From contig NZ_JACNME010000017.1 in NCBI RefSeq assembly GCF_014270065.1, forward strand, positions 1 through 64,000: a stretch of 64,000 nt of DNA, read 5' to 3'. A model generated the notes under the pieces. It was not told where the DNA came from and ran no database searches. It saw only the letters and a program-made list of their open reading frames with translations. Positions within the stretch are counted from its first letter, which is position 1, and the number at the start of each line of letters is the position of its first letter. Positions 1 to 64,000 of the stretch are shown piece by piece. Source of the DNA: Quadrisphaera sp. RL12-1S (GTDB taxonomy: Bacteria; Actinomycetota; Actinomycetes; Actinomycetales; Quadrisphaeraceae). Both the position numbers and the translations under genes were made by a program.

Positions 1-1173
1 CTCGCGGGCCGGGCGCAGCCGCAGCCGGCCGCGGCGGCGGGCCCGCGCGCGGGCGCCGGCGTAGGCGGCGTTGCCGGCGGCGGTGCCGAACAGCAGCGAC
101 AGCAGCGAGCCGCCGATGAGCGCGAACAGCACGATCCCGATGAGGTAGAGCAGCGTGACGAAGCCCTCGCCGTAGGTGGTGAAGTCCATGAACGACACCC
201 CGATGACCAGCAGGTCCACCACCTGCAGCGGGAACAGCAGCGTGCCCGCCATGACCCGCACGTAGGAGCGCAGGGCGTGCCCGCCGTCCCCGGCGATGGC
301 GGGGAGGAGCCCGAACTGCCCGAAGACGGGGATGGCGTACACGGCGATCTGCCGCAGCACGAACGCGAACAGCACCACCAGGAGCAGCGGGAAGAGGAAC
401 GCGACCAGCAGCAGCGTGGCCAGCAGGGCGCCCGGGGAGTCGCCGAGGAGCAGCCCGTGGGACAGCTGGGCGGTGAGCTCGGTGACGCGCGCGGCGAAGA
501 CGCCCGCGAAGGCGCCGGTGACGGCCAGCACGCCGGCGTCGACGAGGAGCACGAAGAACGGCACCGAGAACGCCACCGGCAGTCCCACGGCCAGCAGGGC
601 GAACGAGCGCCCGGCCGAGCGGACGCCCTCCACCGCCCCCTCCAGGACGAGGCTCACCAGCCAGCGGACCACCGCCACCACCAGCGCGACAGCGCTGAGC
701 AGCGCCCAGTGCCACAGGTAGACCTGCCAGTACGTGCCGCGCAGCGGGTTGAACGCCACGTAGGTGGTCACCGCCGTGACCGTGTAGGAGAACAGCCAGC
801 CCACGGACTCGGCGAGGGTGGCGGCCAGGCAGTCGTCGGCGGCGTACGGCGCGGTGAGCCAGCCGAGGAGGCCGCTGGGGCACGCGGCCGCCGTCGTCGT
901 CCCCGGGTCGGTGGGCGCCGACGGCGTCACGGAGGGCGCGGGGCTGGGAGTGGGGCTCGTAGACGGGCTCGTGGACGAGGTCGTGGACGAGGCGGCCGGG
1001 GCGGGGCTCGGCACCGGCAGCGCGGCCGAGGCGATCGCGGCACCCGTGGGGACGAGCACCAGCAGCAGGGCCACGAGCAGCGACGCGGCGGCGCCCCCGG
1101 GGGTGCGCGGCTCGGGGCGCTCGGCCGGGCCGCCCGCCGTCGGGGCTGCGGAGCTGACGGCGGCCGGGCTCAT
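1..1173 (-). CDS. Polytopic membrane protein, VirB6/TrbL-like (partial, runs off left edge)
   Basis: At least 391 residues, continuing beyond base 1. An N-terminal hydrophobic segment (about residues 30-50) is followed by a Ser/Thr/Pro-rich linker (about 52-90), then several long membrane segments (roughly 120-140, 150-175, 188-225, 248-275, 310-370) and a basic Arg-rich stretch at the edge. A signal, a linker and a multi-span core are typical of VirB6/TrbL-type inner-membrane channel components of actinobacterial conjugation or type IV secretion systems. The ATG overlaps the TGA of the upstream gene (ATGA), so the two are probably translated together. The family call rests on topology and the small partner, not on a catalytic motif. 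Confidence 0.5.
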   Translation of the reverse strand, partial: MSPAAVSSAAPTAGGPAERPEPRTPGGAAASLLVALLLVLVPTGAAIASAALPVPSPAPAASSTTSSTSPSTSPTPSPAPSVTPSAPTDPGTTTAAACPSGLLGWLTAPYAADDCLAATLAESVGWLFSYTVTAVTTYVAFNPLRGTYWQVYLWHWALLSAVALVVAVVRWLVSLVLEGAVEGVRSAGRSFALLAVGLPVAFSVPFFVLLVDAGVLAVTGAFAGVFAARVTELTAQLSHGLLLGDSPGALLATLLLVAFLFPLLLVVLFAFVLRQIAVYAIPVFGQFGLLPAIAGDGGHALRSYVRVMAGTLLFPLQVVDLLVIGVSFMDFTTYGEGFVTLLYLIGIVLFALIGGSLLSLLFGTAAGNAAYAGARARARRRGRLRLRPARE

Positions 1174-1553
1174 GAGAGCAGGTCGAACCAGCCGAGGGTG
1201 AAGGTCGAGAAGGTGCCGATGATGAGGATCACGAGAGCGCAGCCGACCGCGGAAAGCAGGTGCCCGGTGGCCCGTCCGCCCTTGCGCAGGCTCCCGACCG
1301 CCGCGACGAGGGAGACCGCGAGCCCGAGCACCGCGGCCACGAGCACGAGGAACAGCACCACGCCGAGCAGGCGGCCTGCGGGCCCGGCGAAGCCGCCGAA
1401 CGGCCCGGGCGTCGGGGAGGCCTCGGCGAGCATGCGCTGGAGGAACTCGCGCGTGCTGCCGTAGTCGGTGCTGCCCGACGCCGAGGCGCTCGGCAGGGGC
1501 GTGGCGGACGGGGACGGCGACGTCGCCGTCATCACCCAACCCATGAGCCCCAT
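1170..1553 (-). CDS. Small two-span membrane protein, VirB2/TrbC pilin-like
   Basis: A 127-residue protein: polar Ser/Pro N-terminus, then two strongly hydrophobic segments (about 60-85 and 100-122) separated by a short basic loop with RKGGR. Size and two-helix layout fit VirB2/TrbC-like pilin subunits, which commonly precede a VirB6-like gene in actinobacterial transfer loci. Its TGA overlaps the next ATG by one base step. In-frame starts exist at 1553 and at 1532; the upstream TACAAA box would allow a leaderless start at 1553. It could also be an unrelated two-helix membrane protein. Confidence 0.5.
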   Translation of the reverse strand: MGLMGWVMTATSPSPSATPLPSASASGSTDYGSTREFLQRMLAEASPTPGPFGGFAGPAGRLLGVVLFLVLVAAVLGLAVSLVAAVGSLRKGGRATGHLLSAVGCALVILIIGTFSTFTLGWFDLLS

Positions 1554-1561
1554 GAGTCACA

Positions 1562-1567
1562 TTTGTA
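1562..1567 (-). promoter_or_regulatory. Possible -10 box for the VirB2/VirB6-like pair
   Basis: Reading the minus strand, TACAAA followed by T lies in a local AT-rich patch. Transcription starting about seven bases later would begin almost at the ATG at 1553, implying a leaderless mRNA. No convincing -35 box is visible, so this is a weak call. Confidence 0.25.
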
Positions 1568-1590
1568 CCACCATGAGGGGGCATGCGCCG

Positions 1591-2217
1591 CTACTCCCCG
1601 ATCGCGACCTCCGCCCCGAGGCGCGCTCCACGCAGGAGCGCCAGGCGGTCGCCGCTCCAGAAGGTGCCCGGGTCGTAGGCGTTGACGGGCCGGTCCCGGG
1701 GCAGCAGCCCCATCGCCTGGTACGCGCTCGCCACGACCTCCGCGCAGTACGCCGTGGCCGCGCTCGCCCGCACGCGGGCGCGCCCGCGCAGCCACCGGCC
1801 GGCCAGCGCCGCCGTCGCCGGGAACGGCGTCCCGTCCCTGCGCGCGACCTCCTGCAGCAGCGCGTCCTCCGCGAACCGCCCCAGCCCGCCCGGCACGTCG
1901 AGCTGGCGCAGCCAGGCGCGCTGGGCGTACCGGCCGCGCCACTGGTCGACGGCGGCGCGCAGGTCGTGCAGCTGCACGCCGCGGTGCTGCGTGCCCGTCC
2001 AGACGTCCACGAGGCCGCGGCCGAGCTCGGCGTGCCACATCAGCGGCGGCAGGTCGTCGAGCACCACCGCCATGCCCACGTGGTTGACCGGCGCGTTGGT
2101 CAGCGCGCGGATCGCGTGGTCGGCGGGGCTGCGCCCCCGGAACAGCCACAGGTCGCCGGTGCGGGTCAGCTCGACCGCCTCGTCGAGCGGGAGCCCTGTG
2201 CTGCGCGTCGCGTCCAC
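1591..2217 (-). CDS. Permuted papain-like amidase, YiiX/YaeF (C92) type
   Basis: A 208-residue protein. The early GDLWLFRG segment, the NHVGMAV histidine motif (about residue 65) and the late YCAEVVAS cysteine motif (about 160) match the permuted NlpC/P60-like fold, where His precedes the catalytic Cys. Such enzymes cleave or transfer acyl or amide bonds on lipids or peptides; the substrate here is unknown. No signal peptide is obvious. I chose the GTG at 2217 because AGGA sits seven bases upstream inside the palindrome shared with the divergent gene; an ATG at 2274 in the same frame would add 19 Arg/Pro-rich residues and overlap that gene. Confidence 0.6.
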   Translation of the reverse strand: MDATRSTGLPLDEAVELTRTGDLWLFRGRSPADHAIRALTNAPVNHVGMAVVLDDLPPLMWHAELGRGLVDVWTGTQHRGVQLHDLRAAVDQWRGRYAQRAWLRQLDVPGGLGRFAEDALLQEVARRDGTPFPATAALAGRWLRGRARVRASAATAYCAEVVASAYQAMGLLPRDRPVNAYDPGTFWSGDRLALLRGARLGAEVAIGE

Positions 2218-2234
2218 GGCAGGATCCTGCCGTG
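2215..2234. promoter_or_regulatory. 20-bp perfect palindrome carrying both divergent start codons and RBSs
   Basis: CACGGCAGGATCCTGCCGTG is its own reverse complement. Each end is a GTG start codon (minus-strand amidase at 2217, plus-strand membrane protein at 2232), and AGGA lies seven bases before GTG on both strands. The element could therefore serve as ribosome-binding region for both genes, a hairpin masking both starts, or an operator. Confidence 0.55.
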
Positions 2235-2477
2235 GCACCGAGCGCGGACGACCCAGCGGCAGGCGGAGCAGCACGGCGAGCGGGACGGCGCGCCGGGCGC
2301 ACCTCCCGGCGCTCGACGCTGCTCAAGCTCCTGGGGGTGGCGGGGCTGGCCGGCGTCGTCGCGACCGGCGCGGTGGTCGCCCGGGACACCCGGCGTCGCC
2401 AGCAGCTGACCCCCGACCAGGTGCGCGCGCGCCTGCACGAGCGGCACGCGGAGCTGGGCGCCGAGCGCGAGGGCTGA
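2232..2477 (+). CDS. Small single-span membrane protein
   Basis: An 81-residue protein with an Arg/Ala-rich cytoplasmic start, one membrane segment (about residues 30-48, LLKLLGVAGLAGVVATGAVV), a basic RDTRRR patch and a charged tail with RARLHERHAEL. Tiny proteins with this layout are common unnamed actinobacterial proteins; no function is known to me. GTG start with AGGA seven bases upstream, inside the shared palindrome. It ends two bases before the stop of the convergent glycosyltransferase gene. Confidence 0.6.
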   Translation: MAPSADDPAAGGAARRAGRRAGRTSRRSTLLKLLGVAGLAGVVATGAVVARDTRRRQQLTPDQVRARLHERHAELGAEREG

Positions 2478-2479
2478 CC

Positions 2480-3709
2480 TCAGAGGGCGCTGGCGCTGCG
2501 GGAGGAGGTCTCCGGCAGCACGATGCGCTCGCGCCCGGCGCCGGCCTCGGCCACCGTGCGGGCCAGCAGCTCGTCCACCGTCTGCGCGCGCGGCCGGGGC
2601 ACCACGACACCGCTGGCCACCGCCTCGACCACCGCGCCCAGGCGCTGGTCGAAGCTCGCGCGGGAGAACCCCTCGGCGTGGCGGCGCACGCGCGCCGGGT
2701 CGAGCCCGGTGGCGTCGAAGGAGGCCAGCGCCTGCGCCCACGCGTCGACCTCGCCCTCGGGGCCGACCTGCTCGACCAGCTCCCCGGACAGACCGGGCAG
2801 CACGGTGTCGAGAGCGCCGCCCTCGCCGGCGGCGATGACGGGGGCCCCGCAGGCCATGGCCTCCACCGGCACGATCCCGAAGTCCTCCACGCCGGGCATG
2901 AGCAGCGCGCGGCAGCGGCGGAACAGGTCGCGCAGCTCGGCGTCGCTGACCCGCCCGAGGAAGGTGGTGCCCGGACCGGCCAGCGCCTCCACGTCGTGCC
3001 GGGCGCGTCCCTCCCCGGCCACCACCAGGCGCACCCCGGCGCGGGCGGCGGCGCGGACGGCCAGGTCAGGGCGCTTGTAGGGCACCATCCGCCCGGCCAG
3101 CAGGAAGAAGTCCTCGCGGGGCACCGACGGGTCGGGCGCGTAGTAGCCGGTGTCCACCGGGGGCGCCACCACCTGCGCCTCGCGGCCCCACCACCGGCGG
3201 ATCCGCTCGGCCACGCACGTGGAGTTGGCCAGCAGCGTGTGCACGCGCTGCGCCGCGGCGACGTCGTGCCGCTTGAACGCCGCCGAGAACGCCGCGAGCG
3301 CCGCGGTGCCGGGCCCGCGGCCCTCGCTGGAGCGCAGCGCGGCGTCCCAGACCCAGCGGGCGGGGGTGTGCACGTAGGCGACCACGGGTGCCCTGCTGGC
3401 CAGGGCCACCTGCGTGGCGAAGGCGTGGTGGGAGGCGACGACGACGTCGGACGGCGGCAGGCGCAGCGCCCTCATGGCCACCGGCAGCGCGGGCAGGAGG
3501 TGGGAGTAGGTGCTGCCGCGCAGCAGCCGCGACAGCGGGGTGCTGCGCAGGCGGTGCTCCAGGTCCGGGGCGATGACACCGGGCCGGGCGACGGGCGCGA
3601 GCACGGCGGCGTCGCGCCAGTGGCGCGCCATCGCCTCCACCACCGCCTCCGAGCCCCCGTGCTCGGTGAAGCGCTCGTGGACGATCGTGACGCGGTGCGC
3701 GGTGGACAT
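2480..3709 (-). CDS. GT4-family glycosyltransferase
   Basis: A 409-residue retaining glycosyltransferase of the GT-B fold. The N-terminal half starts VTIVHERFTEHGGSE, the acceptor-side pattern of GT4 enzymes; the C-terminal half has FFLLAGRMVPYKRPDLAVRA and the nucleotide-sugar motif EDFGIVPVEAMACG (about residues 275-290, E-x7-E). It probably transfers a hexose from an NDP- or GDP-sugar to a polysaccharide or lipid-linked acceptor at the inner membrane. The ATG at 3709 has GGAAGG upstream and puts the conserved start at residue 7; the frame stays open upstream without family-like sequence. It stands alone, so acceptor and donor cannot be named. Confidence 0.85.
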   Translation of the reverse strand: MSTAHRVTIVHERFTEHGGSEAVVEAMARHWRDAAVLAPVARPGVIAPDLEHRLRSTPLSRLLRGSTYSHLLPALPVAMRALRLPPSDVVVASHHAFATQVALASRAPVVAYVHTPARWVWDAALRSSEGRGPGTAALAAFSAAFKRHDVAAAQRVHTLLANSTCVAERIRRWWGREAQVVAPPVDTGYYAPDPSVPREDFFLLAGRMVPYKRPDLAVRAAARAGVRLVVAGEGRARHDVEALAGPGTTFLGRVSDAELRDLFRRCRALLMPGVEDFGIVPVEAMACGAPVIAAGEGGALDTVLPGLSGELVEQVGPEGEVDAWAQALASFDATGLDPARVRRHAEGFSRASFDQRLGAVVEAVASGVVVPRPRAQTVDELLARTVAEAGAGRERIVLPETSSRSASAL

Positions 3710-3899
3710 GGGAGGCCTTCCGGTGGACGACGGCTTCCGGACCTCCATCGTGGCCGCCGAGGCGGCGCCGCACAGGCGATTGCCCAAACCGCGGAGGTTT
3801 CGGGCAGGTCCGGCGCACCGGGACGTACCGGACTCCCGACCGCCCCAACGGCCCCGTCCCGGGCTGCGATCACCGGCCGGGACGAGCACCATCCGCTCC

Positions 3900-4022
3900 A
3901 TGCCGTGGCGCTGCCGCCTGGGCCTGCACCGCTGGGTGCTGTGGCCCTCCGCGCTGCGCCGCGAGCCGGGTGAGTCCCCGTACTACTGCGCGCGGTGCGG
4001 CCGGGAGCGCCTCGTGGTCTGA
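3900..4022 (+). CDS. Tiny CxxC zinc-ribbon-like protein
   Basis: A 40-residue frame starting MPWRCRLGLHRW and ending YYCARCGRERLVV. The spacing Cys-x4-His, then Cys-x2-Cys followed by GRER, resembles small metal-binding proteins of the DUF1660-like kind (start CKLFGHKW, end CxRCGK). It lies between two convergently or divergently oriented genes with no good RBS, so the evidence is the motif and clean end only. Function unknown. Confidence 0.45.
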   Translation: MPWRCRLGLHRWVLWPSALRREPGESPYYCARCGRERLVV

Positions 4023-4053
4023 CGGCAGGCGCCCCGGGGCGGCTCAGCCGGGC

Positions 4054-5778
4054 TCAGCCGACCGGGTCCGCGAGGCACCCGGCCACCACCTCGACGGTGG
4101 CCCGGGCGAAGGGGGGCACGGCGCTCGCCTCCTCGTCACCCTGCTGGCCGGTGGCCAGCGCGCGCAGCACGACGCCGTCGCGCAGGGCCACGAGGGTGCG
4201 CCCGAGCTCTGCGGCGGAGACGTCGGCCCGCAGCTGCAGCCCGGCGAGCGCCAGCAGCTCGGCCACCAGCTCACCGGTGGCCCGCTCCTCGCGCGCCCCC
4301 TGCTCGCACAGCCGCTGCGCGACGGCCGGGCGCGCCGCGGACAGCGCCACGAGCAGCAGGCGGAGCCGGTCGTGGCCCTCGAGGTCCTCGTCGGCGAGCA
4401 CCGCCGCAGCCGCGGCCTCCAGGGACGCGACGAGGCGCTGCCACCCGCCGCCCCCGTCGGCGAAGGGCGCCAGCGCCACCGCGCGGATCCGTCCCAGCAC
4501 CTCCCAGCGCACCCGGCGCACGCGGTGGGCCGCGTAGGCCAGGAGGTCCTCGACGTAGTCGTCCTGGCTGCGCCAGCGGTCGCGCAGCTGCGCGGCCGTG
4601 GGCCGGGGGGTGCCGGCGGGTAGGCACCGGCCGGCGGCCTCCACCGCGGCGGCCGAGAGCAGGCCGAAGAAGCGGGGCTGCGCGGCGATGGCGGCGCTCA
4701 CCCTGCCGGACGGCCCGGTGGCCACCACCCCGAGCTCCTGCCCCAGCACGCCCGTGCCGCCGTGCAGGAGCTGCCTGGTGATCACGTCGTGGGCCAGGCG
4801 GTGGCGGGCGGCCGATGTGCGCCGCGAGCCGGTGACCGGGTCCGTGAGGTGCACCAGCACGTCGGAGACGTCGCCGGTGCCGGGTCCGGGCCACAGCGGG
4901 CGGCCCTCGGGCGGGCCCGCCGCGGTCCGGCCACCGCCAGCCCCCGGGTCGGGCTCGAAGCTGCGCCGGGCCAGCGCCATCCCGGCCGTCACCAGCACCC
5001 GCACCGACTCCTCGACCAGCTCGGGCGGCTCACCCGCCGCGATGAGGCGCAGGTTGGCCCCCTCGGCCACGGCCGACAGCGCCGAGCTGGTCCGGTGCAG
5101 GTCGGCACCGGCGCGCAGCCGGTGCCCGACCCGCTCGAAGCAGCGCTCCCACACCTGGCCCCAGCGCGCGGCCCCGGCGCGGTAGTGCGCCTCCCGCTGG
5201 CGGCGCAGCACGGGGTGCTCGGAGGCCAGCGCGGTGGCCACGAGCTCCAGGCGGGTGCTCACGGGCAGGCCCGCGGTCACCAGGTGGGCGCGCGCCAGCG
5301 CCTCGGCCACGGCGGGCAGCTCCCCCGCCGAGGAGGGCGGGGCGAGGTGGCGGGTGCGCTGCTCGAGCAGGTCGTCCCAGTGGCGGCGCCACAGGACGTG
5401 GGCCAGCAGGTCCTCGACGAAGTCCCGCTGGATCGCCCAGCGGTCGCGCAGGTGGCTGGTGGTCACGCGCAGGGGGCCCACGGCGGTGGCCGCCGCGCAC
5501 ACCCGGCTGGCCGACAGCAGGTCGAAGAAGCGCACCGGCCGGCGCGCGCCCTCGACGTCGTCGTCCTGACCCGCGGACCCCACCTCGGGCCCCTCGGCGG
5601 GCACCAGGGTGCCCAGCTCACGCTGGAGCACCAGCACCCCGGCCTCGAGCAGGGCGCGGGTGACCGGGTCCGTGGCCAGGCGGCGGCGGGCCGGCTCGGT
5701 GCGCCGGGTGGAGGTGGCGGGGTCGGTGAGCCGCGCCAGGACGTCGCCGAGGCCCTCCTCCCCGCCGTGCTGCTCCAC
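4054..5778 (-). CDS. Internally duplicated protein, two tandem possible TetR-like units
   Basis: A 574-residue protein built of two homologous halves (about 10-280 and 290-570). Each begins DVL-x2-LTDP-x-T-x-SRRT (first copy STRRT), continues with a helix ending in RELG or QELG, has an FF-x-LLSA segment and then LRDRW-x-Q-x-DFVEDLLA. The RDRW...EDLLA stretch resembles the end of a TetR DNA-binding domain and the long helical remainder a ligand-binding half, but spacing is longer than in TetR, so the family is uncertain. Two GTG starts compete (5784 and 5778); the second has GAGGGG at good spacing. It points away from the regulator at 6028, leaving a 249-base shared upstream region. Confidence 0.5.
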   Translation of the reverse strand: MEQHGGEEGLGDVLARLTDPATSTRRTEPARRRLATDPVTRALLEAGVLVLQRELGTLVPAEGPEVGSAGQDDDVEGARRPVRFFDLLSASRVCAAATAVGPLRVTTSHLRDRWAIQRDFVEDLLAHVLWRRHWDDLLEQRTRHLAPPSSAGELPAVAEALARAHLVTAGLPVSTRLELVATALASEHPVLRRQREAHYRAGAARWGQVWERCFERVGHRLRAGADLHRTSSALSAVAEGANLRLIAAGEPPELVEESVRVLVTAGMALARRSFEPDPGAGGGRTAAGPPEGRPLWPGPGTGDVSDVLVHLTDPVTGSRRTSAARHRLAHDVITRQLLHGGTGVLGQELGVVATGPSGRVSAAIAAQPRFFGLLSAAAVEAAGRCLPAGTPRPTAAQLRDRWRSQDDYVEDLLAYAAHRVRRVRWEVLGRIRAVALAPFADGGGGWQRLVASLEAAAAAVLADEDLEGHDRLRLLLVALSAARPAVAQRLCEQGAREERATGELVAELLALAGLQLRADVSAAELGRTLVALRDGVVLRALATGQQGDEEASAVPPFARATVEVVAGCLADPVG

Positions 5779-5802
5779 CGCCACCCCCCCTCGCCCGCCC
5801 TC

Positions 5803-5842
5803 GGGCGCTCCCGGGCGCTCCCGTGCGCTCCCGTGCGGCCCC
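5803..5842. repeat. Four 10-bp direct repeats upstream of the duplicated gene
   Basis: Two copies of GGGCGCTCCC are followed by GTGCGCTCCC and a diverged GTGCGGCCCC. The near-helical period could place protein sites on one face of the DNA, or it may be a slippage product. The rest of 5779-6027 holds nothing further that I recognise except TGATCATC at 5872. Confidence 0.5.
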
Positions 5843-6027
5843 CGGCGGCCCGGACGCCCCGCCCGCAGCGGGTGATCATCTTGGCGCGACCAGCGGCGAC
5901 GCGCCGCTCGGAACGGGCCTCGCACCTCCTCGAGTGCTCGTGGAAGTCACGTCCAGGCCTGGCCGTGGGCCCGCGGGGTCGCGCACCCTGCCCCTGCCCG
6001 TATCAGGGCGCAACACCAGGGGGGACC

Positions 6028-6795
6028 ATGCACGAGGACAGAGGCGGTCGCGCCACGGCGCAGGCCGAGAGGCGGCTGCTCGTCCGCCAGGGCGGCCAGG
6101 AGCCGTCCGCGGTGGTGGGGCGGGTGGCGGTCGCGGGGCCCCTGCAGCAGCTGGCGGTGGTCGGCGGGCACCCGCTGGGCCTGCTCGGGCTGTGCGGTGC
6201 GCTCGCCGGCTCGCACCAGCTGTCCCGCCTCACCGCGAGCACGGCGCGCGGCACCGTCCTGGCCAACCTCAGCTGCGCCGGCTGCTCCCCCACCGCTGAG
6301 GAGCTGGCGCTCCTGGCCCGCGACCAGCGGCTGGTGCTGCTGGTCGGGCAGGGGACGCTGGGGCTGGCCGAGGAGGCCCTGGCGCGCGGCGCCCTCGCCG
6401 CGGTGGGCGCGTGGGAACCGGTGGCGGAGGTGCGCCGGGCCGTGCGCGCCGCCGGGGCCGGCGAGCCCTGCACCAGCGCGTCGGTGCGGGCCGCGGGAGC
6501 CCGCGTGCGGGAGGTGCGCGGGCTGCTGTCGCGCCAGGAGCAGGAGGTGCTGCGCCTCTACGGCGCCGACCTGCCGGTCAAGACCGTCGCCCGGCGGATG
6601 GGCATCACCGTGGGCACCGCCAAGGAGTACCTCAAGCGGCTGCGGGCCAAGCTCGCCGCCCGCGGCATCGCGGTGAGCACCAAGGTGGACCTGCGCGTGC
6701 TGGCCGAGGAGCTGGGGCTGCTCAGCCCCGCCCAGCGCTGCGGGTCGGGGGCGCCCGTCGTGGACGTGCGCACGCTGCGCGAGGTGGCCGGGTAG
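6028..6795 (+). CDS. NarL/LuxR-type regulator with degenerate receiver domain
   Basis: A 255-residue protein. The C-terminal half has a clear LuxR-type HTH (about residues 168-215) containing LSRQEQEVLRLYGADLP and GTAKEYLKRLRAKL. The N-terminal half has the length and alternation of a receiver domain but lacks the acidic pair, the phosphate-accepting Asp and the Lys of the fold, so it probably does not take phosphate. The HTH closely resembles that of the response regulator at 10399 (shared KEYLKR-x-R-x-KLA and a following ELGLL/TMGLL tail). ATG at 6028 is preceded by GGGGGGAC. Likely regulates by ligand, partner or dimerisation. Confidence 0.75.
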   Translation: MHEDRGGRATAQAERRLLVRQGGQEPSAVVGRVAVAGPLQQLAVVGGHPLGLLGLCGALAGSHQLSRLTASTARGTVLANLSCAGCSPTAEELALLARDQRLVLLVGQGTLGLAEEALARGALAAVGAWEPVAEVRRAVRAAGAGEPCTSASVRAAGARVREVRGLLSRQEQEVLRLYGADLPVKTVARRMGITVGTAKEYLKRLRAKLAARGIAVSTKVDLRVLAEELGLLSPAQRCGSGAPVVDVRTLREVAG

Positions 6796-6799
6796 CGGG

Positions 6800-7504
6800 T
6801 CAGGCGGTGACCACCGGACGCGGCGCGGTCACCACGGAGAAGTCCGGCAGCGCCGACGGCACCGGGAGCAGCAGCACCTCGGACAGCGGCGCGCTGCGCG
6901 GCGCCGGGACCAGCACGAACGCCGGGACGGCGGGAGCGGGTGCCGCCGTCCCGGCGCGCCGGCGCACGGCGGACGGGCGGGCGAGGGGTCCCGGGGCCTC
7001 GACCGGGCGCTCGACCGGGCGCTCGACCGGGCGCTCGACCGGGCGCTCGACCGGGCGCTGGGCGAACACCAGCCGGGAGGTCACGGCGAACGAGACGACG
7101 CACGAGACGGCCGTGGCCAGCAGCGCGCTGACCAGCGGCGGCGCGTCCAGCAGGCGGTGCGCCGCGGCGAAGCTCGCGGAGTTCACGCCGAAGCCGAGCA
7201 CCGCGGCGGCGTTGAAGAGCGCCAGGCGCCGCAGCACGTGCGCGCGGCCCTCCCCGCCGCTGCGGCGGGACGCCCAGGTCCAGCAGTAGCTGGCGGTGAA
7301 GTTGGCCTGGGTCGCCACCACGAACGCCGTGGCGTTGGCGACCTCCGCCAGCACCAGCGGCAGCAGCGAGGTCATGACGGCCAGGTGCACCAGCGTCGAG
7401 CCGACGCCCACCACGAGGAAGCGCGCACGGGGGTCACGGCTGGCCACCGCGAGCGCCCTGACTGCTGAGCGCGGTCCCAGCGCCTCGGCGCGCTGCACGT
7501 CCAT
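6800..7504 (-). CDS. GtrA-family membrane protein with repeat-rich C-terminal tail
   Basis: A 234-residue protein. Residues about 25-148 form the four-helix GtrA domain (FLVVGVGSTLVHLAVM, NFTASYCWTWASR, FAVTSRLVFAQ), a family thought to help flip polyprenyl-linked sugars used to decorate cell-wall polymers. Normal members stop near 130-150 residues; here about 85 residues follow, starting with five RPVE repeats and continuing as low-complexity Ala/Pro/Val sequence. The ATG at 7504 gives a short N-terminal extension. The gene converges on the regulator at 6028 with four bases between. No glycosyltransferase partner is adjacent. Confidence 0.8.
   Translation of the reverse strand: MDVQRAEALGPRSAVRALAVASRDPRARFLVVGVGSTLVHLAVMTSLLPLVLAEVANATAFVVATQANFTASYCWTWASRRSGGEGRAHVLRRLALFNAAAVLGFGVNSASFAAAHRLLDAPPLVSALLATAVSCVVSFAVTSRLVFAQRPVERPVERPVERPVERPVEAPGPLARPSAVRRRAGTAAPAPAVPAFVLVPAPRSAPLSEVLLLPVPSALPDFSVVTAPRPVVTA
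6998..7057. repeat. Five perfect 12-bp tandem repeats inside the GtrA-family gene
   Basis: The unit CTCGACCGGGCG is repeated five times exactly and encodes RPVE on the minus strand. The unit is a multiple of three, so copy-number changes would lengthen or shorten the tail without a frameshift. A nearly identical unit lies at 31661-31696 in another gene. Confidence 0.85.
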
Positions 7505-7734
7505 GGTCCTCCCTGCACCGGAACGGGCCGGATGCGAGGAGTATGGGACGGCCGCGCAGCGCCGCGAGGCGTTTCCGCGCAGCTGGCCCTCCCCCGTCCG
7601 GGAGGGGCCGCACGGGCCCGTCGGTGCACCCGGCCGGGTGGTCGGACGGCGGACGGGGTACCGCCCCGCGGCGGGCGCGCCTACCGTCGCCGGGCTGGTC
7701 GCGCCGCTCCCCCGCGCGCAGCGGGGAGGACGAC

Positions 7735-8493
7735 GTGGAGCACGTGGACGAGACGGCGCCGCCCGGCGCCCACCCGGGTCCCGCCGACTCCCCGTGGCGC
7801 GCCCCGACCTCCCCCGCCCCTCCGCCCTGGGCGCAGCACCCCCAGCAGCCGCCGGCGCCGTGGCTGGCCGAGCCCCGCGGGAACCCCGCGGCCGTCTGGT
7901 CCTGGGTGGTCGCGGTGCCGTGCGCCGTGCTGGGGCTGGTGCTGGGCGTCCTCGGTCTCGTCCGCTCCCGGCGGCGGGGAGGCGCCGGCTTCGCGCACGC
8001 CGTGGTGGGGACGGTGCTGTCCGTCGTCGTCCTGCTGGTGAGCGCGGTGGGTCTGGCCGCGGGCGCGGTCGCGGCCCTGGTGGCCCTCGACGGGGACTCC
8101 GCTGCCGCCAGGACCCCCGACGGGACGGTGGCGTCGCTGTCGCAGCCGGAGCAGGCGTTCATCGACGACCTGTACGAGGAGACCTACCAGGCCTTCGACG
8201 ACGCGACGCTGCTCGACATGGCGTACGGCTTCTGCGCGGACATGGACGCCGGCAGCTCCCCGGCCGAGGCCGACGCGTCCCTGGTGGACCGCTGGTCCCG
8301 CGACGACCTCACGCTCGACGCCGCCTACGACGTCGAGTGGTCGGCCACCGCCTCGCTGTGCGAGCAGCACGCCGAGGAGTTCCAGGCGTGGGACCCCTCG
8401 ACCACCGACACCCCCGGCAGCACCACCACCACCACCACCACCACCACCGTCACCGTCGCCACGACGACGACCGCGGCCACCTGGTCGCTCTGA
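7735..8493 (+). CDS. DUF4190-like membrane protein with extracytoplasmic DUF732-like domain
   Basis: A 252-residue protein: a Pro-rich cytoplasmic start (1-50), two membrane helices (about 56-78 and 90-120) separated by RSRRRGGAGFAHAVVG, the typical DUF4190 arrangement, then an exported domain (about 140-220) with FIDDLYEETYQAF and two Cys, as in small secreted DUF732 proteins, and a Thr-rich end from about 225. Function is unknown; proteins of this kind are cell-envelope proteins. GTG start with GGGGAGGA five bases upstream. The preceding 7505-7734 region holds nothing else I can support. The Thr tract is encoded by an ACC run at 8421-8448 that may vary in length. Confidence 0.65.
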   Translation: MEHVDETAPPGAHPGPADSPWRAPTSPAPPPWAQHPQQPPAPWLAEPRGNPAAVWSWVVAVPCAVLGLVLGVLGLVRSRRRGGAGFAHAVVGTVLSVVVLLVSAVGLAAGAVAALVALDGDSAAARTPDGTVASLSQPEQAFIDDLYEETYQAFDDATLLDMAYGFCADMDAGSSPAEADASLVDRWSRDDLTLDAAYDVEWSATASLCEQHAEEFQAWDPSTTDTPGSTTTTTTTTTVTVATTTTAATWSL

Positions 8494-8553
8494 CCCGGTG
8501 GCAGGATGGGCGGCCCGGCCGGGACCAGGTCGGGCACTGGTGAGGAGGCAGCC

Positions 8554-9033
8554 GTGAGCACACCGTCCGCCTCTCCCGCCACGTCCGCCGGCAGCGGCGG
8601 CTCCGGCGCACCGGTGACGCCCGCGGGCGGGATCCCCACCGGCGGCCTGCCCGCGGGGCTCATGACCGTCGGCGAGATGGCCGAGCGCGTCAACCTGTCC
8701 CACCGGACCGTGCGCTACTACGACGACGAGGGGCTGCTGCCCGCGCGGCGCTCCCCCGGCAACTACCGCCTGTACGGCCAGGACGCGCTGGCGAAGATGC
8801 TCACCATCCGGCGCCTGAAGCCGCTGGGCTTCACCCTGGACGAGATGCGCGAGGTGCTCGCCCTGCTCGACGCGGTGGCCGCTCCCGGCGCCGCGGACGA
8901 CGCGGGACGCGCCGAGCGCCTCGAGCAGCTGGTGGCCCTGGAGGCCGACGTGCGCCAGCGGCGCGACAAGCTCGTGGAGCAGCTGGCCGGCGCTGACGAC
9001 CTGCTGGCGTCGCTGCGCCCGCTGCTGCCCTGA
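8554..9033 (+). CDS. MerR-family transcriptional regulator
   Basis: A 159-residue protein with a Gly/Ser/Pro N-terminal extension (1-35), then the MerR winged helix: LMTVGEMAERVNLSHRTVRY, YYDDEGLLPA, NYRLYG and RRLKPLGFTLDEM (about 36-105), and a C-terminal dimerisation coiled coil (about 120-155). There are no metal-binding cysteines, so it belongs to the drug or stress-sensing side of the family. GTG start with GAGGAGG upstream. An inverted repeat lies between it and the downstream acyltransferase gene, which it may control. Confidence 0.88.
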   Translation: MSTPSASPATSAGSGGSGAPVTPAGGIPTGGLPAGLMTVGEMAERVNLSHRTVRYYDDEGLLPARRSPGNYRLYGQDALAKMLTIRRLKPLGFTLDEMREVLALLDAVAAPGAADDAGRAERLEQLVALEADVRQRRDKLVEQLAGADDLLASLRPLLP

Positions 9034-9103
9034 GCAGCTCCCGCTCGGCACCCACCCCACCCCCACCCCGCCCAGCCCCTCGCCGGGGCTTCGACGCAGG
9101 CCT

Positions 9104-9130
9104 GCAACCTTCCGTTCACGTGAAGGTTGC
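9104..9130. promoter_or_regulatory. Inverted repeat, candidate MerR operator
   Basis: GCAACCTTC and GAAGGTTGC form a perfect 9-bp inverted repeat with a nine-base spacer. Just downstream CCTTGACGTAAGGGGAAGG (9138-9156) carries a -35-like TTGACG and another partial copy of the half-site. The element sits 44 bp before the acyltransferase start, as expected for a promoter-overlapping MerR site, but it could also act as a terminator of the MerR gene. Confidence 0.45.
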
Positions 9131-9174
9131 ACGTTCACCTTGACGTAAGGGGAAGGTTGACGGACCGTGGTGGG

Positions 9175-10320
9175 GTGACCGCCACCGCGACGCCCCGCGA
9201 CAGCGTCCCCGCTGCGCCCCTCGCTCGCGCACCGCGCCCCCGCACGCTCGCGCAGGCCTACGACCCGCGCAGCAACGCCTTCGACGTGCTGCGCCTGGCG
9301 CTGGCGGGCGCCGTGGCCGTCACCCACGCCATGCAGCTGGCCCTGGGCTGGCAGCCGAGCATCGGTGGCACCGAGGTCGGCGCCCTCGCGGTGGACGGCT
9401 TCTTCGTGCTCTCGGGCTTCCTCATCACGGCCAGCTGGCTGCGGCTGCGCTCGCCGGGCCGCTTCGTCTGGCACCGCGCCCTGCGGATCCTGCCGGGCTT
9501 CTGGACGTGCCTGCTGGTGACCGCGCTGGTCGTGGCCCCCCTGCTGGCCGTGCTGAACGGCGGCAGCGTGAGCGCCGTGCTCACGGGGCCGGGGTCGGCC
9601 ACCACGTACGTGCTCCACAACGCCGGGCTGTTCATGGCCCAGTTCGGCATCGCCGGCCTGCCGGCGGCCACGCCGGACCCCGTGGTCAACGGCTCGCTGT
9701 GGACCCTGTTCTACGAGGCCCTCTGCTATGCGGCGGTCTTCGGGCTGGGCGTGCTCGGGCTGCTGCGCCGACGACCGCTGCTCGTGGTGGCCGGCGTGGC
9801 CGCGCTGCAGCTGGCCACCGCGGCCCAGGAGGCCACCGGGACGACGCTGCTCCCGGGTGAGAACCTCCCCCGCCTCCTGCTGCTGTTCGCCCTCGGCGCC
9901 GCCGCCCACCTGGTGGCCGACCGCGTGCCGGTGACCCCGGTGGCGCTGGCCGCCGCGGGCGCCACCCTGGTGGCGGGTCTGCTGCTGCTCGACGACTACC
10001 GCGCGCTGGGCGCACCCGGCTTCGCCCTCCTGCTGCTCGTGGTGGCCGCCCGCCTGCCCTGGCGCCCCCGCCTGCGGCGCGACCTGTCCTACGGGGCGTA
10101 CGTCTGGCACTGGCCGGTGGCGCTGCTCGTGCTCAGCACGCCGCTGGCGGCCGCGCCGTTCGCCGTCGTCCTCCTCGCGGTGCTGGGCGGCACGGCGCTG
10201 GTGGCCCTGGCCTCCTGGCACCTCGTGGAGTCCCCGGCGCTGCGCCTCAAGGACCTGCGCTCCCCCCGGCGGAGGGACTCCGGCGGTATCCCCTCCGGCA
10301 GACCAGGACTTATCCGGTAA
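9175..10320 (+). CDS. Acyltransferase 3 family (OafA/YrhL-like) membrane O-acyltransferase
   Basis: A 381-residue integral membrane protein with about ten helices. The N-terminal part has NAFDVLRLALAGAVAVTHA and VDGFFVLSGFLIT, with RLRSPGRFVWHRALRILPGFW following; these match the OafA-type acyltransferase 3 family that moves acetyl or other acyl groups onto exported polysaccharide or glycolipid. The histidine of AVTHA and the arginines of the loop are the usual active-site residues. The GTG at 9175 is favoured because it follows the candidate promoter closely; an ATG at 9127 would put the start inside the repeat. Possibly MerR-controlled. Confidence 0.8.
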   Translation: MTATATPRDSVPAAPLARAPRPRTLAQAYDPRSNAFDVLRLALAGAVAVTHAMQLALGWQPSIGGTEVGALAVDGFFVLSGFLITASWLRLRSPGRFVWHRALRILPGFWTCLLVTALVVAPLLAVLNGGSVSAVLTGPGSATTYVLHNAGLFMAQFGIAGLPAATPDPVVNGSLWTLFYEALCYAAVFGLGVLGLLRRRPLLVVAGVAALQLATAAQEATGTTLLPGENLPRLLLLFALGAAAHLVADRVPVTPVALAAAGATLVAGLLLLDDYRALGAPGFALLLLVVAARLPWRPRLRRDLSYGAYVWHWPVALLVLSTPLAAAPFAVVLLAVLGGTALVALASWHLVESPALRLKDLRSPRRRDSGGIPSGRPGLIR

Positions 10321-10398
10321 GCGGCCTGCGAGGATCTGGGCGATGGTCCTCACGGTGCAGCGCGCCGCGAGGGCGACGGTCGTCAAGGGGAGACACCT

Positions 10399-11073
10399 GT
10401 GGAGGAGAACGCAGTGGTGCTGGTGGGAGCGGTCGACGACCACCCCGTGGTGCTCGCGGGGCTGAAGACGGTCATCGAGGAGGCCGCACCGGAGGTGCGC
10501 CTGGTGGCCCACGCGCCGACCGTGGACGAGCTGCTCGCCGAACGGGACGACCTCGACGTGGTGCTGCTCGACCTGCGCCTCGGCGACGCCTCGACGCCCG
10601 GGACCAACACCGGGCGGCTGCTGGCCGCGGGCGCGCAGGTGGTGGTGTACACCGACGGCGCCAAGCCCGCCCAGGTCTACTCCGCGGTGGCCCGCGGCGC
10701 GCTGGGCGTGGTGCTGAAGGACGAGCCGCTCGAGGTGCTCGTGGAGGCCGTGCGCGCCGCGCACCGCGGCGAGGCCGTGGTGTCGGTGCGGATGGCGCGC
10801 GCCCTGGAGACCGCCCCCCACCTGGACGACCTGCTCTCCCCCCAGGAGCGGCAGGTGCTGAGGCTGTACGCCGCCGACCTGCCCGCCAAGTCCGTGGCGC
10901 GCCGCCTCGGCATCGGCGAGGGCACGGTCAAGGAGTACCTCAAGCGCATCCGCAGCAAGCTGGCCGCCGTGGACGTGCGCGCCTCCAGCAAGCTGGAGCT
11001 GCGCAACGTGGCAGAGACCATGGGCCTGCTCGACGACGATGACGCCACGAGCGGTGCTGCGCAGCCCCGCTGA
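10399..11073 (+). CDS. NarL-type response regulator
   Basis: A 224-residue two-component regulator. The receiver domain (1-125) has the acidic DDH, the phosphate-accepting Asp in VVLLDLRL (about 55), Thr in VVYTDG and Lys in VVLKDEP, so it should be active. The LuxR-type HTH is at about 143-195 (SPQERQVLRLYAADLP, GTVKEYLKRIRSKLA). GTG start with GGGGAGAC upstream. Two sensor-like genes follow directly (11101 and 12255), so the three form a probable signalling operon. The input signal is unknown. Confidence 0.88.
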   Translation: MEENAVVLVGAVDDHPVVLAGLKTVIEEAAPEVRLVAHAPTVDELLAERDDLDVVLLDLRLGDASTPGTNTGRLLAAGAQVVVYTDGAKPAQVYSAVARGALGVVLKDEPLEVLVEAVRAAHRGEAVVSVRMARALETAPHLDDLLSPQERQVLRLYAADLPAKSVARRLGIGEGTVKEYLKRIRSKLAAVDVRASSKLELRNVAETMGLLDDDDATSGAAQPR

Positions 11074-11100
11074 CGCCCCCAGCCGGCCCCAGGGGCACGG

Positions 11101-12267
11101 GTGAGCCCCGCCGCCGCGCGCACCACGGCGCGGCGGCTGGTGGGCGCGGTGGTGCTGCTGACGAACGCCACCCCGCTGCTCGCCGTCGCCGGAACCCTCG
11201 CCCTGGACGGTCCGGTGGGTCCCCTGTGGTGGGCGGTGCCCCTGCTCGTCGCCTTCGTCGCGGCGCTGGCGGCCGCGGCCGTGGCCCTCGTGCGGGGAGC
11301 CTCGCCCGACCCACCGGCGGCGGCCCTGGTGGCGGTGGGCCTGCTCGCGGCGGTGTCGTACGCCGCCCTGCTCCGCACCGGTGCGGCCGAGGGGTCCCCG
11401 TCCGCGACCCACGGCGCCTGGCCGGTGTACCTGATGATCAGCGCCACGCAGGCCGGCGCGGTGCTGGCCCGCAACGCCCCCCGCGCCTGGGGGGTGCTGG
11501 GCACGGGCGTCTCCAGCGCCCTCGTGGCGACCGCCGGCCCGCCGCCACCACCGCTGCTGCAGGACGGCGTCGCAGCCCGGGTGGTCTACGGGCTGGTGCT
11601 CGCGCTCGTCGCCGGCTCGGTCTACTACCTCGCCCGCGGCCTGGAGCAGACCACCGGCCGGGTGAGCGAGGCCCGGGGCGCGGTGCTGCGCGCGAACGCC
11701 GAGGCCGAGGCGCTGGCACTCGCCGAGGGCGAGCGGGGCCGGTGGGAGGCCGCCGTCCACGACGACGTCCTCACCGCCCTGCGCGCCGGAGCCGCGGCCA
11801 CCACCGAGCGGGAGGTCCGCGAGGCCGCCGCCGCCGCCTCCGCCGCGCTGGTGAGCATCGCCGCCCCGCCGGCCACCCTCACCGTGGGCACGGCGCTCGC
11901 CGCCCAGCAGGTGGCCGCCGCCGCCCGGGGTGCCTTCGACGCCGCGTCGGTGGAGCTGGCCAGCGACCCCGGCACGCTGCCCGGGCGGGTGGTGGAGGCC
12001 CTGGCCGACGCCACCGCCGAGCTCATGCGCAACACCGTCCACCACAACCCGCCGGGGGTGCGGGCCCGCGTGCACGGCCGTCTCGCCGACGAGGACGCTC
12101 GCGTGGTGGTCAGCGACGACGGCGGCGGCTTCGACGCCGGGGCCCTGCCCACCGGACGCCTCGGCATCCGGGTCTCGGTGGTGGGCCGCATGCGCAGCGT
12201 CGGCGGGGACGCCGACGTCACCAGCTCCGGGCGCGGCACCACGGTGGAGCTGCGGTGGCCGCGCTGA
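11101..12267 (+). CDS. Sensor histidine kinase (NarL partner type)
   Basis: A 388-residue protein. Residues about 10-185 contain roughly six membrane helices with short loops. A helical linker leads to the phospho-acceptor motif AAVHDDVLTALR (His about 220), the HisKA_3 pattern paired with NarL regulators. The C-terminal HATPase domain has ELMRNTVHHN (N box), SDDGGGF (G1) and GRLGIR (G2), so it looks catalytically complete. GTG start 28 bases after the response regulator gene; the next gene starts inside its last codons. It should phosphorylate the regulator at 10399. The short loops favour sensing in or at the membrane. Confidence 0.85.
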   Translation: MSPAAARTTARRLVGAVVLLTNATPLLAVAGTLALDGPVGPLWWAVPLLVAFVAALAAAAVALVRGASPDPPAAALVAVGLLAAVSYAALLRTGAAEGSPSATHGAWPVYLMISATQAGAVLARNAPRAWGVLGTGVSSALVATAGPPPPPLLQDGVAARVVYGLVLALVAGSVYYLARGLEQTTGRVSEARGAVLRANAEAEALALAEGERGRWEAAVHDDVLTALRAGAAATTEREVREAAAAASAALVSIAAPPATLTVGTALAAQQVAAAARGAFDAASVELASDPGTLPGRVVEALADATAELMRNTVHHNPPGVRARVHGRLADEDARVVVSDDGGGFDAGALPTGRLGIRVSVVGRMRSVGGDADVTSSGRGTTVELRWPR

Positions 12268-13376
12268 CTCCGGGCGGGCCGGGGGCTCTGGAGCTGAGGC
12301 GCCAGCCCCTGCTCGTCTCCATCGGGCTGTGGGTGGGCCTGCAGGGCCTGCTCTGCCTCGCGGCGCTGCCCCGGGCGAACTCGCCCGTGCTGGCGCTCGC
12401 CTCCTCCCTGGGGGCGGCGGCGGTGCTCGCGGCGCTGCTCCTGCTGCCGGGGCGGCGCGGCGCCCCCCCCACCGGCGGTCCCCTCGGCCGGCTCCCCGCC
12501 GCCGCGGCGGCGCTGCTGCTGCCGCTGGCGGTGCTCGCCAACGCCTACGCGATCGCCCCCGGCACCCGGTTCAGCGACCAGCCGGTGGCGGCCGGTCTGC
12601 TGAGCCCCGCGCTGGCCCTGCTCGTGGTCCGGGACCGGCGCGGCCTCGCGCACGCCAGCGTGCTGGGGGTCGTGGCCTCGCTGCTCGGGCTGCGGCACTG
12701 GGCCGGGCCCGGGCCCCTGTGGGCGCCGGAGACGGTGCTGCTCGTGGGCCCGGTGCTGGTCTGGTGGGCCTGGGGCGTCGTGGCGGCGCACCTCGTCCGC
12801 ACCACCCGCATCGACCTGCTGCGCAGCGACAGCGCCTACGCCCTGGCCCGCGAGCGGCGTCGCCGCACCCGGGAGCGGGCCGAGGCCCACGAACGCCGCA
12901 GGGCCCTGCTGGAGGTGGCGGCGGTGCCCCTGCTCGAGGCGGTGGCCCGGGCCGAGGGGCCGCTGGGGGTGGACGTGCGCATCCAGCTCACGGCGGTCGA
13001 GGCCGACCTGCGCGCCGAGCTGCGGGGGCGGGACCTGCTGGACCCGGCCGTGCGCCGGGGCGCCGCGACCGCCCGGGCGCGCGGCGTGAAGGTGGACGTG
13101 GTCGACCACGCGCCGCCCGCGGCGGACCTGCCGCTGCTGCCGTCCGTGAGAGCGCTGGTGGCAGCGGCGCTGCACAGCTGCACCGACGGTGAGATCACCG
13201 CCCGCCGCCCCCCGCGCGGGCCGGTGCTGACGCTGGTGCACGTGGGCTCGCCGGCCTCCCTCACGGCGGTGCACGCCGCGGTGGCCGCGCACGCCGAGCA
13301 GCTGGTGCAGTCCGCGGTGGCCGTCGTGGACGTCTCCGCCGACGAGGACGCGGTGGTGGTGGAGGTCGAGCGGTGA
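12255..13376 (+). CDS. Degenerate sensor-kinase-like membrane protein
   Basis: A 373-residue protein whose GTG overlaps the end of the kinase gene by 13 bases. About six membrane helices (15-190) are followed by a long basic helix (ARERRRRTRERAEAHERR) and a C-terminal domain containing VEADLRAELRGRDLLDP and GAATARARGVKVDVVD, a segment seen in actinobacterial kinase-like proteins. I see no phospho-acceptor His motif and no N, G1 or G2 boxes of an ATP-binding domain. It may be a non-catalytic partner that modulates the kinase at 11101. It ends three bases from the convergent rsmI stop, with GAGCG/CGCTC forming a small hairpin there. Confidence 0.6.
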   Translation: MAALTPGGPGALELRRQPLLVSIGLWVGLQGLLCLAALPRANSPVLALASSLGAAAVLAALLLLPGRRGAPPTGGPLGRLPAAAAALLLPLAVLANAYAIAPGTRFSDQPVAAGLLSPALALLVVRDRRGLAHASVLGVVASLLGLRHWAGPGPLWAPETVLLVGPVLVWWAWGVVAAHLVRTTRIDLLRSDSAYALARERRRRTRERAEAHERRRALLEVAAVPLLEAVARAEGPLGVDVRIQLTAVEADLRAELRGRDLLDPAVRRGAATARARGVKVDVVDHAPPAADLPLLPSVRALVAAALHSCTDGEITARRPPRGPVLTLVHVGSPASLTAVHAAVAAHAEQLVQSAVAVVDVSADEDAVVVEVER

Positions 13377-13379
13377 CGC

Positions 13380-14246
13380 TCAGCGCTGGCTGCGCGCGGC
13401 CAGCGCTGCCTGGTAGAGGTCCCGCGTGGAGGCGCCCGTGGCGTCGGCGACGTCCGCCGCGGCGTCCTTGAGGCGCTCCCCCGCCGCCACCCGCGCGAGG
13501 ACCTCGGCCAGCGCGGTGGCCGGGTCGGCGGTGGTGGCGGGGGCTCCCGCCACCACGAGCGTCACCTCACCGATCTTCGCCAGCTCCCCCGCCCACGCCG
13601 CCAGCTCGGGCAGCGTGCCGCGGCGGACCTCCTCGTGGGTCTTGGTGAGCTCGCGGCACACCGCCGCGCGCCGGTCGGCGCCGAGGGCCTCGGCCATCGC
13701 CGTCAGCGACGCGGCCAGGCGGTGCGGGGCCTCGAAGAACACCATCGTGCGGCGCTCCCGGGCCAGCTCCGCCAGCGCCGAGGCCCGCTCCCCCGCCTTG
13801 CGCGGGAGGAACCCCTCGAAGCAGAACCTGTCCGTGGCCAGGCCGGAGACGGCCAGCGCCGCGAGCACCGCGGACGGTCCCGGCACGGTGGTCACCGGGA
13901 CCCCGGCCGCCGCGGCCGCCACCACCACCCGGTAGCCGGGGTCGGAGACGGTGGGCATGCCCGCGTCGGTGACCACCAGCACGGTCGCCCCCGCGGCGGC
14001 GGCGGCCACCAGGTCCTCCCCGCGGGCGTCCTCGTTGTGCTCGTGGGAGCTCACGACGCGCCCGCGCGGCTCGACGCCGAGCGCCGCGCACAGGCGGCGC
14101 AGGCGGCGCGTGTCCTCGGCGGCGATGACGTCGGCGCTCGCCAGCGCCGCCACCAGGCGCGGCGGGGCGTCCTCGGCGTTGCCGATGGGGGTGCCCGCCA
14201 GGACGACGCGCCCGCGCACGGGCTCTGGAGCGCTCACACCCCCCAT
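13380..14246 (-). CDS. rsmI: 16S rRNA (cytidine-1402-2'-O)-methyltransferase RsmI
   Basis: A 288-residue tetrapyrrole-methylase-fold enzyme that 2'-O-methylates C1402 in the ribosomal P site using S-adenosylmethionine. Diagnostic motifs run in order: [16 protein letters not shown] (about 16-31), [31 protein letters not shown] (about 93-105), [16 protein letters not shown] and FFEAPHRL. Length matches the family. Start could be the ATG at 14246 or the GTG three codons on. In many actinobacteria rsmI sits divergently beside the O-mannosyltransferase gene; here two genes (14297-18204) lie between. Confidence 0.95.
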
Positions 14247-14296
14247 CGTGGTGCCCGGCCGTCAAGGCCCGGTGGCCGGATGCCGATGTCCACCCG

Positions 14297-16990
14297 GTGA
14301 CGACCGCCCCGGCGCCCCCGAGCACCGGCGGCACCGCAGCCCGCCCCGACCGCGGCCGGCACCTCGGCCGGCGCTGGCGCGGGCTCCTGCCGGACGCCGG
14401 CTGGGCCGCGCTCGTGGCCGCGACGGCCGCCGCGACCCGCCCGTCCTCGCCGCTGCTGCACGGCGCCGACCTGGGCGCGGCGTGGCCCCTGACGGGCCTG
14501 GTGGTGCTCTGGGTGCTGCGCCGCCGCGCCTGGCGCGAGCGGGTGGTCACGCTCGCCGCGGCCGCCGTCGTCGTCGCCCTCACCGGCGCGGACGGGCTGG
14601 CCGGGACGGCCGGGGTCGCGGCCGGGGCCGCGGCCACCACCGCCTGCCTGGACGCGCTGGGCGCGGGGCGCCGCGCCGCTCGTGCTCGCGGCGCGTGCAC
14701 GCTGCTGGTGGCCTGCCTGGGCGGTGCGCTGGTGTCCACCCTCGTGCAGGCCGGTCTGGGCGAGGCGTGGACCCTCGCGCCCGAGCGCGCGCCGGCAGAG
14801 CTGGTGCGAGCTCTGGCGGGCTCCTTCGTGGTGCTGGCGGCCGCGCGCCGTCTCCCCGGCGGCGGCGTCGGCGGCGGTGTCGGCGGCGGGATCGGTGGCG
14901 GTGGGACGGGCGGCGCCGGGCCGTTCGAGGCGGCGGTGGTCTGGCTCGGCGGTCTCGGCGCGCTGGCCGTGGTGTTCGTCGGCCTGGACGGCGTCCCGGT
15001 GGCCTTCGGCGCCCTCCCGGTGGCCGTGTGGGCGGCGCTGCGCCTGGCGCCGCGGTGGGCGGGCGCCCACCTGCTCGCCTCGTGCGCGCTGGTGGTGGGC
15101 GGCGCCGTGGCAGGTCGCGGGCCCTTCGCTGACCAGGGGCCGGTCACCGCCGTCGTGCTGGCTCAGGCGTGCGCGTGCGTGCTGGCGCTGCTGGGGCTCG
15201 TGGTGGCCCTCCACCGCGAGGACCGCCTGGACGCCGAGCGCCGCCTGGACGCCGCCCTGGCCGGCGCTCGCGACCACGCCGCGCTGCTCGGCGCCGTGCA
15301 CTCCGCCGTCAGCCACGGCGTGGCGGTGTACACCGCGGACGGGGCGCTGCTCCTGGCCAACCCCGCGGCCCGCGCCCTGCTCGGGGACAACCCCCGGGAG
15401 GACCAGCCGGACTCCTGGGAGGGCACCTACGCCCTGCGGGCCGCCGACGGGTCCGCCGTGGCACCCGCCGAGCTGCCGATCACCCGGGCGCTGCGCGGCG
15501 AGCACGTCACCGGCGTGGACCTGCAGGTCACCGGCCCGGCAGACCCGCGCCCGCGGCTGTACCGCGTGGACGCCCACCCCCTGCCGCAGGTGGCGGGGGC
15601 CGCGTGGTCGCGGGGTGCCGTGGTGGTGTTCCACGACGTCACGCAGGAGCGCGCCGAGGCCGCCGAGGCCGCCCGGGCGAGGGACCTGCTGGCGGGCGTG
15701 CTCGACGGTGCGACCACCCAGGGGATCATCGCCACCGACGCCGAGCACCGCATCACGGTGTTCAGCTCCGGCGCGGAGCGGATGCTGGGGTGGGCGGCCG
15801 GCGAGGTGGTGGGCGGCAGCCCGCTGCGCTTCGTCAGGCACGCCGAGGTGCACGAGCGCGCGCTGGCCCTCGGGGTGCCGGTGGGCGCCCCGGCCCTGCT
15901 CGCGGGACTCGCTGAGGGCGGGCACACCACCCGGCGCTGGACGCTGGTGCGGCGCGACGGCTCCACCTTCACCGGCGAGGTCACCCTCACCCAGACCCGC
16001 GACGACGACGGCGCGCTGCGCTCCACCACCGCCGTCATCACCGACGTCACCGCCGAGGTGGCCGCGGACGCGGGGCGCGCCGAGGCCGAGCTGCAGTTCC
16101 GCCTGGCGTTCGAGACGGCCCCCACGGGCATGGTGCTCATGAGCCTGGAGCCCGGTGCCCTGGGCCGGCTCACGCGCGTCAACGAGGCGTTCGCGGCCTT
16201 CACCGGCCGCCCGGCCGAGGACCTGCTGGACCGGCGCGTGCGGGACCTGCTGCACCCCGACGACACCGCCGGCCACCTGGAGCGGCTCGAGCAGATCGCG
16301 CGGGAGCGGACCACCGAGAGGGCCTCCCGGGAGCAGCGCTTCGTCAGGCCCGACGGGCAGGTGCGCTGGGCGCGCACCACGCCGTCGCTCGTGGAGCCCG
16401 CCGACGGCGGCCTCCCGCACCTGCTGGTGGTGGTGGAGGACGTCACCGAGAGCCGTCGCGAGCAGGCCGCGCTGGTGCACGCGGCCCTGCACGACCCGCT
16501 GACCGGCCTGCCCAACCGCGCGCTGTTCGCGCAGCGGCTCGAGGAGGCGCTGCGCGCCGACGCCCGGCTGCTGGCCGGTGTCACGGTGCTGTACGCGGAC
16601 CTGGACGGGTTCAAGCCGGTCAACGACGAGCACGGGCACGCCGCCGGGGACGAGCTGCTGCGCGTGGTGGCCGAGCGCCTGCGGCGCGCGGTGCGCAGCG
16701 GCGACACCGTGGCGCGCCTGGGCGGTGACGAGTTCGCGCTGCTGTGCCCGGGCCTGGCCGCCGAGCGGGTGCCGGACCTGCTGGCGCGGGTCGACGCCGC
16801 GGTGACCGCGCCGGTGCCGCTGCCCGGCGGCGCCGTGGTGCGCGTCAGCGCGAGCACCGGGACCGCGACGGCCGTGGGCGAGGACGACGCCCAGCGCCTC
16901 CTCGACGAGGCCGACCACAGCATGTACTCGGTGAAGCGCCGCCGCCGGCGCGAGGCGCGCCCGAGGAGCGCTGGCAGACTCCAGGGGTGA
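14297..16990 (+). CDS. Membrane PAS-GGDEF diguanylate cyclase
   Basis: An 897-residue protein. An N-terminal MASE1-like membrane region (about 25-310, eight or so helices) has a Gly-rich insert near 190. Three PAS-type segments follow (about 330-455, 470-595, 600-725), then a GGDEF domain (730-890) starting LHDPLTGLPNRALFAQRL. The catalytic GGDEF motif (about 808) is intact, and RSGD five residues upstream is the inhibitory RxxD site for cyclic di-GMP. It should make cyclic di-GMP from two GTP in response to membrane and PAS signals. No EAL domain. GTG start; its TGA overlaps the next GTG (GTGA). Confidence 0.9.
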   Translation: MTTAPAPPSTGGTAARPDRGRHLGRRWRGLLPDAGWAALVAATAAATRPSSPLLHGADLGAAWPLTGLVVLWVLRRRAWRERVVTLAAAAVVVALTGADGLAGTAGVAAGAAATTACLDALGAGRRAARARGACTLLVACLGGALVSTLVQAGLGEAWTLAPERAPAELVRALAGSFVVLAAARRLPGGGVGGGVGGGIGGGGTGGAGPFEAAVVWLGGLGALAVVFVGLDGVPVAFGALPVAVWAALRLAPRWAGAHLLASCALVVGGAVAGRGPFADQGPVTAVVLAQACACVLALLGLVVALHREDRLDAERRLDAALAGARDHAALLGAVHSAVSHGVAVYTADGALLLANPAARALLGDNPREDQPDSWEGTYALRAADGSAVAPAELPITRALRGEHVTGVDLQVTGPADPRPRLYRVDAHPLPQVAGAAWSRGAVVVFHDVTQERAEAAEAARARDLLAGVLDGATTQGIIATDAEHRITVFSSGAERMLGWAAGEVVGGSPLRFVRHAEVHERALALGVPVGAPALLAGLAEGGHTTRRWTLVRRDGSTFTGEVTLTQTRDDDGALRSTTAVITDVTAEVAADAGRAEAELQFRLAFETAPTGMVLMSLEPGALGRLTRVNEAFAAFTGRPAEDLLDRRVRDLLHPDDTAGHLERLEQIARERTTERASREQRFVRPDGQVRWARTTPSLVEPADGGLPHLLVVVEDVTESRREQAALVHAALHDPLTGLPNRALFAQRLEEALRADARLLAGVTVLYADLDGFKPVNDEHGHAAGDELLRVVAERLRRAVRSGDTVARLGGDEFALLCPGLAAERVPDLLARVDAAVTAPVPLPGGAVVRVSASTGTATAVGEDDAQRLLDEADHSMYSVKRRRRREARPRSAGRLQG

Positions 16991-18204
16991 CGCGAGGCAC
17001 GGGAGCACCGTCCGTCCAGGGCCCAGCCGTCTCGGCGCGGCTGGTCGAGCGGATGCGCCCCTTCACCACCACCGTCTTCGCCGAGATGAGCGCGCTGGCG
17101 CTGCGGACCGGGGCGGTCAACCTCGGGCAGGGCTTCCCCGACACCGACGGACCGGTGTCGCTGCTGGCCGACGCGGCCGCCGCGCTGCGCGGCGGGCGCA
17201 ACCAGTACCCGCCGGGGCCGGGGGTCCCGGAGCTGCGCGAGGCCGTCGCCGAGCACCAGGCGAGGTTCTGGGGGCTGGACGTCTCCCCCGCCGACGTGCT
17301 CGTCACCACCGGTGCCACGGAGGCGATCGCCGCGGCCGTGCTCGCGCTCACCGGCCCGGGCGACGAGGTGGTGGTGCTCGAGCCGTACTACGACTCCTAC
17401 GCCGCCACCATCGCGCTGTCCGGCGCCACCCGCCGCACGGTGCCGCTGCGGGCGCCGGACTTCGAGGTCACCGAGGAGGCGCTGCGCGCGGCGTTCACCG
17501 ACCGCACGCGCCTGGTGCTGCTGAACTCCCCGCACAACCCCACCGGGCGGGTGCTCTCCCGCGCCGAGCTGGAGCTGGTGGCGCGCCTGGCGGTGCAGCA
17601 CGACGCCGTCGTCGTCTCCGACGAGGTCTACGAGCACCTGGTCTTCTCGGGGGCGCGGCACGTGCCGCTGGCGTCGCTGCCGGGGATGGCCGAGCGGACG
17701 CTGGTGGTCTCCTCGGCGGGCAAGACGTTCTCCGTGACCGGCTGGAAGGTCGGGTGGGTGCACGGGCCGTCGGAGCTGGTGGGAGCGGTGCGGGCGGTCA
17801 AGCAGTTCCTCACCTACGTCTCCGGGGCGCCGTTCCAGCCGGCGGTGGCGGCGGCGCTGCGGCTGCCGGAGGAGGTGTTCACCGGCTTCGCGGCGCAGCT
17901 GGAGGCCAAGCGCGACCTGCTCTCCGAGGGGCTGGCCGCGGCGGGCTTCGCCGTGAACCGCTGCGAGGGCACGTACTTCGTCACCGCGGACGTGCGCCCG
18001 CTGGGGCTGACCGACGCCTCCGCGCTGGCCTGGCGGATGCCGGAGGAGGTCGGCGTGGCCGCGATCCCCGTGCAGGTGTTCTGCGACGACCCGTCCGCGG
18101 CGCCGTCGCTGCTGCGCTTCGCGTTCTGCAAGCGCGACGACGTGCTGCACGCCGCGGTGGAGCGCCTCGCGGCCGCGGGCCCCCGCCTGGCCGCGCTCGC
18201 CTGA
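16987..18204 (+). CDS. PLP-dependent class I/II aminotransferase
   Basis: A 405-residue fold-type I aminotransferase. GQGFPDTDGP, NQYPPGPG, TTGATEAI (phosphate cup), SPHNPTGRVL, VSDEVYEHL and the PLP lysine in SSAGKTFSVTGWKVGW (about residue 243) are in the right order for the KAT/DapC-like group. Substrate could be succinyldiaminopimelate, kynurenine, methionine or glutamine; sequence alone cannot choose. The GTG overlaps the diguanylate cyclase stop by four bases, which suggests co-translation but no shared pathway. A long hairpin follows the stop. Confidence 0.88.
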   Translation: MTRGTGAPSVQGPAVSARLVERMRPFTTTVFAEMSALALRTGAVNLGQGFPDTDGPVSLLADAAAALRGGRNQYPPGPGVPELREAVAEHQARFWGLDVSPADVLVTTGATEAIAAAVLALTGPGDEVVVLEPYYDSYAATIALSGATRRTVPLRAPDFEVTEEALRAAFTDRTRLVLLNSPHNPTGRVLSRAELELVARLAVQHDAVVVSDEVYEHLVFSGARHVPLASLPGMAERTLVVSSAGKTFSVTGWKVGWVHGPSELVGAVRAVKQFLTYVSGAPFQPAVAAALRLPEEVFTGFAAQLEAKRDLLSEGLAAAGFAVNRCEGTYFVTADVRPLGLTDASALAWRMPEEVGVAAIPVQVFCDDPSAAPSLLRFAFCKRDDVLHAAVERLAAAGPRLAALA

Positions 18205-18229
18205 CCGCACCGGTCCGCCTTCGTCGGCT

Positions 18230-18272
18230 CAGGGTGGCCCTGGTCCGGTCTGAGTGGGCCAGGGCCACCCTG
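18230..18272. terminator. Long hairpin terminator after the aminotransferase gene
   Basis: CAGGGTGGCCCTGG and CCAGGGCCACCCTG form a perfect 14-bp stem around a 15-base loop, and flanking TCGGCT/GGCCGA extends it by six pairs including one G-T. There is no T run, as usual for GC-rich terminators. The spacer before the O-mannosyltransferase gene makes termination plausible. Confidence 0.6.
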
Positions 18273-18360
18273 GGCCGAGCTGGCGGCAGCGGCGCCGGGG
18301 CGAGGCGCGGAGATCGGCGGGGTGTCACGGGGAACGGCGCGCACGGGTGAGGATGTGGGC

Positions 18361-19980
18361 GTGACCGTGACCGCCGAGCGGCCCGCGCAGCGGCGCCGGG
18401 CCTCCCCGCACGCCCGCGGCGACGACGCGGCCCTGGCCGCCGAGCTGGAGCGCCTCGTCGGGCCGCCGCTGGCCAGCACCCCGCGCGAGCGGCTGTGGGG
18501 CTGGGTGCTGCCGCTGCTGGTGACGGCGTTCGCCGGGGTCCTGCGGTTCTGGGACCTGGCCCGCCCGCACGCGCTCGTCTTCGACGAGACGTACTACGTG
18601 CGCAACGCCTGGACGATGCTCGCCACCGGCATCGAGATGAGCTGGCCGCAGGGCTCGGACAAGAGCTTCGAGGCCGGCGACGTGGACGTGTACTCCAGCA
18701 CGGGCGACTACGTGGTCCACCCGCCGGTGGGCAAGTGGATGATCGCGCTCGGCGAGCACCTCTTCGGCGTGCAGAGCTCGTTCGGGTGGCGGTTCTCCTC
18801 GGCGCTGTTCGGCACCCTGTGCGTGCTGCTCGTGGCGCGGGCCACCCGCCGGCTGCTGGGGTCGACCCTGCTGGGCACCACCGCGGGGCTGCTGCTGGCC
18901 GTGGACGGCCTGTCGCTGGTGATGAGCCGCACCGGCATCCTCGACGTCTTCCTGACGTTCTGGGTGCTGGTGGCGTTCGCGCTGCTGCTGATCGACCGGG
19001 ACTGGATGCGCCGCCGCCTGGCGGCGGCCGTGGTCAGCGGGTCCGGCTGGCCGCGGCTGTGGTGGCGGCCGTGGCGGTTCGCGGCCGTGGTGGCGCTGGC
19101 GCTCTCGTGCGGCGTGAAGTGGTCGGGGCTCTACTTCACGGCGGCGTTCCTGCTGATGAGCGTGCTGTGGGACGTCGCGGCGCGGCGCCGCGCGGGGCAG
19201 CCGGCGTGGTGGACGGCCCTGCTGGGCGACGGCCTGCCCGCCGCCGTGGTCGCCCTGCCGACCCTCGTCGTCGTCTACACGGCCACGTGGGCGGGCTGGT
19301 TCGCCTCCACCACCGGCCACCTGCGGAACTGGGCGATCGAGAACCCCGGCGAGGGCGTGCAGTGGCTGCCGCCGGCGCTGCGGTCGCTGTGGAAGTACCA
19401 CCAGGACATGTGGCAGTTCCACACCACGCTGGACTCCCCGCACGCGTACAAGTCCTCGCCGTGGGCGTGGATGGTGCAGGGCCGGCCGACCTCGTTCTAC
19501 TACCAGGGCCAGGCGCAGGGGGTGACCGGCTGCGGCGCGGACTCGTGCACCGAGGCGATCACCTCGCTCGGCAACCCGGTCATCTGGTGGTCCGGCTGCC
19601 TGGCGCTGCTGGTGCTGCTGTTCTGCTGGGCGCTGAAGCGCGACTGGCGGGCCGGTGCGGTGCTCGCGGGGGTCGCGGCGGGCTGGCTGCCGTGGTTCAC
19701 GGTGGGCGACCGCACGATCTTCCAGTTCTACGCGGTGGTGTTCGCGCCGTTCGTGGTGATGGCGGTCGTGTACTGCTTCGGCCTGCTGATCGGGCCACCA
19801 CCGCCGCAGCCGTCGGGCGGGGGGGTGCTGACCGGGCGGCGGCTGGCCGGCGTGGTGGTCAGCGGGTCCGTGGTGGTGCTGGCCGTGCTGGCGGCGGCCT
19901 ACTTCTGGCCGGTGTGGACGGCGCAGCTCATCACGTACGACGCGTGGCGCGCGCGGATGTGGTTCGCCTCCTGGATCTAG
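18361..19980 (+). CDS. pmt: Protein O-mannosyltransferase (PMT family)
   Basis: A 539-residue GT39 membrane enzyme that transfers mannose from polyprenyl-phosphate-mannose to Ser/Thr of proteins during Sec export. After a charged N-terminus come FWDLARPHALVFDETYYVRNAW (catalytic Asp-Glu at about 73), HPPVGKWMIALGEHLFG and about eleven membrane helices, with GVKWSGLYF in the middle. Length is usual for actinobacterial Pmt. GTG at 18361; an upstream GTG frame from 18322 adds non-conserved residues. Its TAG is shared with the convergent gene's stop in a CTAG. The exported Thr/Ser/Pro-rich proteins in this window are possible substrates. Confidence 0.92.
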   Translation: MTVTAERPAQRRRASPHARGDDAALAAELERLVGPPLASTPRERLWGWVLPLLVTAFAGVLRFWDLARPHALVFDETYYVRNAWTMLATGIEMSWPQGSDKSFEAGDVDVYSSTGDYVVHPPVGKWMIALGEHLFGVQSSFGWRFSSALFGTLCVLLVARATRRLLGSTLLGTTAGLLLAVDGLSLVMSRTGILDVFLTFWVLVAFALLLIDRDWMRRRLAAAVVSGSGWPRLWWRPWRFAAVVALALSCGVKWSGLYFTAAFLLMSVLWDVAARRRAGQPAWWTALLGDGLPAAVVALPTLVVVYTATWAGWFASTTGHLRNWAIENPGEGVQWLPPALRSLWKYHQDMWQFHTTLDSPHAYKSSPWAWMVQGRPTSFYYQGQAQGVTGCGADSCTEAITSLGNPVIWWSGCLALLVLLFCWALKRDWRAGAVLAGVAAGWLPWFTVGDRTIFQFYAVVFAPFVVMAVVYCFGLLIGPPPPQPSGGGVLTGRRLAGVVVSGSVVVLAVLAAAYFWPVWTAQLITYDAWRARMWFASWI

Positions 19981-20411
19981 CGGCGGCGCAGCGGCGTGCC
20001 GGCCAGCGCGGAGACCAGCAGCCCGCCGGTGGCCAGGCACCAGGCCCCGAGGGCGAAGAGGTCCCCGAGGTGGATGCCGTGCGTGCGGGTCAGCACCAGC
20101 ACCACGGGGCCCTCGGTGAACACCCGCCCGGAGACGATGAGCACGAAGAACCCGCTCAGGACGGCGACGGCGGTGGCCGTGGCCATCCACACGAGCCCGA
20201 GGGAGGCGCGGGGCGCGGTCGAGGGCGCGGGGACGCGGCGGGCCGGTGGCGCGGTGAACGTGAAGTCGTCCCGGACCGGGACCGGGGCCGCCGACGCGGG
20301 TGCGGGGCGCGGCCCCGGGACGGCACGGGGCGCGGGCCGGGTGGCCGTGGCGGTGCGGGTGGCGGTGCGGGTGGCGGTGTCGGTGGGGGTCGCGGTCTGG
20401 TCGTCGCTCAC
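19977..20411 (-). CDS. Two-span membrane protein with Thr/Arg repeat N-terminus
   Basis: A 144-residue protein. The first 70 residues are low-complexity (repeated TATRTATR, then Ala/Pro), encoded by GTGGCGGTGCGG-type 12-bp repeats at about 20340-20390. Two helices follow (about 72-95 and 115-138) around the loop RVFTEGPVVLVLTRTHGIHLGD, and it ends in RRR. The family is not known to me by name. Its stop TAG lies in the same CTAG as the O-mannosyltransferase stop. ATG start at 20411. Gap 20412-20525 holds only CCGCCAGCCG-type repeats. Confidence 0.6.
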   Translation of the reverse strand: MSDDQTATPTDTATRTATRTATATRPAPRAVPGPRPAPASAAPVPVRDDFTFTAPPARRVPAPSTAPRASLGLVWMATATAVAVLSGFFVLIVSGRVFTEGPVVLVLTRTHGIHLGDLFALGAWCLATGGLLVSALAGTPLRRR

Positions 20412-20525
20412 CAGCAGTGCATCGGCGCGCAGGCGCGGCGGCTTCAGCGGCAGCGCCTGGCAGGAGGCTGGGAACCGCTCCGCCGCCAGCCGCCGCCAGC
20501 CGTCGCCGGCCGCCGCCAGCCGACC

Positions 20526-21440
20526 TCAGCCGCCGGTGGGCACCACGAGGAGGCGCTGCAGCACGGGCAGCACCTGGTCCGCCAGCTCCACCTGCCCCGT
20601 GGACGTGAGGCGCACGGACCCGTCCGCGGTGGTGGTGGCGCCGCTGCTGAGCTCGGAGCCCGTGGCGGCCGGGTCCAGGTAGATGACGCCGGCCTCGGCG
20701 GTCGCGGCGTTGAGCGCGCGGCGGGTGGCGACCAGGGCGGCGGAGTCCGCGTCGCCGAGGGCGGGCGGCCCCACCACCACCACCTGCGCCTGCGGGGCCT
20801 TGGCCTTGACCACGCGCAGCACCTGCTGGGCCCCCGCGCCCACGGCCGAGGGGTCGGTGAGGTCGTTGCGGCTGCCGAGCAGCACCACCACGCGGGTCTG
20901 GTCGCTGGTGACCCTGTCGGCGAGGTCGGCGAAGGTGCGGCCGTCGGCGGCGCGGGCGGCCCACCCGGCGCCGTCCGCGGCGGCGACGCTGCGCGCCACG
21001 GGCGAGCCCGCCCGGGTGAGTGCGGTGGCGGCCAGCGCCGACCAGTCGTTGGCGGTGCCGGCCGGGTCGAGGCCGTCGCCGACGAAGGCCACCGGTGCGC
21101 CGCCCGCGACGGACGCGTCGGGGCCGGCGGTGGTGCTGGTGGGCGGGGTGGCGGTGAGGGGGGCGGTGGCCGTGGGCGCCGGGGCCAGCGAGGCCGGCGC
21201 CCCCGACGACGCTGACGACGCCGACGACGACGCGTCGGTCGCGGAGGCGCCCGGTGCCGCCTGCTCCAGGGAGGTGGTGAGCCCCGCCGCGGTGGCCGAC
21301 GGTGAGGAGCCGGCCCCGGCGACGGGGGCCGGTGGGCGCAGCAGCAGCCACCCGACCAGCGCGAGCGCGAGGACGGTCAGCGCGCCGGTGGCGGCGATCT
21401 GGACCCTGCGGACGCGCGTGAGGGGAAGCACGCGTCCCAT
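20526..21440 (-). CDS. Membrane-anchored SGNH-hydrolase-like protein, nucleophile Ser absent
   Basis: A 304-residue protein with one N-terminal membrane anchor (about 15-34), a long Ser/Thr/Ala/Pro linker (40-110) and an exported domain with an SGNH order of motifs: VAFVGDGLDPAG where GDS is normal (Gly in place of Ser), and VVLLGSRNDL matching the G-x-x-ND block III. The final block reads STGQVELADQVL instead of D-x-x-H. So the catalytic Ser and the Asp/His pair both appear lost, and it may bind rather than cleave glycan or acyl esters. The linker is a candidate for O-mannosylation by the neighbouring Pmt. ATG start. Confidence 0.6.
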   Translation of the reverse strand: MGRVLPLTRVRRVQIAATGALTVLALALVGWLLLRPPAPVAGAGSSPSATAAGLTTSLEQAAPGASATDASSSASSASSGAPASLAPAPTATAPLTATPPTSTTAGPDASVAGGAPVAFVGDGLDPAGTANDWSALAATALTRAGSPVARSVAAADGAGWAARAADGRTFADLADRVTSDQTRVVVLLGSRNDLTDPSAVGAGAQQVLRVVKAKAPQAQVVVVGPPALGDADSAALVATRRALNAATAEAGVIYLDPAATGSELSSGATTTADGSVRLTSTGQVELADQVLPVLQRLLVVPTGG

Positions 21441-21480
21441 CTTCTCGGTCCGCGGCCGCCGCGGGGGCGGTTCGCCCGGT

Positions 21481-21535
21481 GGTCTGCCGGCGGTCTGCCG
21501 GTGGTCTGCCGGTGGTCTGCCGGTGGTCCGCCGGG
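21481..21535. repeat. Five 11-bp tandem repeats in an intergenic region
   Basis: GGTCTGCCGGC is followed by three GGTCTGCCGGT copies and a diverged GGTCCGCCGGG. They fill most of the gap between two divergent genes, so they lie where promoters would be. The unit is close to one helical turn. No promoter boxes are clear around them. Confidence 0.8.
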
Positions 21536-21568
21536 TGGGCCGCGCGGCGCGTGACCTAGCGTCAGGGG

Positions 21569-22600
21569 GTGGAGATCGGCATCAGCTCGTTCGCGGAGAC
21601 CACCCCCGACCCGGCGACGGGCGTCGCGCCCAGCGCCCACCAGCGGCTGCTCGAGGTGGTGGAGGAGGCGGTGCTGGCCGACCAGGTGGGCCTGGACGTG
21701 TACGGCCTGGGCGAGCACCACCGTCCCGACTACGCGTCCTCGGCGCCCGCGGTGGTGCTGGCCGCGGTGGCGGCGCGCACGCAGCGGGTCCGGCTGACCA
21801 GCGCGGTCACCGTGCTGTCCAGCGAGGACCCGGTGCGGGTCTACCAGCAGTACGCGACCCTCGACCTGCTGTCCTCGGGGCGGGCGGAGGTGCTGGCCGG
21901 GCGCGGGTCGTTCATCGAGTCGTTCCCGCTGTTCGGCTACGACCTCGCCGACTACGACGAGCTGTTCACCGAGAAGCTCGACCTGCTGCTGGCCCTGCGC
22001 CAGGACGGCCCGGTGACCTGGCGCGGGAAGCACCGCGCGGCGCTCGACGGCGTCGAGGTCCAGCCGCGTGCGCTGCAGCAGCCGCTGCCGGTGTGGGTGG
22101 GCGTGGGCGGCAACCCCGAGTCCGTGGTGCGCGCGGGCGTGCGGGGGCTTCCGCTGGCGCTGGCCATCATCGGCGGGCAGCCGGAGCGGTTCGCGCCCCT
22201 GGTGGACCTGTTCCACCGCGCCGCGGTGCAGGGCGGGCACGACCCGATGGCCCTGCCGGTGGCCTCGCACAGCCACGGCTTCGTGGCGGACACGTCACAG
22301 GCCGCCGTGGACACCTTCTACGGCTCCTACAAGGTGGTCATGGACCAGCTGGGGCGCGAGCGCGGCTGGCCGCCCCTGAACCGCCCGCACTTCGAGGCGG
22401 GCCGCGCGAAGCGCGGCGCGCTGTTCGTGGGCAGCCCGGCGGAGGTCACCGAGAAGATCCTCTTCAACGTCGAGGTGCTCGGCATCGACAGGTTCATGCT
22501 GCACGTCTCCCCCGGGTCGATGCCGCACCGCGAGGTGCTGCGGGCCATCGAGCTGCTGGGCACCGAGGTGGCCCCGGCCGTGAGGGCCGCCACCGCGTGA
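21569..22600 (+). CDS. LLM-class (luciferase-like) flavin-dependent oxidoreductase
   Basis: A 343-residue bacterial-luciferase-fold enzyme starting [70 protein letters not shown] and GVGGNPESV are characteristic of FMN-dependent monooxygenases or F420-dependent relatives. The combination of GEHHR and AGRGSFIES fits the FMN-type subfamily, but the substrate is open. The GTG at 21569 has no RBS and may be leaderless. It stands alone before the LacI operon and points the same way; a separate promoter region follows it. Confidence 0.85.
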
Positions 22601-22661
22601 GGTCCCGCGGTGGCGTCCGCTGCACGTCACCCGTGGTCACGGGGCGTGACCAGATCGTTGC

Positions 22662-22720
22662 TTGACTGCGCAGTCACGTCGACCTACGGTCGTGGCCGCT
22701 CGTAGATGACAGCGCAGTCA
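22662..22720 (+). promoter_or_regulatory. Promoter with two LacI-type operators before the galactoside operon
   Basis: TTGACT (22662-22667) and TACGGT (22685-22690) are spaced by 17 bases, a good sigma-70-type promoter. TGACTGCGCAGTCA (22663-22676) is a perfect palindrome over the -35 box, and TGACAGCGCAGTCA (22707-22720), differing by one base, lies after the expected start and just before GGAGG. The centres are 44 bp apart. The likely ligand is the LacI protein encoded next, giving autoregulation and operon control. Confidence 0.75.
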
Positions 22721-22738
22721 TGATGGAGGTGACCACCC

Positions 22739-23830
22739 GTGCCCGCCACGCCCGAACGCACCGGCCGCCTCGCCGGCCGCCTCGCGGGGGGCGTGGTGAT
22801 GGTCGACGTCGCGCGCGAGGCCGGGGTCAGCCAGAAGACCGTCTCGCGCGTGGTCAACGACTCCCCCCAGGTCCGCCCCGAGGTGCGCGAGCGGGTCCTG
22901 GCCACCATCGACAGGCTGGGGTACCGCCGCAACGGCGCGGCCCGGGCGCTGGCCGCCGGGCGCACCCACCTCATCGCGATCGTGGCGATGGGCTCGCCCC
23001 TGTACGGCATCGCCGAGCACGTCATCGGCGCCGAGCGCGCCGCCCGCGAGCGCGGCTACACCACCGTCGTCGTCGCGACCGGGGAGGACGGCGACGACGC
23101 CGAGGTGCGACCCGCCATCGACAGGGCCCTGGCCCTGGGCGCGGAGGGGGTGCTGCTGGTCGAGCCGTTCCGGCGCGACCCCGACCTGCTGGTCCCCTAC
23201 GCCGACGTGCCGGTGGTCTCCCCCCAGCACGGGGACGCCCCCGACGACGACCGCTCCCCCCTGCACTCCCACGTCACCACCGACGAGGTGCACGGCGGGC
23301 AGCTGGCCACCCAGCACCTGCTCGACCTGGGACACCGCGGCATCGCCCACCTGGCGGGGCCGCGCGCCTGGCAGCCCGCCGCGCTGCGCGAGCAGGGCTG
23401 GCGCAGCGCCCTGCAGCGCTGCGGAGCCCCCGTGCTGGAGCCGGTGCGGGGCGACTGGTCGGCGCGCAGCGGCTACCGCGCCGCCGGGGAGCTGCTGGAC
23501 CGGGGCGAGGCCTTCACCGCGCTGTTCGCCGCCAACGACGCGATGGCCGTCGGCGCCGTGCGGGCGCTGACCGAGCGGGGCCTGCGGGTCCCCCACGACG
23601 TGGCGGTGGTCGGCTTCGACGACCTGCCCGAGTCCGAGTTCCAGGTGGTGCCGCTGAGCAGCGTCCGCCAGGACTTCCAGGCCATGGCCCGCACCTCCGT
23701 GGAGCACATCGTGTGCGCCCTGGAGGGGCGAGCGGTGGCGCAGCGGACCGTCTCGGTCCGGGCCTCCCTCTCGGTGCGCGCCAGCTCCGGCCCCCGGCGC
23801 GAGACCCCGGGAGGCCCGCCCTCCCCCTGA
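22739..23830 (+). CDS. LacI-family transcriptional repressor of the galactoside operon
   Basis: A 363-residue regulator. The HTH and hinge read VMVDVAREAGVSQKTVSRVV, then RVLATIDRLGYRRNGAARALA (about residues 20-75). The periplasmic-binding-like sensor domain follows (about 80-345) with HLLDLGHRGIAHLAGP, FAANDAMAVGAVRAL and VAVVGFDDLPES. It should bind the two TGACWGCGCAGTCA sites upstream and be released by galactose, allolactose or a related sugar. GTG start with GGAGG upstream; the residues before V20 are an unusual basic extension. It is first in the operon with the transporter and GH42 genes. Confidence 0.9.
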   Translation: MPATPERTGRLAGRLAGGVVMVDVAREAGVSQKTVSRVVNDSPQVRPEVRERVLATIDRLGYRRNGAARALAAGRTHLIAIVAMGSPLYGIAEHVIGAERAARERGYTTVVVATGEDGDDAEVRPAIDRALALGAEGVLLVEPFRRDPDLLVPYADVPVVSPQHGDAPDDDRSPLHSHVTTDEVHGGQLATQHLLDLGHRGIAHLAGPRAWQPAALREQGWRSALQRCGAPVLEPVRGDWSARSGYRAAGELLDRGEAFTALFAANDAMAVGAVRALTERGLRVPHDVAVVGFDDLPESEFQVVPLSSVRQDFQAMARTSVEHIVCALEGRAVAQRTVSVRASLSVRASSGPRRETPGGPPSP

Positions 23831-23863
23831 CCCGACCAGCACCCGACCAGCACCCGACCAGCA
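23831..23863. repeat. Three 11-bp tandem repeats between repressor and transporter genes
   Basis: CCCGACCAGCA occurs three times without gaps in the 73-base spacer between the LacI gene and the binding-protein gene. The role is unknown; it may only change spacer length. Confidence 0.75.
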
Positions 23864-23903
23864 CGCACCCGCACCACACGAACACCTGGACGAAGGAGCC
23901 CCC

Positions 23904-25277
23904 TTGTTCGAGATCCCCAGCACGCCCCTGTCCCGCCGCGCCGCCCTGGCGGGCCTGTTCGGCGTCTCCGCCCTGGGCCTCGCGGCCTGCGCGGGTAGCG
24001 GCACCGGTGGCGGGAACGGCGCCTCAGCGACCCCCGTCTCCTCCGACGACTTCGCCAAGGCCATGAGCACCAAGACCGAGCTGACCTTCTGGACCTGGGT
24101 GCCCGACATCCAGAACGAGGTCGACCTGTTCCAGAAGCAGTACCCGAACATCACCGTCAAGGTGGTCAACGCCGGTCAGGGCCTGGACCAGTACACCGCG
24201 CTGCGCACGGCCCTCAAGGCCGGCAAGGGCGCTCCCGACGTCGTCCAGATCGAGTACCAGTACATCTCCTCCTTCCTCATCGGGAAGAACCTGCTGGACC
24301 TGTCCGGCATGAACGGCTTCGGCGACCTCAAGAGCCAGTACCCGGAGTGGGTCTGGAACCAGGTCTCCCGCGACGCCGCGGTGTACGCCGTGCCGCAGGA
24401 CACCGGGCCGATGGGCATGCTCTACCGCGACGACCTGCTCAAGGCCGCCGGCGTGCAGGCGCCCACCACGTGGGACGAGTTCGCCACCGCCGCGCAGACG
24501 TACCGCACGGCCAACCCGAAGAGCTACCTGACCGACCTTCCCCCCAACCAGGCCGGCCAGATGATCGGCTTCATGTGGGCCAACGGCGCCAAGCCGTTCG
24601 CCTACGACGGCGACAAGACGGTCACCATCGACCTGACCGGCACCGAGGCCAAGCAGGTCGTGGAGTTCTGGCAGGGCCTGGTGCAGAAGGACCTCGTGGC
24701 CGTCGACCCCGACTTCACCGACCAGTGGTACCAGGGCCTGTCGGCCGGCACGTACGCCTCGTGGCTGACCGCCGCGTGGGGCCCGGTGTTCCTCCAGGGC
24801 ACCGCCAAGAACACCTCCGGCAACTGGCGCGCGGCGCAGCTGCCGCAGTTCACCGCCGGCGGCAAGGCCACCGGCAACTGGGGCGGGTCCACCGACGCCG
24901 TCATCGCGACGACGGCGAACCCCGTGGCGGCGGCCGAGCTGGCCCGCTGGATCAACGTGGAGAAGGAGCCGGCCATGGAGCTGGCCACCAAGCAGTTCCT
25001 CTTCCCGCCGCTGAACTCCGTCCTGCAGGACTCGGCCTTCGTGGGCCAGACGCCCGAGTTCTACGGCGGCCAGAAGGTCAACGAGGTGTTCGTGGAGGCG
25101 TCCAAGAACGTCAACACCGACTTCGAGTGGCTGCCGTTCATGGACACGGTCTACTCCAGCTACACCGACATCATGGGCCCGGCGATCACCGGCCGCGGCG
25201 ACATGGTGACGGCGCTGTCCTCGTGGGAGAGCAAGCTCAAGGACTTCGCGAAGTCGCAGGGCTTCACGGTCAAGTGA
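23904..25277 (+). CDS. Sugar-binding lipoprotein of an ABC importer (galactoside type)
   Basis: A 457-residue family 1 extracellular solute-binding protein. The signal starts LSRRAALAGLFGVSALGLAAC; the twin Arg plus the LAAC lipobox (Cys at about 31) show a lipid-anchored, possibly Tat-exported protein. The mature part has ELTFWTWVPDIQNEVDLF and MGMLYRDDLLKAAGVQAPTTWDEF, typical of CUT1 sugar-binding proteins. The start appears to be TTG at 23904 with GAAGGAG eight bases upstream; no ATG or GTG lies at a suitable place. Stop overlaps the next GTG (GTGA). The GH42 gene in the operon points to a beta-galactoside ligand. Confidence 0.9.
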   Translation: MFEIPSTPLSRRAALAGLFGVSALGLAACAGSGTGGGNGASATPVSSDDFAKAMSTKTELTFWTWVPDIQNEVDLFQKQYPNITVKVVNAGQGLDQYTALRTALKAGKGAPDVVQIEYQYISSFLIGKNLLDLSGMNGFGDLKSQYPEWVWNQVSRDAAVYAVPQDTGPMGMLYRDDLLKAAGVQAPTTWDEFATAAQTYRTANPKSYLTDLPPNQAGQMIGFMWANGAKPFAYDGDKTVTIDLTGTEAKQVVEFWQGLVQKDLVAVDPDFTDQWYQGLSAGTYASWLTAAWGPVFLQGTAKNTSGNWRAAQLPQFTAGGKATGNWGGSTDAVIATTANPVAAAELARWINVEKEPAMELATKQFLFPPLNSVLQDSAFVGQTPEFYGGQKVNEVFVEASKNVNTDFEWLPFMDTVYSSYTDIMGPAITGRGDMVTALSSWESKLKDFAKSQGFTVK

Positions 25278-26218
25278 CGTCCTCGACCACGACCGCTGCG
25301 GCGCCGGCGAGCTCGCCGGCGCCGCGGCGGCGCGGTGCCTCCCCGGCGCTGCGCCGCCAGCACCGCGCCGCGTACCTGCTGGTGCTCCCGTTCATGGTGG
25401 TCTTCGCCGCCATGCTCGTGGTGCCCCTGGGGTACGCCGCCTACCTGTCGCTGTACCGCGAGCAGCTCATCGGCGGCGTGTCGTTCGTCGGCGTGCAGAA
25501 CTACGTCGACGCGCTGTCCGACCCGGCGTTCCTGTCGGGCCTGGTGCGCGTGCTGCTCTTCCTCGTCGTGCAGGTGCCGATCATGCTGGGCGTGGCGCTG
25601 GTCATCGCGCTGCTGCTCGACTCCGGCGTGCTGTACGCCCAGCGCTTCATCCGGCTGGCGGTCTTCCTGCCCTACGCCGTGCCCGGCGTGGTGGCCACGC
25701 TCATGTGGGGCTACCTGTACGGGCCCGACTTCGGCCCGTTCGCGCAGGTCGCCTCGGCGCTGTCGCTGCCGAAGCCGCCGTTCCTGTCCAGCTGGATGCT
25801 CGGCTCGATCATGAACATCGTCACGTGGTCGTTCGCCGGCTACAACATGATCATCATGTTCGCGGCGCTGCGGGGCATCCCCACCGAGCTCTACGAGGCG
25901 GCCCGGATGGACGGCGCCAGCGAGCTGCGCATCGCGTGGTCGGTCAAGATCCCCGCCATCCGCAGCGCGATCCTCCTCACCCTGATCTTCTCGGTGATCG
26001 GGTCCTTCCAGCTGTTCAACGAGCCCCAGCTGCTCCGCACGCTGGCGCCGTCGGTCATCGACACCGCGTACACGCCCAACCTCTACGCGTACAACCTCGC
26101 GTTCACCAACCAGAACGTGAACTACTCGGCGGCCGTCGCCTTCCTGCTGGCGCTGGTCATCGCCGTCCTGTCCTACGTCGTCCAGCTCTCCGCCCAGCGG
26201 AAGGAGCGCCGCTCGTGA
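25274..26218 (+). CDS. ABC sugar permease (first, MalF-like)
   Basis: A 314-residue CUT1 permease with six membrane helices after a Thr/Ala-rich N-terminus. The EAA loop that docks with the ATPase reads YEAARMDGASELRIAWSVKIP (about 212-232). Overlaps by four bases with genes on both sides, so the operon is tightly coupled. It forms the membrane channel with the permease at 26215. No ATPase gene is in the operon, so a shared MsiK-type ATPase elsewhere is expected. Confidence 0.92.
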   Translation: MTSSTTTAAAPASSPAPRRRGASPALRRQHRAAYLLVLPFMVVFAAMLVVPLGYAAYLSLYREQLIGGVSFVGVQNYVDALSDPAFLSGLVRVLLFLVVQVPIMLGVALVIALLLDSGVLYAQRFIRLAVFLPYAVPGVVATLMWGYLYGPDFGPFAQVASALSLPKPPFLSSWMLGSIMNIVTWSFAGYNMIIMFAALRGIPTELYEAARMDGASELRIAWSVKIPAIRSAILLTLIFSVIGSFQLFNEPQLLRTLAPSVIDTAYTPNLYAYNLAFTNQNVNYSAAVAFLLALVIAVLSYVVQLSAQRKERRS

Positions 26219-27102
26219 GCACCACCGCGGCCCAGACCGCCCCGAAGCGGCGCAGCCCCACCGACCGCCGCAGCCCGCTCATCACCGTGCTGGTGATCCT
26301 CGTGCTGCCGTACTTCCTCCTGCCGCTGTACTGGCTGGTGGTGGCCTCCACCAAGGACAACGGCCAGCTGTTCTCCACGTTCGGCCTGTGGTTCGACCAG
26401 GTCAACCTGATCGGCAACCTGCGGGAGGTCTTCACCGCGCAGGACGGCATCTTCTGGACCTGGATCGGCAACACGCTGCTGTACTCGCTGGTCTCCGCGG
26501 TCGGCGCGGCCTTCCTGGCCACCGCCGCCGGGTACGCCTTCGCCAAGTACAGCTTCCCGGCGGGCACGGCCCTGTTCTCGGTGGTGCTCGGGTCGATCAT
26601 GGTGCCGACGACGGCGCTGGCCATCCCGACGTACCTGCTCTTCGCGGGGGTGAACCTCACCGACACCCGCTGGGCGGTGATCCTGCCCAGCCTCGTCAGC
26701 CCGTTCGGGGTCTACCTCATGCGGGTCTACGCCGCGGACGCGGTGGACACCCAGCTGCTGGAGGCCGCCCGCGTGGACGGCGCCGGGGAGCTGCGGATCT
26801 TCTTCTCCGTGGCGATGCGCCTGCTGGCGCCCGGCTTCATCACGGTGCTGCTGTTCACGCTGGTGGCCACCTGGAACAACTACTTCCTGCCGCTGATCAT
26901 GCTCAAGGACCCGACGCTCTACCCCCTCACCGTGGGCCTGGCGCGGTGGCAGTCCGCCGCCGCCGCCGGCTCCGGTGGGCAGGTGCTGTTCTCCAGCGTC
27001 ATCACCGGCTCGCTCGTCTCGATCGTGCCGCTCGTCATCGCCTTCCTCTACCTGCAGAAGTACTGGCAGGCGGGGCTGGCCACCGGAGGTGTCAAGGGAT
27101 GA
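26215..27102 (+). CDS. ABC sugar permease (second, MalG-like)
   Basis: A 295-residue CUT1 permease with six helices. It has PYFLLPLYWLVVASTK at the first span, AGYAFAKYSFPG-like sequence before span three and the EAA loop LLEAARVDGAGELRIFFSVAM (about 180-200). It ends KYWQAGLATGGVKG, the typical MalG-type tail. GTG overlaps the upstream stop and its own stop overlaps the GH42 ATG. Works with 25274 and the lipoprotein at 23904. Confidence 0.92.
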   Translation: MSTTAAQTAPKRRSPTDRRSPLITVLVILVLPYFLLPLYWLVVASTKDNGQLFSTFGLWFDQVNLIGNLREVFTAQDGIFWTWIGNTLLYSLVSAVGAAFLATAAGYAFAKYSFPAGTALFSVVLGSIMVPTTALAIPTYLLFAGVNLTDTRWAVILPSLVSPFGVYLMRVYAADAVDTQLLEAARVDGAGELRIFFSVAMRLLAPGFITVLLFTLVATWNNYFLPLIMLKDPTLYPLTVGLARWQSAAAAGSGGQVLFSSVITGSLVSIVPLVIAFLYLQKYWQAGLATGGVKG

Positions 27103-29315
27103 GCCTGTTCGACCCGAGGCACCACCAGAAGGGCCTGCCGCCGCGAGTGCTGTTCGGCGCCGCGTACTACCCCGAGTACACGCCCTCGCCGCGGGTGAAG
27201 ACCGACCTCGACCTCATGGTCGACGCCGGCATGACCGTGGTGCGGGTGGGCGAGTCGGTGTGGTCGACGTGGGAGCCCTCCGACGGGGTCTTCGACCTCG
27301 ACTGGCTCGCCGACGCGCTGGACGGCTGCCACGAGCGCGGGATCTCCGTCATCCTCGGCACGCCGACCTACGCGGTCCCCATGTGGCTGGCGCGCAAGCA
27401 CCCCGAGCTGGCGCTCGACCCGGGCACCGGCACGCCGATGCGCTGGGGCAGCCGCCAGGAGGTGGACTTCACCGCGCCGGCGTTCCGGTTCCACGCCGAG
27501 CGCGTCGTCCGGAAGGTGGTGGGCCGCTACGCCGCCCACCCCGCCGTCGTCGGCTACCAGGTGGACAACGAGCCGGGCCTGCACCTCATCCACAACCCCG
27601 GGGCGTTCGAGGGCTTCGTGGACCACCTGCGCGCCCGGTACGGCACCGTCGAGGAGCTCAACGAGGCGTGGGGGCTGACGTACTGGTCGCACCGCCTCTC
27701 CCGGTGGGCGGACCTGTGGACGCCGCACGGCAACGCCCAGCCCCAGTACGACCTCGCCTGGCGCGAGTACCAGACGCTGTGCACGTCCGACCTCATCTCC
27801 TGGCAGGCCGGGATCGTGCGCGAGGTGGCCGCGGCGGCCGGCCGGGACGACCAGTTCGTCATGACCTGCGTGTCCTACACCCGTCCCGCCGTGGACGAGC
27901 TGGGCGTGAACGCCGAGCTCGACGTCGCCGCCGGCAACCCGTACTACGCGATGCAGGACGCCCTCGCCCTGCCCGCGCCGGACCCGCTGCCGCAGCAGTA
28001 CTGGACGTCCACCGGCACGTGGACCCTGGTGCACACGGCCGACCGGATGTTCGCCTCCCAGCAGGCGCCGTTCCTCATCACCGAGACCAACGCCGCGGCC
28101 ATCGGCGGGGCGGCGGTCAACTTCCCGGCGTGGGACGGCCAGTGGCGCCAGGCAGCGTGGGCCTTCGTGGCCCGCGGGGCGCGCATGGTCGAGTACTGGC
28201 ACTGGCACACGCTGCACGCCGGCACCGAGACCTACTGGGGCGGCGTGCTGCCGCACGACCAGCAGCCGGGCCGGGTGTACGAGCAGCTGGCGCAGCTGGG
28301 CGCCGAGCTCGGCGCCGCCGGGGCCACCGCCGCCGGTCTGCACCCCGACGCGCAGGTGGGGCTGCTGTACTCGGTGCCGAGCAAGTGGGGCCTGTCGTTC
28401 CAGCCCCACTCCGCCTCCGCCGACGACGGCACCAGGCCCTACCCCGTGGTGGAGGGCACGTACGACACCCTGGTGGGCACCTGGGCGCGCGGCGCCTTCG
28501 ACGCGGCGCTGGCCACCCGGCTCGTGCACGACCGCCAGCTGGTGCCGCCGCTGGAGGACCTCACCTCCGAGCGACCCTCCCCCGCGGAGGTGGCCGCCGA
28601 GCTGCCGGTGCTGCTGGTGCCGGGCCTGTACGTGGCCTCCGACGAGCTGCTCGACTGGCTCGACGCGTACGCGCAGGCGGGCGGGCACCTCGTGCTCGGC
28701 ATCCGCAGCGGCTACGCCGACGAGCTGGCCCGGGCGCGCCTGGAGGTCAAGCCCAGCCGTCTGGCCGAGGCGGCGGGAGCCTCCTACCAGGAGTTCTCCA
28801 ACCTGGACGCTCCGCTGCCGCTGGTGCCCGGCGCGTCGCCGGACGGGCTCCCGGCGCTGGAGCTGCCGGCCGGCGCGCAGGCGCGGACCTGGGTGGACGG
28901 GCTGCGCGCGGACGGTGGCGCCGCGGCGCTCCTCGGGTACGACCACCCCCACTTCGGGCGCTTCCCCGCCGTCACCACGGCGGCGCGAGGCGCCGGTCGG
29001 GTCACGGTGGTGGGCACCGAGCCTGACGCCGCCACGGCCGCCGCGCTGGTGGCGTGGGCGGTGGCGGCGTCGTCGTCCCCGGTCGCCCGCACCAGCACGG
29101 CGCAGCGCCGGTGGGACGGCCCGGAGTCGGTGACGGTCAGCTCGGCCACGGCGGCGGACGGCGCGCGCGTGCACGTCGTCCACAACTGGTCGTGGACCCC
29201 GGCCGCGGTGCGCCCGCCGGTACCGGTGCGCGACCTGCTCGCGGCGGGCTCGGCGCCCGTGGGCGACGAGGTCGCGCTCGGCGCCTGGGACGTGCGCGTC
29301 CTCGTCGAGGTCTGA
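27099..29315 (+). CDS. GH42 beta-galactosidase
   Basis: A 738-residue glycoside hydrolase family 42 enzyme, close to the usual 650-700. The catalytic TIM barrel starts VLFGAAYYPEY and RVGESVWSTWEP; the acid/base Glu is in YQVDNEPG (about 157) and the nucleophile in FLITETNAAA (about 329). The middle trimerisation domain and a C-terminal beta-sandwich follow (about 400-730). There is no signal peptide, so it hydrolyses imported beta-galactosides, for example galactan-derived oligosaccharides or lactose, inside the cell. ATG overlaps the permease stop (ATGA). Last gene of the operon; a weak 6-bp hairpin (CGGGCC/GGCCCG near 29325-29344) follows. Confidence 0.93.
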   Translation: MSLFDPRHHQKGLPPRVLFGAAYYPEYTPSPRVKTDLDLMVDAGMTVVRVGESVWSTWEPSDGVFDLDWLADALDGCHERGISVILGTPTYAVPMWLARKHPELALDPGTGTPMRWGSRQEVDFTAPAFRFHAERVVRKVVGRYAAHPAVVGYQVDNEPGLHLIHNPGAFEGFVDHLRARYGTVEELNEAWGLTYWSHRLSRWADLWTPHGNAQPQYDLAWREYQTLCTSDLISWQAGIVREVAAAAGRDDQFVMTCVSYTRPAVDELGVNAELDVAAGNPYYAMQDALALPAPDPLPQQYWTSTGTWTLVHTADRMFASQQAPFLITETNAAAIGGAAVNFPAWDGQWRQAAWAFVARGARMVEYWHWHTLHAGTETYWGGVLPHDQQPGRVYEQLAQLGAELGAAGATAAGLHPDAQVGLLYSVPSKWGLSFQPHSASADDGTRPYPVVEGTYDTLVGTWARGAFDAALATRLVHDRQLVPPLEDLTSERPSPAEVAAELPVLLVPGLYVASDELLDWLDAYAQAGGHLVLGIRSGYADELARARLEVKPSRLAEAAGASYQEFSNLDAPLPLVPGASPDGLPALELPAGAQARTWVDGLRADGGAAALLGYDHPHFGRFPAVTTAARGAGRVTVVGTEPDAATAAALVAWAVAASSSPVARTSTAQRRWDGPESVTVSSATAADGARVHVVHNWSWTPAAVRPPVPVRDLLAAGSAPVGDEVALGAWDVRVLVEV

Positions 29316-29351
29316 GGCTGCCGGGCCACCCGCGGGGCCCGCCCGACGGGC

Positions 29352-30935
29352 TCAGCGGGTGGTCTGGCGGGTCCGCTTGCTGGCGTACATGCGCTGGTCG
29401 GCCTCGTGCAGCAGCTCCTCGGCGGACGGGCTCCCGCCCAGCTCCGCGGTGGACACCACCCCCAGGCTCGCCGACACGGCCTCCAGCACCTGCAGGCCCC
29501 GGGGGTCGGCCGCGGCGCTGGCCAGCTCCGGGTCCAGCGAGAACGGCACCGACAGCGCCGTGGCGAGCCGGGCCCGCAGCACCTGGGCGGTGTCCTCGCC
29601 GCGGGTGCTCTCGTCGTCGCGGACCAGCACCGCGAACTCGTCACCGCCGAGGCGCGCGACCACGTCGTGCGGCCGGACCACCCCGCGCAGGCGGGCGGCC
29701 ACGGCGACCAGCAGCGCGTCGCCGGTGGCGTGGCCGCAGGCGTCGTTGACGGCCTTGAACGCGTCCAGGTCGCAGAAAGCGGTGACCACCGGTGAGCGCG
29801 CGCCCAGGGCGTCCTCGAGGGCGGCGGTGAACGCGGCCCGGTTGGCCACCCCGGTGAGCGGGTCCGTGTAGGCCATCCGCGCCAGCGCGAGGGAGCGCTC
29901 CTGCAGCTCGTGCGTGAGCTGCACGTTGTCGAGCACGACGAGGGCCTGGCGGAGGAACACCAGGGCCATGAGCGCCACGAGCACCGCCAGGGTGGTGCCC
30001 GCCAGCGGGTGGCGGGTGGCCTCCAGGACCACCACCGCGGTGGCGACGGCGAACGGGGCGTACGGCAGCACCTTGAGCGCGGCCGAGGTGTGCAGCGAGC
30101 CGGACGAGCGGTGGTCGCCGTGCACGGGCCGCGCCGGCACGAGGGTGGAGGCGCCCATGACCGCGAACGCGGCCGTCCACAGCACGTCGAGGAGGCCGCC
30201 GGTGGAGAACGTCCCCACGGCGCTGAGGTACACGAAGAGGGAGTCGCTGACGGCCATGAGCGCCACCCCGGCGCTGATGCCCACCAGGGCGCGGTGGGCG
30301 CGGGTGCGCGAGAGCACGGCGATCGCCGCGGTGAGCGCGATGACGTCGGAGACCGGGTAGGCCGCGAAGACGGCGAGCGCGAACCAGGACGGCGCCGCGG
30401 TGTGCACCACCGGGCCCAGCACGAGGGTCCAGCTGAGCAGGAACAGCGCCCCCGCCACGATGACGCCGTCGAGCAGGCTGCGCACGCGCGAGGAGGTGCG
30501 GACCGCGCCCCGGCTGATGGCGAGGACGGCGAGGGGCGCGAGGGCGCCGAAGCCGAGGAAGCCGAGGTCGGCGACGGACGGCGAGGGGACCTCCACCTGC
30601 AGCACCGACTCGTAGCCGACCCACGCGCACTGGCCCGCGGCCCAGGAGCCGGTGGCCGCGGCCAGCAGCCACCAGCCCGCGGGCCGGCGCCCGGGTCCCT
30701 GTCCGGCGCGCTCGCGCAGGGCCCGCGCCGCGGCCAGGACGGCCGCGGTCGCGGCCACCGCGGCCTCGGTGACCCCGACGACGGCGGTGGCGGCGACCAG
30801 CGGGAGGCCGGCGCCGCGCTGGACCGGGTCGGCGAGGGCGACCAGCAGCACCGGCAGCGCCGCGAGGAGCCACCGGCGCGCGCGCCAGCGGTCGCCGGAG
30901 CGGCGACGGCCCCGGTGCGCTGCGCGAGAGGTCAC
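29352..30935 (-). CDS. Membrane GGDEF diguanylate cyclase
   Basis: A 527-residue protein with about nine to ten membrane helices (20-340) without an obvious sensor domain, a short helical linker (LTHELQERSLALARMAYTDPL) and a GGDEF domain (355-520). The GGDEF motif is intact and RPHD five residues before it is the RxxD inhibitory site. The Asp pair of FCDLDAFKAVNDACGHATGD is also present, so it should make cyclic di-GMP. I chose GTG at 30935 with GGAGGGG upstream over an ATG at 31004 that would add Trp/Arg-rich sequence without membrane pattern. Monocistronic; the region 30936-31045 upstream includes a run of nine G (31014-31022). Confidence 0.88.
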   Translation of the reverse strand: MTSRAAHRGRRRSGDRWRARRWLLAALPVLLVALADPVQRGAGLPLVAATAVVGVTEAAVAATAAVLAAARALRERAGQGPGRRPAGWWLLAAATGSWAAGQCAWVGYESVLQVEVPSPSVADLGFLGFGALAPLAVLAISRGAVRTSSRVRSLLDGVIVAGALFLLSWTLVLGPVVHTAAPSWFALAVFAAYPVSDVIALTAAIAVLSRTRAHRALVGISAGVALMAVSDSLFVYLSAVGTFSTGGLLDVLWTAAFAVMGASTLVPARPVHGDHRSSGSLHTSAALKVLPYAPFAVATAVVVLEATRHPLAGTTLAVLVALMALVFLRQALVVLDNVQLTHELQERSLALARMAYTDPLTGVANRAAFTAALEDALGARSPVVTAFCDLDAFKAVNDACGHATGDALLVAVAARLRGVVRPHDVVARLGGDEFAVLVRDDESTRGEDTAQVLRARLATALSVPFSLDPELASAAADPRGLQVLEAVSASLGVVSTAELGGSPSAEELLHEADQRMYASKRTRQTTR

Positions 30936-31045
30936 TCCCCTCCATCGGCACGCCCGTGACGCGGCAGGAGGAGTTCGCAGGCCCCAGCTGGCGCTCCACC
31001 GCAATGGCGCAGCGGGGGGGGGTGGCCCTCACCGGCCCTTGACGC

Positions 31046-31081
31046 GCGAAGGGCCGGCACCTCGCGGTGCCGGCCCTTCGC
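31046..31081 (-). terminator. Terminator hairpin of tRNA-Ala
   Basis: A perfect 16-bp stem (31046-31061 with 31066-31081, starting GCGAAGGGCCGG) closes a four-base TCGC loop. It lies eight bases beyond the tRNA 3' end and has a run-out GCGCGTC but no T tract, as in many actinobacterial tRNA terminators. Confidence 0.8.
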
Positions 31082-31088
31082 CTGCGGG

Positions 31089-31161
31089 TGGAGCTGAGGG
31101 GACTCGAACCCCTAACCCCCTCGATGCGACCGAGGTGCGCTACCAATTGCGCCACAGCCCC
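31089..31161 (-). tRNA. tRNA-Ala (anticodon CGC)
   Basis: A 73-base gene that folds as a full cloverleaf: acceptor GGGGCTG with CAGCTCC, D arm GCGC/GCGC, anticodon stem CCTCG/CGAGG around GTCGCAT giving anticodon CGC, and T arm AGGGG/CCCCT around TTCGAGT. The G3-T70 pair, the main alanine identity element, is present, and the discriminator is A. CCA is not encoded. A possible -10 TAACGT lies at 31175-31180. Confidence 0.95.
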
Positions 31162-31195
31162 GTAGGACGGCAAAACGTTACCACCCGGGTGCGGG

Positions 31196-31990
31196 TCACT
31201 CCCCGGCGGCGCGGCGGCGGGGCGCCGCCGCCACGCGCTCGGCCGCGCGGGAGGCGCGCTCGACGGCCTCGGCGTTGGCCACGGCGCGCTCGGCCGCGAA
31301 GGTCGCGGCGGCCGCCGCGGCGCTCGCGGCAGCGGCGCGGGCGGCCACGACGGCCCGGCCCTCGGCGTCGCGGCGGACCACGGCGCGCTGCTGGGCGGCG
31401 CGGGTGCGGGCCTGGGCCTGCAGCACCGCGGCGCGCTCGGCCGAGCGCTGGCGCACGGCGGCGCGGCGGCGCAGGACGAGGACGGCGAGGCCGAGGACCG
31501 CCAGCCCCGCGGGGGCCGCCGAGAGCGGCACCAGGCCGAAGACGGCGAGCAGCGCGGGGACGGCCGCCACCAGGCCGGTGCCGACGAGCAGCAGCAGGGC
31601 GGGGGCCGCACCGGGCGCGGTGCGGCGCGCGGCGGGGGCCAGGCGCGCGGGGGCCGCGGGCCGCTCGACCGGCCGCTCGACCGGCTGCTCGACCGGCTGC
31701 TGGGCGGGCTGGGCCACCGGCTGGCTCCCCTTCCCCGTGGGAGCCGAGCCGGCGGCGGCGCGGGGGGCCGCCAGCAGGCGGCCGGTGCTGCGCGCGGGGG
31801 CCGAGGAGGTCCGGGAGAGCTCGCGGCGCTCCAACAGCCGCAGCTCCTCCTCGGTGGCCTCGGCCCGCCAGGCGGCGGCGAGCTGTTCGCGGCGCTGCAC
31901 CCAGTGAGGGACGGCCCCGAACGCCCACAGCGCCACGATCCCCAGGAGGAGGAGTCCGCTGCTGCCCACGCCGATACTGTAGATGCTCAC
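31196..31990 (-). CDS. Membrane protein with PVER/PVEQ repeats and Ala-rich coiled tail
   Basis: A 264-residue protein of unknown function. One N-terminal span (about 8-26), then the conserved-looking stretch VPHWVQRREQLAAAWRAE, a long Pro/Ala linker with QPVEQPVERPVERP, a hydrophobic hairpin (about 140-190, ending RRR) and an Ala/Arg-rich helix to the end. The layout of an N-terminal anchor, VPHWVxRR-type motif and paired helices resembles a group of unnamed actinobacterial membrane proteins encoded near tRNA or galU genes. I chose GTG at 31990 (GGGAG four bases upstream); an ATG at 32035 is possible. Its tail would be a coiled coil. Confidence 0.6.
   Translation of the reverse strand: MSIYSIGVGSSGLLLLGIVALWAFGAVPHWVQRREQLAAAWRAEATEEELRLLERRELSRTSSAPARSTGRLLAAPRAAAGSAPTGKGSQPVAQPAQQPVEQPVERPVERPAAPARLAPAARRTAPGAAPALLLLVGTGLVAAVPALLAVFGLVPLSAAPAGLAVLGLAVLVLRRRAAVRQRSAERAAVLQAQARTRAAQQRAVVRRDAEGRAVVAARAAAASAAAAAATFAAERAVANAEAVERASRAAERVAAAPRRRAAGE
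31661..31696. repeat. Three 12-bp tandem repeats inside the membrane protein gene
   Basis: CCGCTCGACCGG twice, then CTGCTCGACCGG, encode PVER/PVEQ on the minus strand. The core CTCGACCGG is the same as that of the repeats in the GtrA gene at 6998-7057, although the proteins are unrelated elsewhere. Confidence 0.8.
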
Positions 31991-32153
31991 GAGGCTCCCG
32001 TGAACCACGTTGCCTGTGTGTCTCGTGTGACTCAAGTGGCGGAAGTCCAGATATGACCGTTCTGCACCCCTGCCCCACCGCCGTCGTGACCGAACCGCAA
32101 CCCGGGAGCCCTCAGCTCACGGCGCTGCCCGGGGGCGGCCTAGGGTCGACGGG

Positions 32154-33242
32154 GTGAGCGACGTCCTCGCCGTGGGCTGCTACACCGCCGAGACGGGTGG
32201 ACGGGGCGGGGGCATCGCGCTCGTGGCGCGCGACAGCGCTACGGGGCGCCTGGGCGGCGTCCTCGCGACGCACCCCGCACCGTCGCCGTCGTTCCTGGTC
32301 ACCTCCGGGGAGGGCCCGCTGCGGGTGGTGCACGCCGCGCACGAGCTGCCCGAGGGCGCGGTCTCCACCTGGCGCCTCGACGGCTCCGGAGGCGCCCTGC
32401 AGCTGGCGCGGGTGGGCAGCGGCGGTGGCTCCCCCTGCCACGTGGCGGTCCACCCGTCGGGCCTGCTGCTGGTGGCCAGCGGCTACGACGGCGCCGTGGG
32501 CGTGGTCGCGGTCCGCGGCCGGCCCGTCGCCCGCGCCGACGAGCTCGCGCAGGTCATCACGCCGGTGCTGCCCGGCGGGACCCCCGGCCCGGTGCTCGAC
32601 CGGCAGGCGGGCCCGCACCCGCACTCCGCCGCCTTCCTCGACGCCCGGCACGTGGTGGTGGCCGACCTCGGCACCGACGAGCTGCGCGTCCACGCCGTCG
32701 TCGTCGAGGACGGTGCACCCGCCCGCCTCGACCCCGACCCGGTCCAGGTGGTGCGCACCCCGCCCGGCAGCGGTCCCCGCACGGCGCTGGTGCGGGACGG
32801 GCGCCTGCACGTCACCGGCGAGCTCGACGGCACCCTCCTCACCGCCGACCTCGCCGACGGCCGCCTGGGCGCGCTGCGCTCCTCCCCCGCCCTCGCCGGC
32901 AGCGGCCCGGCGGGTCCGCCGTCGGAGGTCACCGCCGTCGGGCGGCGCCACCTCGTGGTCGCGACCCGCGGCGAGCAGCCGGCCCTCGCGGTCCACGCCG
33001 TGGATGCCGACGGCACCCCCCGGCCGCTGGTCGACCTGCCCCTGGAGCCCTTCGGCGCCCGGAACCCGCGGCACGTGCTGGCGCTGGGCCGCCACCTCTA
33101 CGTGTGCGCGCAGGACTCCGACCTCCTGCTGCACCTGGAGCTCGCCGGCCTGGACGAGGACGAGGACGACGCCGGGCCGCCGCGCGTGGTGGCGCACAGC
33201 GCCGTGCGCCTCGGCTCCCCCACCGCGGCGGTGGCCCTGTGA
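32154..33242 (+). CDS. Lactonase-family seven-bladed beta-propeller (YbhE/Pgl-like)
   Basis: A 362-residue protein of the lactonase family. It begins DVLAVGCYTAETGGRGGGIAL, a family signature, and has HVAVHPSGLLLVAS, PHPHSAAFLDARHVVVADLGTDELRVH and FGARNPRHVLALGRHLYVCAQDS, corresponding to successive blades. Known members hydrolyse 6-phosphogluconolactone or other sugar lactones in the cytosol. It overlaps the next gene by four bases, the first of three genes for D-amino-acid breakdown, so the substrate may not be the pentose-phosphate intermediate. GTG at 32154. A gap at 31991-32153 upstream contains its promoter region but no clear boxes. Confidence 0.82.
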   Translation: MSDVLAVGCYTAETGGRGGGIALVARDSATGRLGGVLATHPAPSPSFLVTSGEGPLRVVHAAHELPEGAVSTWRLDGSGGALQLARVGSGGGSPCHVAVHPSGLLLVASGYDGAVGVVAVRGRPVARADELAQVITPVLPGGTPGPVLDRQAGPHPHSAAFLDARHVVVADLGTDELRVHAVVVEDGAPARLDPDPVQVVRTPPGSGPRTALVRDGRLHVTGELDGTLLTADLADGRLGALRSSPALAGSGPAGPPSEVTAVGRRHLVVATRGEQPALAVHAVDADGTPRPLVDLPLEPFGARNPRHVLALGRHLYVCAQDSDLLLHLELAGLDEDEDDAGPPRVVAHSAVRLGSPTAAVAL

Positions 33243-34669
33243 ACAGCCCTGTGGACAGCCCTGTGGACGGCCCGCACGAGCAGCGGTTCGACGCGGACGC
33301 GGTCGGCGCGCTCGGCCCGTGGGCCAAGGCCGTGCCCGTCTCCGCGTGGGGCACCACCGGCGCGGACTGGGTGGACGGGACCGGCGGCCGCCCCCCGACG
33401 CTCGCGGACCTGCCCACCCCCGTGCTCACGCTGGACGCCGGGGCGGTCGCGGAGAACACCGCGGCGATGGCGGCCTGGGCGCGCACGGCCCGCTCGGCCA
33501 CCTCGGACCGCGCTGCCGCCGGACCGGGCGTCCGGGGCGTGGACCTGGCCCCGCACGGCAAGACGAGCATGGCGCCGGCGCTGTGGCGCACCCAGCTGGC
33601 GGCGGGTGCGTGGGCCGTCACGGTGGCGACCCCGTGGCAGCTGGCGGTGGCGCTGGACGCCGGCGTCCCCCGGGTGCTGGTGGCGGGACCGCTGCTCGAC
33701 GCCCGGGTGCACGCGCTCGCGGCCCGCGCCCTGGCCGACGGCAGCGCGGAGCGCGTGCTGGCGTGGGCGGACGGGGTGGACGTCGTCACCGCCACGGCGC
33801 AGGCCCGCGCGCGCAGCGGCGCCGACGCGGAGGCCGGCGAGGGGACCGGCTCGCCGCCGCTCGACGTCCTCGTGGAGCTGGGCGCCCCGGGCGCCCGCAC
33901 CGGGGCCCGCTCCGCGGAGGCGGCCCTGGCCGTGGCGCGCGCCGTGGTGGCGGCGCCGGGGCTGCGGCTGGCGGGAGTCGCGGGGTACGAGGGGGCTCTG
34001 GCGCACGACGCGTCACCGCGCTCGCTGGAGGTGGTGCGGGCGTGGCTGCGCGTGCTGCGCGACCTGCACGGGCGGCTGCTCGCCGAGGGCCTGCTCACCG
34101 GTCCCGGCGCCGCGGTGGTCTCCGCCGGGGGCAGCGCCTACTTCGACCTCGTCGCCGAGGAGCTGGCCGACCTGCACGACCCGCGCGGCGAGGCCGGTCC
34201 CGCGACCCGCGTGGTGGTGCGGGCCGGCGCCAGCGTCGCCCACGACGACGGCTTCTACGCCGGCATCACCCCGGCCACTCGCGGCGCGGGCCCGGCGCTG
34301 CGGGCCGGGCTGCACGGCTGGGCCCGGGTCATCTCCCGCCCGGAGCCGGGCCTGGCGCTGCTGGACGCGGGCAAGCGGGACCTCCCCGTCGACGAGGGCC
34401 TGCCCGTGGCGCAGGCCGTGCGCCGCGGCGGCCGCGGCCCCGCGGTGCCGGTGGAGCCCGGCACGGCCACCACCACCGCCCTCAACGACCAGCACCTGTT
34501 CCTGCGGCTGAGCGGCGCCGCGCAGCACCTGGCCGTCGGCGACGTGGTGCGCCTGGGGCTGTCGCACCCGTGCACGGCGTTCGACAGGTGGGCGCTGCTG
34601 CCCGTGCTGGACGACGCCCGCGCCGACGAGCCGCGGGTGGTGGGCCTGCTGCGGACGGTCTTCGGGTGA
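33239..34669 (+). CDS. D-serine-deaminase-like / D-threonine-aldolase-fold PLP enzyme
   Basis: A 476-residue enzyme of the alanine-racemase N-terminal fold. TPVLTLDAGAVAENTAAM opens the barrel; the PLP Lys is in PHGKTSMAPALW (about 107). The C-terminal part has LNDQHLFL (about 414) and LSHPCTAFD (about 442), the His and Cys that bind zinc in DSD1-type D-serine dehydratases. Likely it eliminates ammonia from a D-hydroxyamino acid or cleaves it as an aldolase. GTG overlaps the propeller stop, and its stop overlaps the deacylase GTG. The N-terminus has a duplicated 12-bp unit (33243-33266, SPVDSPVD). A downstream RidA would handle enamine products. Confidence 0.85.
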   Translation: MNSPVDSPVDGPHEQRFDADAVGALGPWAKAVPVSAWGTTGADWVDGTGGRPPTLADLPTPVLTLDAGAVAENTAAMAAWARTARSATSDRAAAGPGVRGVDLAPHGKTSMAPALWRTQLAAGAWAVTVATPWQLAVALDAGVPRVLVAGPLLDARVHALAARALADGSAERVLAWADGVDVVTATAQARARSGADAEAGEGTGSPPLDVLVELGAPGARTGARSAEAALAVARAVVAAPGLRLAGVAGYEGALAHDASPRSLEVVRAWLRVLRDLHGRLLAEGLLTGPGAAVVSAGGSAYFDLVAEELADLHDPRGEAGPATRVVVRAGASVAHDDGFYAGITPATRGAGPALRAGLHGWARVISRPEPGLALLDAGKRDLPVDEGLPVAQAVRRGGRGPAVPVEPGTATTTALNDQHLFLRLSGAAQHLAVGDVVRLGLSHPCTAFDRWALLPVLDDARADEPRVVGLLRTVFG

Positions 34670-36324
34670 CCTCCGCGGCCCCTTCGCCCGGTCCCCTGCT
34701 GGTCAGGGGTGCATCGCTGGTCGACGGCACGGGCGCCCCGGCCCGCCGCGGTGACGCCCTCGTCGTCGGCGGGCGGGTGGCCGCGCTCGGGGAGGGCCTC
34801 GCCCGCCAGGCCCCGCCGGGCACCCGCCTGCTCGACGCCGGCGGCCTGGTGCTGTGCCCGGGGTTCGTCGACCTGCACGCCCACTCCGACCTCGCCGTCC
34901 TCACGGACCCGGCCCACCCCTCCCGGGCGCTGCAGGGGGTGACCACGGAGGTGCTCGGGCAGGACGGCCTGTCCTACGCGCCCCTCGCCGAAGACGACGA
35001 CGACGGCGGACGCGCCGCCGAGGTGCTGGCCGCGCTCGACGTGCAGCTGGCCGGGTGGAACGGGCGCGTGCCGGACGGGCTCGTGACCTGGCACGACGTG
35101 GCCGGCTACCTGGACCGCGTCGACGCCGGCGCCGCGGTGAACGCCTGCTACCTCGTGCCGCAGGGGACGGTGCGGCGGGTGGTGGTCGGCGCCGAGGACC
35201 GCCCGGCGACCCCCGACGAGCTGCTCCGCATGCGCGCGCTCGTGCGCGCCGGGCTCGAGCAGGGGGCGGTGGGGATGTCGAGCGGGCTGACGTACGCCCC
35301 GGGCATGTACGCCGGCGCCGAGGAGCTGGTGGCGCTGTGCGAGGAGGTCGCCGCCGCCGGCGGGTACTGGGCGCCGCACACGCGCTCGTACGGGGCGGGG
35401 GCGCTGGAGGCCTACGCCGAGGCCCTCGAGGTGGGCCGCCGCAGCGGCGCCGCCGTCCACCTCACGCACGCGACGATGAACTTCCCCGTCAACCGCGGGC
35501 GCGCCGGGGAGCTGCTCGCCCTGGTGGAGGCCGCGGTGGCGGCGGGGCAGGACGTCACGCTGGACAGCTACCCGTACCTGCCGGGGTCCACCACGCTCGC
35601 CGCGCTGCTGCCGGGCTGGGCCGCCGCCGGCGGCCCGGACGCGCTGCTGGAGCGGCTCGGCAGCGCCGACCAGCTCACCCGGCTGCGCCACGACGTCGAG
35701 GTGGCCGGCTCCGACGGCTGCCACGGCGTGCCGGCCGACTGGGAATCCGTGCAGGTCAGCGGTGTGGCGCACCCCGACGACCCGTGGCTCGCCGCGTCGG
35801 TGGGCCTCTCGGTGGCGCAGCTGGCGCAGCGGGAGGGGCGCGCGCCGTTCGCCATCGTCGTCGACCTGCTGGTGCGGGACCGGCTGGGCACCACGGTGCT
35901 GCAGCACGTGGGAGACCCCGGCAACGTCCGCGCGGTGATGCGCTCGCCGCGCCACAGCGTGGGCAGCGACGGGCTGCTGGTGGGGCAGCGGCCGCACCCG
36001 CGGGCGTGGGGGGCGTTCGCGCACGTGCTCGGGCCGTGCGTGCGGGACGGCGTGCTGGGGCTGGAAGAGGCCGTCGAGCACATGACCTCCCGCCCGGCCC
36101 GGCGCCTGGGGCTCACCGACCGGGGCGTGCTGCGGGCCGGGGCGGTGGCGGACCTCGTGCTGGTCGACCCGGCGACCGTGGAGGGGGCGACCTTCGAGGA
36201 GCCGCGCCGCCCACCGCGCGGGATCCCGCACGTGCTGGTGGCGGGCGTCGCGGTGGTCGCCGACGGCGTGCGCACCGGCGCGACCCCCGGCCGCGCCCTG
36301 CGCCCCCTCCTCCCTCCCCCGTGA
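34666..36324 (+). CDS. N-acyl-D-amino-acid deacylase (D-aminoacylase)
   Basis: A 552-residue amidohydrolase-superfamily enzyme that releases free D-amino acids from N-acyl-D-amino acids. It has LLVRGASLVDGTGAPARRGD, the metal motif FVDLHAHSDL (about 67-76), VTTEVLGQDGLSYAP, SSGLTYAPGMYA, VHLTHATMN and RHSVGSDGLL (catalytic Asp). These match the D-aminoacylase subfamily rather than dihydropyrimidinases. Length is slightly above the usual 480-530. The GTG overlaps the previous stop by four bases. Its TGA is part of a CCCCCGTGATCATGG element. With 33239 and 36381 it forms a D-amino-acid route. Confidence 0.9.
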   Translation: MTSAAPSPGPLLVRGASLVDGTGAPARRGDALVVGGRVAALGEGLARQAPPGTRLLDAGGLVLCPGFVDLHAHSDLAVLTDPAHPSRALQGVTTEVLGQDGLSYAPLAEDDDDGGRAAEVLAALDVQLAGWNGRVPDGLVTWHDVAGYLDRVDAGAAVNACYLVPQGTVRRVVVGAEDRPATPDELLRMRALVRAGLEQGAVGMSSGLTYAPGMYAGAEELVALCEEVAAAGGYWAPHTRSYGAGALEAYAEALEVGRRSGAAVHLTHATMNFPVNRGRAGELLALVEAAVAAGQDVTLDSYPYLPGSTTLAALLPGWAAAGGPDALLERLGSADQLTRLRHDVEVAGSDGCHGVPADWESVQVSGVAHPDDPWLAASVGLSVAQLAQREGRAPFAIVVDLLVRDRLGTTVLQHVGDPGNVRAVMRSPRHSVGSDGLLVGQRPHPRAWGAFAHVLGPCVRDGVLGLEEAVEHMTSRPARRLGLTDRGVLRAGAVADLVLVDPATVEGATFEEPRRPPRGIPHVLVAGVAVVADGVRTGATPGRALRPLLPPP

Positions 36325-36350
36325 TCATGGACTTCCCGCGCACTTTCCGG
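36316..36350 (+). repeat. GTGATCATGG 3'-end element, copy A
   Basis: CCCCCGTGATCATGGACTTC begins this copy, which continues CCGCGCACTTTCCGG. The deacylase stop codon TGA (36322-36324) is inside it. The same sequence occurs twice in reverse orientation at 36808-36866 and as a shorter copy at 47058-47070. Confidence 0.75.
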
Positions 36351-36380
36351 CGGCGCCCCGCGGGGGCAGGATCGGGTGGC

Positions 36381-36785
36381 ATGACCAAGCGCACAGCCCT
36401 GACCACCCCTGACGCGCCCGCCGCCGCCCACTCCTTCTCGCAGGGGGTGCGCGCCGGGAACGTGGTCCAGGTCTCGGGGCAGGGCCCGGTCGACCCCGCC
36501 TCGGGTGAGTACCTGCACCCCGGCGACGTCGCCGCGCAGGTCGAGCGGACCCTGCTCAACGTCGAGGCCGTGCTCGCTGCGGGCGGGGCGACAATCGACG
36601 ACGTCGTCATGCTCCGCGTGTACCTGACGACGCGAGACCACTTCGCGGCGATGAACGAGGCCTACGAGGCGTTCGTGACCCGGCGGGTGCGTCACGGGGT
36701 GCTGCCGGCGCGGACCACGGTGATGGTCGAGCTGCCGCGCGAGGAGATGCTCGTGGAGGTCGACGCCCTCGCCGTCATCGCCTGA
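36381..36785 (+). CDS. RidA-family enamine/imine deaminase
   Basis: A 134-residue YjgF/RidA protein, usual length. SFSQGVRAGNVVQVSGQGPVDP, QVERTLLNVEAVLAAGG, DDVVMLRVYL and PARTTVMVELPREEMLVEVDALA cover the fold, with the key Arg in LPARTTV (about 113). It speeds hydrolysis of reactive enamines and imines, such as those released by PLP dehydratases like the product of 33239. ATG start with AGGATCGGG upstream. Between copies of the GTGATCATGG element. It may be cotranscribed with the deacylase, 56 bases upstream. Confidence 0.9.
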   Translation: MTKRTALTTPDAPAAAHSFSQGVRAGNVVQVSGQGPVDPASGEYLHPGDVAAQVERTLLNVEAVLAAGGATIDDVVMLRVYLTTRDHFAAMNEAYEAFVTRRVRHGVLPARTTVMVELPREEMLVEVDALAVIA

Positions 36786-36807
36786 GCTGACGACGGCGAG
36801 GACGCCG

Positions 36808-36866
36808 TGCGCGGGAAGCCCATGATCACGGGGGGAAAGTGCTTCGGAAGCCCATGATCACGGGGG
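36808..36866 (-). repeat. GTGATCATGG 3'-end element, tandem copies B and C
   Basis: Read on the minus strand, CCCCCGTGATCATGGGCTTC starts directly after the TAG of the oxidoreductase gene (copy B, 36837-36866) and recurs about 30 bases later (copy C, 36808-36836). Both have a trailing CACTTTCC- or CGCGCAC-type segment as in copy A. The core TGATCA is palindromic. Confidence 0.8.
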
Positions 36867-37970
36867 CTAGAGGGTGATCTCGGTGCCCTTCGCCGCGGAC
36901 TCGTAGACCGCGGTGACGATCCGCACCGCCTCCAGGCCGTGCGCGGCCGGCGCGATGGACGGCTCCAGGCCGCGCGCCGCCCGCATGAAGCCGTCGATCT
37001 CGTTCTGGAACGCCGGCACGATGTCGAAGCTGCGGCTGTCGACGTGCGGCACCACCTCGGTGATGGTGTCGTGCCGTTCGGTGAACAGCGTGAGCTCGGG
37101 CTCGAGCTCGGCGCCGCCGCGCTCGCCGAACAGCGCCAGACCGACCTGCGGCCGCCCGTGCAGGGAGTACGAGACGTCCAGGTGCAGCACCGCGCCGCCC
37201 TCGAACCTCACGACGGCGCCGGCGAGGTCCTCCACGGAGTTCTTCGAGACGTCGTAGTCGGCGGACTTCCACCGGCTCAGCGACTCGATGTTGCCGCGGT
37301 TGCCGAGCCGGTCGGAGGTGTAGCCGCTCACGGCGACGGCCCGCGGCGCGCCCATGAACCACCAGGCCAGGTCCAGGAAGTGCACGCCCACGTCGATGAG
37401 CGGCCCACCGCCGGAGATCGACCTGTCGGCGAACCAGCCGCCGGGGTTGCCGGCCTGGCGCAGGTACGTGGCCTTCGCGTAGTAGACCTCGCCGAGGTCG
37501 CCGGCGTCGGCGAAGGCCTTGAGCACCTGGGCGTTGGGCGACCAGCGCCGCACGTACCCGACCTGCACCACGCCGTCCGAGGCCGCCTCGGCGGCCACGA
37601 TGGCCTCCGCCTCGGCCACCGTGCGGGCCATCGGCTTCTCCACCAGCGCGCTGCGCCCGGAGGCGAGGACGTCGACGGCGACGCTCGCGTGCGTGTCGTT
37701 GCGGGTGCAGACGGACACCGCCTCGACCTCGGGGTCGGCCAGCAGCTCGGTGTGCGAGCCCACGGCGCGCACGGGCGGCTGGTCCCGGCCCAGCTCGGCG
37801 GCCAGCGCCGTGTACTGCGCCGCCCTGGCCTGCGCCCGGGAGAGGTCGACGTCGGCGACGGCGACGATGCGCGCGTCGGGGTTCTTCGCGTAGGAGCCCA
37901 GGTGCCACTCGGCGATGGAGCCGCCGCCCACCACGCCGATGCCCAGCGGGGCGCCCTCCTCACCAGCCAT
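36867..37970 (-). CDS. Gfo/Idh/MocA-family NAD(P)-dependent oxidoreductase
   Basis: A 367-residue dehydrogenase. The Rossmann domain starts IGVVGGGSIAEWHLGSY and VAVADVDLSRA; the catalytic motif EKPMARTVAEAE is at about 108-120, and GGGPLIDVGVHFLDLAWWF (about 175-195) holds the conserved Asp/His of the second domain. The family oxidises sugars, inositols or amino sugars using NAD(P). Its ATG lies in TGATG at the stop of the isomerase gene, so the two are coupled. Members next to a TIM-barrel isomerase often act on the same sugar. It ends right at the tandem element at 36808-36866. Confidence 0.9.
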   Translation of the reverse strand: MAGEEGAPLGIGVVGGGSIAEWHLGSYAKNPDARIVAVADVDLSRAQARAAQYTALAAELGRDQPPVRAVGSHTELLADPEVEAVSVCTRNDTHASVAVDVLASGRSALVEKPMARTVAEAEAIVAAEAASDGVVQVGYVRRWSPNAQVLKAFADAGDLGEVYYAKATYLRQAGNPGGWFADRSISGGGPLIDVGVHFLDLAWWFMGAPRAVAVSGYTSDRLGNRGNIESLSRWKSADYDVSKNSVEDLAGAVVRFEGGAVLHLDVSYSLHGRPQVGLALFGERGGAELEPELTLFTERHDTITEVVPHVDSRSFDIVPAFQNEIDGFMRAARGLEPSIAPAAHGLEAVRIVTAVYESAAKGTEITL

Positions 37971-38860
37971 CAGGCGGCCTCCGCCCACAGCTGGCGCGCG
38001 TGCGCGAGGCCCTTCGCCACGGCCGCGGCGTCGTCCTCGGGGCCCTCGAACTCGATGGTCACGGGCCCGTCGAAACCGGAGGCTCGCACCTCGCGGACGA
38101 TCGCCGCGAGCGGCAGGTCGCCGTCGCCGACCACCGAGCCGAGCAGGCCCGCGCCGCCGACCGTCCGCAGCCAGCCCTGCGCGGCCGGGTCGCCCGGGGG
38201 CTCCAGCTGCGCCCTGACGTGGAAGTCCTTGAGGTGCACCACCGACGCCGTCGGCAGGCTCGCGCGGACCGCCTCGAGCGGGTCGGCGTCCACGCAGCAG
38301 AAGTTGCCGACGTCGACCAGGGTGGAGAAGTTCGGCCGGCCGACGGCCGCCACGAGCGCCTGCACGCGGGCGGGGTCGTTCATGAAGAAGCCGTGGTTCT
38401 CCACCATCGTCGCCAGCCCCAGCTCGGCGGCGCGGTCGGCGACGCGCTGGCACGGCCCGACCACCAGCTCGGCCACCTCGCGGGCCTCGGCCGGCGAGGA
38501 CTCGCGCCAGGCCCAGGCGACGACGTCGTGGCGGACGCGCTGCACGCCGAGCCGGCGCGCCACCTCGAGGTGGGAGAAGACGCGCTGGACCTCGGACTCG
38601 AGGTCGCCGGCCTCGTGCGCCGAGCGGAAGTCGGCGGCGATGACGTAGCTGGTCAGGGGCAGGCCGCGCTGGGCGGCGCGGGCGGCGAGGGCGTCGGCCA
38701 GCGCCGGGTCGTCGGGGAGGTCGGCCCCGCCGGAGCCGGCCTGGGCGATCTCGAGGTGGTCGGCGCCGAGGTCTGCGACCTGGTCGACGACGTCGAGCAG
38801 GCCCATCCCCCCGGCGGCGATGGTCGAGGCGAAGCTGTAGGAGCTGACGCCGAGCTGCAC
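37970..38860 (-). CDS. Sugar phosphate isomerase/epimerase-like TIM-barrel protein
   Basis: A 296-residue xylose-isomerase-like (AP endonuclease 2 superfamily) protein. QLGVSSYSFASTIAAGG opens the barrel; metal-binding residues fit the Glu of MVENHGFFM (about 152), the Asp of STLVDVGNFC (about 185), HLKDFHV and the Glu of VTIEFEGPED near the end. Likely an epimerase, isomerase or dehydratase acting on a sugar or inositol. GTG or ATG start at 38860. Divergent from the M81 operon with 137 bases between, a region carrying inverted repeats. Confidence 0.85.
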   Translation of the reverse strand: MQLGVSSYSFASTIAAGGMGLLDVVDQVADLGADHLEIAQAGSGGADLPDDPALADALAARAAQRGLPLTSYVIAADFRSAHEAGDLESEVQRVFSHLEVARRLGVQRVRHDVVAWAWRESSPAEAREVAELVVGPCQRVADRAAELGLATMVENHGFFMNDPARVQALVAAVGRPNFSTLVDVGNFCCVDADPLEAVRASLPTASVVHLKDFHVRAQLEPPGDPAAQGWLRTVGGAGLLGSVVGDGDLPLAAIVREVRASGFDGPVTIEFEGPEDDAAAVAKGLAHARQLWAEAA

Positions 38861-38952
38861 GTGCGGTCCTCCGTCGGATCCGGGTCGGGCGTGGTCTGCG
38901 TGACGCTAGGCACGCGGCTCCCGCCGTGGCCAGGAGGTGGCGGATCGGCCAC

Positions 38953-38983
38953 CATCGAATTAACCGAAGTGCAACCTTCGATG
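38953..38983. promoter_or_regulatory. Nested inverted repeats in the divergent promoter region
   Basis: CATCGAA (38953-38959) pairs with TTCGATG (38977-38983) across 17 bases, and inside it CGAAG (38965-38969) pairs with CTTCG (38976-38980). The block is AT-richer than its surroundings (GAATTAACC) and ends 14 bases before the GTG at 38998. It is a candidate operator for the ROK repressor encoded downstream. Confidence 0.45.
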
Positions 38984-38997
38984 CGCAGGATCGCGCC

Positions 38998-40557
38998 GTG
39001 ACCAGCCCCGTGACCAGCCCCCACCGCCCCCGCATCGCCGTGCTCGGCGCCAGCCTCGAGGCGAGCACCCACTCCCCCGGTGCCACCCTGACCAGCGACT
39101 TCGTGCGGCTCGACGGCGAGGAGCTGCTCGCCTCGCGCCCGTGGCTGGCGCCCGGCACCCCGCTGCGCGAGACCGCGGACTGGGTGGGGCTGACGCACTA
39201 CCGGGCCATCCCCGGCGCGCCCGTGCCCGCGGCGGACTGGGCCGAGATGACCGGGGTGCTGCTCGGCGGGCTGGAGCGCGCCCTGGCGCAGGGCCCGCTG
39301 GACGGGGTGCTCCTCGACGTCCACGGCGCCATGAGCGTGGTGGGCACCGACGACCCGGAGGCCGAGCTCGCCGCGGCCGTGCGACGCCTCGTGGGGCCGG
39401 ACTGCCTGGTCAGCACCGGGATGGACCTGCACGGCAACGTCTCCGAGCTGCTGGCGCAGGCCTGCGACCTGCTCACCTGCTACCGGATGGCGCCCCACGA
39501 GGACGCGGAGGAGACCAAGGAGCGCGCGGCGCGCAACCTCGTGGACCGCCTGCTCGCCGCCGCGCGCGGCGAGGTGCCGCTGCGTCCGCTCAAGGCGCGC
39601 GTCCCGGTGCCCGTGCTGCTGCCCGGGGAGAAGACCAGCACGCGCGTGGAGCCCGCGGCGTCCCTGTACGCCCTGGTCCCGCAGGTGGAGGCTCGCCCCG
39701 GTGTGCTCGACGCCGGCATCTGGATCGGGTACGCCTGGGCCGACCTGCCGCGCAGCTCGGCGTGCGTGGTGGTCACCGGGGACGACGAGGCCGCCGTGAG
39801 GGCCGGCGCGGAGGAGCTGGCGCGGGCCATGTGGGCCGTGCGGGACGACTTCGCGTTCGTGGCCCCCACCGGCTCCCTCGCCGAGTGCCTCGACGCCGCC
39901 GCGGAGGCCGTGGCCCGCGGGGTGCGGCCGTTCTTCGTCTCCGACTCCGGGGACAACCCCACCGCGGGCGGCAGCGGTGACGCGACGTGGACGCTGACCC
40001 GGCTGCTGGAGCGCCCGGAGGTGGCCTCCGGGCAGCTGGAGGTGGTCTACGCCTCCGTCCCGGACGCCGAGGCGGCGCGCGCCGCCGCGGCCGCGGGGGT
40101 CGGCGCGCGCGTGCAGCTGCGGGTGGGGGCGCGGGTGGACGACGTGCACGCGCCGCCGGTGGCCCTGGACGCCGTGGTCGAGCACGTGCACGTCGGCGAC
40201 CCCGTCGCCCGCACCGAGGTGGTGCTGCGCACCGGCGGCCTGCGGCTGCTGCTCACCGAGCGCCGCAAGCCCTACCACCTCGAGGGCGACTTCCTCCGCA
40301 ACGGGATCGACGCGCGGGCGGCCGACGTCGTCGTCGTCAAGATCGGCTACCTGGAGCCGGAGCTGTTCGCCATGGCGGCCGACTGGCGGCTCGCCCTCAC
40401 CCCCGGCGGCGTGGACCAGGACCTGGCGCGGCTGCCGCACGAGCGCATCGCGCGCCCGATGCACCCCTACGACGCCTTCGGCGGCCCCGGCGGGGCCCCG
40501 GAGCCGTCGCTGGAGGCGGTGCTGGTGGGCGGGCTGGAAAGTTCGTCACCGAACTAA
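38998..40557 (+). CDS. M81-family metallopeptidase (MlrC-like)
   Basis: A 519-residue protein. It starts RIAVLGASLEASTHSPG and has the zinc-binding sites DVHGAMSV (about 107) and DLHGNVSE (about 142), then YRMAPHEDAEETKERAA and, in the C-terminal half, VSDSGDNPTAGGSGDATW (about 312). This is the MlrC/M81 family named after microcystin-degrading enzymes; most members are uncharacterised amidases. GTG at 38998 or a second GTG six codons later. It leads a run of transport and kinase genes, so it may cleave an amide or peptide bond in the imported compound. Its last codons carry an inverted repeat. Confidence 0.87.
   Translation: MTSPVTSPHRPRIAVLGASLEASTHSPGATLTSDFVRLDGEELLASRPWLAPGTPLRETADWVGLTHYRAIPGAPVPAADWAEMTGVLLGGLERALAQGPLDGVLLDVHGAMSVVGTDDPEAELAAAVRRLVGPDCLVSTGMDLHGNVSELLAQACDLLTCYRMAPHEDAEETKERAARNLVDRLLAAARGEVPLRPLKARVPVPVLLPGEKTSTRVEPAASLYALVPQVEARPGVLDAGIWIGYAWADLPRSSACVVVTGDDEAAVRAGAEELARAMWAVRDDFAFVAPTGSLAECLDAAAEAVARGVRPFFVSDSGDNPTAGGSGDATWTLTRLLERPEVASGQLEVVYASVPDAEAARAAAAAGVGARVQLRVGARVDDVHAPPVALDAVVEHVHVGDPVARTEVVLRTGGLRLLLTERRKPYHLEGDFLRNGIDARAADVVVVKIGYLEPELFAMAADWRLALTPGGVDQDLARLPHERIARPMHPYDAFGGPGGAPEPSLEAVLVGGLESSSPN
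40540..40555. promoter_or_regulatory. Candidate ROK-type operator overlapping the M81 gene end
   Basis: AGTTCG and CGAACT flank a four-base TCAC spacer, giving AGTTCGTCACCGAACT. It covers the last codons of the M81 gene and lies 149 bases before the binding-protein ATG. The TTCG...CGAA pattern with an AT-richer surround is as expected for ROK/NagC-like sites. No promoter boxes are certain. Confidence 0.5.
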
Positions 40558-40703
40558 GTCGGAGGTTCTTTCGCAACGGCTCGGGGTCTGCTCAGATCTG
40601 CGCTCACCACCTCGCACCACCTGGCACCACCGGCTCTCCGACGACGACGTCGAGCAGCACCCCGATCCAGCCACGCGCACCGCGGAACCCCAGGAGCACA
40701 CCC

Positions 40704-42011
40704 ATGGACCTCTCGACGTCGACCCCGTCCCGCCGCACCGTCCTCGGCATGGGCGGCGCCCTGGGCCTGGCCGGCCTGCTCGCCGCCTGCGGCAGCGGCG
40801 GCAGCTCCGGTGCCTCCGGCGGCGGCAGCTCCTCGGGGAACCTGCGCGTGTGGTTCATGAAGGACTCGGTGAGCCAGAAGGGCATGGACTGGCTCAAGCA
40901 GACCTTCGAGCAGCAGAACCCCGGCTCCACCCTCACCTACGAGATCCAGGTGTGGGACGGCATCGTGGCCAAGCTGCAGACCGCGCTGGCCAGCGCGGAC
41001 TCCACCCCCGACATCATCGAGCTGGGCAACACCCAGGCCCCCACCTTCTGCGCCGTGGGCGCCCTGGAGGACCTGTCGGACATGAAGTCCGAGCTCGGCG
41101 GGGACGACCTCACCAAGTCCCTCGTGGACCTGGGCAGCTACGACGGGAAGATGTACGCCGCGCCGTTCTACGCCGGCAGCCGGATCTTCTTCTACCGCAA
41201 GGACCTCTTCGCCGCCGCCGGTGTGCAGGTGCCCACCACCATCGACGAGCTGACCGCCGCCGCCACCACGCTGCAGCAGGCGAACGCCTCCACGGCGAAC
41301 TTCTCCGGCATCTACCTGCCCGGCATCAGCTGGCAGAGCTGCATCGCGTGGCTGTTCACCAACGGCGGGCTGCTGGCCTCCCAGCAGGGCGACACCTGGA
41401 AGGGCGGGCTGTCCACCCCGGAGGCCCAGAAGTCCCTGCAGCAGCTGCAGGCGATCTGGAAGACGGGCTCGACGTCCGGCACCGTCACCGACTCCACCAC
41501 CGCCAGCCAGCCGTTCGTGCCGTTCAACACCAACGAGACGGCGATGTTCTTCGGCTTCAACTGGCACCTGAAGTCCATCGACCAGGGCCTGGTCAGCGCC
41601 GACAAGGTCGGCTACTTCGGCTTCCCGCCGGCGGCCGCGGGCGGCGTCGGCAAGCCGTTCGCCGGCGGCTCCAACGTGGCGATCTCGGCGAAGTCCTCCA
41701 AGAAGGACCTCGCCAAGAAGGCCATGCAGCTGATCTTCTCCAAGGACTTCCAGGAGGCCTTCGCCACCGAGGGCGGCTGGGTGCCCGGCAACCTCAAGTA
41801 CGCCTCGGCCCTCGGCAGCGACGAGCTGTCCACCCTCACCACCGCCGCGGTGAAGAACTCCGTCGGCACCCCGGCCGCCAAGAACTGGGCGCTGGTCGAG
41901 GGCGCCAAGACCGTGGACGACTTCTACGTGGCGATGGGCGCCGGCAAGGACCCGGTCTCCCTCGCGGCCGCCGCCGACGCCGCCATGGAGAAGGTCCTCA
42001 ACCAGGCCTGA
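40704..42011 (+). CDS. Sugar-binding lipoprotein of an ABC importer (ROK operon)
   Basis: A 435-residue family 1 solute-binding protein. The signal RRTVLGMGGALGLAGLLAAC has twin Arg and a LAAC lipobox (Cys about 29), followed by a Gly/Ser linker. NLRVWFMKDSVSQKGMDW and YRKDLFAAAGVQVPTTIDEL are typical CUT1 features; a conserved AAPFYAGSRIFFY segment is in the middle. Closest by pattern to amino-sugar or N-acetyl-oligosaccharide binders, but this is a guess. ATG with CAGGAG upstream. Two permeases and a ROK kinase follow. Confidence 0.9.
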   Translation: MDLSTSTPSRRTVLGMGGALGLAGLLAACGSGGSSGASGGGSSSGNLRVWFMKDSVSQKGMDWLKQTFEQQNPGSTLTYEIQVWDGIVAKLQTALASADSTPDIIELGNTQAPTFCAVGALEDLSDMKSELGGDDLTKSLVDLGSYDGKMYAAPFYAGSRIFFYRKDLFAAAGVQVPTTIDELTAAATTLQQANASTANFSGIYLPGISWQSCIAWLFTNGGLLASQQGDTWKGGLSTPEAQKSLQQLQAIWKTGSTSGTVTDSTTASQPFVPFNTNETAMFFGFNWHLKSIDQGLVSADKVGYFGFPPAAAGGVGKPFAGGSNVAISAKSSKKDLAKKAMQLIFSKDFQEAFATEGGWVPGNLKYASALGSDELSTLTTAAVKNSVGTPAAKNWALVEGAKTVDDFYVAMGAGKDPVSLAAAADAAMEKVLNQA

Positions 42012-42054
42012 CCGCCACCCCCTCCCGACCGGACCCGAGGCGAGGAGCCGCCAC

Positions 42055-43011
42055 GTGACCACCGCAGTGCAGCAGCGAGCGCCGCGCGCACGCCGCCCTC
42101 AGCGCGTCAGCGAACCCCTGAGCCGGCGCTCCGAGCGCCGCATGGCGGCGCTGCTGCTGGTGCCGGCGGTGGCCGTGGTGGCCCTCGCCCTCGGGTACCC
42201 CCTGGTCCGCCAGGTGGTGATGTCGTTCCAGCAGTTCGGCCTGGCCCAGCAGTTCGGGCAGCCGCCGGCGTTCGTCGGGCTGGACAACTTCACCACGGTG
42301 CTGTCCGACCCGTCGTTCTGGGCGGTGCTCGGGCGCTCGGTGGGCTTCTGCTTCGTGGTGGCGCTGCTCACCATGGTGGTCGGGACGGCGGGCGCGCTGC
42401 TGCTGACGGCCTGCTCGCGGCCGGTGGCGGTCAGCGTGCAGGTGGTGATGCTGCTGGCGTGGGCGATGCCCGTGCTGAGCTCGCTGCAGGTCTTCCAGTG
42501 GATGTTCGACTCCCGCTCGGGGGTGGTCGACTGGGCGCTGGTCCAGGCCGGCTTCGGCTCCATGGCGGGCTACAACTGGTTCTCCACGCCGGTGGCGTTC
42601 TTCTTCGTGGCGGGCCTGCTCGTCACGTGGATGAGCGTGCCGCTGGTGGTGTTCATGGTCTACGCCGCCGTCACCCAGATCGACACCTCCGTGCTGGAGG
42701 CGGCGGCCCTGGACGGGGCCGGCCCGGCGCAGGCGTTCCGGCACGTCATCGCCCCGTCCATTGCACCGGTGCTCGCGCTGGTGTCGCTGCTGGAGATCAT
42801 CTGGGACCTGCGGGTGTTCACGCAGTTCCACGTCCTGCAGTCCAACGGGGGCATCACCGAGCAGACCAACGTGCTGGGCACGTACGTCTACCAGGTGGGC
42901 CTGGCCGGCGGGAACTACGGCGCCGCCTCCGCCGCCGCCCTCATCCTCCTGCTGCTGACCCTCGCGATCAGCGCCCGGTACATCGCCCTGCTGCTGAAGG
43001 AGCCGGCATGA
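42055..43011 (+). CDS. ABC sugar permease (first, ROK operon)
   Basis: A 318-residue CUT1 permease with six helices after a basic N-terminus. The EAA loop reads LEAAALDGAGPAQAFRHVIAPSI (about 214-236). GTG start with GGCGAGGAG upstream; stop overlaps the next ATG (ATGA). Pairs with the permease at 43008. No ATPase gene in the operon, so it presumably uses a shared ATPase. Confidence 0.92.
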   Translation: MTTAVQQRAPRARRPQRVSEPLSRRSERRMAALLLVPAVAVVALALGYPLVRQVVMSFQQFGLAQQFGQPPAFVGLDNFTTVLSDPSFWAVLGRSVGFCFVVALLTMVVGTAGALLLTACSRPVAVSVQVVMLLAWAMPVLSSLQVFQWMFDSRSGVVDWALVQAGFGSMAGYNWFSTPVAFFFVAGLLVTWMSVPLVVFMVYAAVTQIDTSVLEAAALDGAGPAQAFRHVIAPSIAPVLALVSLLEIIWDLRVFTQFHVLQSNGGITEQTNVLGTYVYQVGLAGGNYGAASAAALILLLLTLAISARYIALLLKEPA

Positions 43012-43940
43012 CCGTCGTGTCGAACCCGCCCACCTCGCCGTCCGCGGGCGGTGCCGCTCCCGGCCTGCAGGCCACCACGCCGCTGGCGGCGGTGGCCAGG
43101 GCCCGGCGCAGCCCGCGGCGCCGCGTGCTGGGCGTGCTCGCCAACGCCGTCGCCGTGGTCTTCGGGCTGGCGTGGCTGTTCCCCGTGTACTGGATGCTCA
43201 ACACGGCGTTCCTCACCAACAGCCAGATCCAGCAGCGCACGCCGGTGCTCTTCCCCGTGGGGGGCACGGCCTCCCACTTCGCGCAGGTGCTCTCCTCCCC
43301 CGCGTTCTGGTCGGCGATGCGGATGAGCCTGGCCATCGCGCTCGTCGTCGTCCTCGGGGCGATGGTGTTCGGCTTCCTCGCGGCGCTCGCGCTGTCCCGC
43401 TTCCGCTTCCGCGGCCGCACGCAGCTCGTCGTCGCGGTGCTCGTCATCCAGATGATCCCCGCGGAGGCGCTGTTCATCTCCCAGTACCGGATGCTCGACG
43501 GCTGGGGTCTGCTGAACTCCGTGGCCGGCATGAGCCTGCTGTACCTGGGCGCCAACATCCCCTTCACCATCTGGATGCTCAAGGGCTTCGTGGACGGCGT
43601 CCCGGTGGAGCTGGAGGAGGCCGCCATGCTCGACGGCTGCTCCCGGATGGGCGCGTTCGTGCGCATCACGTTCCCGCTGCTGGGCTCGGGCCTCGTCGCG
43701 TCCTCGATCTTCGCCTTCCTGGCCTCCTGGAACGAGTACACCCTCGCGCTGGTGGCGCTCACCAGCGACGGCGCCCGCACGCTGCCGCTGTGGCTGACCA
43801 GCTTCAGCGGGCAGAACCAGGTCACCGACTGGGGCGCGATCATGGCGGGGTCCACGCTCATGGCGGTGCCCGTGGTGGTGCTGTTCATGACCGTGCAGAA
43901 GCGCATGGCCGCCGGCCTCACGGCGGGCGCCGTCAAGTGA
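43008..43940 (+). CDS. ABC sugar permease (second, ROK operon)
   Basis: A 310-residue MalG-type permease with six helices and EAA loop LEEAAMLDGCSRMGAFVRITF (about 204-224), ending QKRMAAGLTAGAVK. ATG and stop both overlap neighbours by four bases. Together with 42055 it makes the import channel for the ligand of the lipoprotein at 40704. Confidence 0.92.
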   Translation: MTVVSNPPTSPSAGGAAPGLQATTPLAAVARARRSPRRRVLGVLANAVAVVFGLAWLFPVYWMLNTAFLTNSQIQQRTPVLFPVGGTASHFAQVLSSPAFWSAMRMSLAIALVVVLGAMVFGFLAALALSRFRFRGRTQLVVAVLVIQMIPAEALFISQYRMLDGWGLLNSVAGMSLLYLGANIPFTIWMLKGFVDGVPVELEEAAMLDGCSRMGAFVRITFPLLGSGLVASSIFAFLASWNEYTLALVALTSDGARTLPLWLTSFSGQNQVTDWGAIMAGSTLMAVPVVVLFMTVQKRMAAGLTAGAVK

Positions 43941-44971
43941 GCACCCCCGCACCGCCCGCCACCGCGGCCGGGCCAGCCCCGGGTCTCTTCCCCCGCCTGG
44001 ACCTGCGCGCCGGCCGCCCCGTGGTGGCGGTGGACGTGGGCGGGACCCTCACCAAGACCGCGCTGGTGGACGGCCGCGGCGAGGTGCTGGAGGTCCGCTC
44101 CGAGCCCACCGTGCTGCGCTCGGCGACCGGGCTGCTCGACCAGCTGGCCCTCGCCGTGGCCGACCTCGCCGCCGCCCACGCCGAGGGCCACCCCGACGCC
44201 GTGCCCGCCGCGGTGGGCGTGCACGTGCCGGGCCTGGTGGACGACGCGCGCGGCACGGTGCTGCTGGCCGAGAACCTCGGGCTGCGCGACGTGCCGCTGC
44301 GCGACCAGCTGGCCGCCCGCACCGGGCTCCCGGTCAGCCTGGGCAACGACGCGCGCGGCGCGGGCACCGCGGAGTTCCGCATGGGCGCTGCCCGCGGGGC
44401 GCGCACCGCCGTGGTCATCAGCATCGGCACGGGCATCGGCGGAGCCGTCTTCGTGGACGGCCGCCTGCACGACGGCGACGGCTTCGGCTGCGAGCTCGGC
44501 CACATGCCGGTGCTCGTGCCCGGGCGGCGCGCGCCCGTGGTGTGCGCCTGCGGCGGGCCGTCCTGCCTGGAGCAGTGGGCCTCGGCCGGGGGCATCGCGC
44601 GGTCGTACGCGCGGGTCACCGGCAGGCCCGCGCACGGCGCCCGGGAGGTGTTCGACGCCGCGAGGGCCGGCGACGACGACGCCGCGCGCGTGGTCGGTGA
44701 CGGCCTCGACGCCCTCGCCCTGGCCGTCGCGCAGCTGGCCACCGTGCTGGCCCCGGAGGTGGTGGTCATCGCCGGCGGCCTGTCGCGCGCCGGGGCGGAG
44801 CTGTTCGACCCGCTGCACGAGCGGCTGGAGCAGCTGCTGACGTTCCACCGGCGCCCGCGCCTGGTGCCCGCGCGCTTCGGGGACGGCGCCGGCGTGATCG
44901 CCTCGGCGCTGCGCGCCGACGAGCTGCTGGAGCAGCTGGTGCTCCCGCTGCAGCAGGGTCCGTCCTCGTGA
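43937..44971 (+). CDS. ROK-family sugar kinase
   Basis: A 344-residue ROK kinase. The ATP-binding motif is VVAVDVGGTLTKTALVDGRG (about 29-48), the catalytic Asp lies in LGNDARGAG (about 139), and the zinc signature is ELGHMPVLVPG followed by CACGGPSCLEQWAS (about 187-215). It phosphorylates a hexose or amino hexose, such as glucose, N-acetylglucosamine, N-acetylmannosamine or allose. There is no HTH, so it is a kinase and not a regulator. Overlaps both neighbours by four bases. Adjacent isomerase and oxidoreductase genes may use its product. Confidence 0.9.
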   Translation: MSTPAPPATAAGPAPGLFPRLDLRAGRPVVAVDVGGTLTKTALVDGRGEVLEVRSEPTVLRSATGLLDQLALAVADLAAAHAEGHPDAVPAAVGVHVPGLVDDARGTVLLAENLGLRDVPLRDQLAARTGLPVSLGNDARGAGTAEFRMGAARGARTAVVISIGTGIGGAVFVDGRLHDGDGFGCELGHMPVLVPGRRAPVVCACGGPSCLEQWASAGGIARSYARVTGRPAHGAREVFDAARAGDDDAARVVGDGLDALALAVAQLATVLAPEVVVIAGGLSRAGAELFDPLHERLEQLLTFHRRPRLVPARFGDGAGVIASALRADELLEQLVLPLQQGPSS

Positions 44972-46308
44972 GCGGCATGATCGGTGCGGTGAGCACCGAC
45001 CGCCCCGACGGGACGCGCAGGCCGGGGCCTCCCGCCGTCCTGACGCCTCCGGGCACCACGGCTCGGCCGGCGGCTCGGCCGGCAGCACGGCCAGCAGCAC
45101 GGCCGGCGCGGCCCGTGCGCGACGCGGAGCTCGCCGGGGGGACCTCCTCGGCCATCCTGCGCGCCGTGGCCGGTGGCGCCGCCACCGACAGAGCGGCGCT
45201 GGCGCGCCGGCTCGGGCTGGCGCCGTCCACCGTGACCGTCAAGGTCGGCGAGCTCATCGCCGCCGGGGTGCTGGTGGAGGCGGGCGCGGCGTCCGCCACC
45301 GGCGGCCGGCCCGCGCGGGTGCTGCGGCTGACCCCGGACGGCGGCTGCATCCTCGCCGCGGAGCTGGGCCGCCACCACGCGCGGATCGCGCTGCTGGACA
45401 TGTCGGGCTCGCTCGTGAGCTCCTCCGACCTGGCCCTCGACGTGGCGGCGGGTCCCGAGCCGGTGCTGGCGGACCTCGTGGCCGCGTGGACGGACCTGCG
45501 CGGGGCCATCCCCGCGGAGGCGGTGCGGGCGGTGGGCGTGGCGCTGCCCGGCCCGGTGTCCAGCCGCAGCGGCGCCGTCGACTCCCCCGCGGCCATGCCG
45601 GGCTGGCACCGCTTCGGCGTGGGGGCCCACCTGTCGGCCGAGCTCGGGCTGCCGGCGGTGGTGGAGAACGACGCCAACGCCATGGCGCTGGGCGAGTGCA
45701 CCGCCCTCGGGGCCGCCGAGGCCGCCCCCGACGACGACGCTGACGAGGCGGCCCCGCCCGCGGGCGCGCCGGCCAACCTGCTGTTCGTCAAGGCCGGCTC
45801 CTCCGTGGGCTGCGGCCTGGTGCTCGACGGTCGGCTCTACCGCGGGGCGACGGCGCTGGCCGGGGACCTGGCGCACGTCGTCGTGGGGTCGACCGGCGAC
45901 GCGCCCTGCAACTGCGGGAACCGGGGCTGCCTCGACACCGTGGTGGGGGGCTCGTACATCCTCGCCGACCTGCGAAGCCGGGGCATCGACGCCCGCGAGC
46001 CCCGCGACATCGCCCGGCTGGTGGGAGACGGGGACGCGGTGGCCACCACCCGCGTGCGCGCCGCGGGGCGGCTGCTGGGGCAGACGCTGTCGGCGGTGGT
46101 GAACTTCGTGAACCCCGACGCGGTGGTGCTCGGCGGCCTCATCTCGACGCTGGAGCCGTTCGTGGCGGCGGTGCGCTCGCAGCTGTACGAGAACTGCCAC
46201 CCGCTGGCCACCCGCGACCTGCGGATCGCGCAGAGCGTGGCGGGTGCGGACGCCGGGGTGCTGGGCGTGGGGCAGCTGGCGCTGCGGCAGGCGCTGACGG
46301 CGCTGTGA
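44968..46308 (+). CDS. ROK-family transcriptional repressor
   Basis: A 446-residue regulator. An N-terminal ARPA-repeat stretch (about 32-45, from 12-bp units at about 45060-45105) precedes a winged HTH with TDRAALARRLGLAPSTVTVKV and ATGGRPARVLRL (about 70-118). The ROK sensor domain follows with ENDANAMALGE and the zinc cluster CNCGNRGCLD (about 311-320). It should bind a sugar or sugar phosphate and control the transport operon; the repeats at 38953 and 40540 are candidate sites. An Asp-rich insert (near 252-262) is unusual. Overlaps both neighbours. Confidence 0.9.
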   Translation: MSGMIGAVSTDRPDGTRRPGPPAVLTPPGTTARPAARPAARPAARPARPVRDAELAGGTSSAILRAVAGGAATDRAALARRLGLAPSTVTVKVGELIAAGVLVEAGAASATGGRPARVLRLTPDGGCILAAELGRHHARIALLDMSGSLVSSSDLALDVAAGPEPVLADLVAAWTDLRGAIPAEAVRAVGVALPGPVSSRSGAVDSPAAMPGWHRFGVGAHLSAELGLPAVVENDANAMALGECTALGAAEAAPDDDADEAAPPAGAPANLLFVKAGSSVGCGLVLDGRLYRGATALAGDLAHVVVGSTGDAPCNCGNRGCLDTVVGGSYILADLRSRGIDAREPRDIARLVGDGDAVATTRVRAAGRLLGQTLSAVVNFVNPDAVVLGGLISTLEPFVAAVRSQLYENCHPLATRDLRIAQSVAGADAGVLGVGQLALRQALTAL

Positions 46309-47063
46309 CGGTGGCGCTGGAGGTCACCGTCGACTCCCCGGCCGGTGCCCGCGCGGCCCGCGACGGCGGCGCGGACCGGGTGGAGCTGTGCTCGGCGCTG
46401 GAGCTGGGCGGGCTGACGCCGTCGCCGGGGGCGCTGGCCGCGTGCCTGGGGGTGGAGCGGGCGCTGCCCGTGCACGTGCTGGTCCGCCCGCGCCCGGGCG
46501 GCTTCACCTACGACGACGACGAGCTGGCGACGTCCCTGCGCGACGTGGAGGCGGCGGTCGCCGCGGGGGCAGCCGGGGTGGTGGTGGGCGCGCTGCGGGT
46601 GCGCGGGGGTGCCCTGGTGCTCGACGAGGCCTTCCTCGCCGAGGCGGTGTCGCGGGCCCGTGCGGTGCGCGCCGACGTCGACGTGGTGCTGCACCGCGCC
46701 GTCGACCAGCTGGCGCAGCCCTCGGCCGCGGTGGCGGTGCTGGCCCGGTGCGGCGTGGACCGGGTGCTGACCTCGGGCGGCGCGCCGCGCGCGGTCAACG
46801 GGCTCGCCGAGCTGGCGGCGGTGGCCGAGGCGGGACGGGCGGCCGGTGTGCAGGTCATGGCGGGTGCTGGCGTGCGGCCCGAGCAGGTGGCGGCGCTGGT
46901 GGCGGCCGGGGTGCACGCGGTGCACCTGTCGGCCCGCCGCCCGGTGCGCGCCGCCGGGCCGCGGGTGGCGGTCGGCGCCGCCGACGACGGAGCGCACTCC
47001 GAGACCGACCCGGCCCTGGTGGCCGCCGTCCGCGCCGCCCTCGACGCCCTCCCCTCACCGTGA
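46305..47063 (+). CDS. cutC: CutC-family protein
   Basis: A 252-residue TIM-barrel protein of the CutC family: LEVTVDSPAGARAARDGGADRVELCSALELGGLTPSPG opens the protein, then HVLVRPRPGGFTYDDDE, RAVDQ and VDRVLTSGGAPRAVNGL. CutC was linked to copper tolerance in E. coli, but its frequent place in sugar operons points to a carbohydrate role. GTG overlaps the repressor stop. Its TGA is part of the GTGATCATGG element at 47058-47070. Last gene in the run. Confidence 0.87.
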   Translation: MTVALEVTVDSPAGARAARDGGADRVELCSALELGGLTPSPGALAACLGVERALPVHVLVRPRPGGFTYDDDELATSLRDVEAAVAAGAAGVVVGALRVRGGALVLDEAFLAEAVSRARAVRADVDVVLHRAVDQLAQPSAAVAVLARCGVDRVLTSGGAPRAVNGLAELAAVAEAGRAAGVQVMAGAGVRPEQVAALVAAGVHAVHLSARRPVRAAGPRVAVGAADDGAHSETDPALVAAVRAALDALPSP

Positions 47064-47070
47064 TCATGGG
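47058..47070 (+). repeat. GTGATCATGG 3'-end element, short copy D
   Basis: CCGTGATCATGGG holds the CutC stop codon (47061-47063). The trailing segment differs from the longer copies at 36316 and 36808, so it is a truncated or diverged member. The rest of 47071-47204 holds a GGTCCG repeat (47105-47128, four units) and no gene. Confidence 0.55.
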
Positions 47071-47204
47071 GTAGCAGGCGGGCAGGCTCGCGTCCGGTGG
47101 GCAGGTCCGGGTCCGGGTCCGGGTCCGGGGCCGGAAGCGGACGCCAGGCTCCCCAGCAGTCGCGGGAGCACCGGGGAGGCGGGGTGAGGGCCCGCCCGCG
47201 GGGG

Positions 47205-47798
47205 TCAGGGGTGGGTGGCGCGGTAGCGCGCCACGAGGCCCTCGGGGAGGTCCTCGCGGGTCAGGGCGAACGTGCGGTGGTCCCGCCAGGCGCCGTCGAT
47301 GTGGAGGAACCCCGCGCGCAGCCCCTCGTCGCGGAACCCGAGCTTCTCCACCACCCGCAGGCTCGCGGCGTTCTCCGGGCGGATGTTCACCTCGACGCGG
47401 TGCAGCCCCACCCGCAGGCAGTGGTCCACCACCAGCGCGACCGCCCGGGGCACGATCCCGCGCCCGGCCTGGCGGCCGTCGATCCAGTAGCCGACGTGCG
47501 CGGAGCGCATGGCGCCCCACGTGATGCCGCCGACGGTGACCTGCCCGGCGAAGGCGCCGTCCACCTCGAGGGCGAACGGCATCGCCGTCCCCGACCTGCC
47601 CTGGCGGGACAGCTCCCAGACCAGGCCCGCGAAGGTGCGCACGGGCGCGGCGCCGTCGGGGTTGGTGGCCTCCCAGGGCCGCAGCCAGGCGCCGTTGGCG
47701 GCGCGGACCTCGCGCCACGCGGAGCTGTCGCGCACGCGCAGCGGGCGCAGCACCACCTCGCCGTCGTGCAGGACGGCGGGCCAGCCCGTGGTGCTCAC
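47205..47798 (-). CDS. GNAT N-acetyltransferase, RimJ/RimL type
   Basis: A 197-residue acetyltransferase. VVLRPLRVRDSSAWREVR, VGYWIDGRQAGRGIVPRAVALVVDHC (acetyl-CoA loop R/Q-x-x-G-x-G) and RVEVNIRPENAASLRVVEKLGFRDEG match RimJ/RimL enzymes that acetylate protein N-termini, often of ribosomal proteins. ATG start at 47798. In actinobacteria this gene commonly sits near moaC/moeA/galU as here, but it has an 18-base gap to moaB and may be cotranscribed. Confidence 0.9.
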   Translation of the reverse strand: MSTTGWPAVLHDGEVVLRPLRVRDSSAWREVRAANGAWLRPWEATNPDGAAPVRTFAGLVWELSRQGRSGTAMPFALEVDGAFAGQVTVGGITWGAMRSAHVGYWIDGRQAGRGIVPRAVALVVDHCLRVGLHRVEVNIRPENAASLRVVEKLGFRDEGLRAGFLHIDGAWRDHRTFALTREDLPEGLVARYRATHP

Positions 47799-47816
47799 GC
47801 CCCGCTCACCAGCGGC

Positions 47817-48320
47817 TCATGACCGGGGGTGGTCGCCGCCGCGGCGCTGGTCGACGGCGTGGGGAAGCACCGCCGCGAGCACCTCCACGGCGTCGCGGCA
47901 GGCCCCGGGCGAGCCGGCCACGTTGACCACCAGGGTGCTCCCGGCCATCCCGGCCAGCCCCCGGGAGAGCACCGCCGTCGGCACGCCCTGGGCCAGGCCG
48001 GCGGCGCGCAGTGCCTCGGCGATGCCGGGCACCGGCCGGTCGAGGAGGGGCGCGGTCTGCTCCGGGGTCTGGTCGTGGGGGTTCAGGCCCGTCCCGCCGG
48101 TGGTGACGACGACGTCGAAGCCGGCGGCCACCGCCGCGCGCAGGGCTTCGCCCACGGGGTCGCCGTCGCGCACCACCTGCGGGCCGTCCACCGCGAGGCC
48201 GGCGGCGCGCAGGCCCTCGACGAGCACGGGCCCGGCGGTGTCCTCGTAGACGCCCGCCGCCGCGCGGTTGCTGACGGTGACGACCAGCGCCCGGGGCGAG
48301 GGGTCAGCGGTGCCAGTCAC
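47817..48320 (-). CDS. moaB: Molybdenum cofactor protein MoaB/Mog
   Basis: A 167-residue molybdopterin-binding MogA/MoaB-fold protein that adenylates molybdopterin before metal insertion. ALVVTVSNRAAAGVYEDTAGP, VVTTGGTGLNPHDQTPE (about 69-85) and LVVNVAGSPGACRDA carry the binding motifs. The GTG at 48320 overlaps the moaC end by 17 bases; an ATG at 48356 would extend it into moaC with non-conserved sequence. Works with MoaC and MoeA next to it. Confidence 0.92.
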   Translation of the reverse strand: MTGTADPSPRALVVTVSNRAAAGVYEDTAGPVLVEGLRAAGLAVDGPQVVRDGDPVGEALRAAVAAGFDVVVTTGGTGLNPHDQTPEQTAPLLDRPVPGIAEALRAAGLAQGVPTAVLSRGLAGMAGSTLVVNVAGSPGACRDAVEVLAAVLPHAVDQRRGGDHPRS

Positions 48321-48792
48321 CGGAGCGTCCCCCGCTCTTGGCGACCACCCGCACACCGGTGATCTCGGCCCGCTTGTCGAGGCCCTTGACCATGTCCACC
48401 AGCGCCAGCCCGGCCACGGCCACGGCGGTCAGCGCCTCCATCTCCACGCCGGTGCGGTCTGCCGTGCGCACGGTGGCCGTGAGCGCGACGCCCGGCCGCT
48501 GCGGGGCGGTGCTGACCTCCGCGACGACGTCGACGGCGTGCACCGCCACCGGGTGTGCCAGCGGCACCAGCTCAGGGGTGCGCTTGGCCGCCTGGACGCC
48601 CGCGATGCGGGCCACGGCGAGCGCGTCGCCCTTCGGCACGGTGCCGTCCAGGAGCGCCGCCACCACCTCGGGCGAGCAGACGACGAACCCCTCGGCGCGC
48701 GCCTCGCGCACGGTGACGTCCTTGGCGCTGACGTCGACCATGCGCGCGTTGCCGCGGGCGTCCAGGTGCGGGAAGCCCGCCGTTCCGCTCAT
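48304..48792 (-). CDS. moaC: Cyclic pyranopterin monophosphate synthase MoaC
   Basis: A 162-residue enzyme that makes cyclic pyranopterin monophosphate from the MoaA product. ARMVDVSAKDVTVREARA, GTVPKGDALAVARIAGVQAAKRT, LVPLAHPV, GVEMEALTAV, DMVKGLDK and KSGGRSG are the hallmark motifs, with conserved His, Glu and Lys present. Normal length. ATG start, 15 bases after moeA. Same operon as moaB and moeA. Confidence 0.95.
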   Translation of the reverse strand: MSGTAGFPHLDARGNARMVDVSAKDVTVREARAEGFVVCSPEVVAALLDGTVPKGDALAVARIAGVQAAKRTPELVPLAHPVAVHAVDVVAEVSTAPQRPGVALTATVRTADRTGVEMEALTAVAVAGLALVDMVKGLDKRAEITGVRVVAKSGGRSGDWHR

Positions 48793-48807
48793 GGGGTCAC
48801 CACCGCC

Positions 48808-50040
48808 TCATCGTCTCCCGCGCTCGAGGAGCATGCACCGCACGACGTCCCCGGGCTCCACGGACGTGGTGTCCTCGCCGGTGACGGCCAGGGCGTTGGC
48901 CCCGGCCAGCCCGAAGACGAGGTGGGAGCCGGGGCCGCTGGCGGGGCGGACCCGGGGGCGGCCGTCGTCGTCGGTGGTGACGACGGCGCGGGTGAACTGG
49001 CGCTTGCCGGGCGGGCTCGACCAGCCCTGCGTGGCGGTGGCCACGACGGCCGGCCGGTGCAGCTCCGCCTCGCCGAGCATCCGGCGCAGCGCCGGCCGCA
49101 CGAACACCTCGAAGGAGACGTAGGCGCTGACGGGGTTGCCGGGCAGGGTGAAGATCGGCACGCTGCGCCCGCCGCGGGTCAGCACGCCCAGGCCCTGCGG
49201 CATGCCGGGCTGCATGGCCACCCTGGTGAACTCCACGGTGCCGAGGCGGCTCAGCACCTCCTTGACCACGTCGTAGGCGCCGGCGCTGACGCCGCCGGAG
49301 GTGACGATGACGTCGGAGCCCTCGAGCTGGCCCTCCAGCACGGACAGGAGGCGCTGGGGGTCGTCGTCGACGATGCCCACGCGGGTGGCGCGCGCGCCGA
49401 CGTCCAGGGCGGCCGCGGTCAGCGCGGTGGAGTTGGCGTCCACCACCTGCCCGAACCCCGCGGGACGGCCCGGGTCCACCAGCTCGCTGCCGGTGCTCAG
49501 CACCGACACCCGCGGCGCGGGCAGCACGCGGGCGCGCTCGCGCCCGACGGCCGCGAGCAGCGCGACGTGGCGCACCGACAGCCGCGTGCCCGCCGCCACC
49601 AGGGTGGTGCCGGGCCGGACGTCCTCCCCGGCGCGGCGCACGTGCAGGCCCTCGGGCACCGCGCGGCGCACGAGCACCGTGGCCACGCCGCCGTCGGTGT
49701 CCTCGACGGGCACCACGGCGGTGGCCCCGGGGGGCACCGGGGCGCCGGTCATGATGCGCGCGGCGGCGCCGGCCGCCAGGGGCGCGACCTCGCGCACCCC
49801 TGCCGGCAGGTCGGCCACCACGGGCAGGGAGACGGGTGCGTCAGCGCGCGCCGTGGCGACGTCGGCGTGCCGGACGGCGTACCCGTCCATGGCGGAGCCG
49901 TCGAAGGCGGGCAGCGAGGAGGTCGCGACGACGTCCTCGGCGAGCACGCAGTCGACGGCGTCCAGGAGCGGCAGCTCGACGGGGGCGAGGGGGGAGACAG
50001 CAGCCAGGCAGGCGGCCAGGTGCTCCTCGACCGAGCGCAC
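48808..50040 (-). CDS. moeA: Molybdopterin molybdenumtransferase MoeA (Glp)
   Basis: A 410-residue enzyme that inserts molybdate into adenylated molybdopterin. It has SLPAFDGSAMDGYAV (about 42-56), RIMTGAPVPPGA, VDANSTAL, VTSGGVSAGAYDVV and FTLPGNPVSAYVSFEVF, all MoeA signatures. Length is usual. The start appears to be GTG at 50040. Six bases from the galU stop, so probably cotranscribed with galU, an arrangement common in actinobacteria. No molybdenum-cofactor riboswitch is evident upstream. Confidence 0.95.
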   Translation of the reverse strand: MRSVEEHLAACLAAVSPLAPVELPLLDAVDCVLAEDVVATSSLPAFDGSAMDGYAVRHADVATARADAPVSLPVVADLPAGVREVAPLAAGAAARIMTGAPVPPGATAVVPVEDTDGGVATVLVRRAVPEGLHVRRAGEDVRPGTTLVAAGTRLSVRHVALLAAVGRERARVLPAPRVSVLSTGSELVDPGRPAGFGQVVDANSTALTAAALDVGARATRVGIVDDDPQRLLSVLEGQLEGSDVIVTSGGVSAGAYDVVKEVLSRLGTVEFTRVAMQPGMPQGLGVLTRGGRSVPIFTLPGNPVSAYVSFEVFVRPALRRMLGEAELHRPAVVATATQGWSSPPGKRQFTRAVVTTDDDGRPRVRPASGPGSHLVFGLAGANALAVTGEDTTSVEPGDVVRCMLLERGRR

Positions 50041-50046
50041 GGCTGC

Positions 50047-51009
50047 TCAGGCCCCTGCGTCGTCAGTGCTGTGGGTGGGCTGCTCGGTGTCGAAGCCCGA
50101 CGCGACCCACTCCGACAGCCAGGAGTTGAACTCCCCGCCGAGGTCCTCGCGGCCCGAGGCCAGGCGCACCACGGCCTTGAGGTAGTCGAGCTTGTCGCCG
50201 GTGTCGTAGCGGCGGCCGCGGAAGACCACGCCGCGCAGCCCGCCACCGGCCTCCGCCGGCATCCCGGCGAGGGTCTCGAGGGCGTCGGTCAGCTGGATCT
50301 CCCCGCCCTTGCCGGGAGCGGTCCTCTCGAGCACCTCGAAGGCGGCGGGGTGCAGCACGTACCGGCCGATCACCGCGAGGTTGCTGGGCGCGTCGGCCGG
50401 GTCCGGCTTCTCGACCATGCCCTTGAGGGTCACCACGTCGTCCTCGCCCTGCGTGGACGGGTCGTCGAGGAGCTCGGCGCAGCCGTACATGCCGACGTTC
50501 GCGCGCGGCACCTCCAGCAGCGCCACCACGGAGCCGCCGTGCTGCTGCTGCACCTCGACCAGCCGGGCGAGCAGCGGGTCGCGCTCGTCGATGAGGTCGT
50601 CGCCGAGGAGCACCGCGAAGGGCTCGTCGCCCACGTGCGCCTTGGCGGTGAGCACCGCGTGGCCCAGGCCCTTGGCCTGGTGCTGGCGGACGTAGTGCAC
50701 GTCGGCGAGCTCGGTGGTCTCGTGGACCAGCGCGAGCTTCTTGTCGTCGCCCTTGGCCGCGAGGTTCTGCTCGAGCTCGGGGACGACGTCGAAGTGGTCC
50801 TCCAGCGGGCGCTTCGTGCGGCCCACCACGAGCAGCACGTCGGTCAGGCCGGCGGAGACGGCCTCCTCCACGACGTACTGGATGGCCGGCTTGTCGACGA
50901 CCGGGAGCATCTCCTTGGGCGTCGACTTGGTGAAGGGCAGGAACCGCGTGCCGAGGCCGGCGGCGGGGATGACCGCCTTGCGGATCGGGCGCGTGCCAGC
51001 GGGACTCAT
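50047..51009 (-). CDS. galU: UTP-glucose-1-phosphate uridylyltransferase GalU
   Basis: A 320-residue nucleotidyltransferase that makes UDP-glucose for trehalose, glycogen-like polymers and cell-wall glycans. AVIPAAGLGTRFLPFTKSTP and KEMLPVVDKPAIQYVVEEAV are the N-terminal signatures, GDDLI carries the metal-binding Asp, VEKP and GEIQLTDALE complete the site. ATG at 51009. Divergent from the formyl-THF cyclo-ligase gene, with 47 bases between. Confidence 0.96.
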   Translation of the reverse strand: MSPAGTRPIRKAVIPAAGLGTRFLPFTKSTPKEMLPVVDKPAIQYVVEEAVSAGLTDVLLVVGRTKRPLEDHFDVVPELEQNLAAKGDDKKLALVHETTELADVHYVRQHQAKGLGHAVLTAKAHVGDEPFAVLLGDDLIDERDPLLARLVEVQQQHGGSVVALLEVPRANVGMYGCAELLDDPSTQGEDDVVTLKGMVEKPDPADAPSNLAVIGRYVLHPAAFEVLERTAPGKGGEIQLTDALETLAGMPAEAGGGLRGVVFRGRRYDTGDKLDYLKAVVRLASGREDLGGEFNSWLSEWVASGFDTEQPTHSTDDAGA

Positions 51010-51056
51010 GCTGGGAGGTTATCGGGGCGCGACGACGGGAGGCAGGATCAGCGCCC

Positions 51057-51674
51057 GTGGACGACCAGCAGCAGGGCCGCCCGGTGGAGACGGCCCCCCG
51101 GACGGCGGACGACCAGGCGCCCGGCAAGGCGGCGCTGCGCGCCGGCGTGCGCGCCGCCCGCCGAGCCCTCGACGACGACGAGCGCGCCGCGCTCGACGCG
51201 GCCCTTGCGCGCGCGGCGCTCGCCGACGGCTCCCCGCTGGCGGCGCTCGCGCCGGGCGCCGTGGTGGCCCTGTACGACTCCCGCCCCACCGAGCCGGGCA
51301 CGCGCGCGCTGCGGGCGGCGCTGGCCGCGCGGGGCGCCGTCGTCGTCCTCCCGGTGGTGGTGGGCGCGGCCCCGCTGGCGTGGGTGGTCGACGCCCCGGG
51401 CGCGCCCGCCCGTCCGGAGGGGCTGGCGGGGGCGGCGGCGGTGCTGCTGCCCGCGCTGGCCGTGGACGGCAGCGGGTCGCGCCTGGGCCAGGGCGGCGGC
51501 CACTACGACCGGACGCTGGCGCTGCTGCCGCCCGAGGGCTCCCCCGGCAGGCCGCTGCTGGCCGCGGTGGTCCGCGAGCCGGAGGTGCTGGCCGCGGGTG
51601 AGCTGCCCCGCGAGCCCCACGACGTCCGCGTCGACGCCGCCCTGACCCCCGCCGGCTGGACCGCCCTGCGCTGA
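51057..51674 (+). CDS. 5-formyltetrahydrofolate cyclo-ligase
   Basis: A 205-residue enzyme that returns 5-formyl-THF to 5,10-methenyl-THF using ATP. An N-terminal Lys/Arg region (KAALRAGVRAARRAL), YDSRPTEPGTRAL and the ATP-binding signature GSRLGQGGGHYDRTLALL (about 142-158) identify it. GTG at 51057. In many actinobacteria it sits divergent to galU and near the FmdB gene; here five genes lie between them. Gap 51675-51794 holds no gene. Confidence 0.93.
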   Translation: MDDQQQGRPVETAPRTADDQAPGKAALRAGVRAARRALDDDERAALDAALARAALADGSPLAALAPGAVVALYDSRPTEPGTRALRAALAARGAVVVLPVVVGAAPLAWVVDAPGAPARPEGLAGAAAVLLPALAVDGSGSRLGQGGGHYDRTLALLPPEGSPGRPLLAAVVREPEVLAAGELPREPHDVRVDAALTPAGWTALR

Positions 51675-51794
51675 CCTCGCGCGGCGGATGTGGGCTGATC
51701 CACGCGTCGGGAGGGCGCCGCGCCGGTACCGTGCGCCCCACCCCCACCTCGCGCGCCGCCCGGCCGCCGCCGGAACCTCGACGGGAGGCCCCGC

Positions 51795-53357
51795 ATGACG
51801 GTCGACGACCTCAACGTCGCGGTGCTCGTCGGCGCGCTGGTGCTGGTGGTGGCGGTCTTCGCGGTGCGCCTCTCGGTCGGCACCGGCACCCCGTCGCTGC
51901 TGCTGTACCTCGCCCTCGGCGTGGCGCTCGGCGAGGACGGGCTGGGCATCCAGTTCGACGACTACGACCTCACGCAGGTGCTGGGGTACGGCGCGCTGGT
52001 CATGATCCTCGCCGAGGGCGGCCTGACCACGCGGTGGGCCTCGATCCGGCAGGCGATCGCCCCGGCGGCGCTGCTGGCGACGCTCGGCACCGCGGTCTCG
52101 GTGGTGGTGGTGGGCGCCGTGGCGCACTGGGCGCTCGGCGTCGACTGGGCCACCGGGATGCTGCTCGGCGCCGTCGTCTCCTCCACCGACGCGGCAGCGG
52201 TGTTCTCGGTGCTCCGGCGCGCTCCGCTGCCGCACCGCCTGGGGGGCCTGCTCGAGGCGGAGTCGGGGTTCAACGACGCGCCCGTCGTCATCGCCGTGGT
52301 CTCCCTGACCTCCGTGCTGGGCGGGGAGTCCTCCCACGGCTGGGGCTTCCTGGTGTTCGAGGCGGGGGCCGAGCTGGTGGGCGGCGCCGCGATCGGGCTG
52401 GCGCTGGGCTGGCTGGGCGCGCTGGGCCTGCGGCGCGTGGCGCTGCCCGCCTCGGGCCTGTACCCGATCACCGTGCTGGCGGTCTGCGCGCTCGCCTACG
52501 GGCTGAGCGCCGAGGTGCACACCTCCGGCTTCATCGCCGTCTACCTCGCGGGCCTGGTGCTGGGCAACGCCGAGCTGCCGCACCGCCCCGCCACCCGCGG
52601 CTTCGCCGAGGGCGTGGGCTGGCTGGCGCAGATCGGGCTGTTCGTGCTGCTGGGGCTGCTGGTCTCGCCCTCCGACATCCCCGGGCAGGTGGTGCCCGCG
52701 CTCGTGGTGGGGTTCGCCCTGCTGCTGGTGGCGCGGCCGCTGTCGGTGCTGGTCTCGGTGTCGTGGTTCAAGGTGCCCGTCCGCGACCAGGTGCTGCTCA
52801 GCTGGGGCGGCCTGCGCGGCGCGGTGCCCATCGTGCTGGCCACGGTGCCCGCCGCGGCCGGCGTGCCCGGCACCGAGGGCGTGGTGGAGATGGTGTTCGT
52901 GCTGGTGGTGGCCTTCACCCTGGTGCAGGCGCCGACCCTGCCGTGGGTGGCGCGGCGCCTGGGCATCAGCGAGCCGGCCGTGCGGGACCTCGAGGTGGAG
53001 TCGAGCCCGCTGGAGGAGATCGGCGCCGACGTGCTGCAGGTCAAGGTGGGCCCGGGCTCGCACCTGCACGGCCTGGAGGTCTTCGAGCTGCGCCTGCCCG
53101 AGGGCGCCGAGGTCTCCCTGCTCGTGCGCGACGGCCGGGCCCGCGTCCCCACCCGCACCACCACCCTGCAGCGCGGCGACGACCTGCTGGTGGTCGCCGT
53201 CTCCGGGGTGCGCGAGCTCACCGAGGAGCGGCTGTTCGCGCTGTCCGAGCGCGGCAGGCTGGCGGGCTGGACGACGCCGGGGGCCACCCGGGTGCCGGAG
53301 CTGCGACCGGCGCCCGGCCGCGACCGTACAGTGCCGCAGCGTGACTCCCAGCGCTGA
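51795..53357 (+). CDS. K+/H+ antiporter (CPA1/CvrA type) with TrkA-C domain
   Basis: A 520-residue protein. Twelve or so helices cover 1-390 with GLTTRWASIRQAIAPAALLATLGT, VVSSTDAAAVFSVLRRAPLP (ion-binding Asp) and EAESGFNDAPVVIAV (the conserved ND of CPA1). A cytoplasmic domain follows (about 395-500) with VGPGSHLHGLEVFELRLPEGAEVSLLVRDG, an RCK_C/TrkA-C domain that binds regulatory nucleotides. It exports K+ or Na+ in exchange for H+. ATG start with GGGAGG upstream. It overlaps the XRE gene by 17 bases. Confidence 0.9.
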   Translation: MTVDDLNVAVLVGALVLVVAVFAVRLSVGTGTPSLLLYLALGVALGEDGLGIQFDDYDLTQVLGYGALVMILAEGGLTTRWASIRQAIAPAALLATLGTAVSVVVVGAVAHWALGVDWATGMLLGAVVSSTDAAAVFSVLRRAPLPHRLGGLLEAESGFNDAPVVIAVVSLTSVLGGESSHGWGFLVFEAGAELVGGAAIGLALGWLGALGLRRVALPASGLYPITVLAVCALAYGLSAEVHTSGFIAVYLAGLVLGNAELPHRPATRGFAEGVGWLAQIGLFVLLGLLVSPSDIPGQVVPALVVGFALLLVARPLSVLVSVSWFKVPVRDQVLLSWGGLRGAVPIVLATVPAAAGVPGTEGVVEMVFVLVVAFTLVQAPTLPWVARRLGISEPAVRDLEVESSPLEEIGADVLQVKVGPGSHLHGLEVFELRLPEGAEVSLLVRDGRARVPTRTTTLQRGDDLLVVAVSGVRELTEERLFALSERGRLAGWTTPGATRVPELRPAPGRDRTVPQRDSQR

Positions 53358-53949
53358 CGACGACGGCGACAGGTCCCCCGCCGGCGGCGCCGCGGACCTG
53401 GACGGGCTCGTCGCCGGCGTGGGCGCCCGGGTCCGGGCCCTGCGCTCGCAGCGGGGCCTGACGCTGTCCGAGCTGGCCGACGCGACCGGGCTGAGCGCCT
53501 CGATGGTCTCGACCGTGGAGAGGGGGCGCACCGCGCCCTCCCTGGGGACGCTGGCGCGCCTCGCGCAGGGCCTGGGCGTGAGCGTGGCGTCGCTGTTCGC
53601 GGCCGCTCCCGGCGAGGGGTCGCCCGTCCTGCGGGCGGCCGACCAGATCGTGGACACCACACCGGGCGGGCTGGTGCGCCGGCTCGCCGTCTTCCAGCCC
53701 GACAACGACGTCGAGGTCTACGTGGACGAGTACCCGCCCGGCACCAGCCACGCCGCGCGCCCCTCCCAGCACCCGGGCCAGGAGTACGGGGTGCTGCTGG
53801 AGGGGTCGCTGGAGGTCGAGCTCGGCGACGAGGTCCACCTCGTGGAGGAGGGGGACGCCGTCCACTACGAGGCCAAGCAGGCGCACCTCATCCGCAACAC
53901 CGGTGGCACCCCGGCGCGCGCCGTGTGGGTCAACGTCCGCCGCCTCTGA
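53341..53949 (+). CDS. XRE-family regulator with C-terminal cupin domain
   Basis: A 202-residue regulator. The HTH reads VRALRSQRGLTLSELADATGLSASMVSTVERG (about 32-63); the cupin domain is in 110-200 with HPGQEYGVLLEGSLEVEL and GDAVHYEAKQAHLIRNTG. Proteins of this kind sense small molecules and control neighbouring transport or catabolic genes. GTG start 17 bases before the antiporter stop. The downstream permease and hydrolase genes are likely targets. Confidence 0.9.
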   Translation: MTPSADDDGDRSPAGGAADLDGLVAGVGARVRALRSQRGLTLSELADATGLSASMVSTVERGRTAPSLGTLARLAQGLGVSVASLFAAAPGEGSPVLRAADQIVDTTPGGLVRRLAVFQPDNDVEVYVDEYPPGTSHAARPSQHPGQEYGVLLEGSLEVELGDEVHLVEEGDAVHYEAKQAHLIRNTGGTPARAVWVNVRRL

Positions 53950-53996
53950 CCCGCCCCGGCCCGCCCCGGCCCGCCCCACGCGGGCCGAGGGGAGGA

Positions 53997-54060
53997 GCCG
54001 GTAACGCCGCCGTAACCGGCGCAGGGGTCGCGGGCAACACCGGAGCAACAACCGGGTTGT
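53997..54060. promoter_or_regulatory. Inverted repeats in the leader of the NCS2 permease gene
   Basis: GCCGGT/ACCGGC (53997-54020) flanks two GTAAC words, and ACAACCGGGTTGT (54048-54060) is a perfect 13-bp palindrome next to a -10-like TAGGAAT. Good candidates for the XRE-cupin operator. Upstream 53950-53980 has 10-bp CCCGCCCCGG repeats. Confidence 0.4.
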
Positions 54061-54125
54061 AGGAATTGCACTGTCAGCGAAGTCGAACGACTCGCTCCCG
54101 CACTCCGACGACCCGAGGTGGCCCC

Positions 54126-55541
54126 ATGCCCGCCCCCGCCCCCGTGCTCTCCATCGGCCCCGAGGACCGGCTCCCCGCCGGCAGGACGGCGCTCTTCGGC
54201 GTCCAGCACCTCCTGGCCCTCACCGGCATCTTCATCTTCCCGGTGCTCCTGGGCGCCGCCCTGCACCTGCAGACCGCGCAGGTGGCCCAGATCGTCCAGG
54301 CGTGCTTCCTGCTGACGGGCGTCGTCACCCTGCTGCAGTCGAGCCGCCTGCTCCGGCTGCCCGTCGTGCAGGGCCCGACGGCGGCGTTCTTCGTGGCGCT
54401 CATGACCTCGGGCGCCACCTACGGCCTCGGCACGGCCTTCGGGTCCATGGTGGTCGCAGGCCTCGTCTTCATGGCCCTGACCGTCCCGCTCGGCAGGCTC
54501 GGGGTCTTCGGCCACGTGTCGCGCGTGGCCACGCACCCGGTGGTGTTCGGCTCCCTGTTCGTGATCATCGGCGCCCAGCTCGCCGCCATCGGGCTGCCCA
54601 ACTGGTTCGGCGTGCCCGGCACGCCCGCCTTCGGCGTCCGCAGCTTCGCCGTGGCCGCCGTCACCGCCGTGGTGGTGCTCGCCTGCCTCGTCCTGGGCCG
54701 TGAGGGCCTCGTCAAGCGGGGGGCGGTGGTCTGGGGCATCGCCGCGGGCACCGCGGTGGCCGCCGCCCTGGGCACCTGGGCCCCCGCCGCGCCGGCCGCG
54801 GTGCTGGGCGCGCCGCACCCGCCCCCCTTCGGCTTCGGGGTGGCGTGGCCCGCGGTGGTCCTCATGCTGCTGGCCTTCCTGCAGGCCGGTACCGAGTCGA
54901 TGGGCATGTACTCCCTCATCGGCGGCTGGACCGGGCAGCAGGTCTCCTTCCAGCGCGTCAACCGCGGGCTCTTCACCGAGTTCGCCGGATGCGTCGTCGG
55001 TGGTCTCTTCGGCGGCATCGGCACCACCTCCTACCCGGAGAACGCCGGCATCGTCCGCGTGACCGGCGTCGGCAGCCGGCGCGTCACGATGGCGGCCGGG
55101 GCCTTCGCCGTCGTCCTCGCCTTCGTCCCGGCCGTCAGCCTCTTCGTCGCCGGCCTGCCGGGCCCGGTGCTGGCGGCCGCGTCCACCATCCTCTTCGGGA
55201 CCATCGCCGTGGGGGGCATCCAGATGCTGGCCGACGTCGAGTGGGACGACATCAACCTCGCCGTCGCCGGCCCGTCCATCCTCGTCGCGCTCGGCGTGCA
55301 GTTCCTCCCGGCCGACGTCGCGAAGGCCGCCCCGCCCGCGCTGGCCGGGCTCGTCACCAGCCCCATGATGGTCGGCGTCGTCCTGCTGCTCGTGCTCCAC
55401 GCCCTGCTGAACCTGGGCCTGCGCCCGCTGCTCGCGAGGCGCACGCCCGAGGTGCCCGAGGTGGACACGGCGGCGGGCCCGGAGGCGGTCGTGCTGCCCA
55501 GCCAGGCCCCGCGCGCCGCTGACGAGCTGACCAGGGCCTGA
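54126..55541 (+). CDS. NCS2-family nucleobase/cation permease
   Basis: A 471-residue membrane protein with about 12-14 helices. ALFGVQHLLALTGIFIFPVLLG at the start, VVQGPTAAFFVALM, the Q/E motif in FLQAGTESMGMYSLI (about 255-269) and GIGTTSYPENAGIV (about 298-311) match the nucleobase:cation symporter 2 family that takes up uracil, xanthine, urate or relatives. ATG at 54126 with GAGGTGG upstream. Followed three bases later by the hydrolase gene. Confidence 0.88.
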   Translation: MPAPAPVLSIGPEDRLPAGRTALFGVQHLLALTGIFIFPVLLGAALHLQTAQVAQIVQACFLLTGVVTLLQSSRLLRLPVVQGPTAAFFVALMTSGATYGLGTAFGSMVVAGLVFMALTVPLGRLGVFGHVSRVATHPVVFGSLFVIIGAQLAAIGLPNWFGVPGTPAFGVRSFAVAAVTAVVVLACLVLGREGLVKRGAVVWGIAAGTAVAAALGTWAPAAPAAVLGAPHPPPFGFGVAWPAVVLMLLAFLQAGTESMGMYSLIGGWTGQQVSFQRVNRGLFTEFAGCVVGGLFGGIGTTSYPENAGIVRVTGVGSRRVTMAAGAFAVVLAFVPAVSLFVAGLPGPVLAAASTILFGTIAVGGIQMLADVEWDDINLAVAGPSILVALGVQFLPADVAKAAPPALAGLVTSPMMVGVVLLLVLHALLNLGLRPLLARRTPEVPEVDTAAGPEAVVLPSQAPRAADELTRA

Positions 55542-55544
55542 CCC

Positions 55545-56282
55545 GTGGAGGACCTGCAGCTCACGCACCGCGTCCACGGCGACCAGCGGCCGCTGGACCC
55601 GACCGGTGACTTCGCCGAGTGGCTCCAGCCCGCCGCCGCCGCCGTCGTGTCGATCGACATGCACGACGGCCACCTCTCCGAGGACCCCGGATGCCCCTGC
55701 CCGGCCCCCCGAGGGCGGGAGGTGGTGGCACCGGTCGACGCGTTCCACCGCGCGGCGCGCGCGGCCGGCGTGCCCGTGATCCACGTCCGCTCCGAGGTCC
55801 GCGCCTCCGGCGTGGACGACGTGCGCGGCGTCCCCAGCGCCTGGCGCACCACCTTCCCCCAGTGGGTGGGTCCCATCCCGGGCGCCGACCAGCACGCGCT
55901 GGCGGGGAGCCGCTGGACGAGGTTCACCACCGAGGTCCTCCCCGGTGACGAGGTGGTGACCGGCAAGAAGCGCCTGTCCGCCTTCTACCCCACCGACCTC
56001 GACTTCCTGCTGCGGCAGATGGGCGTCAGGACCGTGGTGCTGGACGGGATCATGGCCGACTGCTGCGTCCTCAACACGGCCTTCGACGCCAGCAACCTCA
56101 GCTACCGCGTCGTCGTGCTTGAGGACCTGGTCCGCGGCACCGACGCGGCGCTGGAGGCCTCGGCGCTGGCGGTGGTCTCGCTCCACCTCGGACTGGTCAC
56201 GTCCTCCTCCGACCTCGTGAGGGCCTGGTCAGCGCTGGCCCCACCCGAGCAGCGGGTCGCCCCGGTGGCGGCCGTGCGGTGA
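55545..56282 (+). CDS. Isochorismatase-like cysteine hydrolase
   Basis: A 245-residue hydrolase of the isochorismatase fold. The triad is visible: Asp in VVSIDMHDGH (about 37), Lys in TGKKRLSAF (about 143) and Cys in IMADCCVLNTAFDASNL (about 172). Relatives hydrolyse biuret, ureidoacrylate, N-carbamoylsarcosine or nicotinamide. The extra CPCPAPRG segment near 50-57 is unusual. Next to an NCS2 permease it may act on a ring-opened purine or pyrimidine, but the substrate is not fixed by sequence. GTG start; stop overlaps the MFS GTG. Confidence 0.87.
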   Translation: MEDLQLTHRVHGDQRPLDPTGDFAEWLQPAAAAVVSIDMHDGHLSEDPGCPCPAPRGREVVAPVDAFHRAARAAGVPVIHVRSEVRASGVDDVRGVPSAWRTTFPQWVGPIPGADQHALAGSRWTRFTTEVLPGDEVVTGKKRLSAFYPTDLDFLLRQMGVRTVVLDGIMADCCVLNTAFDASNLSYRVVVLEDLVRGTDAALEASALAVVSLHLGLVTSSSDLVRAWSALAPPEQRVAPVAAVR

Positions 56283-57529
56283 TCACCGGCAGCCCCGCGG
56301 CTGCTCGGACCACGAGGGACTCCCCCGCACCCCCGGTGCCGGGGGGTCCCTCGTGGCGCGCGCCGCTGACCGTCGTCGGCGTGGTCGTCGCCTCCACCGC
56401 CCTGTCCACCGCCCCCACCCCGCTGTTCCCCCTCTACGCCGCGCGCGACGGTCTGACGCCCACGGCCACGACCGCCGTCTTCGCCGTCTTCGCCGTCGGT
56501 GTGGTGGTGGGCCTGGCCGGGGCGGGCAGGTCCAGCGACCGGTGGGGCCGGCGCAGGGTGCTGCGGGCCGCGGCCCTCCTGGAGGTGGTGGCCGCCGCGG
56601 TGCTCGCCGCGGTCCCGGGCACCGCCGGCCTGGTGGCCGGACGGGTGCTCTGCGGCCTGGGCGTCGGCGTGCTGGCGTCCACGGCGTCGGTCGCGGTGCG
56701 CGAGCTGGCCGCCCGGGCCCCCGAGGTGGCGCGGCGGCGCTGGTCCGCGGCCGCAGGCGCCATGAGCATGGCCGGGCTCGGCCTCGGACCGCTCCTCGCC
56801 GGTGCGCTGGCCGAGCTGGCACCGGCACCGCTCCACCTCGTCTACGGGGTGCTCGCGGTGGCGCTCGCGGCGGCGTGGCGGGCGCTGAGGCGCCTGCCGG
56901 AGACGGCTCCGGCCGCGGGAGGAGCGCCGCCGACGCCGCCCGGCGGACCAGGTGCCGGCGGCGCGCGGCTGGGCGCGGCGCCTCTGGTCCTGGCCCTCAC
57001 GTCCTTCGCCGTGACCGGCTTCTACGGCGGCCTCACCCCCGAGGCCCTGCGCGGCGCGGGTGGCCCGGCGGGCCCGCTGGCCGCGGGTGCCGCCATCGGG
57101 TCGGTGTTCCTGGCCGGGGCGGTCGCTCCGCAGGTGGTGCCCACCGGGCGTCGCGGCGGGCGGCTGCTGGGAGCTGTGGCCGTCGCCGTGGGGACCGTCG
57201 CCTCCGCCGTGGCGCTGGCCGTGGGTGCGCCGTGGCTGCTGCTGGTCGCCGCTCCGCTGGCGGGGGCCGGCAGCGGCGTGCTGTTCGCCTCCGCGGTCGG
57301 CACGGCCGCGCGGGTTGCCCCGGCGCGCCGGGCGGCCGCGGCCAGGGCGGTGTTCCTGGCCGCGTACACGGGTCTGGCGGTGCCGGTGCTGGGGGTGGGC
57401 CTGCTGCTGGGGGTGGTGCCCCTCCGCACCGCCGTGCTCCCCCACGCCGCGCTGGTCCTCGCGCTCCTGGGGGCGGGTCTGTGGGCCGGGCGGGTCCGTG
57501 CACCGCGGGAACAGAGCGACCAGCGCTAG
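56279..57529 (+). CDS. MFS transporter
   Basis: A 416-residue protein with 12 helices. The loop GRSSDRWGRRRVLRAAALLEV (about 80-100) matches motif A of the superfamily (G-x-x-x-D-x-x-GRR), and helix 5 carries AAGAMSMAGLGLGPLLAG (motif C), typical of drug or metabolite exporters. Pro/Arg-rich N-terminus (1-30). GTG overlaps the hydrolase stop by four bases; the last member of this run. It may export products of the hydrolase or a toxic analogue. Ends just before a CIRCE element. Confidence 0.85.
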   Translation: MITGSPAAARTTRDSPAPPVPGGPSWRAPLTVVGVVVASTALSTAPTPLFPLYAARDGLTPTATTAVFAVFAVGVVVGLAGAGRSSDRWGRRRVLRAAALLEVVAAAVLAAVPGTAGLVAGRVLCGLGVGVLASTASVAVRELAARAPEVARRRWSAAAGAMSMAGLGLGPLLAGALAELAPAPLHLVYGVLAVALAAAWRALRRLPETAPAAGGAPPTPPGGPGAGGARLGAAPLVLALTSFAVTGFYGGLTPEALRGAGGPAGPLAAGAAIGSVFLAGAVAPQVVPTGRRGGRLLGAVAVAVGTVASAVALAVGAPWLLLVAAPLAGAGSGVLFASAVGTAARVAPARRAAAARAVFLAAYTGLAVPVLGVGLLLGVVPLRTAVLPHAALVLALLGAGLWAGRVRAPREQSDQR

Positions 57530-57531
57530 CA

Positions 57532-57558
57532 TTGGCACTCGGACGGTCGGAGTGCCAG
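57532..57558. promoter_or_regulatory. CIRCE element (HrcA operator) before the FmdB gene
   Basis: TTGGCACTC, nine bases, then GAGTGCCAG. The known CIRCE consensus is TTAGCACTC-N9-GAGTGCTAA; arm and spacer lengths agree exactly and seven of nine bases per arm match or are the G/C variants common in actinobacteria. It lies 60 bases before the FmdB GTG, with TAGCAT at 57527-57532 as a possible -10. Confidence 0.75.
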
Positions 57559-57618
57559 CGCCTCGCGGGGCTCGGTGCGGCGGCCGCTCGTCGTCGTCGT
57601 GAACCGAGGAGCCCCAGC

Positions 57619-57990
57619 GTGCCCACGTACGCCTACACCTGCACCGCCTGCGACCACAGCCTCGAGGTGCGGCAGTCGTTCTCCGACGCAGCGCTCACCG
57701 AGTGCCCGGAGTGCTCCGGCCGCCTGCGCAAGCGCTTCGACGCCGTGGGCGTGGTGTTCAAGGGCAGCGGCTTCTACCGCACCGACTCCCGCTCGGAGGG
57801 CAAGGGCGGCTCGTCGGGCTCGGCCGGCTCCTCCTCGAGCGGGTCGAGCAGCTCGGGCAGCTCGAGCTCGACCAGCTCCGGCGACAGCTCCTCCAGCAGC
57901 AGCTCGACCCCCGCCAGCAGCAGCTCCAGCCCGGCCAGCAGCTCCACCGCGTCGAGCAGCAGCTCCTCGTCCTCCTCGTCGTCGTCCTGA
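57619..57990 (+). CDS. FmdB-family zinc-ribbon protein with Ser-rich tail
   Basis: A 123-residue protein. MPTYAYTCTACDHSLEVRQ and ECPECSGRLRKRF hold the two CxxC pairs of the FmdB/CxxC_CXXC_SSSS zinc ribbon (residues 8-35), followed by GVVFKGSGFYRTDSR. From about 58 the chain is nearly all Ser with some Gly, Thr and Pro. Such tails are known in the family, and this one is about 65 residues. The function is not established; a putative regulator. GTG start with GAGGAG upstream; CIRCE upstream suggests heat-shock control. Terminator downstream. Confidence 0.88.
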   Translation: MPTYAYTCTACDHSLEVRQSFSDAALTECPECSGRLRKRFDAVGVVFKGSGFYRTDSRSEGKGGSSGSAGSSSSGSSSSGSSSSTSSGDSSSSSSSTPASSSSSPASSSTASSSSSSSSSSSS

Positions 57991-57999
57991 GACGCCGCT

Positions 58000-58034
58000 G
58001 ACGCCCCGCCCGGTGCACCACCGGGCGGGGCGTC
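58000..58034 (+). terminator. Terminator after the FmdB gene
   Basis: GACGCCCCGCCCGGTG and CACCGGGCGGGGCGTC pair perfectly over 16 bases around a three-base loop, ten bases after the stop codon. No T tract, as normal for such GC-rich genomes. Confidence 0.85.
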
Positions 58035-58133
58035 GTGCTGTCGTCCGCCCACAGGCCGGTCTCGCGGCACCGCTGTCCACAGGCGGTGGGCCCGTCCCTG
58101 CGCCGACCGCGCTCCCGCCGCGACGCTGCGGCG

Positions 58134-58907
58134 ATGACCACCACCTGGCCGCCGCCGTCGCGGCTGCGCACCGCGCCTCCTGGCGCGCCCTCCTCCCCCC
58201 GAGCGGCCGGCGGGCCGGGCGCCGCGCGCCGCCGGCTGCGGCGCGCGCTGCGACGGGCCCGCCGGCCGCTGGCGGCGCTGCTGCTGGCCGCCGCCACGGG
58301 CCTGGTGGCGACGGCGCTCGTGCAGTCCGAAGAGGCCGGCGGCGGGGTGCCGGTGCTGGTGGCGGCGCAGGACCTGCCGGCCGGGGCGGCGGTGGGGCCG
58401 GGTTCGCGCGCGGCGGTGGTGCCCCCCGCGGCGGTGCCCTCGGGGGCGCTCTCCCCGGAGGACGTCGCCGCCTCCGGGAGCGCGGCGGACGCCCGGCTGG
58501 CCGCCCCGGTCCGCACCGGCGAGGTCATCACCGACGTGCGGCTGCGCGGCGGCGACGTGCTCGCCTCGCTCGAGCCCGGCCAGGTGGCCGTGCCCGTGGG
58601 CGTCAGCTCACCCCTGCCGGAGGGGCTCGTGGTGCCGGGGGCGCAGGTCGCGGTGCTGGCGGCGGCGCCCGAGGGCCCGCCGGTCCCCTCCGGGGACGGC
58701 GACGTGACGGGCGGGCAGCAGCCCCCGAGCGGGGTGCTCGTGCGCAGCGCGACCGTGCTCGTCGTGAGCAGCGACCCCCTCACCCGGGGCCTGCTCGCCG
58801 CGGGCAGCAGCAGCACCGTGGTGGTGGTGGCGCTGGACGACGACGACGCGGCCCGCGTGGCCGCCGCCACGGCCAACGGCGGGGTGGTGCTCGCCCGGGC
58901 CGCCTGA
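58134..58907 (+). CDS. SAF-domain membrane protein (CpaB/RcpC-like)
   Basis: A 257-residue protein with an Arg-rich cytoplasmic start, one membrane helix (about 45-64) and an exported SAF domain: VPVLVAAQDLPAGAAVGPGSRAAV at about 74-97, RTGEVITDVRL, and VAVPVGVSSPLPEGLVVPGAQV. RcpC/CpaB proteins of this kind assist Flp pilus assembly; in actinobacteria a lone copy beside the FmdB gene is common. Its ATG at 58134 has no strong RBS. Ends 17 bases from the next convergent gene. Confidence 0.78.
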   Translation: MTTTWPPPSRLRTAPPGAPSSPRAAGGPGAARRRLRRALRRARRPLAALLLAAATGLVATALVQSEEAGGGVPVLVAAQDLPAGAAVGPGSRAAVVPPAAVPSGALSPEDVAASGSAADARLAAPVRTGEVITDVRLRGGDVLASLEPGQVAVPVGVSSPLPEGLVVPGAQVAVLAAAPEGPPVPSGDGDVTGGQQPPSGVLVRSATVLVVSSDPLTRGLLAAGSSSTVVVVALDDDDAARVAAATANGGVVLARAA

Positions 58908-58924
58908 GCGCGCCCGCGCGTGGC

Positions 58925-59188
58925 TCAGCCCCAGTGGGGAGGGCGGTCGGCGAGCAGCCGCTGGGCCTCGGCGGCCCAGCGGCGGTCGTCCTCGGAGCCC
59001 GCGTGACCCGCGTGACCCGCGTGACCCGCGTGACCCGCGTGGTCGGCGTGGTCGGCGGGTGCCAGGACCGGGGCCTCCACCTCCTCGCCGGGAGCTCCGG
59101 TGGGCGGCGCGACCACGCGGCGACGGGCCCGCCCCGGACGGCGCCCGCCGCCGGTGGTGGTGGTGGTGGTCGTGGTGGTCTCAGGCAC
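58925..59188 (-). CDS. Small His-repeat protein downstream of the helicase gene
   Basis: An 87-residue protein. A Thr run (4-12) and an Arg/Pro stretch lead to repeated HADHAGHAGHAG (about 46-63, encoded by 9-bp GTGACCCGC-type units) and a charged end EDDRRWAAEAQRLLADRPPHWG. The GTG at 59188 overlaps the helicase stop by eight bases, which supports its reality through translational coupling. The His repeats could bind metal. The conserved-looking part is the final 20 residues. No family known to me. Confidence 0.6.
   Translation of the reverse strand: MPETTTTTTTTTGGGRRPGRARRRVVAPPTGAPGEEVEAPVLAPADHADHAGHAGHAGHAGHAGSEDDRRWAAEAQRLLADRPPHWG
59000..59046. repeat. 9-bp tandem repeats coding for HAG units
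   Basis: About five copies of GTGACCCGC lie in a row, followed by two diverged GTGGTCGGC copies, within the small gene at 58925. Being a multiple of three the array can change length in frame. Confidence 0.75.
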
Positions 59189-62100
59189 CGCTGGACAGCT
59201 CCCGCACCACGGCGGCCACCGGTGCCGTCGGGTCGTCGAAGAGCTCGCGGGCGCTGACCCTCACCACGGCCCAGCCGAGGTGGCCGAGCTGCTCGGGCAC
59301 CACCAGCTCCCGCTGCACCAGGTCGCCCACGGGGTCGTCGTCGGTGCCGGCGGGGATGTCGGTGAGCACCGCCACCGCGGGGCCGTCCGCGCCCGCGGGC
59401 AGCACCACGAGGTCGGGCACCGAGCCGGTGACCAGCGCCCGCGCCCCGCGGCCGCCGAGGCGGTCCGACAGGCGGGACAGCAGCGGGTCCGGAGCGGCCC
59501 CGGCCGGGGCCCCGTGCCCCGCGGCGAGGGCGCGCAGGGGCTCGAGCGGGTCCGCGGCGGCGGGCTCCTCCAGCGACAGCAGCAGCTGGCGCAGGGCGGA
59601 GGCGCCGGTGGAGGTGCACTGGGAGGCCTCCAGCACCTCCCCCGCCACGCAGCTGACCACGGTGAGGCGCTTGCGGGCGCGGGTGAGCACCGACGCCAGC
59701 CAGCGGTGCCCGTCGGCGTCGTCGAGGGGCCCGAAGCGGTGCACGAAGCGGCCCAGCGGCGTGACGCCCAGGCCCACCGAGAACACGACGGCGTCGCGCA
59801 CGGTGTCGGCGCAGCGCTCGACGTCGGTCACCACGAAGCTCTCGCGGCGCCGCCGCCGCAGGAACGCGGCGAGCTCGGGCCGGGCGGGCAGCGCGGCGCG
59901 GACGGCGTCGGCGATGCGGCGCGCGTGGGAGCGGGTCAGGGCCACCACGGCGAGCGACTCGTTCGGGTGCTCGCGCACGTGGCTGAGCACGAGGTCCACC
60001 ACGGCGGCCACCTCGCCGTCCGGGCTGTTGACCACGCCGTCGGCGTCCGGGCGGCCCGTGACGTCGCTGACGCGGCGCAGCCGCACCGGCGGGCGCCCCG
60101 GAGGGCACGGCACGGCGTGCTCGCCGGTCGTGGTGCCGGGGACGGCCCGCGCGAGCGCCGCGAGCTGCAGCGGCATCCGGTGCTGCCAGTCGAGGCGCAG
60201 GGTGGGGAGCACCTGCTCGAGGGCGTCGAAGACGCTGCGGCGCGAGCCGCGCGGCAGCGGGGCCTCGTCAGCGCGGCGCGGCGCCACCCGCACGGGCGTG
60301 GGACCGCCCGGGTCGCCGACCACCACCAGCTGGCGCCCGGCGGAGGCGGCGAGCACCGCCTCCGGCACGCCCACGCGGTGGGCGGCGAGCACCAGCACCA
60401 CGTCGTAGCGGCGCTGGGAGGCGAGCTCCACCGAGAGCGCCAGCGGTCCGCTCACCCGGCACGGCGCGCTGGCCGACAGGGCCGTGGCGCCGCGGACGCG
60501 GTGCACGGCGGCGGCGCGGCGGTGCTTCTCGCGCGCGGCGAGGGCGGCGCTGGCCTCGGCGTGGCCGACGGCGTCGAGGCCGCCGAGCGCGGGGTCGGCC
60601 GCCACGAGGGTGTCGAGCACGGAGCGCCACCACGAGCGGCGCAGCTCCACCACGGCCTGGTCCGGGTCGAGCCCGCGCCGGCGGGCCTCCTCCAGCAGCG
60701 GCACCAGGCCGCGGCGCTCCAGCACGGCGAGCAGCTGGGCGCGCTGCGGCAGGTCGGCGAGGGTGCCGGAGTCGGCGACGAGGGCGCCGAGCCGCTCGGT
60801 GAGCGCGTGCCAGGGCTCGTCGGCGAGGGCCCCGCCGCCGGTGGTGGGTGCGAGCACCGCGGACAGGGCGCTGACCTGGGCGACCACCTGGTCCAGCACC
60901 ACCTCGGCGGCCGGGACCCCCTGAGGCACGCGCGGCGGCGCGCCGGCGGAGTCCTCAGCGCGCCAGGCCTCCCAGTCGAGGCGGGCGCGCTCGGCGTCGA
61001 GGAGGGCGCCGTGCAGGTCGTCCAGGAGCACCCCGGGGCGCACCAGCTCCCGCGCGGCGCGCTCGAGGCGGCGGCGCTCGAAGACGCCGTACCGGGGGCC
61101 GGTGGCCCGCTGGGCGGGCGGGGCGGTGGCGTCGACCAGCGGCGTGAGCGGCCTGTCGAAGACGGCCGGGAGGAAGGAGTCCAGGCAGTCGCGCACGCGC
61201 GCCAGCAGGTCCAGCTGGGCCTGCGCGTCGGCCACGCAGCCTGGGACGCGCAGGCCGCTGCCCCCGGCGAGCACGGTCGCCTGGCGGCGCAGGGCGGGCA
61301 GGAGGTCGTCGCGCAGGGCGCGCGCCTCGTCGAGCGCCTCGGCGGCCTCGGCGCGGTTGGCCAGCGCGGCCCCGGACCAGGCGGTGTCGCCCACCCGGGC
61401 CGACAGCGCCCCCAGGTCCACCGCCTCGCGCAGCTCCGCGGCGGCCTTCTCGCGCTCGGCGGCGTCCATGGCGCGCAGCGCGGCCGGGGCCAGGCGCACC
61501 GGGTCGGGCCCGGGCGGGAGCACGGTGAGGGCCGCCATGGCCTCCAGGGCCGACACCCCCCACGGTCCGCGGCGGGTGTGCAGGGCGGCGCGGTGGCGGC
61601 CCAGCGCCGCGACGACGTCGCCGTCGCCCCCCGCGCCCCCGGGGCCGGAGGTCCCGGAGGGGGCCGCCGCCTCGACGGGGATCACCGGGAGCGGTCCGGT
61701 GCTGTTGGGGTCGACCGACCCCGTCGCGTCCACGAGGAGGTCCCCGAGGCCGCGCGCCGCCAGGCGGCGGGCGACGTCCTCGGCCTCCTGCTGCTGCCCG
61801 GCCACCAGCAGCACGCTGCGGCCGGTGGCGGCCAGCGCCGCGACGGTGGTGGCGGCCACCTGCGTGGCGCCGGTGCCCGGGCCCGCCTCCACGCGCACGG
61901 AGCGGCCGGCGAGGACGGTGTCCAGGACGCGGCGCTGGGAGGCGTCCAGCGGCAGCACCTGGACGTCGTCGGGGTCGACGCCGCGCGCGCCCTCGGGCAG
62001 CTCGACGGCGGTGGTGGGGCTCTGCAGGCGGGCGCGGGAGCGCGGGTCCCCGGCCAGCGCCTGGGCCACGTCGGAGCCGGCGAGGTCGTCCGCGGCGCGG

Positions 62101-62975
62101 TCCAGCTCGGCCACCAGGGACCGGGCGACGTCCACGAGGACGGTGACGAGCAGACCGGGCTTGACCTGGATGTCGGGGGCGGAGACCCGGGTGAGGGAGC
62201 GCAGGCGCTCCAGCGCCGGTGCCGGGTCGAAGCCGTGGGCGTGCACCGACAGCGCCGCCAGCCCGGCCGGGTCCACCGGGACGCCGCGCCGCTGCAGCTC
62301 GCGCACGAGCGCCGGGTTGGTGCGCACCGGTCCGCCCAGGCCGATCTCGTAGTCGACGGGGCCGGAGCCGCGGGCGTGCAGCTCCGCGGGCCGCAGCAGC
62401 AGCGGGGTGCTCACGGTGGTGCCGCTGGCCTCGTCGTGCCAGGAGGCCAGTCCCACCGCGAGCACGCAGGCCTGCAGGCCGTGCTCGTCGGCCAGGGCGG
62501 CGGCCTCGCCGCGGATGGCGCGAGCGCGCCGGCGCGCCTCCTCGAGCGCACCGGTCTCCCGGAAGAGGTGGGACAGGCGCGTGGGCCGGCCGGCCAGGAG
62601 CAGGGCGACGCCGGAGGGGTGCGCGGAGGCGAGCTCGAGGGAGCCGTCGCGCAGGTCCTCGGCGGTCATGAGCGGCTCGGGACCCCCCAGGGAGGCCAGC
62701 TCGGTGCGCCAGCCGGCCAGGGCCGCGTCGAGGCCGCGGCCGCGCGGGGGCTGGGCCGCGGAGCGCCGGCCGGTCGTGGAGGCACCGCTCGGGCCCCCTC
62801 CCGAGGGCGCGGAGCCGGGCTCACCAGCAGCGCTGTCGGGGCCGGGCGCGGGAGGCTCGCCCGGGGCGGCCGCGCCACGCGGCTCACCGGGGGTCACCGA
62901 CAGCGGCCGGTCCTGACCCCCAGCCGCCCCGGCACCAGCAGCCCCACCCGCCACGCCCATCAGCCCTTGAGTCAC
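59181..62975 (-). CDS. DUF4011-type SF1 helicase/nuclease-like protein with degenerate active sites
   Basis: A 1264-residue protein. A Pro/Gly-rich start (1-80) leads to a DUF4011-like region (about 80-250). The P-loop reads VEAGPGTGATQVA (about 362-374), with Ala where Lys is required. At Walker B, YDVVLVLAAHRVGVPE (about 860) has Leu-Ala in place of Asp-Glu. Later helicase motifs are better kept: LDWQHRM (about 930) and LTRARKRLTVVS (about 1100). The C-terminal domain (1180-1262) aligns by pattern with a Vsr/DUF559-like nuclease, but the ECDG-type site reads VLTDIP. GTG start with TAGCCT close upstream, possibly leaderless. It may act as a non-catalytic DNA- or RNA-binding protein. Confidence 0.72.
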   Translation of the reverse strand: MTQGLMGVAGGAAGAGAAGGQDRPLSVTPGEPRGAAAPGEPPAPGPDSAAGEPGSAPSGGGPSGASTTGRRSAAQPPRGRGLDAALAGWRTELASLGGPEPLMTAEDLRDGSLELASAHPSGVALLLAGRPTRLSHLFRETGALEEARRRARAIRGEAAALADEHGLQACVLAVGLASWHDEASGTTVSTPLLLRPAELHARGSGPVDYEIGLGGPVRTNPALVRELQRRGVPVDPAGLAALSVHAHGFDPAPALERLRSLTRVSAPDIQVKPGLLVTVLVDVARSLVAELDRAADDLAGSDVAQALAGDPRSRARLQSPTTAVELPEGARGVDPDDVQVLPLDASQRRVLDTVLAGRSVRVEAGPGTGATQVAATTVAALAATGRSVLLVAGQQQEAEDVARRLAARGLGDLLVDATGSVDPNSTGPLPVIPVEAAAPSGTSGPGGAGGDGDVVAALGRHRAALHTRRGPWGVSALEAMAALTVLPPGPDPVRLAPAALRAMDAAEREKAAAELREAVDLGALSARVGDTAWSGAALANRAEAAEALDEARALRDDLLPALRRQATVLAGGSGLRVPGCVADAQAQLDLLARVRDCLDSFLPAVFDRPLTPLVDATAPPAQRATGPRYGVFERRRLERAARELVRPGVLLDDLHGALLDAERARLDWEAWRAEDSAGAPPRVPQGVPAAEVVLDQVVAQVSALSAVLAPTTGGGALADEPWHALTERLGALVADSGTLADLPQRAQLLAVLERRGLVPLLEEARRRGLDPDQAVVELRRSWWRSVLDTLVAADPALGGLDAVGHAEASAALAAREKHRRAAAVHRVRGATALSASAPCRVSGPLALSVELASQRRYDVVLVLAAHRVGVPEAVLAASAGRQLVVVGDPGGPTPVRVAPRRADEAPLPRGSRRSVFDALEQVLPTLRLDWQHRMPLQLAALARAVPGTTTGEHAVPCPPGRPPVRLRRVSDVTGRPDADGVVNSPDGEVAAVVDLVLSHVREHPNESLAVVALTRSHARRIADAVRAALPARPELAAFLRRRRRESFVVTDVERCADTVRDAVVFSVGLGVTPLGRFVHRFGPLDDADGHRWLASVLTRARKRLTVVSCVAGEVLEASQCTSTGASALRQLLLSLEEPAAADPLEPLRALAAGHGAPAGAAPDPLLSRLSDRLGGRGARALVTGSVPDLVVLPAGADGPAVAVLTDIPAGTDDDPVGDLVQRELVVPEQLGHLGWAVVRVSARELFDDPTAPVAAVVRELSSGA

Positions 62976-63097
62976 CCGGAAAGGCTAGTGCGCCCAGCCG
63001 GTGGCCAGCACGGCACGACCGGTGCGCCGCGCCAGGCGCGTCAGTGGGCGTCAGCGAGTGCGGTCCGGCGGCCCCGCCCGGCTACCCTGGGGCCTGC

Positions 63098-63169
63098 GCC
63101 CTGGTAGCTCAGCGGAAGAGCAACCGCCTCCTAAGCGGTAGGTCGCGGGTTCGAGTCCCGCCTGGGGCA
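63098..63169 (+). tRNA. tRNA-Arg (anticodon CCT)
   Basis: A 72-base cloverleaf: acceptor GCCCTGG with CTGGGGC (two wobble pairs), D arm GCTC/GAGC, anticodon stem ACCGC/GCGGT around CTCCTAA giving CCT, T arm GCGGG/CCCGC with TTCGAGT, discriminator A. CCA is not encoded. TACCCT at 63083-63088 may be its -10 box. It reads AGG codons. Confidence 0.95.
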
Positions 63170-63186
63170 CCGCTGCGCGGTGGCCC

Positions 63187-63321
63187 TCAGTCGACGCGTG
63201 CGGCGGCCGCTGCGCTCCGCTCGGCGCGCGGCGAGCCGCTCATCATCTTGGACTCCAGGCGCGAGAAGCCGAGGAGCGCCGGCAGGAGCAGCGGGGGAAG
63301 GGCCAGGGCCATCCACATCAT
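63187..63321 (-). CDS. 44-residue membrane peptide
   Basis: The frame begins MMWMALALPPLLLPALLGFSR (span at about 2-18), then LESKMM and a Ser/Ala/Arg tail. Short proteins with this MMWMA-type start and a single span occur as unnamed actinobacterial proteins. No RBS is clear. The upstream region (63322-63494) is AT-richer than most of the window and contains two CGATCG words (63338-63343 and 63379-63384), consistent with a promoter region for this gene. Function unknown. Confidence 0.5.
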   Translation of the reverse strand: MMWMALALPPLLLPALLGFSRLESKMMSGSPRAERSAAAAARVD

Positions 63322-63494
63322 GGCTGTGGCTATGCCCCGATCGGATGTCCGTCATGCGCGCCGTGTCCGTTTCGTGACCGATCGCAACCCAACCGTTATC
63401 AAAACCCCTGCAGCCCCTCGCGTCACACGAGCCCCCCACACCCCACCCGTCTTCGGCGTGAGTTCTGCGACAACACTTCCACCGCCCCTCGAGG

Positions 63495-64000
63495 TCAGCG
63501 GGCGAGCCGCTCGACCACCGCGGCGAAGACCGGGGGTGCCGCCGCGGCGGCCGGCACCAGCCCCGCCCGCACCGGTCGCGGGCCCGAGGCCGCGAGCAGA
63601 CCGGCCGTCAGCACGCGGTGCGCCCGCGTCTGACGGGCCCAGGCCCCGGCGTACGCCGGGGCCACCCACCGGCCGCGCTCGCCGGTGAGGGCGGTCACGG
63701 CCTCGCGGGCCGCCGCCAGCCCCACGCGCAGCCCCTCGCCGGTGAGCGCGTCGACGTAGCCCGCGGCGTCCCCGACCAGCAGCACCCGTCCCGCGGCCAC
63801 CGACCGCACGCGCTGGCGCAGCGGGCCCGCCCCTCGCGCCGTCGTCGTCCACCGGGCCCCTCGCAGCCGCTCGGCCAGCAGCGGCAGCCGCTCGAGCGCC
63901 TCGGAGAAGGCGGTGCCGCGCCGGCCGAGCACGGCCACGCCCACCTCCCGCGGACCGACGGGCGTGACGTACCCCTCCACGTCCCGCCCCCAGTGCACCT
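63495..64000 (-). CDS. FAD-dependent oxidoreductase, C-terminal part (runs off right edge)
   Basis: The last 168 residues of a flavoprotein of the geranylgeranyl-reductase/PHBH-like group. VLLVGDAAGYVDALTGEGLRVGLAAAREA is the second FAD-binding motif (GD-x6-P/D-x2-GEG), and TPVGPREVGVAVLG precedes it. Such proteins reduce isoprenoid chains or hydroxylate aromatic compounds. The N-terminal Rossmann motif lies outside the window, so substrate class cannot be narrowed. Confidence 0.85.
   Translation of the reverse strand, partial: VHWGRDVEGYVTPVGPREVGVAVLGRRGTAFSEALERLPLLAERLRGARWTTTARGAGPLRQRVRSVAAGRVLLVGDAAGYVDALTGEGLRVGLAAAREAVTALTGERGRWVAPAYAGAWARQTRAHRVLTAGLLAASGPRPVRAGLVPAAAAAPPVFAAVVERLAR

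Follow-up and report, generated by a model that had tools for sequence, protein, structure and literature searches.

The window, a stretch of 64,000 nucleotides with a GC content of 76.6%, encodes on its minus strand a protein of 1264 residues (59181..62975; GTG start, TGA stop at 59181-59183) that we regard, with a probability of about 0.5, as an old, vertically inherited and selected pseudoenzyme whose ancestor was an SF1B helicase-nuclease of the DUF4011/DUF3320 type. It probably binds nucleic acid without catalysis, as a scaffold or sensor, in the manner of the inactive domains in RecC and AddB. Judged from alignments, the catalytic residues for ATPase and for nuclease activity have both been lost. 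The protein would no longer hydrolyse ATP or cut nucleic acid; its two-RecA-domain cleft and nuclease-like domain would form a static surface for binding ssDNA, RNA or DNA ends, and the same surface may also bind a partner protein. This mode can be likened to that of RecC and AddB, whose dead SF1 domains scan ssDNA for Chi within an active complex. In the consulted part of the source, RecC and AddB are described as SF1 folds that have lost most helicase motifs and have been co-opted as ssDNA scanners (PMC4824097); however, both are UvrD-like and sit in complexes with active subunits, and the likeness is a works-like analogy by which no membership is claimed.

Domain organization and comparison set

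The full domain order of the family is still present. Residues 1-79 (62739..62975, minus strand) comprise a short conserved start, with TQGLMGVAG common to all five Quadrisphaera-type proteins (the window protein and L001, L002, L003 and L004), followed by a fast-evolving tail rich in Ala, Pro and Gly (dN/dS 0.63-0.78). Residues 80-330 (61986..62738, minus strand) form a DUF4011-like N-terminal domain, in which residues 145-205 match Pfam DUF4011 (PF13195) marginally above the gathering cut-off (23.4 versus 22.2 bits, E 6.3e-5); the homologue from Actinomyces oris (L005) scored 13.7 bits, under the same cut-off. The A. oris protein does match REase_MTES_1575 (PF18741; 46.7 bits against a cut-off of 38.2), for which the window protein gave no match at E up to 1.

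The intact comparison set consisted of nine DUF3320/DUF4011 helicase-nucleases from plasmid records (L006-L009 and L011-L015), with Cylindrospermopsis, Haloferax, Comamonas, Azospirillum, Thioclava, Gluconobacter, Halalkalicoccus, Bosea and Mesorhizobium as sources. Ten outgroups were taken from the 24 listed matches other than A. oris, among 289 matching records, and Gemmatirosa L010 was excluded from the outgroups because its longest frame could be aligned in the nuclease part only. Profile-profile comparison matched the intact family over 1150 columns with a probability of 100%, and the profile of that family retrieved the structures of SMUBP2, UPF1, Sen1 and DNA2. Sequence searches of the PDB gave only weak matches (best E 0.7 for the window protein and 0.15 for profile A2), and AlphaFold2, run from five similar sequences, returned models too poor to use (mean pLDDT 33.1 for residues 80-1264 and 41.7 for residues 983-1264). 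The window protein is a full-length relative of the DUF4011/DUF3320 (Hhe/ProA-like) SF1B helicase-nucleases, and its fold is predicted from sequence.

The original prediction had offered a sensor, a scaffold or an inhibitor as the role of such a dead protein, all of which are possible. An inhibitor or dominant-negative regulator, acting on an active paralogue or on another helicase-nuclease, would fit the mimicry of the active architecture at full length, but we consider it unlikely.

Catalytic motifs

All helicase motifs lie on the minus strand. Walker A (residues 365-371, 61863..61883) reads GPGTGAT in all five Quadrisphaera-type proteins, with Ala replacing Lys (K370A) and the active-SF1B pattern GxxGxGK[ST] absent; Walker B (residues 858-866, 60378..60404) reads DVVLVLAAH, and all five carry L863-A864 where active SF1B proteins have Asp-Glu (D863L, E864A). 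Motif III (residues 887-894, 60294..60317; GDPGGPTP) has Gly for Gln, motif V (residues 1050-1061, 59793..59828) has ADTVRD in place of QGDERD, with Gly and Glu lost, and motif VI (residues 1081-1101, 59673..59735) reads ADGHRWLASVLTRA in place of GGERRLNVAITRA. In one alignment, the motif losses were found in 5/5 Quadrisphaera-type proteins versus 0/9 intact relatives; Walker A and B, motifs III, V and VI and the nuclease residues were present in all nine of the latter. The altered Walker motifs that had been reported for the window protein thus stand, and the P-loop change, suspected to be typical of an actinobacterial subgroup, is fixed in the Quadrisphaera-type proteins, the A. oris P-loop being worded differently but equally dead.

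Neither G....GK[ST] nor any GK[ST] occurs anywhere in the 1264 residues, and therefore a misaligned motif or an alternative intact P-loop, which had been named as a possible refutation, is excluded. The register of the P-loop was identical in hhalign and MAFFT, a comparison that covers the P-loop surroundings. The protein contains only four lysines (272, 510, 817 and 1102). Gene-specific lysine loss was ruled out, Lys making up 0.32% here against a median of 0.49% over 40 candidate genes of the window chosen by length and a codon-position GC filter.

Alternatively, the protein could still bind or even hydrolyse ATP, residually or in an unorthodox way, with a P-loop that would hold nucleotide without Lys, aided by a kept Gln and two Arg. 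The Q-motif Gln (Q347), R933 of motif IV (residues 930-934, 60174..60188; WQHRM) and R1099 of motif VI are retained in all five Quadrisphaera-type proteins, and the P-loop block 363-374 is 100% invariant among them. However, the Walker A Lys, the Walker B Asp and Glu and the motif III Gln have all gone, no lysine lies near the P-loop, and R933 and R1099 are themselves lost in A. oris, all of which makes residual ATP binding an unlikely explanation.

The MTES_1575/Vsr-like nuclease core (residues 1188-1226, 59298..59414, minus strand) has LTD where the family has ECD. The original prediction of a site lacking its acidic residues was correct in part: E1166 (E1166L), E1204 of ECD (E1204L), H1214 (H1214D, in a register made less sure by a three-residue gap directly before it), D1221 and R1226 are gone, but two Asp, D1188 and D1206, are retained by the window protein (L003 and L004 have Glu at position 1188). 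The Glu/Asp/His set of the ECD...H site that an active Vsr-like nuclease requires is incomplete.

Selection and age of the inactivation

The lack of stop codons had been put forward as evidence against random decay, which is a weak argument at this GC content: an open frame alone proves little because the antisense strand over the same gene is open too (1335-residue frame, 59100-63107). Substitution patterns are better evidence. The gene's own frame was the sole one of six to be free of stops in every one of the three pairs tested, and dN/dS among the Quadrisphaera-type proteins was 0.11-0.26 over the gene and 0.01-0.23 in three helicase blocks. Between the window and L001, 309/367 differences fell at codon position 3, and between the window and L002 (residues 80-1264) the differences at codon positions 1, 2 and 3 numbered 93, 64 and 394. 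Purifying selection acts on the amino-acid sequence and has kept the proposed DUF4011-type relative with dead motifs. A slowly decaying relic, open only through high GC, would be compatible with the ease with which long frames arise here, as the antisense frame illustrates; however, it is very improbable given the low dN/dS, the excess at codon position 3 and the full length of the gene in all five Quadrisphaera-type genomes plus a second order.

The tabulated lost-motif residues were identical across the window protein and L001-L004, D1188 excepted, and 96% of the Walker B block 856-880 was invariant among the five. The pooled helicase motif blocks were 86.2% invariant versus 76.9% elsewhere, a value reached by 122/1185 circular shifts; unusual conservation of the blocks as a whole was not borne out, and a still-used cleft is therefore not established. 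Invariant positions were kept in all five proteins at 21/62 polar and 22/64 hydrophobic sites; the two kinds were lost at similar rates, and the divergence is therefore broad.

The dead proteins surveyed came from two genera, the Quadrisphaera-type and Actinomyces. The A. oris homologue, 31-32% identical, is also dead and has E864A, E1166L, E1204L and C1205T in common with the Quadrisphaera-type proteins. The six dead proteins formed one side of a 100/100 branch in the tree, and 61 invariant columns had changed in both dead lineages, 21 of them to the same residue. The changes shared with A. oris suggest that the loss predates the split of the two orders.

Locus, defence and known systems

The gene occupies the same locus in the two orders, among housekeeping neighbours. 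A tRNA-Arg(CCT) gene (63098..63171, plus strand) adjoins it, as in L001-L004, where the tRNA is likewise on the opposite strand; in A. oris the tRNA-Arg(CCT) also adjoins the helicase gene, but on the same strand. Glp (gephyrin-like; 48811..50040, minus strand), a RimJ-like GNAT protein (47208..47798, minus strand) and 5-formyltetrahydrofolate cyclo-ligase (51057..51674, plus strand; 82.5 bits, just under the cut-off of 84.9) are shared neighbours. Identity to A. oris was 47-51% for Glp and GNAT and a patchy 36-51% for the cyclo-ligase, versus the lower value of the pseudo-helicase-nuclease. An RcpC/CpaB-like protein (58035..58907, plus strand; Pfam 23.7 bits, under the cut-off of 28.8) is convergent with the gene, and in A. 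oris a SAF-domain gene is convergent with the helicase gene; tblastn gave no match between the two. A scan for promoters and terminators found none, and the analysis turned up neither a partner nor an operon or phenotype for the pseudo-helicase-nuclease.

A more specific and doubtful version of the scaffold reading is that the protein stems from the Hhe/UPF1-like (SF1B) lineage and, inactivated before the separation of Kineosporiales and Actinomycetales, has since been a core-genome subunit reading nucleic acids for an active machine, an independent invention of the RecC/AddB type from a defence-type ancestor. To our knowledge, bacterial pseudo-helicases are rarely documented apart from RecC and AddB. 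A selected, fully dead member of a family whose named members act in phage defence would show domestication into core cellular roles, and as a single deletable gene it offers a clear prediction, namely binding without catalysis.

The phage-defence role suggested in the original prediction was not supported. A conserved sensor of this kind, a dead Hhe/ProA-type descendant, would detect phage nucleic acid or proteins and signal through a partner. The best curated matches were indeed the anti-phage families Hhe (NF042953) and ProA (NF058533), plus the PADLOC candidate PDC-S37, and in the part of the source consulted a DUF4011 core gene of Pseudomonas aeruginosa flanks a defence hotspot (PMC10250203). 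However, the scores of 110.8 bits for Hhe and 173.9 bits for ProA lie far under the curated cut-offs of 2000 and 1500, and the locus is common to two orders. Among the ten neighbouring proteins scanned there was no clear defence gene, the only PADLOC match being an HTH-cupin regulator, through its HTH part. The dN/dS is also low, which is not expected of a fast-evolving defence gene, and we consider a defence sensor improbable. Phage carriage was rejected: a viral-contig scan with two peptide patterns gave no relative, and phage tblastn gave one record covering 7% of the query.

The window protein has significant matches to three stretches of the Hhe model and four of the ProA model, and it has the same helicase and nuclease parts; compared through these models (1797 and 1903 positions), it is shorter, in addition to its lost catalytic residues and its shared locus. 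The DUF3320/DUF4011 proteins from plasmid records align with it over the 1150 columns, but all nine keep their catalytic motifs. MTES_1575 of Microbacterium testaceum combines HEPN, transglutaminase, SF1 helicase and Vsr REase domains and is listed as active in the HEPN table, in the portion of PMC3710099 consulted. It is likewise actinobacterial and has the same helicase-nuclease pair; unlike it, the window protein matched neither HEPN nor transglutaminase domains at E up to 1. The Utp25 pseudohelicase, according to the consulted text of PMC9539457, has a helicase-like fold with dispensable motifs and is essential for growth, but it is a eukaryotic DEAD-box-like protein of ribosome assembly. 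No description of this actinomycete pseudo-helicase-nuclease was found in the parts of the open-access literature consulted. The A. oris homologue is annotated 'DNA helicase', an automated label that names an activity very likely absent and serves as a warning.

The putatively inactive protein and its relatives

The gene at 62975..59181 on the minus strand, which runs from a GTG start to a TGA stop and encodes a pseudo-helicase-nuclease of 1264 residues, has lost its catalytic residues, retains the domain order of its family, is under purifying selection and lies in a conserved locus. One scan of genome contigs yielded four loci whose best segments were 82-94% identical to this gene: L001 in 'Streptomyces sp. 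NP160' (NZ_VDMJ01000021.1), the closest relative, with a gene 94-95% identical, L002 in Quadrisphaera granulorum, L003 in a metagenome-assembled 'Actinomycetales bacterium' and L004 in Quadrisphaera sp. INWT6. Because L001 is the closest relative and has the same tRNA neighbour, we consider its source a misnamed Quadrisphaera and place the window in that genus too; the L001 record probably carries the wrong genus name. The window protein and these four are referred to as Quadrisphaera-type (n=5); all five share the N-terminal sequence TQGLMGVAG, which supports the GTG start at 62975. A tblastn search of a plasmid collection matched 221 records, none covering >80% of the query, and gave one distant actinomycete homologue, from Actinomyces oris WVU627 (L005, annotated 'DNA helicase'; 31% identity over 1128 columns).

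The Pfam DUF4011 domain was matched marginally by the window protein (23.4 bits versus a cut-off of 22.2), and the NCBIfam matches to the anti-phage families ProA (173.9 versus 1500 bits) and Hhe (110.8 versus 2000 bits) were below threshold; PADLOC scored the candidate PDC-S37 at 188.6 bits and Hhe at 91 bits. The domain order was that of the intact family (hhalign probability 100%, 1150 columns). Just 3' of the gene, at window 58998-59041, a 9-base unit (CCCGCGTGA) is repeated perfectly 4.9 times in a short array.

Helicase and nuclease motifs

Motifs were compared in one alignment of 15 proteins, namely the Quadrisphaera-type proteins and the A. oris homologue (the six dead proteins) and nine intact plasmid-borne proteins from bacteria and archaea, taken among the best 25 of 289 records; a Gemmatirosa protein, the tenth outgroup candidate, was left out. 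In the intact set, 155 columns were invariant. The motif names used here are those of SF1 helicases. Against the nine intact proteins, the original prediction of altered helicase motifs was confirmed (K370A, D863L and E864A), and the P-loop change proved to be fixed among the Quadrisphaera-type proteins: 5/5 have Ala at the Walker A K370 position, where A. oris has Val. In Walker B, the five carry Leu in place of D863, which A. oris retains, and all six carry Ala in place of E864. Motif III Q891 has been replaced by Gly in the five and by Arg in A. oris, and motif V G1057 and E1059 are gone from all six. The Q-motif Q347 is retained throughout, and R933 and R1099 are kept by the five and absent from A. 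oris. No alternative intact P-loop exists elsewhere in the window protein.

The claim that the nuclease site lacks its acidic residues was mostly right: E1166 and E1204 are Leu in 6/6 dead proteins, but D1206 is retained in all six, and D1188 is retained in three Quadrisphaera-type proteins, including that of the window, Glu in the other two and lost in A. oris. H1214 is gone from all six, with an alignment gap directly before it; the five also lack D1223 and R1226, which A. oris retains. Among the invariant columns, 17/29 Gly/Pro, 22/64 hydrophobic or aromatic and 21/62 polar ones were conserved in all five. Thus Gly/Pro residues were better conserved and polar residues were lost no more than hydrophobic ones, indicating that the divergence is broad and extends beyond the catalytic sites.

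The six dead proteins together make up one side of a 100/100 branch in the tree. A single origin is not thereby proved, because the A. oris branch is long, composition differs in several rows and the root is not known. Both dead lineages altered 61 of the columns invariant in the intact set, 21 of them to the same residue, including E864A, E1166L, E1204L and C1205T. This pattern fits loss of the Walker B and nuclease Glu residues in a common ancestor, after which the P-loop Lys position would have diverged to Ala or Val. Convergent loss in the two lineages is possible, since several of the 21 shared changes are easy hydrophobic exchanges and the intact set is without closer actinobacterial relatives of the dead clade.

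Selection and the open frame

Pairwise NG86 dN/dS, computed for 5 of the 10 possible pairs, was 0.11-0.26 for the whole gene, 0.01-0.23 in three helicase blocks (331-480, 821-980 and 981-1135), 0.08-0.25 in the nuclease part and 0.63-0.78 in the N-terminal tail. Codon position 3 held most differences in 10/10 pairs (residues 80-1264). In their altered form, the motifs vary little among the five (block 363-374 100% and block 856-880 96% invariant); taken jointly, the motif blocks did not stand out from shifted blocks, 122 of 1185 of which were as conserved.

The original prediction had taken the intact frame as evidence against decay, an argument that is weak at 76.6% GC, because one antisense frame is itself almost stop-free. 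In three pairs, the gene frame contained no stops, antisense phase 0 contained 1, 0 and 1, and the other four frames contained 5 to 34. A 1335-aa open frame (window 59100-63107, plus strand), a high-GC artefact, runs antisense across the whole gene and calls for caution in such arguments. Lysine is scarce window-wide, with a median of 0.49% over 40 candidate proteins, 10 of which contain none.

Locus and possible role

At all six loci (window, L001-L004, A. oris), a tRNA-Arg(CCT) gene adjoins the gene, on the same strand as the gene in A. oris and on the opposite strand in the others, and this locus is shared between Kineosporiales (Quadrisphaera) and Actinomycetales (Actinomyces). Beyond the opposite gene end, the window, L002-L004 and A. 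oris share a series of 5-formyltetrahydrofolate cyclo-ligase, Glp and GNAT genes, in this order; of the three, L001 showed the cyclo-ligase alone, close to where the analysed stretch ends. The A. oris MscL and SAF genes had no tblastn matches in the window or L001-L004. On the A. oris record (NZ_CP116225.1), a 415 kb 'plasmid unnamed1', the tRNA-Arg gene and these three neighbours stand in the order of the window and L002-L004, and this 'plasmid' may in fact be a mislabelled part of the chromosome.

The dead protein would be without ATPase or nuclease activity and might serve in binding or as a scaffold. Its best parallel, in the works-like sense only, is found in AddB/RecC: in one account (PMC4824097), their inactivated SF1 helicase domains are missing all or most of the motifs but have been co-opted to scan ssDNA. 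AddB/RecC are UvrD-like, however, whereas SMUBP2, UPF1, Sen1 and DNA2 are the matches of the intact relatives studied here. A role in phage defence is possible, given that a report on P. aeruginosa includes a DUF4011 core gene flanking a defence hotspot (PMC10250203), but the named neighbours of the present gene are metabolic, and among the 10 neighbours scanned with PADLOC models an HTH-cupin regulator was the sole match. This regulator belongs to a stretch before the cyclo-ligase (window 51795-57529) that is extra relative to A. oris and also encodes a Na/H exchanger, a xanthine/uracil-type permease, an isochorismatase-type hydrolase and an MFS transporter; our guess is that it represents a catabolic/transport insertion.
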